Shown here: piece after piece, positions 1-24,648 of the stretch
Layout: each line of letters opens with the position of its first letter
Numbering within the stretch: position 1 is the first letter of the stretch
Source of the DNA: a virus
Direction: 5' to 3' (one strand)
Length of the DNA: 24,648 nucleotides
IMG/VR virus record: IMGVR_UViG_3300032287_001588
Span: 1-24,648 of that record
The notes under the pieces: generated by a model
Told to the model about the DNA's origin: nothing
The model's database searches: none
The model's input: only the letters and a program-made list of their open reading frames with translations
Position numbers and translations under genes: made by a program

Positions 1-104
1 ACATAATAGGCATTGTCTTTTTTGGCATTCTCTAACTGCCATTGTTTGTAAATCGCAACCAATACCGCAATGATACAGGTTACTAGTATAATATTTGTTA
101 TCAT
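1..104 (-). CDS. small membrane protein, truncated by window edge
   Basis: Reads leftward from an ATG at 104-102 and runs off the window after 34 codons with no stop. The visible N-terminus is MITNIILVTCIIAVLVAIYK, one hydrophobic segment of about 17 residues followed by Lys/Gln-rich residues, so a single-pass inner-membrane protein is likely. Its ATG overlaps the TGA of the 126-codon gene upstream (ATGA), indicating translational coupling in the leftward operon. Family not recognised; the C-terminus is outside the window. Confidence 0.55.
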   Translation of the reverse strand, partial: MITNIILVTCIIAVLVAIYKQWQLENAKKDNAYY

Positions 105-481
105 GGTTTTACTTCTATTTGGGTACCGCCTTGCCCGTTCTCTTGTTCCCTGCTTTCCCCCTCCCCCTGGTTATTCTGCTTCCTAAAATGTTTTGCCAAA
201 TCTCGATGGAAGTTCACAATTGAAGCCTGCAAACACTTCCAATGCACGTACACCGCTAATCCAGTGCTTGCGCCTTTGGCATCGTGGTAAATCGCAAAGA
301 AATTTTGAAAGCATATTGCGTCCACTTTTGAATCAAATGTTCCGCGTAGTTCGCCATTGTTATCGTATACGGTGTATTTGTCCAGCCCGTTTTTAATCGT
401 TTTGTAAACAGTCATATTTTCATACTTAATCGCTTTAGCGGCTTGTTCTACTTCCTCGGTTGTTATGGTTAACTTTGCCAT
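101..481 (-). CDS. hypothetical protein, 126 aa
   Basis: Not a family I recognise. It starts MAKLTITTEEVEQAAKAIKY; the middle reads like a small mixed alpha/beta domain (KYTVYDNNGELRGTFDSKVDA), and the last 25 residues are hydrophilic, Gln/Glu/Gly-rich and probably disordered. No signal peptide or membrane segment. It starts 4 bases after the stop of the 190-codon gene and overlaps the next gene by ATGA, so it is an internal member of the leftward early operon. Soluble phage accessory protein is the most that can be said. Confidence 0.65.
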   Translation of the reverse strand: MAKLTITTEEVEQAAKAIKYENMTVYKTIKNGLDKYTVYDNNGELRGTFDSKVDAICFQNFFAIYHDAKGASTGLAVYVHWKCLQASIVNFHRDLAKHFRKQNNQGEGESREQENGQGGTQIEVKP

Positions 482-484
482 GGT

Positions 485-1057
485 TTACTTCTTACTTATG
501 CTAATTCTCTCAATCCCATCAGCAACCTCGATTTTCACGATACCCCCGAGAAAACTAGCAATTACCGCAACCATGGTTTTAACTGCCTCCGAATCTTCGT
601 AGGCGAACATCAACTCATTATTGCAATATACTTTCACGTAATCCGTACTATCCTCGACCAGTCTAAAATTTACATTCTCTGGATGAATAGCCCAATTTGC
701 ATTTGAGGCCAATCCCGTAACCGTATATCCCAAATTCACATGCTTAACAGCTTCGGACAATGACGGCCATTTTGCGCCTAAAGTGTTATTGTCGTAAACG
801 AATCTGTAATACTTGTCTGGCGTTTCAGATTTGCGTACGGGTTCCAATAGCCTGCAATCTTCCAGTGGCAACTCTCCATCCCCTGCCTGCATCGCCTCGT
901 AGGCATCGAACAATCCCATATCAATTGCGGAATACAGGCAATTCGCACCATGTATGTGCCAATAAGATTCTAGCCCGTCACTACATAGACGGTAGTTAAT
1001 TACATTGCCATCTAATGAGGCGTGAAGCAAATCAGTTGTGTAGGTTAGTGTTTTCAT
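485..1057 (-). CDS. hypothetical protein, 190 aa
   Basis: Unrecognised soluble protein. Two halves share a similar feel: residues 1-75 (MKTLTYTTDLLHASLDGNVI onward) and about 80-185, each with short beta-like stretches and a YRFVYDNN or VKVYCNNELMF motif, which might be an internal duplication. No membrane segment. Its ATG overlaps the TGA of the small secreted protein upstream (ATGA at 1054-1057), indicating translational coupling. The long undisturbed frame and operon position support a real gene; function is unknown. Confidence 0.68.
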   Translation of the reverse strand: MKTLTYTTDLLHASLDGNVINYRLCSDGLESYWHIHGANCLYSAIDMGLFDAYEAMQAGDGELPLEDCRLLEPVRKSETPDKYYRFVYDNNTLGAKWPSLSEAVKHVNLGYTVTGLASNANWAIHPENVNFRLVEDSTDYVKVYCNNELMFAYEDSEAVKTMVAVIASFLGGIVKIEVADGIERISISKK

Positions 1058-1230
1058 TTAACCACCTCCAGCGAATCGCATATACAAATTTTCTTCACCA
1101 TCTTACTACTGGTAATCGGATCGTGGTACTTGTAGGTTATTACATGCGATTTAACGCACTTGGTTCTGGTGCAATTCCCAAGGCATAGAACTACGATGGT
1201 AATTGCGGACAATGTAAATAGTTTTTTCAT
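1054..1230 (-). CDS. small secreted or lipoprotein-like protein, 58 aa
   Basis: Start chosen at the ATG at 1230-1228, giving MKKLFTLSAITIVVLCLGNC, a classic signal peptide: Lys-Lys, a hydrophobic core and a Cys. The sequence before the Cys (L-G-N-C) is a poor lipobox, so export as a lipoprotein is possible but unsure. The mature part is short, basic and Cys-containing (CTRTKC, KKICICDSLEVV). The frame stays open upstream to 1296, but those codons lie in the tRNA-like gene, so the longer start is rejected. It starts 5 bases after the tRNA-like 3' end and overlaps the next gene by ATGA. Confidence 0.6.
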   Translation of the reverse strand: MKKLFTLSAITIVVLCLGNCTRTKCVKSHVITYKYHDPITSSKMVKKICICDSLEVVK

Positions 1231-1234
1231 AATG

Positions 1235-1310
1235 TGGTAAAGGGGGCAGGATTCGAACCTGCATGAATGTGAACCTCTGCTCACCGCCTGCGCCATTCAG
1301 CCACCCCTTT
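1235..1310 (-). tRNA. tRNA-like gene with degenerate anticodon arm, CCA encoded
   Basis: On the minus strand the 5' AAAGGGG pairs over 7 bp with CCCCUUU, followed by A73 and an encoded CCA. The T arm is perfect: GCAGG, loop UUCGAAU, CCUGC. U8 G9 and a D arm with a GG-containing loop (GCUGAAUGGCGCAGGC) are present. Total length is 76 nt. The anticodon region GUGAGCAGAGGUUCAC makes only a 4-5 bp stem, with a loop lacking U33 and of the wrong size, so no anticodon can be assigned with confidence. It may be a decayed tRNA, one missing an anticodon-loop base, or a tRNA mimic. It sits between two small protein genes on the same strand. Confidence 0.55.
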
Positions 1311-1316
1311 ATTTTC

Positions 1317-1559
1317 TCACTCCACCCCCGCCGCGTATTCAAGCCTTGCGGTACTCTCCGAAATTCCTAATCGTTCCGCAATTGCTATAAACGATAACCC
1401 GTAATCTTCCCGAAGTATTGCAACCGCATAACCTCGAGTTGTGAAGCCGTCCAAACCCAAATGCAAATCCTGCGCGCTTGGCGTAATCACCTCCACTGGT
1501 TCCGCGCTTGCAAGTTCTGGACGTGTTGAGTTTTCGGATAGGAAATTGTAGTAGTTCAT
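1317..1559 (-). CDS. small HTH protein, sigma-region-4-like, 80 aa
   Basis: The C-terminal half (about residues 42-75) contains YGLSFIAIAERLGISESTAR, which fits a helix-turn-helix of the kind in sigma-70 region 4 and small phage HTH proteins: helix, Gly turn, recognition helix with S-x-S-T-A-R. The N-terminal 40 residues look unstructured. It overlaps the upstream membrane-protein gene by ATGA and ends 6 bases before the tRNA-like gene. Possible roles are DNA binding in early regulation or a terminase-small-like HTH; the former is likelier given its position far from the late genes. Confidence 0.6.
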   Translation of the reverse strand: MNYYNFLSENSTRPELASAEPVEVITPSAQDLHLGLDGFTTRGYAVAILREDYGLSFIAIAERLGISESTARLEYAAGVE

Positions 1560-1771
1560 CCCAACAACTTCCCCCTATACATTTTCTTACTTTCGCGGTG
1601 AACATGCTGCATCGTCTGATTAAATCCTGCGATAGGCTTATCGCGCTCAAATTGGTATGGATGCGCTTCGGGAAGCTCTTTGCTGGCTGTTAACTTCTTC
1701 CAAGCCTTGTGCATTAGAAATGCAACGGGAAGGCTGATTGGGTAGAGTAGTAGAAATTCTATTGGTAGCAT
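1556..1771 (-). CDS. small membrane-anchored protein, 71 aa
   Basis: N-terminus MLPIEFLLLYPISLPVAFLM is a single membrane segment or uncleaved signal anchor, followed by a positively charged soluble tail of about 50 residues (HKAWKKLTASKELPEAHPYQ). The Lys/Arg after the hydrophobic stretch suggests the tail stays cytoplasmic. It starts one base after the stop of the gene upstream and overlaps the HTH gene by ATGA. Family not recognised. Confidence 0.55.
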   Translation of the reverse strand: MLPIEFLLLYPISLPVAFLMHKAWKKLTASKELPEAHPYQFERDKPIAGFNQTMQHVHRESKKMYRGKLLG

Positions 1772-1772
1772 A

Positions 1773-2006
1773 TTAGTTGTGTTTAAATTCGTAATGTTTA
1801 ACCAACATAATTTTGCAATACTTCATCGCTTCTTCATGCGCTAACATTTCTTCCTCGGTGTCGCAATTTGTACCGCATCTATTGTCGTAAATAGTTGAAT
1901 CAGTAGTTGTAACTTCAATAGCTTCTCCGTTAACATTTCCAGAGATAATAAAATTGCCATACCATGTGCTTGGTCTTACGCTGATATTTTTTATTGTCAT
2001 TTCCAT
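1773..2006 (-). CDS. hypothetical protein, 77 aa
   Basis: Small soluble protein. Residues 1-45 look beta-rich (MTIKNISVRPSTWYGNFIIS, GEAIEVTTTD), with two Cys (RCGTNC) and a helical Glu-rich C-terminus. Two in-frame starts exist, at 2006 (MEMTIKN) and 2000 (MTIKN); the first is used here. A promoter-like box TATATTTG lies only 4 bases upstream of 2006, so the mRNA would be leaderless or nearly so. It appears to be the first gene of a leftward unit that continues to the window edge. Function unknown. Confidence 0.6.
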   Translation of the reverse strand: MEMTIKNISVRPSTWYGNFIISGNVNGEAIEVTTTDSTIYDNRCGTNCDTEEEMLAHEEAMKYCKIMLVKHYEFKHN

Positions 2007-2010
2007 GATT

Positions 2011-2043
2011 CAAATATACTACTATTTTTCTATTTACAACAAA
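2011..2043 (-). promoter_or_regulatory. Bacteroidetes-type promoter for the leftward small-gene operon
   Basis: On the minus strand TATATTTG (2011-2018) matches the TAnnTTTG -7 box. A -33 candidate (TTG at 2037-2039 or TTTG at 2040-2043) lies 18-21 bases upstream. Initiation would fall within a few bases of the ATG at 2006. Confidence 0.55.
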
Positions 2044-2077
2044 TTATTTCTAAAAATAGAAATTTATTACATTTCTA
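2027..2077. promoter_or_regulatory. operator candidate: TTTCTA hexamers and an 18-bp dyad
   Basis: TTTCTA occurs at 2027-2032, 2047-2052 and 2072-2077, and its complement TAGAAA at 2057-2062. The central pair forms the perfect dyad ATTTCTA-AAAA-TAGAAAT (2046-2063). It lies just upstream of, and partly overlaps, the promoter for the gene at 2006, and directly downstream of the XRE-type regulator gene. A further copy at 2267-2272 overlaps that regulator's own start. Binding by the regulator is inferred; AT-richness weakens the case. Confidence 0.4.
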
Positions 2078-2084
2078 TGACAAT

Positions 2085-2267
2085 TTAACCGCGTCCGATT
2101 TTTACCTCCTCCAACGCTTTTTCCAACTTTCCCACCACTTCCAAATACTTGGGCGGCTGTTGCTCCCATCGGGAAATTAACGAACGACTTACGCCTGCTT
2201 TTTGGCACAACTTTGTCAAGCTTGTTTTATTCTTAATACACTCGATTTTAATTTCTTGAATTGTCAT
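2085..2267 (-). CDS. small XRE/Cro-type HTH regulator, 60 aa
   Basis: A compact HTH fills most of the protein: KTSLTKLCQKAGVSRSLISR followed by WEQQPPKYLEVVGKLEKALE, matching the Cro/CI-type pattern (helix 2, Gly turn, recognition helix with S-R-S-L-I-S-R-W-E). At 60 aa it is a bare DNA-binding domain. It lies 23 bases downstream of ssb and is probably cotranscribed with it. TTTCTA hexamers lie at its start and just beyond its stop, so it may control the adjacent promoter. Role as repressor or activator is not decidable. Confidence 0.72.
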   Translation of the reverse strand: MTIQEIKIECIKNKTSLTKLCQKAGVSRSLISRWEQQPPKYLEVVGKLEKALEEVKIGRG

Positions 2268-2290
2268 TTCTATTTGCTCCTCCCATTCTC

Positions 2291-2758
2291 TTAAAACGGC
2301 AACCCGTCACCGCCTCCACCATTCCAATTGCCTTGCTGCCCAAATTGTGGTTGTGCCTGTGCTGGCTGCTGCACTGTTTGCGCCCAAGTGGTTGCCTGCC
2401 CTGTTGGCACTCCTTGCGCTGGCACTCCCTGCCCCTGACCTTGCGCGCTTCCTAGCAATTCCAATTCATACACGCGGCACGCAAGCGAACTAATTTTATT
2501 TCCGTCCTGCCCATTGTACTCGTTAATATATGGCATGCCCTCGATCAATACTTTCTGACCCTTCACCAAATATTGAGCAACCGCTGTACTGCCTCCCTGT
2601 TTAACGTACTTATTGCAATTTATCCAAGTGGTTTTAGACTCCCCATTAGCCGCCTTGGAAGTATGCGCAACCGAAAAGCCGATAATAGAATCCCCATTTT
2701 GTAATTGCGAAATTTTGGCATCCTGCCCTAAATTTCCCGTGATTAATATTTTTAACAT
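2291..2758 (-). CDS. ssb: single-stranded DNA-binding protein
   Basis: Residues 1-103 show the SSB OB-fold pattern: start MLKILITGNLGQDAKI, NGDSIIGFSVAHTSK, a TTWINCNKYVKQGGSTAVAQ stretch (bacterial SSBs have T-x-W-x-x-C/V) and a GQKVLIEGMPYINEYNGQDG hairpin. Residues 104-149 are a Gly/Gln/Pro-rich disordered linker, and the protein ends GDGLPF, a variant of the acidic DDDLPF tip that recruits partner proteins. Length of 155 aa is normal. It coats ssDNA during phage replication and recombination, and probably works with the nuclease and RecT-like genes on the other side of the divergent promoter. Confidence 0.93.
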   Translation of the reverse strand: MLKILITGNLGQDAKISQLQNGDSIIGFSVAHTSKAANGESKTTWINCNKYVKQGGSTAVAQYLVKGQKVLIEGMPYINEYNGQDGNKISSLACRVYELELLGSAQGQGQGVPAQGVPTGQATTWAQTVQQPAQAQPQFGQQGNWNGGGGDGLPF

Positions 2759-2763
2759 GTTTG

Positions 2764-2797
2764 CAAATATAACAAATTATTTCTTAAATTAAACAAA
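2764..2797 (-). promoter_or_regulatory. leftward promoter for ssb
   Basis: Minus-strand TATATTTG (2764-2771) fits TAnnTTTG; TTTG at 2794-2797 lies 22 bases upstream. The -7 box ends 5 bases before the ssb ATG, so the message is predicted leaderless. The palindrome TTTGCAAA (2760-2767) overlaps the box. Confidence 0.6.
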
Positions 2798-2804
2798 AAA
2801 TATG

Positions 2805-2835
2805 TTGTAAATAAAAATATTATACCATAGATTTG
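2805..2835 (+). promoter_or_regulatory. rightward promoter for the recombination operon
   Basis: TAGATTTG (2828-2835) fits TAnnTTTG, with TTG at 2805-2807 and a 20-base spacer. The box ends 7 bases before the ATG at 2843. A second TTTGCAAA palindrome (2832-2839) overlaps it, mirroring the arrangement at the ssb promoter. Confidence 0.6.
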
Positions 2836-2842
2836 CAAAACT

Positions 2843-3658
2843 ATGACGTTAGAAAATATCAAATTTGTTGACCAATGGAGCGACGAACCTAGGTTAACGC
2901 GAATCAGTCCAAGCGGGTTGAAAAAAATGAAGGAAAGCCCGATGACCTATTGGGATAATTACGTAAACCCTGACCGACCCGAGAAAACAGAAACCCAGTC
3001 CATGCGATTTGGTTCTGCAACCCACATGTTTTTGAATCAGCGCGAGGAGTTCCACAAAAAATACATGATTGCCCCAAAGTTTGACCGAAGAACCAATGAT
3101 GGGAAACGCTTAGCGGCTGAATGGGAAGCACTTGCAACCGCCAATAACGCCACAATTATAACCGATCCTGAAATGGAATCGGTAAACCTAGCCTCCGAAG
3201 TTGTGAAATTTTCACCGCTAGCGAATCGGATTATATCCAGCTTGTCCAATGTTGAGCAGAAAGTAGAATTTAACCACAATAGACGGTTAATCCTAGACGG
3301 TATTTGCAAAGAGTTTAAATCGGTTGTTGAAGTCAAGACAACCAAAGACGCAAGCCAAGCAGGCTTTGCAAAAGAGGCGGCCAATCTAGAGTACTTCATG
3401 CAGTTAGCCGACCAAGTACGCGCCACGGGATCCGATGGTGCCATAGTAATTGCGATTGAAAACAAAAGACCGTACAATATCAACACATTTTTTATCGCAA
3501 GCGACGACCCAGCATTGATGGTTAACTACGAGTTAATCGATTTGCACGTTGCACGTTGGGAGGAATGCAAGTTGAAGTATGGCGAATCGCGCTGGCCTTC
3601 GTACACCGACGGCAAAGAGTTTATCCAGTTGAACGCGCCTAAGTGGTATTTTTTGTAG
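2843..3658 (+). CDS. PD-(D/E)XK nuclease, RecE-like exonuclease
   Basis: Early recombination nuclease. The features expected of phage PD-(D/E)XK exonucleases are visible in order: an S-P-S-x-L-K-x-M helix near residues 22-30, RFGSATHMFL with G57 and H61, LDGICKEF with D152, VVEVKTTKDAS with E163 and K165 (the E-x-K half), and an EYFMQLADQ helix around Q187. Length of 271 aa fits RecE-like C-terminal domain proteins. It would resect dsDNA ends to give ssDNA for the RecT-type annealing protein encoded 1.6 kb downstream. First gene of the rightward operon, directly behind its own promoter. A Cas4-like or other role for the fold is less likely in this context. Confidence 0.85.
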   Translation: MTLENIKFVDQWSDEPRLTRISPSGLKKMKESPMTYWDNYVNPDRPEKTETQSMRFGSATHMFLNQREEFHKKYMIAPKFDRRTNDGKRLAAEWEALATANNATIITDPEMESVNLASEVVKFSPLANRIISSLSNVEQKVEFNHNRRLILDGICKEFKSVVEVKTTKDASQAGFAKEAANLEYFMQLADQVRATGSDGAIVIAIENKRPYNINTFFIASDDPALMVNYELIDLHVARWEECKLKYGESRWPSYTDGKEFIQLNAPKWYFL

Positions 3659-3666
3659 GGGGAGTT

Positions 3667-3978
3667 ATGGAAAATAAATATAGTAAAGACGATTTGATTA
3701 GGGTGGCAATTTATTGTTGGAATATTGCATCAAATCCAAAACATGGGAAAACTTACAATGTGAACGAAATAGTAGAAGATTATATTGAGCGAATTAACCT
3801 TGGGGAAAATAAAAGTTTTTGCAAAATATATAATGGTTATTTTATCATTGCTATGAATAAAACCGATTACGATTACAAGGTAAGAAAAATTAATATTGGA
3901 GATACAAAAGGGTTTTACCACATATCTAATTTGCCAATAGAAGTTTTAAAACAAGCTGTTAATTATGAAGAACAATAA
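3667..3978 (+). CDS. hypothetical protein, 103 aa
   Basis: Start chosen at ATG 3667 (MENKYSKDDLIRVAIYCWNI), 9 bases after the nuclease stop and preceded by a GGGGGAG purine run. A more upstream ATG (3643) overlaps the nuclease gene and would add a hydrophobic stub (MVFFVGG). The protein is soluble, Tyr/Asn/Lys-rich and more AT-rich than the nuclease gene. Its N-terminus resembles the small-protein array downstream only loosely (KDDLIRVAIYCWNIA versus KENFLKAAEFCEVS), so it may be a distant member. Function unknown. Confidence 0.65.
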   Translation: MENKYSKDDLIRVAIYCWNIASNPKHGKTYNVNEIVEDYIERINLGENKSFCKIYNGYFIIAMNKTDYDYKVRKINIGDTKGFYHISNLPIEVLKQAVNYEEQ

Positions 3979-4213
3979 GCCAGTAATCGCAGCAATGTTG
4001 ATCGGAATGGTTAGCAGCTGCAACACCAAACCAACAACTGTAACCAAGGAAACTGAACATGTAATCTCTTTAGACGGAGTTCGTGGAATTACATTAAAAG
4101 TAGTTGAAGTTGAAGGATGCGAGTATTTAGTAGGTGGTTATGACCGCAGTGGACTACTTACCCACAAAGGCAATTGTAAAAACCCTATTCACCCAGAACA
4201 CACAAGGAGGTAA
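3965..4213 (+). CDS. small lipoprotein, 82 aa
   Basis: The N-terminus MKNNKPVIAAMLIGMVSSC is a lipoprotein signal with lipobox V-S-S-C and Cys19 as the predicted lipidated residue. The mature part has a compact pattern LKVVEVEGCEYLVGGYDRSG followed by LLTHKGNCKNPIHPEH, a short conserved-looking module I associate with hypothetical Bacteroidetes phage proteins. It overlaps the previous gene by 14 bases. An envelope-exposed lipoprotein made early could act on superinfection or the host surface, but that is inference. Confidence 0.7.
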   Translation: MKNNKPVIAAMLIGMVSSCNTKPTTVTKETEHVISLDGVRGITLKVVEVEGCEYLVGGYDRSGLLTHKGNCKNPIHPEHTRR

Positions 4214-4219
4214 CAAACT

Positions 4220-4453
4220 ATGAAACTATATACTAAAGAAAACTTTTTAAAAGCCGCTGAATTTTGCGAAGTGTCAATGATTGACGCTAGGTACATTATT
4301 AGTAGGATTGATGAAGTAACAGACCCCATCGAACTACCAAGTGATGAGGAGATAAAAAAAGAATCATTGAAAACTGATTTTGAATATACTTTTCGTAATG
4401 GTGCAATGTGGATGCGTAATAAAATAGGAGGAGGCAACAATGAGCAACAATAA
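4220..4453 (+). CDS. array family A protein, copy 1, 77 aa
   Basis: First of three MKLYT-starting proteins. It has a helical N-terminus (MKLYTKENFLKAAEFCEVSM), a central PIELPSDEEI motif and a C-terminal GAMWMRNKIGGGN motif. Copy 2 shares both outer motifs while the residues between them differ. SD-like AAGGAGGT (4204-4211) lies upstream with 9 bases to the ATG, and the stop TAA of the lipoprotein gene is within it. It overlaps the following family B gene by 14 bases. No membrane segment; function unknown. Confidence 0.68.
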   Translation: MKLYTKENFLKAAEFCEVSMIDARYIISRIDEVTDPIELPSDEEIKKESLKTDFEYTFRNGAMWMRNKIGGGNNEQQ

Positions 4454-4691
4454 ACAACAAACGGCAGTGGATTTATATCGTATAAAAATAAGCATTTTGA
4501 CCACGGATTTATTTAATGAAAAAATCAGCGGTAACCAATTTCGCACTCTTGAAAGGGAGGCGTACGAACAAGCCAAAGCAATGCACAAGGAGGAGATAGA
4601 ACAAACCTATCAAAAAGGTTATAATGATGCAGATTTTTCGTATTATGACCCCGAACAATACTACAACGAAACATACGGAGGTAACAAATGA
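4440..4691 (+). CDS. array family B protein, copy 1, 83 aa
   Basis: Starts MSNNKQQTAVDLYRIKISIL and ends EQYYNETYGGNK; the same two ends occur in the second B gene, while the middle is different (helical, Glu/Lys-rich here). SD-like GGAGGAGG (4427-4434) lies 5 bases before the ATG, inside the A1 coding sequence. The stop overlaps the next ATG as ATGA. I recognise the QTAVEW-type start and QYYNET-type end as recurrent in hypothetical proteins of Bacteroidetes phages and prophages, with no known function. Confidence 0.68.
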   Translation: MSNNKQQTAVDLYRIKISILTTDLFNEKISGNQFRTLEREAYEQAKAMHKEEIEQTYQKGYNDADFSYYDPEQYYNETYGGNK

Positions 4692-4945
4692 AACTATACA
4701 CAGAATTTGAAGTAAAATTTGCTATAGATATAGCAAGATGTCAACCCGATAAAACTTTTGATGAAGTTTTAGAAGAAGTTACCTCCGTATGTTTCCTAAC
4801 CCCCATCGAACTCCCAAGTGATGAGGAGATAGAGGAATATGTGGATTCTGAGGGATATTGGGGAGGTTGGTCTCCACAATATTTCGAGGGAATTATAGAA
4901 GGTGCAAAATGGATGCGTGATAAAATTAAAGGAGGTAACAAATGA
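4688..4945 (+). CDS. array family A protein, copy 2, 85 aa
   Basis: Shares with copy 1 the start MKLYT, the TPIELPSDEEI motif and the end GAKWMRDKIKGGN; the intervening 30-residue segments are unrelated or highly diverged (CQPDKTFDEVLEEVTSVCFL here). The DNA for the PIELPSDEEI block (4801-4831) matches 4324-4354 at 30 of 31 bases. SD GGAGG at 4677-4681 is 6 bases before the ATG. The C-terminal Gly-Gly-Asn-Lys is encoded by the next gene's SD region (GGAGGTAACAAA). Confidence 0.7.
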   Translation: MKLYTEFEVKFAIDIARCQPDKTFDEVLEEVTSVCFLTPIELPSDEEIEEYVDSEGYWGGWSPQYFEGIIEGAKWMRDKIKGGNK

Positions 4946-5193
4946 GCAATAAACAACAAACGGCAGTGGAGTGGTTTCTTGACCAATTAATTGAACACCG
5001 AATTATCATTGTTGATAAAACAACATACCAAGTCAAATACAAACATGAAATCCTTTTAGAACAAGCCAATGAAAGACATAAGCAACAAATTATAAACGCT
5101 GTTGATGACCAAAATAATTATGATTCTTGGCCGAGTTCAATTCCCACATTGGGTGAACAATACTACAACGAAACATTCGGAGGTAACAAATGA
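4942..5193 (+). CDS. array family B protein, copy 2, 83 aa
   Basis: Starts MSNKQQTAVEWFLDQLIEHR and ends EQYYNETFGGNK, like the first B gene and of equal length, but the interior is different. Bases 4947-4970 are identical to 4448-4471. SD GGAGG (4931-4935) stands 6 bases before the ATG, and the stop overlaps the next start as ATGA. Predicted soluble and helical; no catalytic motif seen. Confidence 0.68.
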   Translation: MSNKQQTAVEWFLDQLIEHRIIIVDKTTYQVKYKHEILLEQANERHKQQIINAVDDQNNYDSWPSSIPTLGEQYYNETFGGNK

Positions 5194-5306
5194 AACTATA
5201 TACAGAAGAACAATTAAAATTAATGATTGATGATGCTCACAATGGAGTTGATGGGTATTATGACAAATACTGGCTTGAAGTAAAACAGGAAATTGAAAAA
5301 TTATGA
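5190..5306 (+). CDS. array family A protein, short third copy, 38 aa
   Basis: A 38-codon frame starts MKLYTEEQLKLMIDDAHNGV and ends QEIEKL at a TGA that overlaps the ATG of the RecT-like gene (ATGA). It keeps the family start and SD (GGAGG 5179-5183), but lacks the PIELPSDEEI and GAxWMR motifs, so it is either a truncated copy or a reduced member. Good SD and coupling on both sides suggest that it is translated, perhaps mainly to feed ribosomes into the downstream gene. Confidence 0.55.
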   Translation: MKLYTEEQLKLMIDDAHNGVDGYYDKYWLEVKQEIEKL

Positions 5307-5938
5307 CAACCGAAATAACACAACACAATCAAATCCCCGAATCAGAAACATTCGGGCTGCAATCATTCGACCACGCTCAACGTGTAGCGAAGGCGATTGC
5401 AAGTTCTTCTATTGTTCCGGACAAGTACCAGAACAATATACCCAACACGTTAATAGCTCTTGAAATGGCAAATCGAATTAAAGTAAGTCCGCTAATGGTA
5501 ATGCAGAATTTGCACATCATACAAGGCCGCCCATCATGGAGTTCAGCTTTTATTATTGCCTTGCTCAACTCATGCGGTAGATTTGAGCCGATAAAATTTA
5601 AAAGCTTCCCTCAAAGTAGCCGTGCTTATTCCATTGAACGCGCTACGGGTGAAACAATTTACGGTCCTACCGTTACCATTGAAATGGCAAAGGCGGAGGG
5701 ATGGTTTAACAAACCAGGCAGCAAGTGGAAGACAATGCCTGAATTGATGTTGATGTATCGTTCAGCGGCTTTCTTTGGCAGGTTATACGCGCCTGACCTA
5801 ATGATGGGAATGCACATGGATGACGAACTTCGTGACGTTACAAATTCGCAATCTACCCATAATAGAGTTGCCGATTTGAACGAGAAATTAAATAACGAAT
5901 TCATTGACGTGCCCCCAACGCAGAACGCAACCACCTAA
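5303..5938 (+). CDS. RecT-family ssDNA annealing protein
   Basis: Phage recombinase that anneals complementary ssDNA. The pattern of short RecT/Bet-type proteins is visible: AIASSSIVPDKYQNNIPNTL near residues 31-50, MANRIKVSPLMVMQNLHIIQ (compare the usual A-x-x-x-G-L-x-P-L), G-R-P-S-W-S-S, then TIEMAKAEGWFNKPGSKWKT and PELMLMYRSAAFFGRLYAPD near residues 125-170. Length of 211 aa is at the short end for RecT but normal for this branch. Translationally coupled to the preceding 38-codon frame (ATGA). Likely partner of the RecE-like nuclease and SSB in this window. Confidence 0.8.
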   Translation: MTTEITQHNQIPESETFGLQSFDHAQRVAKAIASSSIVPDKYQNNIPNTLIALEMANRIKVSPLMVMQNLHIIQGRPSWSSAFIIALLNSCGRFEPIKFKSFPQSSRAYSIERATGETIYGPTVTIEMAKAEGWFNKPGSKWKTMPELMLMYRSAAFFGRLYAPDLMMGMHMDDELRDVTNSQSTHNRVADLNEKLNNEFIDVPPTQNATT

Positions 5939-5949
5939 CACCTAACATT

Positions 5950-7188
5950 ATGGAAAACCAAGAAATAACAATTATCACTAACATCGCACAGGTTCAACAG
6001 ACGGTTGAACAAAGCGGAATCGAACCGAAAAAAGGCAAAGGAATATTGGAAGTATTTACGCCTTACTTTTCACAGCTGGAACAATTGGACGCGGAAATCA
6101 AAACACTTCCGTCCGAGAATCCAAGTAAAGAGGAAATTAAAAAAGCCTACGATTTACGCCAAATGCTGAAAAAGAATCGCACAGCCGCCGAGAAAATTAA
6201 GGATGACGGTAAACGAAATATCTTGATCGAGGGCAAATTGTACGATCATTTATTTGGCATCGTTCGAGACACCTCCAAGCCACGCGAAAGCCAATTGGAA
6301 GCGATTGAAAAATGGCACGAAATTCAAGAGGCCAAACGCCTAGACGAATTGGAATCAACTCGAAAGCAATTTATCAGCATCAATTTTCCCGACGTTAACA
6401 CGTTGTTTACCGACTTCCGTAAAATGGACGAAGCCGCTTATAATGACTACGTTAACCAATTGAACTACGCGAAGCAAGAGAAAATCAGAATTGAAAACGA
6501 GCGTATTGCAGCCGAAAAAGCCGCAGCCGAAGCCGAGGCGGAACGATTGCGACAAGAGGCAATTGCATTAGCAGAAGCCCAAGAGCAAGCGCGCATTGAA
6601 GCCGAGGCACGCGCCAAGGCAGAAGAAGAAAAACGCCAAGCCGAGGAAGCAGCAAGAGCAGCAGAAGAGGCAACCAGAGCCGCGGAGGAAGCCGCAAAAG
6701 CAGCAGAGGAAGAACGCCTAGCGGCCGAACGTGCGCAAGCGGAAGCAGAGGCCGAGAAGCAGGCGGCAATTCTAGCGCAAGAAAAAGCCGAACGCGAACG
6801 CATCGAAGCGGAGAAGCAGAAAATTGAAGCGGAGAAACAAAGAATCGAAGCAGAAAAATTACGCGAAGCCGCGGAGTTGGCAGCGCAAAAATCAGACGCG
6901 GCAGCATTTGCCATGCAGAAGCAGCTGGAAGCCCAGCAAAAAGCAGCGCAAGAAGCGGCACGCATAGAAGCTGAACGGGTTGCAGCGGAGCAAAGGGCTA
7001 AGGCCGAGGAGATTAAACGCGCAGCATTGGCACCGGACAAAGACAAGTTGGCGTTTTTAATTACGCAAATTAATGGGATTCAAATGCCTGAACTGCAAAC
7101 TCCAGAGGCTGGCAAAATTACAGCAAACGTGAAGCTGTTGTTGGGCAAGGTTACAAATTACATTATCCAGGAAAGCGACAAACTTTAA
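5950..7188 (+). CDS. long Ala/Glu-rich coiled-coil protein beside RecT
   Basis: Three parts are visible. Residues 1-160 are a charged helical domain (KKGKGILEVFTPYFSQLEQL, a KKNRTAAEKIKDDGKRN segment). Residues about 175-355 are an unbroken Ala/Glu/Arg/Lys helix with degenerate repeats such as AEEAARAAEEATRAAEEAAK and IEAEKQKIEAEKQRIEAEKL. Residues 357-412 form a small C-terminal domain (LAPDKDKLAFLITQINGIQM). The arrangement resembles coiled-coil proteins often encoded next to recT in phages (DUF1351-like). TolA-like annotations would reflect composition only. It may serve as a recombination accessory or DNA-end organiser. Last gene of the rightward operon. Confidence 0.75.
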   Translation: MENQEITIITNIAQVQQTVEQSGIEPKKGKGILEVFTPYFSQLEQLDAEIKTLPSENPSKEEIKKAYDLRQMLKKNRTAAEKIKDDGKRNILIEGKLYDHLFGIVRDTSKPRESQLEAIEKWHEIQEAKRLDELESTRKQFISINFPDVNTLFTDFRKMDEAAYNDYVNQLNYAKQEKIRIENERIAAEKAAAEAEAERLRQEAIALAEAQEQARIEAEARAKAEEEKRQAEEAARAAEEATRAAEEAAKAAEEERLAAERAQAEAEAEKQAAILAQEKAERERIEAEKQKIEAEKQRIEAEKLREAAELAAQKSDAAAFAMQKQLEAQQKAAQEAARIEAERVAAEQRAKAEEIKRAALAPDKDKLAFLITQINGIQMPELQTPEAGKITANVKLLLGKVTNYIIQESDKL

Positions 7189-7213
7189 CCGCCTTCCCAG
7201 CCTAGCTACCCAA

Positions 7214-7783
7214 CTACTCCCCCTCAATCAACCCCTTAGCGTATTTATCGAAATCCTCTAATCGGTTTACCCATCCCCTCCCGAAATCTTTAAAGGAGGG
7301 GATTTTTTTTAACCACTGGATTCGATGCGCGTACAACTCTCTGTACACTTCGCCCTCGCCTTTTTCTTTTAAAGCCGCTAACAAGGCCGCTAAAGTTTGC
7401 GCCCCAAATCTCCCATCGGGTACGAACTTGTAATATCCTAAATTGTACAGATAGTATTGCAGCTGCCGTGGTGCATTCACTCCACTAGCCCAAGCCCAAT
7501 CGGCTAGAAATTCCCCAATGGCTTGACTTGGAATACTAGCCGCGCCGACTAGATTCCAGTACCATAGATATACTTGTTTCCATTTGTCGAATGGCATAGC
7601 GTAGAAGCCCTTAATATCCTCGCCAAAATGAAATTTCCAAGTAGCCCAAGTTACCCCCATATTGGTATGATACCCCGACCCATCGGGTACACAATGTTTA
7701 CTAGCTGAATCCTTTTTGTCCTTAGAAAGTTTACCCTCCCATTTCTTTATATAGTCAAAATTGACTTTGTTAATATCGGCCAT
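7214..7783 (-). CDS. endolysin, GH108-type N-acetylmuramidase with C-terminal binding domain
   Basis: Last gene of the late operon. Residues 8-50 fit the GH108 family: catalytic Glu candidate E16 in KKWEGKLS, then a PDGSGYHTNMGVTW stretch in place of the usual D-P-G-G-x-T-N-x-G-I. Residues about 85-135 (GEFLADWAWASGVNAPRQLQ and a VPDGRFGAQTLAAL motif) fit the PG_binding_3 domain that accompanies GH108. Length of 189 aa is typical. No signal peptide, so release needs a holin. The downstream part also carries a plus-strand terminator, which encodes KKIPSFKDFGRGW on this strand. Confidence 0.85.
   Translation of the reverse strand: MADINKVNFDYIKKWEGKLSKDKKDSASKHCVPDGSGYHTNMGVTWATWKFHFGEDIKGFYAMPFDKWKQVYLWYWNLVGAASIPSQAIGEFLADWAWASGVNAPRQLQYYLYNLGYYKFVPDGRFGAQTLAALLAALKEKGEGEVYRELYAHRIQWLKKIPSFKDFGRGWVNRLEDFDKYAKGLIEGE
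7273..7310 (+). terminator. rho-independent terminator of the rightward operon, inside the endolysin gene
   Basis: Perfect 9-bp inverted repeat ATCCCCTCC (7273-7281) and GGAGGGGAT (7295-7303) with a 13-base loop, followed immediately by T7 (7304-7310; eight T counting 7303). The T run is only on the plus-strand side, so it is oriented to end rightward transcription that started at the divergent promoter. It lies 85 bases past the last rightward stop and within the opposing endolysin coding sequence. Confidence 0.78.
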
Positions 7784-8207
7784 AATATTTCTTTATTGCT
7801 ATTACTAAGATTGCCAAAATAACCCCCAAAGCACACAACCATTTTACAAGCGTTGTAAGCGATGCAAATTTCTCACGGGTATAAGTCACCCACTTACGAT
7901 GCGTTATTGTCTTAGTGATTGTTTTTGTAGGTATTTTGGATGTTATGTTTGCTTTGAACTTATTGCCGTTCCGGGTAAGTTCTAATTTGCACCCATTGGT
8001 ATCAATGACGATTGTATCAATTACAGCCATGGTGAATGTGTCGACGCTTTTCAGCGTGTCCGTTTTCCAAAGCGTATCGGTTTCAACTCGAACTGAATCG
8101 CGGCAGATACTTGGGTCTTTTTTGCAGGCTTTTTTTAAATGGTATTCCGCGCTGCATGAGGACAAGGCCAAGCCCAGCACTAGCGAAAACGCAAATCTAT
8201 TCTTCAT
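7770..8207 (-). CDS. unimolecular spanin candidate (lipoprotein with C-terminal membrane anchor)
   Basis: Start chosen at ATG 8207: MKNRFAFSLVLGLALSSC gives a strong lipoprotein signal with lipobox L-S-S-C and Cys18. An upstream ATG at 8237 would bury the signal behind extra residues. The periplasmic part (19-115) is Thr/Asp/Lys-rich and beta-like, and residues about 120-138 (LVKWLCALGVILAILVIAI) are a C-terminal membrane segment followed by KKYYGRY. An outer-membrane lipoyl anchor plus an inner-membrane helix in one chain defines u-spanins, which fuse the two membranes at the end of lysis. Its place between a holin candidate and the endolysin supports this. Overlaps both neighbours. Confidence 0.72.
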   Translation of the reverse strand: MKNRFAFSLVLGLALSSCSAEYHLKKACKKDPSICRDSVRVETDTLWKTDTLKSVDTFTMAVIDTIVIDTNGCKLELTRNGNKFKANITSKIPTKTITKTITHRKWVTYTREKFASLTTLVKWLCALGVILAILVIAIKKYYGRY

Positions 8208-8412
8208 CTTTTTCAACCGTAAAAAAGTTGGAAACAAACTTTCCTAAGCCCCCAATAATTGCGCATGCAATCATGACCTTGGGTTCATTCATATTGAATC
8301 CAGCAACTAGAATACTAGCCGCTGCAAGACTATCCCCAAGCACTCTCACGCGTTTAGGTGTTGGACTAAAATAGGGTTTGAATTTCACCCTTGACCTCTG
8401 TTTGGTTTCCAC
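8197..8412 (-). CDS. small membrane protein, holin candidate 1, 71 aa
   Basis: Basic N-terminus (METKQRSRVKFKPYFSPTPK), then two hydrophobic stretches, about residues 28-40 (SLAAASILVAGFN) and 46-60 (VMIACAIIGGLGKFV), with a short turn between them and an acidic end VEKDEE. Two short helices, small size and position just before the spanin and endolysin suit a holin or antiholin. I recall similar YFxPTPKR-type proteins in Bacteroidetes phage lysis regions, without a proven role. Confidence 0.6.
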   Translation of the reverse strand: METKQRSRVKFKPYFSPTPKRVRVLGDSLAAASILVAGFNMNEPKVMIACAIIGGLGKFVSNFFTVEKDEE

Positions 8413-8501
8413 GATTTATGTTTATTAATGTGTTTGGTGTGCCGTCCTAACTTGCGTTTTGGCTTGGATTTAAACGTGCTTATTGCGCTATTTTTTGCCA
8501 T
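8385..8501 (-). CDS. tiny basic protein, 38 aa
   Basis: ATG at 8501-8499, stop TGA at 8387-8385. The product starts MAKNSAISTFKSKPKRKLGR and continues with HTKHINKHKSWKPNRGQG: about one third Lys/Arg/His and no acidic residue. It overlaps the upstream gene by 14 bases and the downstream holin candidate by 28 bases, filling what would otherwise be a 75-base hole in a tightly packed operon. It resembles a small basic protein seen in the same place in related phages, from memory. It could bind nucleic acid or membrane phosphates; function unknown. Confidence 0.6.
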   Translation of the reverse strand: MAKNSAISTFKSKPKRKLGRHTKHINKHKSWKPNRGQG

Positions 8502-8679
8502 CTAATGCCTTGATTTTTTTGCTCCAATAAACAATCGCAAATAAACCTGATACAATACCAACAAGTGCCAACACAAATGCGGCTACGGGCTGCCAAGTTT
8601 GGGAAAAATGTATAACCGTTGCGCTTCCACTTACTGCGGTTGCTATCGTTGCGGTGGTGTCGTTATCAATGTGTTTCAT
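8488..8679 (-). CDS. small membrane protein, holin candidate 2, 63 aa
   Basis: Thr/Ala-rich N-terminal 25 residues (MKHIDNDTTATIATAVSGSA), one strong membrane helix at about residues 31-52 (PVAAFVLALVGIVSGLFAIV), and a positive C-terminus YWSKKIKALDGKK. Single-helix topology and lysis-cassette position would suit a pinholin or holin partner. Overlaps its upstream neighbour by 14 bases and the basic protein gene by 14 bases. Confidence 0.58.
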   Translation of the reverse strand: MKHIDNDTTATIATAVSGSATVIHFSQTWQPVAAFVLALVGIVSGLFAIVYWSKKIKALDGKK

Positions 8680-8923
8680 CAGTCGGGTTAAAATCGTTAA
8701 ATCGTTCTAAATATAAATCTTCCATCCCCCAAAATGTGTGTACTCCGCAAGGTTCGGGAAATACCTCGTAAATCAATAAATCATCGTTGGGTTCTTCGTT
8801 AAATAAAATATCAACGGCAAATAATGTATTAATCACACCCAATTCAACAATATGACAATTCTCTAATGTGGGTTTGATTTCTTCCCACTTGTCAATCGGT
8901 AATTCAAATTTTGCAAATATCAT
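8666..8923 (-). CDS. hypothetical protein, 85 aa
   Basis: Acidic soluble protein beginning MIFAKFELPIDKWEEIKPTL, with a LLIYEVFPEPCGVHTFWGME stretch near residues 49-68. No signal peptide or membrane helix. It lies between the receptor-binding candidate (4 bases upstream) and the holin candidates, a place often occupied by small tail-fibre chaperones, but no family resemblance supports that role. Confidence 0.6.
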   Translation of the reverse strand: MIFAKFELPIDKWEEIKPTLENCHIVELGVINTLFAVDILFNEEPNDDLLIYEVFPEPCGVHTFWGMEDLYLERFNDFNPTDETH

Positions 8924-8927
8924 AGTA

Positions 8928-10301
8928 TTATGTTGTTAAGGTTATGCAATCTGTATCCGAAAGCGGAATGCGGAAAGGTGACATTGTTTTAATCCATCTT
9001 GGTATCCCTGCACCTGTTCCATTAATAAATTCCATTATTGTTGTTGTAAATGCAGTTGCACTCACTTGCTTAGTGCCGTTCACAAACACATCAGCACTTG
9101 TTCCATTCCACTTGATTGCAATTTTAATAGTGTCGGTTGTTGTCGTGAATAAATTAGTAGTCGCACTTGCAATGATTTTTTGAATAACTTGTCTACCCGT
9201 TCCAGTATTCACAATCAAAAATCCATTGGCAATTGTTGAACTTGAATCGCCAATTCCTATACCTTGTGCTGCGGCATCTCTTGTATATGCAATGTTGTTG
9301 AGCATTTCAATAAATAAAGTTCCACCACTTGCAGAAATTAAACCATTGGTGTAAATGTTATTTCGAGTAAATGTATCTACCAATCGTGTTGCTGCGGCAT
9401 TGGTTGTATTGATATATGTAGTTACAAATTGCCCAAATTCAAATTGTGGTGCTGCTATTCTTATTGTAAAATCATAAGATTGTCCGTTAACAACTGTCAC
9501 ATAAACTCCGGGTTGAGCCCTTGCAACGGTTGCCCCCCCTGGTAATGTCATTACTCTATCATAACGAGTTAATGTAGTTGATTGAGTGATGCTAGGGGTA
9601 GCAACAATAGAACTTACCGAAAATCCTGCTGAGGTGTTAGTAGCAACCCCCAATCTATAATTACTCGGTAACGCTGAACCTGAAATTGATGTATAAAAAC
9701 TGCTTGTCCAAATCTGACCATCAGCGGCGACAATTTGATTGTTTGCCTCCCAAAATAAACGTATGGTTGTTGCTGTTGCAGTACCACTATATCGAATGTC
9801 CACATAATCAAGTCCATTTTGTGTCCCTACGGATGCAACTTGCAATGTCAATCCTGCCGTTGATTGGCTTGCCCAGTTTGTCGGCAAAGTGCCTGGAGTA
9901 CCTGCAACCGCCCCCTGCATAGTGCTATTGCGCAAACTATTTGTTCTCTGCGGTTCTAACAATAACGCTGGGCAACTGCCAAACATATACGATAAACGTG
10001 GTACGTTAGCCGCAACACTTCCGATATTACCATTAGATTGCGTTCTGTTTGCAACACTATTTCTTGACCACGTTAAATCACCATTGCTATTGGAGGGTAA
10101 TACAGCATAAGCAACACCTGCCTTATATCCGCTGGGAATTAATAATAACGATGCGGATTGTAATAATAATGATGCAGCGGCAACACAATTAAGTGCCTCA
10201 ATCGTTCCACCATCGGCAATCACACGGGATGAATAAGACCCTGCAAATCCACCCGCAAAGTGTACACGATCAATGCCAACGCCTACCCCTATTCTCGGCA
10301 T
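8928..10301 (-). CDS. tail-end lectin-like protein, receptor-binding candidate
   Basis: 457 aa, rich in Ser, Thr, Ala, Asn and Gly. The N-terminus MPRIGVGVGIDRVHFAGGFA looks like an attachment segment. Around residues 101-127 is SYMFGSCPALLLEPQRTNSL, close to the P-x-L-L-L-E-x-Q-R-T-N motif of phage tail proteins with concanavalin-A-like domains. Two beta-sandwich-like regions follow (about 130-290 and 315-457; the second contains LFIEMLNNIAYTRDAAAQGI and TIKIAIKWNGTSADVFVNGT), consistent with laminin-G/LamG-type carbohydrate binding. It probably binds the host surface. Encoded directly after the tail tip and a small structural gene. Confidence 0.75.
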   Translation of the reverse strand: MPRIGVGVGIDRVHFAGGFAGSYSSRVIADGGTIEALNCVAAASLLLQSASLLLIPSGYKAGVAYAVLPSNSNGDLTWSRNSVANRTQSNGNIGSVAANVPRLSYMFGSCPALLLEPQRTNSLRNSTMQGAVAGTPGTLPTNWASQSTAGLTLQVASVGTQNGLDYVDIRYSGTATATTIRLFWEANNQIVAADGQIWTSSFYTSISGSALPSNYRLGVATNTSAGFSVSSIVATPSITQSTTLTRYDRVMTLPGGATVARAQPGVYVTVVNGQSYDFTIRIAAPQFEFGQFVTTYINTTNAAATRLVDTFTRNNIYTNGLISASGGTLFIEMLNNIAYTRDAAAQGIGIGDSSSTIANGFLIVNTGTGRQVIQKIIASATTNLFTTTTDTIKIAIKWNGTSADVFVNGTKQVSATAFTTTIMEFINGTGAGIPRWIKTMSPFRIPLSDTDCITLTT

Positions 10302-10302
10302 A

Positions 10303-10584
10303 TTAATAACCTATTACGCTTCCGCTCGAAATTACGAAGCCAGTTATTGTGTAACCTTTACCAGCGGGCAAAAATTCGCCAGCTAAAAAAGTAATTCCAC
10401 TCATGCCCCGTGCAGTTAATACATTACTACCGCTTGCTTCGTTATCACTTTTCACGGTGAAACTTGTAAAAACAGTATTTTCACGCACTACCAATGAATC
10501 GTAAGAAACACCAGTAACGGTTGAAGCCGCGTGGTATTTAAAACCTTGACCGCCAACGGCTATGTCTATTGAAGGATTTGCCAT
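10303..10584 (-). CDS. small structural protein, 93 aa, of the tail-tip region
   Basis: Gly/Ser/Thr-rich, with no Cys and predicted beta structure: MANPSIDIAVGGQGFKYHAA, YDSLVVRENTVFTSFTVKSD, then MSGITFLAGEFLPAGKGYTI. This composition suits a small virion or fibre-collar protein. It has its own promoter-like box TAAATTTG 4 bases upstream and is one base from the next gene. A comparable small gene between tail tip and fibre is common in phages of this type; role not known. Confidence 0.65.
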   Translation of the reverse strand: MANPSIDIAVGGQGFKYHAASTVTGVSYDSLVVRENTVFTSFTVKSDNEASGSNVLTARGMSGITFLAGEFLPAGKGYTITGFVISSGSVIGY

Positions 10585-10588
10585 GTTT

Positions 10589-10596
10589 CAAATTTA
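10589..10596 (-). promoter_or_regulatory. promoter-like -7 box TAAATTTG upstream of the 93-aa structural gene
   Basis: Minus-strand TAAATTTG ends 4 bases before the ATG at 10584. The nearest -33 candidate, TTG at 10622-10624, is 25 bases upstream, which is longer than usual. It lies in the 43-base gap after the tail tip gene. Confidence 0.4.
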
Positions 10597-10627
10597 TACC
10601 AGTCCGCTTCGCGAATTGTTGCAAGTC

Positions 10628-13078
10628 TTACACCACTGCAATAATAAACCACTTTGACCCATTGCTTTGAATCGTCTTAGATTCGTACTTGCTGCGAAGT
10701 GTAGTGGTTGCCCCGTCGTTAATCAGAAATGCGCCTGCATTAATCGTTACTACGTGGTTTGAATTTGTTTTGATAAAACTGTATTTCTTGCCCATGCTCT
10801 CGTTTGCCGCTGGAAGATTTACCGTGATATTGCCTTCTGTACTATCGCAAGTTATAAGCTCGTAGCCGTTATCCAGTGTATGCGTTCCAGCCGTGTAATT
10901 TAGCGGTGCGCCGTGTTCTTGCAAATGATATTTAACTTCTTCGGTAGTGTTGTCGTACTGCAACATCATTTCCCATCGCTTGTTTAACGTCGGCTGCGAT
11001 GTAGGTGCCCCGTCCGCTTCATTGACTAGGTACTCTAGCATTGTAGACGGTAGCATGGAAATCATGGATTGATAGTTGTTAACTTGCGTTTCAATTAAGT
11101 TCACGCGATCGCGCAAAATATCGCCTTGGGTACTTGCAATTCGCAAACCCTCGCCCGTGGTTGTGGTGTTTGTGTATACCGGCGTAACCGCTAACCATTC
11201 GCCTTCCCAGATATCAAGTCTGGGATTGAAACTAACCCCGTTCAACACCCAAGTGTAAGAATCAAAGTACAACGACTTTACTAAATCCAAACTTCCAGAA
11301 TCAATCCAACTGCCGCGAATGACTTGTAAGAAATCGGCGTACAATGATGATAACCCTACGCCTAGCATTTTGGTTGGCGTACCCTTAGTGACTGAATCCC
11401 AGCCGCCGAAAAATTCATCAGCAATTACCCATTGAGTACCGTCGTTTGCCCAAATATTCCCTACGCCGTATTTGTTCCCAGAATAGTAATATTTTGGCTT
11501 TAATTGCACTTTAGTACTATTTACAGAATTTGTCGTTCTAGGTGTAAAATCCTCGGAAATATCCCATACAAAATCGGGGTTTTGATAGTCGGAGGATTCA
11601 GCAAAAGCCACTTGAATACTGCCCCAATAACTTACGTCGAACACGGCAGGGGTACTCCATTTAGGACTTTGATTTGCAGGCCGCAACAACTTGGGCAAAT
11701 TGTTCTGATACAGCAATTGAGTTATGGATTGAACGCTATCAATCTTTACCTTTAAAATATTGTAACCTGCTGGCGGTGTTGTGCATTGCTTTTCAAACTT
11801 GTAAGTAATCCAATTGCCCTGCAAATTGGCTATGTCCACTTTTTCAACTCCCTTGGGAACGCTAGTCGCGGTAATCCAATAGCCGTCTGAATCCAATATT
11901 TTAATTCCACCGCTGCCATTTTCAAGCCATATCATTAGCTTGTATTCGTAACTCACACGGGAATTAGAAACACTTGCAGGGAAATTAGATTTAACAACCA
12001 CCTTCACTTTTAATGGGTGTTCGTCTGGCGTGCTCCCCGTGGGTATATCGGTTGCGATTAATTCCAGCGCGGTTGTGGTTCTATTCGGCCGCGTCCTAAT
12101 TATCGAAGCCGCGTTAATTCGCTCCGTGTCAATCGTCAATAACTTGAATGCAGGTTGATACGTTAACGTCGGTTTTGCTTGCCATTGTGGCCGATTTGGC
12201 AGTGTTCCTAATGCTTGCCTATGGCTGTACGTTCCTGTGCCTTGATAACCCAGTGTGTAGTTGTAACGCCTGTACGGGATTGTGGAACCGCTGTAGGCCG
12301 CCACATCAGTAAGCCAATAGCCGCCATTGGCGTGCATGAATCGCGTATTGAATATCTCGCAAACTTGCTCCAATGCTTGACGGCAATTAACCATGTTTAA
12401 ATCGTAGTACCAATTTGCCGCAAGGTCGATGGCCTTCACGTCCTGAAACGGGTCGTAATCCTCTAGGAATGTATTAATATTCAACCGAAGCATATCAACT
12501 CCCTTACGGAATGCGTCGGCCGCGTACATAGATTGCGCGTCAAAAAAGTAGTAATCGGTCTTACCCAAGTACGGCCAATATTCATGCAGTTCCAATTCCT
12601 GTAAACATTCGCGAAATAGTACGTTAACTTGTATGTAACCATCGCTAAACCAACTTGCTTTCACGTTATACCCGTCCAACAATTCTAGCCCGTCCACAGC
12701 CGTTAATTGTATTATTGGCTTGCTCTCTATCCCCTCGCGAAGTCGTTGCATTTGGTCGGCTAAGATTCGGCCGACAAAAAACAAATCACTGCCGCGCCAA
12801 ATGACCATCGTCCAGTAGGTTTCAGCTTGCGTTTGAATGCCCAAAAACGCATCCATAACCGTCTGATTTGGAATCACAAAATTTGCTGTTACCCTGCTGG
12901 ACTTGATTCGGTTTTCGTGCCACTTGCTCCCCTCTCCCTCGCGGTCTAGCGTGAAGCCTTCACCTGCTAAAACTAACTCCGTGCCTGCTGTTGTGCTACC
13001 CGTTGGCGCGTCGTAAATCTCAACGCGGTACGTAGTATTATTGAAGCTCTTAAATTCTCCGTAGTATTTCCTTGCCAT
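10628..13078 (-). CDS. tail tip / baseplate hub protein with C-terminal fibre-like domain
   Basis: 816 aa, first gene after the tape measure, where siphophages encode distal tail and hub proteins. The N-terminus (MARKYYGEFKSFNNTTYRVE, then TELVLAGEGFTLDREGEGSK) resembles distal-tail/hub beta domains. Residues about 60-260 contain IPNQTVMDAFLGIQTQAETY and ALEQVCEIFNTRFMHANGGY, with the Trp/Tyr-rich pattern of hub domains. From about residue 720 the sequence LNYTAGTHTLDNGYELITCD onward resembles repetitive fibre/head-binding beta modules. No peptidase or lysozyme motif is evident, so tail-associated lysin activity is not claimed. The start overlaps the tape-measure stop (TAATG). Confidence 0.75.
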   Translation of the reverse strand: MARKYYGEFKSFNNTTYRVEIYDAPTGSTTAGTELVLAGEGFTLDREGEGSKWHENRIKSSRVTANFVIPNQTVMDAFLGIQTQAETYWTMVIWRGSDLFFVGRILADQMQRLREGIESKPIIQLTAVDGLELLDGYNVKASWFSDGYIQVNVLFRECLQELELHEYWPYLGKTDYYFFDAQSMYAADAFRKGVDMLRLNINTFLEDYDPFQDVKAIDLAANWYYDLNMVNCRQALEQVCEIFNTRFMHANGGYWLTDVAAYSGSTIPYRRYNYTLGYQGTGTYSHRQALGTLPNRPQWQAKPTLTYQPAFKLLTIDTERINAASIIRTRPNRTTTALELIATDIPTGSTPDEHPLKVKVVVKSNFPASVSNSRVSYEYKLMIWLENGSGGIKILDSDGYWITATSVPKGVEKVDIANLQGNWITYKFEKQCTTPPAGYNILKVKIDSVQSITQLLYQNNLPKLLRPANQSPKWSTPAVFDVSYWGSIQVAFAESSDYQNPDFVWDISEDFTPRTTNSVNSTKVQLKPKYYYSGNKYGVGNIWANDGTQWVIADEFFGGWDSVTKGTPTKMLGVGLSSLYADFLQVIRGSWIDSGSLDLVKSLYFDSYTWVLNGVSFNPRLDIWEGEWLAVTPVYTNTTTTGEGLRIASTQGDILRDRVNLIETQVNNYQSMISMLPSTMLEYLVNEADGAPTSQPTLNKRWEMMLQYDNTTEEVKYHLQEHGAPLNYTAGTHTLDNGYELITCDSTEGNITVNLPAANESMGKKYSFIKTNSNHVVTINAGAFLINDGATTTLRSKYESKTIQSNGSKWFIIAVV

Positions 13079-15090
13079 TATCCCCTAGAATAGTCGTTGT
13101 TGTGTTTTTGTAAAATTATAGCCAAATCGCGCCCGCTTATATGGGTAGTTGCTATGTAACCGCCATCGTTGCCGCCGCTTCCAATAATATCTTTCAATTT
13201 GTTTAATGGTGCAATAACCTCGGGATTGCTACGCGCTCCGGGATATTCACCCATTAATCCCAATGTAGGTCCGTAAACAATACCCCCGTCGGCGAATTTT
13301 TGTGTGGCTATTTTGGAAACGTTTGCCAAACCTGCGGCAACTGCTGCACCTGCGGCAACGCCACCTCGAACGGGCGACGATGGGTCTGGCACTGGCATAA
13401 ATTGCGATTGGTACGCTAACTGCGCACTAAAATAAGTTGATATTAACGCTTGGGCTAAACTCAATGCCTTTGCACGTTTTGCCTGTTTCCTCGCCGCTTC
13501 ATCCCCTTTGCCAACAATGGCATCGTTAAACGCTATCACTGCTTGACTGTATTGCGCAAACATATCCGCTTGAAATTGCAATTGTCTCATACGGCTTTCG
13601 TTTGCTTTTTGCTCATCGGTTTTGCGGAAACTTTCCTTAATGGCGTTTTCGGCGGCTGCTTGGGCTTTCACCAATGCCAAGGTATCTTTACCCGCTTTTT
13701 TTGCATCCTCAATTAACTTGGTATAATGCGAAGTAGTTTCAGCCAATTCCAGGGCGCGTTTTTGGTCTTGCGTTACCGCTGTGGCTTTTGCTATATCGGT
13801 TTCCAATTGTAGCAAATCTTTGGCGCGTTGTTCCGCGTCTCGTTTTTCTTTTTCTTCGGCGGCGGATTTTTTGTTGTTGTAATCGGTTCTAACCTTATCC
13901 AGTGCCGCGTTTCTTAATTTGTTAATTTCAATTTCGGTATATCCCTGCTCGCGCATTGAGGCTACCCTTACGCTGAATGCTGCATTTTCAGCTGCCAATA
14001 ATTCATTAAGAGTGCCGTCATTAATTGTAAGTAATTCGGCCTTACGCATCAATTCGTTTTGCTTTGCCTGCTTCCTATCTTGGGTAAACTTATTGGCTCG
14101 ATCCTGATTTGCTTTAGCCTGTTTTTCTTTTTCTTCTGCAATGTAATTATCGCGCTCAATCCCTAATACTTTCAAAGCATTTTTAGTGTCCGCGATTATC
14201 TTGCCCCAATTCTCTTTTTCGTTCTTCCCGTAATTTCTTCGGGCTTGGTCGAGTTCGTGAATAAGTTTTCTTTCCTTTGCAGCAAATTCAGCCATTTTGT
14301 TACCCTTGGCGGTTGCAATATCAATCGCATATTGGTCGGCTCTGATTTGATGTTCAACGGCTTTATTGTAGGCCTTTAGCGCGGCTTCCGCTGGCCATAT
14401 CTTTTCCTTTAGCTTGTCAAAATTGGCGGCTAAGTACGCTACCCCTGCAATCGCTGCCCCTATTCCTGTGGCTATCAATGCTAATTTGAACACTCCTAGC
14501 GCGCTTGTTGATGCAGCGACGGCAAAAGTGTAAGCATTTTGTGAGGCAGCCAATGCACCTTGGACAAGTGCCGATTCTTTTTGCAGCAATGTCGTTATAG
14601 TTTGCAAAGAATTTAACGCCAACATTGCTCCTTGTAGCTTCATCATAGTCTTTTGCATATCCTCGGATTCAACTCCAAGGGCTGCCATGCTTCCCTCAAT
14701 TAGCCCAAATCCAGCGGCTACGGCTTGCGCTCCACCTATCGCGGCATCAAGTCGCCTCGTATCACTGGCAAAATACCCAATCTCCGCACGGGTATCGCCA
14801 ATTTCATCCTGCATCCTACCCGCTTCGCGAATAAATTGGTTTGCCATATCGGCGAATGCGGGACCCATTGCACGGGCTTCCATTGCCATGGTTTGCAACT
14901 GCCTAACTACTCGCGCCGTTGGCTTTGATTTTGCAAGCGCATCAAGTCGGTTTTGTATATCTTTTGCAGCTTCGGCAACCTCCGTCGACATCTTCTGTCC
15001 AGACTGTTGCATCATAACCACGGCATCGTCAAAGCCCTTTTTTAGGGCTGTGATATCCGCTCCAATTGCTACGTTTAATTTGTTTGCCAT
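13078..15090 (-). CDS. tape measure protein
   Basis: 670 aa, Ala/Lys/Glu/Gln-rich and mostly helical. The N-terminus MANKLNVAIGADITALKKGF fits the start of many tape measure proteins. A hydrophobic region at about residues 205-222 (FKLALIATGIGAAIAGVAYL) and Ala-rich stretches near 560-600 could contact the host membrane. Long coiled coils lie between them (EEKEKQAKANQDRANKFTQD). The C-terminus has GGIVYGPTLGLMGEYPGARS, a Gly-rich end often seen in this class. It sets tail length and may help DNA entry. Located after the chaperone genes and before the tail tip, as expected. Its length suggests a tail of roughly 100 nm, using the usual residue-to-length rule. Confidence 0.9.
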   Translation of the reverse strand: MANKLNVAIGADITALKKGFDDAVVMMQQSGQKMSTEVAEAAKDIQNRLDALAKSKPTARVVRQLQTMAMEARAMGPAFADMANQFIREAGRMQDEIGDTRAEIGYFASDTRRLDAAIGGAQAVAAGFGLIEGSMAALGVESEDMQKTMMKLQGAMLALNSLQTITTLLQKESALVQGALAASQNAYTFAVAASTSALGVFKLALIATGIGAAIAGVAYLAANFDKLKEKIWPAEAALKAYNKAVEHQIRADQYAIDIATAKGNKMAEFAAKERKLIHELDQARRNYGKNEKENWGKIIADTKNALKVLGIERDNYIAEEKEKQAKANQDRANKFTQDRKQAKQNELMRKAELLTINDGTLNELLAAENAAFSVRVASMREQGYTEIEINKLRNAALDKVRTDYNNKKSAAEEKEKRDAEQRAKDLLQLETDIAKATAVTQDQKRALELAETTSHYTKLIEDAKKAGKDTLALVKAQAAAENAIKESFRKTDEQKANESRMRQLQFQADMFAQYSQAVIAFNDAIVGKGDEAARKQAKRAKALSLAQALISTYFSAQLAYQSQFMPVPDPSSPVRGGVAAGAAVAAGLANVSKIATQKFADGGIVYGPTLGLMGEYPGARSNPEVIAPLNKLKDIIGSGGNDGGYIATTHISGRDLAIILQKHNNDYSRG

Positions 15091-15092
15091 GT

Positions 15093-15533
15093 TTAAGTTG
15101 GTTTTACTCGATTGTATCCGATAATGTAATCTTGCGCCACTTGGTAAACTCCAGCAAAGTCGGCTTCATCGTCCGACATCTGAACTTCCCCATCGTAGAA
15201 TATTTGATTTACCTTGTATGTTGATATGGTTGCGGGAAGTGTAGCGGCTTTTAATTCCATTGCAGTTCTTACCAGGAGGGCAATACTATTTGCCTTTTCA
15301 AATCCACTCACACCTCCAGAGTCAGCCGCAAAGATTGACACTTGCACGCGGATAAAATCCAGCGTACTGATTTGGTCTTTGGTATTCATTGGGGTCACGC
15401 TCACTTGGTGGTATGCGATTGCAGGGAAGTTCGTGCCGTGTAGAATTCGCAAAGGAAATATCTTATTATTTACCTCCGTAGTTAGCGGGCTGTAATTGCT
15501 TAAGATATTGTAAATTACATTGGTAATTGCCAT
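15093..15533 (-). CDS. tail completion protein, DUF3168-like candidate
   Basis: Start chosen at ATG 15533 (MAITNVIYNILSNYSPLTTE) because the longer frame (15575) extends into the preceding gene. It contains KIFPLRILHGTNFPAIAYHQ and FIRVQVSIFAADSGGVSGFE, the kind of V-Q-V-x-x-F-A pattern seen in small tail terminator/completion proteins, which cap the tail tube and join it to the head. Such genes usually precede the tail tube gene; here it lies between the chaperones and the tape measure, which is unusual and lowers confidence. A TAAATTTG box lies 5 bases before its ATG. Confidence 0.5.
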   Translation of the reverse strand: MAITNVIYNILSNYSPLTTEVNNKIFPLRILHGTNFPAIAYHQVSVTPMNTKDQISTLDFIRVQVSIFAADSGGVSGFEKANSIALLVRTAMELKAATLPATISTYKVNQIFYDGEVQMSDDEADFAGVYQVAQDYIIGYNRVKPT

Positions 15534-15538
15534 GAATG

Positions 15539-15546
15539 CAAATTTA
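15539..15546 (-). promoter_or_regulatory. promoter-like -7 box TAAATTTG upstream of the 146-aa tail gene
   Basis: Minus-strand TAAATTTG ends 5 bases before the ATG at 15533 and overlaps the TAA stop of the chaperone T frame. No convincing -33 box was found, and similar octamers occur by chance inside genes here, so this is tentative. Confidence 0.3.
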
Positions 15547-16307
15547 AGCCTCGGCAGGTGGTGCAATGTTGCCAAATGAAGCGATTTTTAACGGGCGTTT
15601 AAAATCAAACGCATCACTGGGTATAGTCTTTGGCAACGCCTTGGAAACTTCATCCCAATCAACAACATTAGATTTGTCCCAATCAAAACGAATAAAATCA
15701 GTTTCGCGAAGTTGCCGTTTGGTTTGGCTTTGTACTAAAGCGTAAACTTGCCATCTAGCCCGTTCCCAATCATTTTGATATTGCCTCTTTTGCGCCCTGC
15801 GCATGCCGTGCAATCGGTGCATAAAATAGTCTGGGGTAAACCTGCCAAATTCCGCTTCGCTTGCCCCCATCTCTCCGTAGGCTATGCGCTTTAATTGTCG
15901 CCACGTTAAGATTGCGCCTCTTGACTGGCTATTGGCTTTTTTTCTTCGGGCGTACTTTCGTCATCCTCTGTATGGTTGAAGCCTGTATAAGCGATAACAA
16001 ATTCGGTAAATGCCCCAAGTATTTCATGAGCTTTCCTGATTTTACGCCCTAATTCGCGGACTTGGTAAAATGATTTTTGTTTGTCCGGGTAAATGTCTGC
16101 ATATTCATTAATCCCGTGAAACGCGCAAACCAATGCCATGTCTAGGACTTTGGAAAGTTTAACCGCGTCCATATTGGTAATGTCCAAATGCTGTCCAATA
16201 TTCTCAAAGTCTAAATTCAAATCGGACATAATCGCTTGAATGGAATTAAAGTTAAATTCCATGTGGTACGTAGTGCCGCCTAATACAATTGTCGGGTGTG
16301 GTTTCAT
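15544..16307 (-). CDS. tail assembly chaperone G-T fusion via -1 frameshift, 254 aa
   Basis: Segments 16307-15936 and 15936-15544 join if the ribosome slips -1 at A AAA AAG (15936-15942). The downstream frame is offset by exactly -1 and has no stop from the slip site to 15544. After the slip it reads ANSQSRGAILTWRQLKRIAY, then GEMGASEAEFGRFTPDYFMH and MRRAQKRQYQNDWERARWQV, typical of the T part of tail chaperones (T-W-x-x-x, F-x-x-P-x-x-F, later W-x-x-A-R). The T region also opens with an internal ATG at 15870, but its key residues begin upstream of that, which favours the fusion. Role as in lambda G/GT: holding the tape measure during tail tube assembly. Confidence 0.75.
15906..16307 (-). 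CDS. tail assembly chaperone G, 133 aa
   Basis: Unshifted product of the chaperone pair. MKPHPTIVLGGTTYHMEFNF starts like tail chaperone proteins (short beta strands from a tail-tube-like N-terminus), followed by helices (VKLSKVLDMALVCAFHGINE, RKIRKAHEILGAFTEFVIAY) and a charged end with EDDESTPEEKK just before the slip site. Codon 124 is the AAG of the slippery heptamer, leaving a 9-residue tail (PIASQEAQS) when no slip occurs. Located between the tail tube and the tape measure, the standard siphophage place. Confidence 0.78.
   Translation of the reverse strand: MKPHPTIVLGGTTYHMEFNFNSIQAIMSDLNLDFENIGQHLDITNMDAVKLSKVLDMALVCAFHGINEYADIYPDKQKSFYQVRELGRKIRKAHEILGAFTEFVIAYTGFNHTEDDESTPEEKKPIASQEAQS
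15936..15942 (-). promoter_or_regulatory. -1 ribosomal slippery heptamer A AAA AAG
   Basis: In the G frame the codons are GAA-AAA-AAG, so the heptamer A AAA AAG is correctly phased for simultaneous tRNA slippage. No strong downstream stem or pseudoknot was obvious by eye; a weak GGCGC/GCGC pairing is possible. No SD-like stimulator was seen. Confidence 0.75.
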
Positions 16308-16342
16308 ATACGCGAAGATACGGAATCCGCAAGCAAAACAAA

Positions 16343-16362
16343 AAGGAGGCTATTGCCCCCTT
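16343..16362 (-). terminator. rho-independent terminator after the tail tube gene
   Basis: On the minus strand AAGGGGGC-AATA-GCCTCCTT forms an 8-bp stem with one G-U pair and a 4-base loop, followed by TTTTTGTTTTG. It lies about 86 bases past the tail tube stop and before the chaperone start at 16307. The 140-base gap 16308-16447 contains this terminator and the direct repeat at 16411-16442; no gene or other promoter was seen there. Confidence 0.72.
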
Positions 16363-16410
16363 AATGCCTATGAACGATAATAAGAAATGGTAGTTGTTGT
16401 TGCTCCGCTA

Positions 16411-16442
16411 CGCGCTGGCTAGGTTTGCCCGCGCTGGCTAGG
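16411..16442. repeat. 13-bp direct repeat downstream of the tail tube gene
   Basis: CGCGCTGGCTAGG at 16411-16423 and 16430-16442, identical, separated by TTTGCC. It is GC-rich in an AT-leaning genome and begins 6 bases after the tail tube stop on the minus strand. Not self-complementary, so not an obvious hairpin. Function unknown. Confidence 0.7.
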
Positions 16443-16447
16443 CTACC

Positions 16448-16882
16448 TTAGAAAGTTCCAAAAGTAACCGCGCCTGTAATTTGCAATGAGCAAGTAAAAG
16501 AAGCTGCATCGTTCTGTGGTGCGGACAATTCTAAGTTGCTAACGTAAACCTCTGCTGATGTTTTCACATCGCCTGTTACGTTTGACCCCCAAACCGCTAG
16601 CAAGGTAGTTCGTGCCACTAGTTTATCCATCAAGTCTTTGAAGGAATACGCGCCACTTCCGACACTTCCGTCTTCCTCAAAGCGACCATCAACGGAAATA
16701 GTACCGCCTTTTTCGCCCGCTAAAAACTCTTTCCAGCCTGCTGAATCTTTAGTTGTAACCTCGATCATGTCGGAGGCTAAAGATAATGAGTGTGAAGTAG
16801 CATTTGCGACCTTGGTCAAAGTGCCGCTAATGTCTGCATATAGTCCGATAATAGTACCATTTACAATTCCTGTTGTAGCCAT
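16448..16882 (-). CDS. major tail tube protein
   Basis: 144 aa. MATTGIVNGTIIGLYADISG, then SHSLSLASDMIEVTTKDSAG-W, EFLAGEKGGTISVDGRFEED, and a C-terminal YVSNLELSAPQNDAASFTCS-LQITGAV. The D-M-I-E-V-T-T-K-D-S-x-x-W signature and beta-rich sequence are diagnostic of the TP901-1-type major tail protein family. It polymerises as stacked hexameric rings. It has its own promoter-like box and a terminator, consistent with a need for many copies. Located after the head-tail joining genes. Confidence 0.9.
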   Translation of the reverse strand: MATTGIVNGTIIGLYADISGTLTKVANATSHSLSLASDMIEVTTKDSAGWKEFLAGEKGGTISVDGRFEEDGSVGSGAYSFKDLMDKLVARTTLLAVWGSNVTGDVKTSAEVYVSNLELSAPQNDAASFTCSLQITGAVTFGTF

Positions 16883-16886
16883 GGTT

Positions 16887-16924
16887 CAAATTTAGGTTGT
16901 TGGGCTGTTTGTAAGTGTTGCAAA
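16887..16924 (-). promoter_or_regulatory. promoter-like element for the tail tube gene
   Basis: Minus-strand TAAATTTG (16887-16894) ends 4 bases before the tail tube ATG. TTTG at 16921-16924 is a possible -33 box, though at 26 bases the spacing is long. Together with the downstream terminator it would make the tail tube gene a single-gene unit. Confidence 0.45.
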
Positions 16925-16926
16925 TA

Positions 16927-17373
16927 TTAGGTCATTTTAAAACCTTGTTTTTTTGCCTCCTCGCGAACTGTAACCAAAACAGCATTCATAACCCCATTAG
17001 TTACCTTTTCTCGGTTCTGGTCAAGTGCTGGACGCATAAATGGACGCGGTTTTAATACACCCCTATACGCTCCGTTGTCGGTTATTCGCGGCTCGGTATT
17101 GAACTCGAAAAACAATCCAAGGTAATAGTTGTAAAATTCCTGACGAAGCCCAATTAATACTCGACTTCGGTACTTGCTATCCTTGTCGGTAATAAATCCA
17201 ATTGAATCCCGAAGGTTTCCAGTATCAACGGGTACATGTGCTTTTGCTGTATCAATTACTACTTGCGATTCGCGTTTGATGCGATTTTGTAGTTTTTCAG
17301 TTTCAATGTTTGCCCCTATGGCTTCCAAGGACTTCACAACTTCGGGGATTCCCGTAACTTTTCCAAATGCCAT
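16927..17373 (-). CDS. HK97 gp10-like head-tail or tail component
   Basis: 148 aa. The sequence IDTAKAHVPVDTGNLRDSIG (about residues 39-58) is the hallmark A-x-x-x-x-P-V-D-T-G-x-L-R-x-S-I of the HK97 gp10 family, followed by LFFEFNTEPRITDNGAYRGV (here in place of the usual E-F-G-T) and KPRPFMRPALDQN (usual P-A-x-P-F-x-R-P-A). These proteins act at the head-tail joint or as tail terminator precursors. Located between the head-tail adaptor and the tail tube. Confidence 0.85.
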   Translation of the reverse strand: MAFGKVTGIPEVVKSLEAIGANIETEKLQNRIKRESQVVIDTAKAHVPVDTGNLRDSIGFITDKDSKYRSRVLIGLRQEFYNYYLGLFFEFNTEPRITDNGAYRGVLKPRPFMRPALDQNREKVTNGVMNAVLVTVREEAKKQGFKMT

Positions 17374-17374
17374 G

Positions 17375-17698
17375 TTATTGAGTTAATTCGCACAATAATT
17401 CTTGGTACATTTTGCGGCCTTTCACTTCGGAAATGGACAAAATATTGAAGTACAACCCATCGTGTAATATCCTATCGCGCACCGTTACGGCCGAATTATA
17501 GCGAATAGTAAAAGTGTAAATCTGTTTATTTTCCCTGCGATCGGCGTTTACGGATTCTTGCGCGCTTGGTTGTTCTTTGCGGTTTGCCCAAATCGTTTGG
17601 TAATTGCTCCACGTCGGTAGCCTTGCACCGCTAGAAGTACTCACGGCTTGCGTAGCGCGTTGAATCGTGATTCTGATATCGAATATTCCTGCATTCAT
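17375..17698 (-). CDS. head-tail adaptor (head closure) protein
   Basis: 107 aa. FDIRITIQRATQAVSTSSGA, then WSNYQTIWANRKEQPSAQES, YTFTIRYNSAVTVRDRILHD-GLYFNILSI: a small beta barrel with the R-x-x-I-Q pattern and the R-Y-x-x-x-V-x-x-x-D-R-I-x-x-x-G-x-x-Y-x-I pattern of the phage head-tail joining family (SPP1 gp16-like). It closes the connector after packaging. Starts within one base of the previous gene's stop and one base before the gp10-like start. Confidence 0.85.
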   Translation of the reverse strand: MNAGIFDIRITIQRATQAVSTSSGARLPTWSNYQTIWANRKEQPSAQESVNADRRENKQIYTFTIRYNSAVTVRDRILHDGLYFNILSISEVKGRKMYQELLCELTQ

Positions 17699-18330
17699 TA
17701 CAATAACTGCATTGCGCGATATGGGTCAAGTAGGAAGTTGACGGCAAAGGGCATGTCGTTGACAGTACCAAGCACAACACTTGCTCTATTATCATACCAT
17801 CCCGAAATCAGCATTTTTGCCGCTGTAATTATATCGTCGGGAACGCTTCCAAGTTCGTAACCCTCTTTTGCCGATACAATGTACTTAACTTCGTTATCGC
17901 TCAAATCGCTAGGTACATCAGTAACCACAATCTTACAGCCCATTGCAGGCAGTTTTAACGCGGTTGGATTATTCCATCCTGTACTCGGCATAGTTGCCGC
18001 CGCCTCGGACGTGTTCACGTAGCTTAATGCGTCGATGCTAGTCAAGTAAGTTGCCATTTGCAAGTAGTTCCCCTGGGCGTAATAAGTACCCGTTAACGGA
18101 TTTACTACGCTGGGCAAGCCTTGCAGGCCGTCGAATTCTACCTTTACGTTGGCGGATAAAATCGAATATCCAACATACGTGTTGATTGATTTAAACGCCG
18201 CGCGAATTAAGGCGGCAATAGTGTTATCGTCCTCATTGGAATCAACCTTGCACCAGAGTTTTGCATCGGCAACGGTTAGCACTTCCAAAGGACTTACAAT
18301 CTGTGATATAATTCTACGGCCTACTTGCAT
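17698..18330 (-). CDS. head-tail connector, gp6-like
   Basis: 210 aa. The N-terminus SPLEVLTVADAKLWCKVDSN followed by EDDNTIAALIRAAFKSINTY-VGYSI matches the P-x-T-L-x-E-x-K-x-x-x-R-I-D-x-x-x-x-D-x-x-I-x-x-L-I-x-A-A pattern of gp6-like connectors. The C-terminal PDDIITAAKMLISGWYDNRA fits the closing A-x-x-x-L-x-x-x-W-Y-x-x-R helix. It is longer than HK97 gp6 because of a middle beta region (residues 60-150). It binds below the portal ring. Confidence 0.85.
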   Translation of the reverse strand: MQVGRRIISQIVSPLEVLTVADAKLWCKVDSNEDDNTIAALIRAAFKSINTYVGYSILSANVKVEFDGLQGLPSVVNPLTGTYYAQGNYLQMATYLTSIDALSYVNTSEAAATMPSTGWNNPTALKLPAMGCKIVVTDVPSDLSDNEVKYIVSAKEGYELGSVPDDIITAAKMLISGWYDNRASVVLGTVNDMPFAVNFLLDPYRAMQLL

Positions 18331-18333
18331 GAC

Positions 18334-18648
18334 TTAGCAAAGTTCGGCAATTTGCAGCTTAATCAAATACTCGGCTTGCGCTTCGGGTAATTCTGCAACA
18401 TCGCCAACGTTGTACGATAAATTGTAACCCATCGGAGATTTAACAAATTTAACGGACATTTTGGGGGATTCGCTGCTGAACTCGGGTAGTTCTTCCACTT
18501 CTGGAGTGGCTTCTTCCACGGCTGGCGCAGTTTCCTCCACTTCGGTTGCAACATCCTTAACTTCGGGGGTGTTTGCAGTTTCCTCAATTTTGGCACTCAA
18601 ATCTACATCATCGGTAAATTCGGGCGCGGTATTCTTTTTTGTACTCAT
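18334..18648 (-). CDS. acidic small head-region protein, 104 aa
   Basis: Residues 1-60 are low-complexity and acidic, with imperfect repeats of V-E-E-(T/A)-(A/T)-P-(A/E)-V (EVEETAPAVEEATPEVEELP). The last 40 residues form a small ordered module: SVKFVKSPMGYNLSYNVGDV then LPEAQAEYLIKLQIAELC. The C-terminal G-x-x-x-x-L-P-E-x-x-A-x-x-L-I motif recurs in small proteins after phage capsid genes. It could be a head decoration, fibre or assembly cofactor. It has its own promoter-like box and sits behind the capsid terminator. Confidence 0.65.
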   Translation of the reverse strand: MSTKKNTAPEFTDDVDLSAKIEETANTPEVKDVATEVEETAPAVEEATPEVEELPEFSSESPKMSVKFVKSPMGYNLSYNVGDVAELPEAQAEYLIKLQIAELC

Positions 18649-18655
18649 GGTGATT

Positions 18656-18663
18656 CAAATATA
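18656..18663 (-). promoter_or_regulatory. promoter-like -7 box TATATTTG between capsid terminator and acidic head protein gene
   Basis: Minus-strand TATATTTG ends 7 bases before the ATG at 18648 and directly abuts the U-tract of the capsid terminator. No good -33 box was found; that position falls within the terminator stem. Could restart transcription for the downstream connector genes. Confidence 0.42.
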
Positions 18664-18669
18664 AAACAA

Positions 18670-18695
18670 AAAGGGGATTCTTCCGAACCCCCTTT
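18670..18695 (-). terminator. rho-independent terminator after the capsid gene
   Basis: On the minus strand AAAGGGGGTTC-GGAA-GAATCCCCTTT forms an 11-bp stem with one G-U pair and a GGAA tetraloop (GNRA type), then TTTTTGTTTTAT. It begins 33 bases past the capsid stop. This is the strongest leftward terminator seen in the window. Confidence 0.85.
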
Positions 18696-18727
18696 AAGTC
18701 ATTATGAAAACCCTAACAAATTATCAA

Positions 18728-20080
18728 TTAGGCAGTTTTTGCATCCTTGATCAAGGCAAATGCAGTTGGCTTCTGAACCAAAGCATCAGTGTAAGCGCAC
18801 GCGATAATTCTATCGGTACCTTTCAAACCTTGGGTGTATGGGTCAACTGTAACCTCAATAGCACCCCACTGGCCTAACATCAAGTAAGAGAAATCACCGG
18901 CGATTAACGCTGATAAAATACTAGTTGATGCGCCTTTGCTTAGGTTGCTTGGTACATTGCTAGAGTACAACGCTGGCGAACCTGCAAGTACATTAGGAAT
19001 CAACTTGTCAACCACAAAGTTGCCTTCAACACCGCTAATTTGTACAGGCGTACCCATCAACTTGGCTTTTACCTTGTTGTTAGTAATATACTTGAAGTTA
19101 AACGCGTCGTTTCCTTCTACGCTTCCCATTAAGTTTAAAACGTCCTGATAGGTCAAGAAAGCACCATCAGCATTGGTTGAGTTGGAGGCAGCATTTCCAG
19201 CGTAGAACACAGGAACGCTAGAGTTTGCCAAAATACCAGTAGGCTCATTAGACCCACCGCCTTTAATGGCAGCTCTTTCCCATCCAATTGCAATCGCGTT
19301 TAACAATTTATCCATAACCCAGTTAGACACGTCTTGGCTAGACTGTCTCTTTAACTGCCATGAAATGTCGGTGTAAGCGGTCAAACGCTTAGGTGACATA
19401 GTCAATGCGCTGAAAGTAGAAGCCAATTCGGCGGCATCACCTGTTTCGGTGTTGTATGAGGCAACTCCTAAAGCGGAATCAACAGGAAACTGAATGTTGC
19501 CACTCAAATTACCCATAAAGGTTGCACCCGCTTCGCCTAAAATCATTCTAGGCTTTAAAAAGTCAACGATTGAACCAACGATAGTTGGAACTAAAAAACC
19601 ACCTGCAGAATTAGTGCCAGCGGTTTGAGCTGCACGCTTTTCTGCACGTTTCTGCGCTTGGTAAGCGAAGAATCCAGTCGGAACCAATACGGAACGGCTG
19701 TCCACGTTCAAGTCACCGCCTGCGATTTTGTTTTCTTCTTGTCCAAGCTCGTGCAAAGCTGCGATTTCCTTGCTCATCCCGCGGCTGTTTACGCCGTTTA
19801 GCACATCTCCGAAGTTAACACTACGGTAAATCTTTTCGATTTCCTTAGATTCGCCTTCGTCACCACCACCATAAATGGGGGTTGGGTTGCCTTTTGAACG
19901 CTCAATGATTTCAGCGGCTTCGATTTCAGCATCCAATTTAGAACGCTGCTCGTTAATTTCAGTAACTCGAGCCACTTCCTGCTCGGTCATTCTGCGCTTT
20001 TCCGCGCTGATTTTAGCGGAAAGTTGGTCTAATTCCTGAATCAGTCCGTTGCGCTCTTCTTTTAATGCTTTGATATTCAT
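18728..20080 (-). CDS. HK97-fold major capsid protein
   Basis: 450 aa. Residues 1-62 are a coiled-coil delta/scaffold domain (MNIKALKEERNGLIQELDQL, RSKLDAEIEAAEIIE), normally removed by the prohead protease. The capsid core begins around residue 157 (NSAGGFLVPTIVGSIVDFLK) and includes FPVDSALGVASYNTETGDAA, SPKRLTAYTDISWQLKRQSS, GWERAAIKGGGSNEPTGILA and a C-terminal GQWGAIEVTVDPYTQGLKGT, all standard for the HK97 family (E-loop, A-domain, P-domain landmarks). Preceded by protease and portal, followed by a terminator. Two bases separate its start from the protease stop. Confidence 0.95.
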   Translation of the reverse strand: MNIKALKEERNGLIQELDQLSAKISAEKRRMTEQEVARVTEINEQRSKLDAEIEAAEIIERSKGNPTPIYGGGDEGESKEIEKIYRSVNFGDVLNGVNSRGMSKEIAALHELGQEENKIAGGDLNVDSRSVLVPTGFFAYQAQKRAEKRAAQTAGTNSAGGFLVPTIVGSIVDFLKPRMILGEAGATFMGNLSGNIQFPVDSALGVASYNTETGDAAELASTFSALTMSPKRLTAYTDISWQLKRQSSQDVSNWVMDKLLNAIAIGWERAAIKGGGSNEPTGILANSSVPVFYAGNAASNSTNADGAFLTYQDVLNLMGSVEGNDAFNFKYITNNKVKAKLMGTPVQISGVEGNFVVDKLIPNVLAGSPALYSSNVPSNLSKGASTSILSALIAGDFSYLMLGQWGAIEVTVDPYTQGLKGTDRIIACAYTDALVQKPTAFALIKDAKTA

Positions 20081-20081
20081 T

Positions 20082-20726
20082 TTAAAATTTTGATTTAGTA
20101 ATCTGCAACAAATCTACGTCGGCCAAATATTCGTCATGTTGCAAGTTTTGCTCCTGCTTCAATGCCTCGGTACGCTCTTCCATTAACTTGGCGTTTCGCG
20201 CTTCGGTCATGGTTTCCTCGTATGCTGGATAAGTCACTGGGCTAACATCGTACAATTTGCCCACTTTGGTAATCTTACGCAAATACCCATCACCGTATTT
20301 CTCGGATTTTGCCCATGAGTATTCCGCAATAGTGAACGCAAATGAGGATTGAGAAATGTCGCCGCGCATGATTGAGCGCGCCACTTGCAAATGCAATGGG
20401 TTTTTGTAGTCCGCGTCATACTCGTATTCCAACTCACCATTGCCACCAATTGACAATCGGCAAGTGCCTGACTTGGTACGGCCTAATATTAATTCTTCTT
20501 CATGGTTGAATAAGCAACGACAGTCTAAGTCGCTGGCGTTAACTGCATCGTCAAACGCGCCGGGCATGATAACTTCCTCGTACCATCCCATATCGGTAAC
20601 TTGGTTAACGACGGCTGCAACGCCGCCAAATTTATCGGGCATTTCTTCGCCGTCTACCATTGCTCGCTTTTCAGCGGCTGGCTTAATGGTGCCTATTTTA
20701 CGAATTTCTATATTTGAGTTTGTCAT
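20082..20726 (-). CDS. prohead maturation protease, HK97/U35 (S78) family
   Basis: 214 aa. KFGGVAAVVNQVTDMGWYEE and VIMPGAFDDAV near the N-terminus, RCLFNHEEELILGRTKSGTC with catalytic His75, and RGDISQSSFAFTIAEYSW with catalytic Ser at 127/128, then VSPVTYPAYEETMTEAR. These match the S78 prohead protease pattern (N-H, S-x-x-F). It cleaves the capsid delta domain during head maturation. It lies in the same reading frame as the portal gene upstream, with a 15-codon open linker after the portal stop. Confidence 0.92.
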   Translation of the reverse strand: MTNSNIEIRKIGTIKPAAEKRAMVDGEEMPDKFGGVAAVVNQVTDMGWYEEVIMPGAFDDAVNASDLDCRCLFNHEEELILGRTKSGTCRLSIGGNGELEYEYDADYKNPLHLQVARSIMRGDISQSSFAFTIAEYSWAKSEKYGDGYLRKITKVGKLYDVSPVTYPAYEETMTEARNAKLMEERTEALKQEQNLQHDEYLADVDLLQITKSKF

Positions 20727-20771
20727 TGTATTAATTGCTGTGGTTGCTGTAGTTGCTGTGAGTTGCTGTGG
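20727..20771 (-). repeat. short tandem repeat between portal and protease genes
   Basis: Four copies of plus-strand TTGCTGT at 20735, 20744, 20753 and 20763, with a period of 9-10 bases (minus strand ACAGCAA). The whole 45-base gap is open in the shared portal/protease frame and would encode PQQLTATTATTAINT if the portal TAA were read through. Confidence 0.75.
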
Positions 20772-22070
20772 TTATTGCGTAATTAAATCCTGGTTATTCC
20801 CCTCGGGGTTGTTGTTCTTTTGGCTCGCGCTGTTTAACTGCTCAATCTTCGCGTCTATGTAGTCGTTAAACTTGCTCGTTGGGATTAAGTTCAATTGCAT
20901 GTAGTATTCGTCTCCATTATCTCTATCCTCCATATCTTCCAGACGGCGAATTTCGTTTGAATTTAAAACGCCGATTTGGATAGCCTTGGAATAGAACTCC
21001 ATACGCGCGGACGATTTTGCCCGAAGCATGGAATTGAAATTAAACTTAAAATAGTGGTTTGGCTTTTCGGCCTCCTTCAACAACTTTCGCTCCAGTTCTT
21101 CCTGAATAACAATCGCGTATTTGCTCAAAGTCGTTGCGTAGAAATGCTGTAATAATTCCTCAATATCCGCGGTTCCGACTTCCGCGTCAATCAAAGCGGC
21201 TGGCACTCCGAACATTCGCGCTATATCCTTGTCGGAATACTTCATGGTTTCAATGAACTGCGCTTCTTGTGGTGTCATGGAAATTTTATCAATTTCGGCT
21301 CCAAGTGGAAGCGCGGCGGTTAACTGATTCCCGTTGATAACGTTTTCCAGGGACTGGCGTAGCGTGGTACGCTGGTTGTCCTCTAATTTGGCTTGGGTTT
21401 TAACTAAAAATTTAAGCGAACCCGTCTTGTATATTTTCGCTTGGCTGGATTTTGCTGCTAATGTTATGCCCAGCGATTGCGCGAATTCCTGAATCGGTGA
21501 CTTACCCATGTAGGGCGTATCGGAACAAAACACTTTAAAATGCAATACGTTTTCAGCATCGTATGTTTTCGCACCCGAAGTGTACTGTAATTTGCCTGTT
21601 TCTTTGTCCATTGTTACCCGTGTTTGGTCGGGATTCAACGGCCATGCACCAATAGGGTTGCCGTATTGGTCGCGCGTAATAGCCGCGTAAGAATTACCGC
21701 GATACGCTAAGCACAACGCGATCCAGTTTAGAAATTCTGATTTATTCTGATATGAATTTGGCTCATTGAGCAACTTAATTGCGTTTAAATCAAATACAGC
21801 TTTGCGGCTTCCATTTTCTTCTTCCCGGTACAGGCGAAGCGTCATATTGCTTACTCCGTCCGCAATTTTTGCCACACAATCTTTAACCGCTGCAATTTGC
21901 AAGGCAGTTGTAGTGGTAACGGCTTGGCCTGAATCGTTGGCACCTCCGAAGATTCCAGAAAGCGCGTCTATCAACCATTGTGCGGGGTTGCTCAATGAGG
22001 ATTCTTGCGACCGTTTCTGTATCTGCTTGTTGCTTACGCGCTTAAATTCTATGCCTAAAAGTTTGGCCAT
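20772..22070 (-). CDS. HK97-type portal protein
   Basis: 432 aa. ALQIAAVKDCVAKIADGVSN, ALCLAYRGNSYAAITRDQYG and PIGAWPLNPDQTRVTMDKET, then ENVLHFKVFCSDTPYMGKSP, MKYSDKDIARMFGVPAALID and ILNSNEIRRLEDM-type text (VLNSNEIRRLEDMEDRDNGD) match the phage portal family in order (V-x-x-C-V-x-x-I-A, G-N-A/S-Y, L-P/N-P-x-x-V, D-I-A-R-x-F-G-V-P-x-x-x-L, G-x-x-T/S-x-N-E-x-R). It forms the dodecameric ring through which DNA is packaged. The C-terminus (residues 415-432) is Asn/Gln-rich and probably disordered. Confidence 0.94.
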   Translation of the reverse strand: MAKLLGIEFKRVSNKQIQKRSQESSLSNPAQWLIDALSGIFGGANDSGQAVTTTTALQIAAVKDCVAKIADGVSNMTLRLYREEENGSRKAVFDLNAIKLLNEPNSYQNKSEFLNWIALCLAYRGNSYAAITRDQYGNPIGAWPLNPDQTRVTMDKETGKLQYTSGAKTYDAENVLHFKVFCSDTPYMGKSPIQEFAQSLGITLAAKSSQAKIYKTGSLKFLVKTQAKLEDNQRTTLRQSLENVINGNQLTAALPLGAEIDKISMTPQEAQFIETMKYSDKDIARMFGVPAALIDAEVGTADIEELLQHFYATTLSKYAIVIQEELERKLLKEAEKPNHYFKFNFNSMLRAKSSARMEFYSKAIQIGVLNSNEIRRLEDMEDRDNGDEYYMQLNLIPTSKFNDYIDAKIEQLNSASQKNNNPEGNNQDLITQ

Positions 22071-22101
22071 GCTTGCAAAATAAGCCTATGGCATGGTTGC
22101 A

Positions 22102-22124
22102 GTTGTTGCAAATTGTGCAACAGC
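22102..22124 (-). repeat. inverted repeat upstream of the portal gene
   Basis: The core TGTTGCA-AATTG-TGCAACA (22104-22122) has perfect 7-bp arms; a G-U and a G-C pair extend it to 22102 and 22124 (9 bp). It lies in the 61-base gap between the small gene stop and the portal ATG. No U-run follows on either strand, so it is not a standard terminator; possible mRNA processing or stability hairpin, or protein site. Confidence 0.5.
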
Positions 22125-22131
22125 GTACTAA

Positions 22132-22335
22132 TTACATCCGCTCAATTCGCAAATCACGCGATAACAATGCGCGAAATACCGCGTAGGTAGAGAATTTGTT
22201 TTTTGCTGTGCCCGTCTTTTTCTTATAAATTTCTTCCGCTGCCAAATAGGCGTCTTGGTACGATTTGTTTTCCTTGTTCCCAAGTTGCTCGTAGTAGACT
22301 ACGTAGAAATCTTGACGGGTGAAAATGGTAGACAT
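22132..22335 (-). CDS. hypothetical protein, 67 aa, between large terminase and portal
   Basis: Small basic helical protein: MSTIFTRQDFYVVYYEQLGN, SYQDAYLAAEEIYKKKTGTA, then KNKFSTYAVFRALLSRDLRI. The composition and STYAVFRALLSR end suggest a compact DNA- or protein-binding helical bundle. Small genes between terL and portal are common in HK97-like phages, but none is named with confidence here. A tandem repeat separates it from the terminase stop. Confidence 0.62.
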   Translation of the reverse strand: MSTIFTRQDFYVVYYEQLGNKENKSYQDAYLAAEEIYKKKTGTAKNKFSTYAVFRALLSRDLRIERM

Positions 22336-22338
22336 GGC

Positions 22339-22369
22339 TGAATGGGGTATGAATGGGGTATGAATGGGG
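22339..22369. repeat. 11-bp tandem repeat between terminase and next gene
   Basis: TGAATGGGGTA at 22339-22349 and 22350-22360, then TGAATGGGG at 22361-22369; 2.8 copies with no mismatch. It lies wholly in the gap between the terminase TAA and the next ATG. Minus-strand reading is a C-rich, G-poor leader that may be single-stranded. Confidence 0.85.
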
Positions 22370-22370
22370 G

Positions 22371-24017
22371 TTAAATATCTTCTACATAAAAATCCTGCTC
22401 AACCGCGTTGGCTTGTTGCTGTTCATTTGCCATCCAACTGCCTAAGGCCATAACCATGCTCACAGGTCCGTCGACCTTATCGGCGGACTTTTTCTTATTG
22501 ATTTTAATGTTGCCTTCGGGGGTAGTTTCCAAAGCTACGTTTGCAATCATCCATCGGGTGACGGGATTTGCTTGATAAATAAGAGTTCGATTGCGAATCA
22601 GTCGTTCAATTTCCTTGGTCGGAGGTGACATATAACTGATAGTCTGGCGGTACGGCGCGCATTCAAATCCGTTCTGTTCGAGTTTCACAATCAAAGAATT
22701 ACTATTCCATTTGTCGTATGCAAGTAGTTTAAAGTCGTACACTTCCTGCAATTCAAGCATTTTCAAATAAATATATTCGTAGTCTTGAACATTACCGGGT
22801 GTTGTCAAGATATAACCATCTCGCGCCCATTGCCTGATTGAATCGCCGCTTTGGTCGTTACGGCTTTTCAAAGCGTCCTCGGGTAAGAAATAGTACGTTT
22901 TCATAAACATACTATTTGGCCAAAATAGCGTTAACGCCGTGAAATCGCTAACGCTTGCTAAGTCTAATCCTGCATAACATTCGCCTTCGGCTTCGTCGTT
23001 ATCAACCAAAATCGACCTCCAGTCTTCGTCCTTTATCCACACATCCGCTGCATCCGTCCAAACGTTTAACAGTTTCGTTTTAAACTCAACCTCTTTGGTT
23101 CCACTTTGCATCGCTTCGGTTAATGCCTGTTGAACAAATTTAGGTTGTACGCTTATGCCCCAATTGGGGTTTGCCTTCGCCCAAACTCTGGAATCTTTCC
23201 AATCGTCCGTTTCGTCCAGGGTGTAAATTACCGTGAACAAATCATCGTCCTGAATACGACCATTTAAAACATTAACGCAATGTTGGCGGTGTTTGTAGCA
23301 CGGCGAAGTAATGCGGAATCCTGCGGTTGTAATCGTGAATAATAACGGTTGTACTCGAGATCCCATTGAGTTGCGAATCACGTTATAAGCTTCATCCGTC
23401 TGATGCGCGTGGTATTCATCTACAATCGCAAAATGGGTATTTAACCCATCCTGTTTTTCTGGATTCCATTCCAGCGGTTTGTAAATCGAATTGTCAAACC
23501 GTATGATGCGATTGTTTTTTGAGAAAAATGGCTCAACTCCTCCCTCAATTAACCATTTTGAAGCATTACACTGGCGGTAAGATTCCTCAAAAACTATACT
23601 TGCTTGGTCTAATTTAGTCGCTACGGAATAGACTTGCGCGGCCGCTTCGCTATCAGCGATTAATCCATACAAGGCAATTGCGCTGGCTAGCGTTGATTTA
23701 CCATTCTTACGCGGTACTTCTACATAAGCGCGCGTAAATCTTCGCAGGTGCGAATCAGCGCGAAGCCATCCGAATAAGTTGGCTACGATATAATGCTGCC
23801 AAGGCTCCAATAGAAATTTGCTACCCTGGTACTTTCCAACCGTGTGCGGTAATTCCTGGATGAAATTAACCGCGTGTTGGTAATGGTCATTGGAAAACAA
23901 AATATCAGCGCGTTTGAAATCAGACAAAAAACGAACACACGATTTAATCGTATGTTGACAGGCTACTATTCGACCTGCAATCACGTCCTCTGCATATTTC
24001 AACGCTGGGTTTTGCAC
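22371..24017 (-). CDS. terL: terminase large subunit
   Basis: 548 aa packaging motor with ATPase and nuclease. Walker A is VPRKNGKSTLAS (residues 101-112), Walker B FAIVDE (196-201) with catalytic E201, and the coupling motif is ITTAG (229-233). Nuclease acidic residues are in AGLDLASVSDFTAL (D352 and probably D358), AYDKWN (D435) and KVDGPVSMVMALG (D516). Order and spacing match the Terminase_1/HK97-type family, usually associated with cos or headful packaging. It lies downstream of a hypothetical gene and the small terminase candidate. Confidence 0.95.
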   Translation of the reverse strand: MQNPALKYAEDVIAGRIVACQHTIKSCVRFLSDFKRADILFSNDHYQHAVNFIQELPHTVGKYQGSKFLLEPWQHYIVANLFGWLRADSHLRRFTRAYVEVPRKNGKSTLASAIALYGLIADSEAAAQVYSVATKLDQASIVFEESYRQCNASKWLIEGGVEPFFSKNNRIIRFDNSIYKPLEWNPEKQDGLNTHFAIVDEYHAHQTDEAYNVIRNSMGSRVQPLLFTITTAGFRITSPCYKHRQHCVNVLNGRIQDDDLFTVIYTLDETDDWKDSRVWAKANPNWGISVQPKFVQQALTEAMQSGTKEVEFKTKLLNVWTDAADVWIKDEDWRSILVDNDEAEGECYAGLDLASVSDFTALTLFWPNSMFMKTYYFLPEDALKSRNDQSGDSIRQWARDGYILTTPGNVQDYEYIYLKMLELQEVYDFKLLAYDKWNSNSLIVKLEQNGFECAPYRQTISYMSPPTKEIERLIRNRTLIYQANPVTRWMIANVALETTPEGNIKINKKKSADKVDGPVSMVMALGSWMANEQQQANAVEQDFYVEDI

Positions 24018-24020
24018 CGA

Positions 24021-24272
24021 TTAAAATATCAGATAGTCGGGGTTTCGCGTTAAGAAATCAACCGCTTGTTGCGCCTTGACTTTGGTCGGGTAGAAATGCG
24101 CATCAATTGGAAGCTCGCAAATTTGCCCCGATTTAGAAGCGTAAGAATCGCCAAACATGACAACGTACGCGTTGTTAAACGGCTCAACCCGAAGCGACTT
24201 GGTTTCGTCATGGGGTAGCATATCCGATGGGATTGGTTGCCCTTCGGGTATTTCAATTTTCTTTTTTGCCAT
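24021..24272 (-). CDS. hypothetical protein, 83 aa, between terminase subunits
   Basis: MAKKKIEIPEGQPIPSDMLP, then VEPFNNAYVVMFGDSYASKS and FYPTKVKAQQAVDFLTRNPD. The second half looks like a small beta-alpha domain. No catalytic motif. It starts 9 bases after the stop of the small terminase candidate and ends 3 bases before the large terminase start, so it is probably cotranslated. Function unknown. Confidence 0.6.
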   Translation of the reverse strand: MAKKKIEIPEGQPIPSDMLPHDETKSLRVEPFNNAYVVMFGDSYASKSGQICELPIDAHFYPTKVKAQQAVDFLTRNPDYLIF

Positions 24273-24281
24273 AGTACGAAG

Positions 24282-24587
24282 TTACGAAACTTTTGGTTTC
24301 GCGCGTAACACTTCCAATTTGCTTACTTTGGGTTCGGGGATGGGTTCCACATTCTTTGCAAGCCTACGCCCTTTTTGCGTTATTCCCAATGCTACGCCCA
24401 ACTCCATCATGTTTTTTAGCCTATGGGTATCGCGAAAACACTCGTAAACTTTGCTTTCAAATATGTACGCTTCCAGAAATGGGCGGTCAATTTCGCGATA
24501 ATTTGCGCCCAATTTTTTTGCCAACGCGTCAATTTCAGCCTTGGTTACTTCAAAATTTAGTTTGTGTATGTCCTCTTTTTTAGGCAT
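24282..24587 (-). CDS. small terminase subunit candidate, P27-like
   Basis: 101 aa. An N-terminal helix KLNFEVTKAEIDALAKKLGA is followed by YREIDRPFLEAYIFESKVYE-CFRDTHRLKN, resembling the L-x-x-x-D-x-x-x-L-x-x-Y-x-x-x-x-x-x-Y region of P27-type small terminases, then GVALGITQKGRRLAKNVEPI, close to the T-x-x-G-x-x-x-x-P end. It is the first visible late gene and lies two genes above terL, the standard place. It would recognise packaging sites. The motif match is moderate. Confidence 0.65.
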   Translation of the reverse strand: MPKKEDIHKLNFEVTKAEIDALAKKLGANYREIDRPFLEAYIFESKVYECFRDTHRLKNMMELGVALGITQKGRRLAKNVEPIPEPKVSKLEVLRAKPKVS

Positions 24588-24626
24588 TTTTTGTGTATAA
24601 TTTAGTGGAATTTAGGTAAAAATACG

Positions 24627-24644
24627 CTTTCATGTGTGTGAAAG
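24627..24644. repeat. inverted repeat upstream of the small terminase gene
   Basis: CTTTCA-TGTGTG-TGAAAG is a perfect 6-bp dyad with a 6-base spacer, 40 bases upstream of the ATG at 24587, at the window edge. It could be an operator or late-promoter element, or part of a larger structure beyond the window. No convincing -7/-33 boxes were seen in 24588-24648. Confidence 0.35.
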
Positions 24645-24648
24645 TGAT

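Follow-up and report, generated by a model that had tools for sequence, protein, structure and literature searches.

Phage mosaicism is usually described between genes. In T4-type phages, PeSL cassettes use repeated short expression signals as homology for shuffling small genes in a plastic region (Arbiol 2010; Comeau 2014, as presented in PMC4503421), which is also the general appearance of the array described here. Lambdoid phages provide a second likeness, since their homeologous recombination leaves mosaic joints in short similar flanks, with Red or Rad52-like recombinases promoting the exchange (PMC2327257, PMC3945230). A third is the shuffling of phage protein fragments, which resembles the array as domain mosaicism at the protein level; the survey that described it foresees more shuffling among unknown proteins (PMC10684548). 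We analyzed a 24,648-base virus record (the window) with an array of small genes at positions 4220–5306. Here the unit of exchange appears to be half of a tiny gene, and the joints are fixed at the nucleotide level. The explanation that we consider well supported by the comparisons below is seam-targeted intragenic cassette exchange, in which the array exemplifies a gene stock common to many uncultivated Bacteroidota phages. We place the probability of this explanation as a whole at about 0.82.

The array consists of five small ORFs on the + strand in the order A, B, A, B, A (Table 1). The first two overlap by 14 nt, and all later array junctions are 4-nt ATGA overlaps, as is the junction between the last A gene and the RecT gene (5303–5306). 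These coordinates confirm the alternating set of overlapping genes described in the initial annotation. Its direct repeats of 31, 24, and 53 bases at the conserved ends were all recovered: a 31-nt repeat with 97% identity (4324/4801), a 24-nt repeat with 100% identity (4448/4947), and a 67-nt repeat family with 90% identity (4653/5155) that contains the 53-nt repeat. A further repeat of 41 nt has 83% identity (4400/4901). We refer to the conserved stretches as seams and to the sequences between them as cores. Within the array, nucleotide identity of the A seams is 0.67–0.83 (leader), 0.86 (mid), and 0.83 (end); values for the B seams are 0.83 (leader) and 0.97 (end), with a mid seam that is weak in the window itself (0.60). 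Core identities are 0.50 and 0.39 for A and 0.54 and 0.51 for B, approximately the level of unrelated sequence after gapped alignment, in agreement with the earlier description of interiors that differ almost completely. The GGNK end noted for family B is indeed shared and reads GGA GGT AAC AAA TGA. The common end GGAGGTAACAAATGA gives GGNK and a stop codon in one frame and a Shine-Dalgarno (SD) sequence, spacer, and ATG in the next. The shared C-terminus therefore doubles as the ribosome site of the following gene, and GGNK need not be a feature of the protein. Strict alternation is peculiar to the window phage and was rejected as a general rule, with adjacent pairs elsewhere being BB (76), BA (36), AB (32), and AA (10). 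Downstream, a minus-strand endolysin (phrog_315) and a tail-like protein (phrog_5939) are encoded at 7214–10301, with the array and the lysis/tail genes on opposite strands in the window.

Table 1. Coordinates of array genes, seams, and neighboring genes in the window
Feature	Position	Strand	Remarks
Gene 1, family A, 77 aa	4220..4453	+	GGAGG upstream; N-core as in L041 (92% protein identity); C-core unlike any found
Gene 2, family B, 83 aa	4440..4691	+	Begins in the last 14 nt of gene 1
Gene 3, family A, 85 aa	4688..4945	+	Matches L001 exactly over its first 90 nt; C-half unrelated
18-nt insertion in gene 3	4778..4795	+	In-frame; exact reverse complement of 4668–4685 (end of gene 2)
Gene 4, family B, 83 aa	4942..5193	+	Apparent chimera: N-half as in L051/L062, C-half as in L036
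Gene 5, 38 aa	5190..5306	+	Family A start and family C end (KYWLEVKQEIEKL); ATGA overlap with RecT start
Seam: B end, SD, and start of next A gene	4653..4711	+	Copy at 5155–5213
A mid seam (TDPIELPSDEEI), PIELPSDEEI	4319..4354	+	Copy at 4796–4831
A end seam (GAxWMRxKI, GGAGG, and start)	4400..4440	+	Copy at 4901–4941
B leader seam (NKQQTAV)	4448..4471	+	Copy at 4947–4970
B mid seam (EQAKAMHKEE)	4566..4595	+	Weaker copy near 5059–5088
Lipoprotein-like gene, same shuffled neighborhood	3965..4213	+	Relatives in other phages have the B leader
RecT-like annealase (phrog_561), context	5303..5938	+	PHROG match
Exonuclease VIII / DUF3799, context	2843..3658	+	Upstream of the array

Genes 3, 4, and 5 of the window appear to be mosaics themselves. 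In gene 3, the 90 nt identical to locus L001 are followed by the 18-nt insertion, the mid seam, and an unrelated C-core. The insertion is absent from L001–L003, and its inverted sequence suggests template switching between seams. The N-half of gene 4 is common to many phages and has ~94% DNA identity to L051, and the C-half has ~98% DNA identity to L036 (both estimated by eye on the alignment); in protein, the cores are 100% identical to L051/L062 (N) and L036 (C). Gene 5 was rejected as a simply truncated A gene, its last 13 codons being the end of family C (phrog_21441), with 34 of 42 nt matching the best family C sequence versus 15 on average for other genes. Neither A nor B has a PHROG match.

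Using single proteins and alignments as queries, we identified ~250 loci in IMG/VR, and a single genome scan identified four contigs, three of which are from Bacteroidota MAGs. Profile searches yielded 114 distinct A and 316 distinct B proteins. All relatives are metagenomic sequences. There was no credible GenBank match for A, B, and two relatives among 50,697 phage records, a DNA search returned only short chance matches, and sequence searches of Pfam, PHROG, NCBIfam, PADLOC, and PDB placed A and B in no family, with marginal matches dismissed as chance. Each fetched locus has one to six copies in any order, usually grouped in one part of a record. The relatives are not single-copy genes conserved throughout, though in the retrieved DNA a single copy was present at 97 of 251 loci. 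Carrier phages differ widely in size, with some records of 200–295 kb, and partner families in the same neighborhoods include family C and a lipoprotein-like neighbor (phrog_19356).

Cores were compared using 94 A and 301 B proteins from the ~250 loci, each split at the mid motif, with N- and C-cores clustered separately at 70% identity. The B proteins have 191 N types and 197 C types in 249 combinations, and most recurring types occur with more than one partner (30/38 N, 24/27 C); the same is true for A (12/15 N, 16/17 C). Since the window's gene had served as the initial query for B loci, the analysis was repeated on exact-seam loci. The exact 23-nt A mid seam GAACTACCAAGTGATGAGGAGAT is present in 106 IMG/VR stretches, and loci chosen solely by this sequence provided 82 usable contexts, in which 55 N and 59 C types form 75 combinations. 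Base identity around it drops to background within ~30 nt on each side. The exact 23-nt form of the B leader is present in at least 120 IMG/VR stretches with 65 different downstream types, and the leader stands in front of A, C, lipoprotein, and many further genes, often immediately ahead of the gene's own Met. Reassortment is not free, with 23 combinations observed among recurrent B types versus 39 on shuffling.

Chimeric pairs, defined as one half ≥60% and the other <30% identical, were counted among pairs with a similar half, the controls being half-by-half comparisons of all other 55–300-aa genes from these loci. Chimeric pairs represent 36% of B and 14% of A pairs, compared to 2.3% for short and 6.6% for longer control genes. 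Half of the short-control chimeras are family C (MTPKEKA...YWxxVKxEI), which appears to belong to the same shuffled stock as A and B. Hybrids combining a B start with an A end, or an A start with other ends, were also seen. The largest gene seen with the MSNNKQ leader is in L227 (6974–8863), where the leader is fused before a ~630-aa secreted-type protein. A further shared N-terminal module (MNDKIKxLLxxAExxDAIAxNKWRIENREQLRKERK...) is found fused to B genes as well as to lipoproteins and membrane proteins (L132, L133, L138, L151, L098, and others).

Mosaic breakpoints, recorded per kb as points where homology ends or resumes between collinear relatives, were looked for at the repeats and are enriched 6–20x at most seams. 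Values are 13.3 for the B leader, 11.7 for the B end, 7.3 for the A leader, and 4.3 for B mid, compared to ~0.65 for other DNA; enrichment at the A mid seam is just ~2.5x. This measure is partly built in, as seams are what unrelated copies share, although that sharing is itself the question addressed. Cores are kept less often than other DNA between collinear relatives (0.31–0.62 versus 0.76 of bases). Among genes with unrelated cores, the fraction of identical codons is 0.72–0.82 in A seams (0.38–0.46 expected) and 0.61–0.72 in B seams (0.45–0.51 expected), with just 0.51–0.59 in cores; in the seams, for example, Leu CTA reaches 0.91 against a background of 0.13. Agreement this far beyond codon usage indicates conservation of the seams at the DNA level in addition to the protein level. 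Two loci, L054 and L089, have flanks, leader, and mid seam in common and differ in their cores, with each form recovered essentially unchanged from three metagenome assemblies. A 1.1-kb tandem copy in the array region of L156 (~5238–7450) is absent from L159, in contigs that are ~99.65% identical; these are jumbo-phage contigs and both records encode bS21. Core reassortment, chimeric pairs, seam breakpoints, frozen codons, same-site swaps, and the window mosaics strongly support the cassette shuffling at seams proposed in the initial annotation, and the joints appear to lie in sequence shared by both parents, as in homologous or homeologous phage mosaicism.

Each small gene would then be a mosaic in which leader, mid, and end seams alternate with an N-core and a C-core, each seam comprising 20–50 nt of almost invariant sequence. 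During co-infection of a cell, or on pairing of two copies within an array, strands may anneal at seams and cores may be exchanged, added, or lost. An inserted cassette would stay in frame and be translated, given that the end and leader seams also supply the ribosome site and the overlapping start of the next gene. The agent could be any available annealing or RecA-type recombinase, such as RecT here and ERF or the host's enzyme elsewhere. Red- and RecA-dependent recombination require ~30 bp, and Red tolerates 22% divergence (PMC2327257), so annealing-type homologous recombination at seams of this length fits; we infer this mechanism, with co-infection as the setting, from the products of recombination rather than from recombination events. 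The downstream RecT, previously suggested as the shuffling agent, is a candidate in the window phage but cannot be the general agent, since a similar RecT occurs in two of 25 whole records with these genes and RecT-like genes are near the array in few loci. Other recombinases, and the exonuclease seen in the window, are patchy elsewhere, with ERF in 3/25 and RecA in 2/25 records above the cut-off. None of these three families is common to carriers among the 25 records, and a single shared recombinase family was rejected.

Several other explanations could account for parts of this pattern. Ordinary paralogy, with old duplications whose ends are kept for the needs of the protein and whose middles evolve fast without recombination, agrees with ends and a mid motif that are conserved as protein and with AlphaFold models that are helical folds of fair confidence. 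We consider it very unlikely, because cores that are identical in protein and nearly so in DNA are paired in other phages with cores of no relation, seams show frozen synonymous sites, and the leader precedes unrelated families; core reassortment, the window mosaics, and the exact-seam contexts contradict any version without recombination. Different phages might also have been joined at short shared seams during metagenome assembly, given that every relative is metagenomic, that seams are as long as assembly k-mers, and that just five A and eight B combinations have confirmation from a second, diverged genome. Such an artefact is unlikely. Both forms at the L054/L089 site were assembled repeatedly, some core combinations recur in diverged genomes, flanks stay collinear across swaps, and the frozen seams themselves require a biological cause. 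Repeated short conserved sites flanking variable cassettes would also be expected of a dedicated site-specific or retro-element system (a diversity-generating retroelement, integron-like system, or invertase), but this is the least probable of the alternatives, as site sequences differ between leader, mid, and end and between families, a tyrosine integrase is present in one of 25 records, and a reverse transcriptase (RVT_1) is present in none.

Seams could instead be selected for their own RNA or translation function (SD, A-rich start region, coupling), with recombination merely finding conserved words. This is compatible with seam-targeted exchange, and the probabilities of the two are not exclusive; we regard it as possible but doubtful. 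GGAGG precedes 49% of A/B genes compared to 3.9% of controls; in the window it precedes every one of the five array starts (4195–5193) and none of eight other genes. At B gene ends it is commonest where the next start overlaps (0.71 vs 0.11–0.43). However, mid seams serve no start codon and are frozen too, GGAGG is retained at A gene ends that have no start nearby (0.80), and Bacteroidia ribosomes normally ignore SD sequences unless bS21 is absent (PMC9976891). Ordinary genes of carrier loci rarely have an SD, as expected for Bacteroidota, which makes SD-led gene arrays in this lineage a puzzle. bS21 is encoded in two of 25 whole records with A/B genes and was rejected as a common companion of arrays. 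GGAGG is either carried along with the seam or the mark of a separate gene class. It is improbable, though conceivable, that seams are dedicated or self-perpetuating joints through which the Bacteroidota phage community shares one combinatorial half-gene library, and that strong-SD genes form a separately regulated class best translated when bS21-lacking ribosomes rise during infection.

Selection for diversity in the cores, as earlier suggested, found no support. Within a core type dN/dS is 0.17–0.31, which indicates purifying selection, and positive selection was rejected at this level. The proteins are thus functional, and their diversity comes from old constrained modules changing partners rather than from rapid point mutation. 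The AlphaFold models have pLDDT values of 84 (A) and 79 (B). The A model has four helices; the loop joining helices 2 and 3 holds the mid seam, and the halves thus correspond to two predicted helical hairpins. The B model has a helix, a small hairpin, a long helix containing the mid seam, and a final helix. Structure searches with these models matched just uncharacterized proteins of uncultured phages and no known fold. The anti-defense or surface role suggested earlier gained no positive evidence from PADLOC, Pfam, PHROG, NCBIfam, or PDB, PADLOC being a library of defense rather than counter-defense proteins. Tentatively, the products may be small early accessory proteins that act on the host.

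With seams nearly identical across hundreds of uncultivated Bacteroidota viruses, seam-targeted exchange would leave every virus with a distinct set of small hybrid proteins. A recombining stock of constrained modules is one suggested source of the endless small unknown proteins of phages. With joints fixed at nucleotide resolution in phages that differ greatly in size, it is possible to count and date the swaps.

Compared to described systems, the array shares with PeSLs a conserved motif that is repeated between genes of a plastic region and is common across phages. PeSLs, as PMC4503421 presents them, are promoter-terminator motifs by which whole genes are exchanged, whereas the array seams are coding and carry a ribosome site and start overlap. 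They lie inside overlapping ORFs, where they encode GGNK, KLYTE, PIELPSDEEI, and NKQQTAV, and they appear not to be intergenic early promoters with stem-loop terminators. Unlike the PeSLs of that source, one array seam lies mid-gene, so that half-genes are exchanged. Diversity-generating retroelements differ in having an element-encoded reverse transcriptase, which the 25 records lack. The flanks used by lambdoid phages are moderately diverged, whereas the array joints are a fixed stock of 20–50 nt, reused within a genome and across hundreds of phages and also inside genes. The proteins in the survey of fragment shuffling (PMC10684548) have detectable domains and known functions, whereas those of the array are small and uncharacterized and have fixed DNA joints. 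The array is an unusually clear case of seam-targeted intragenic exchange, a variant of known phage mosaicism.
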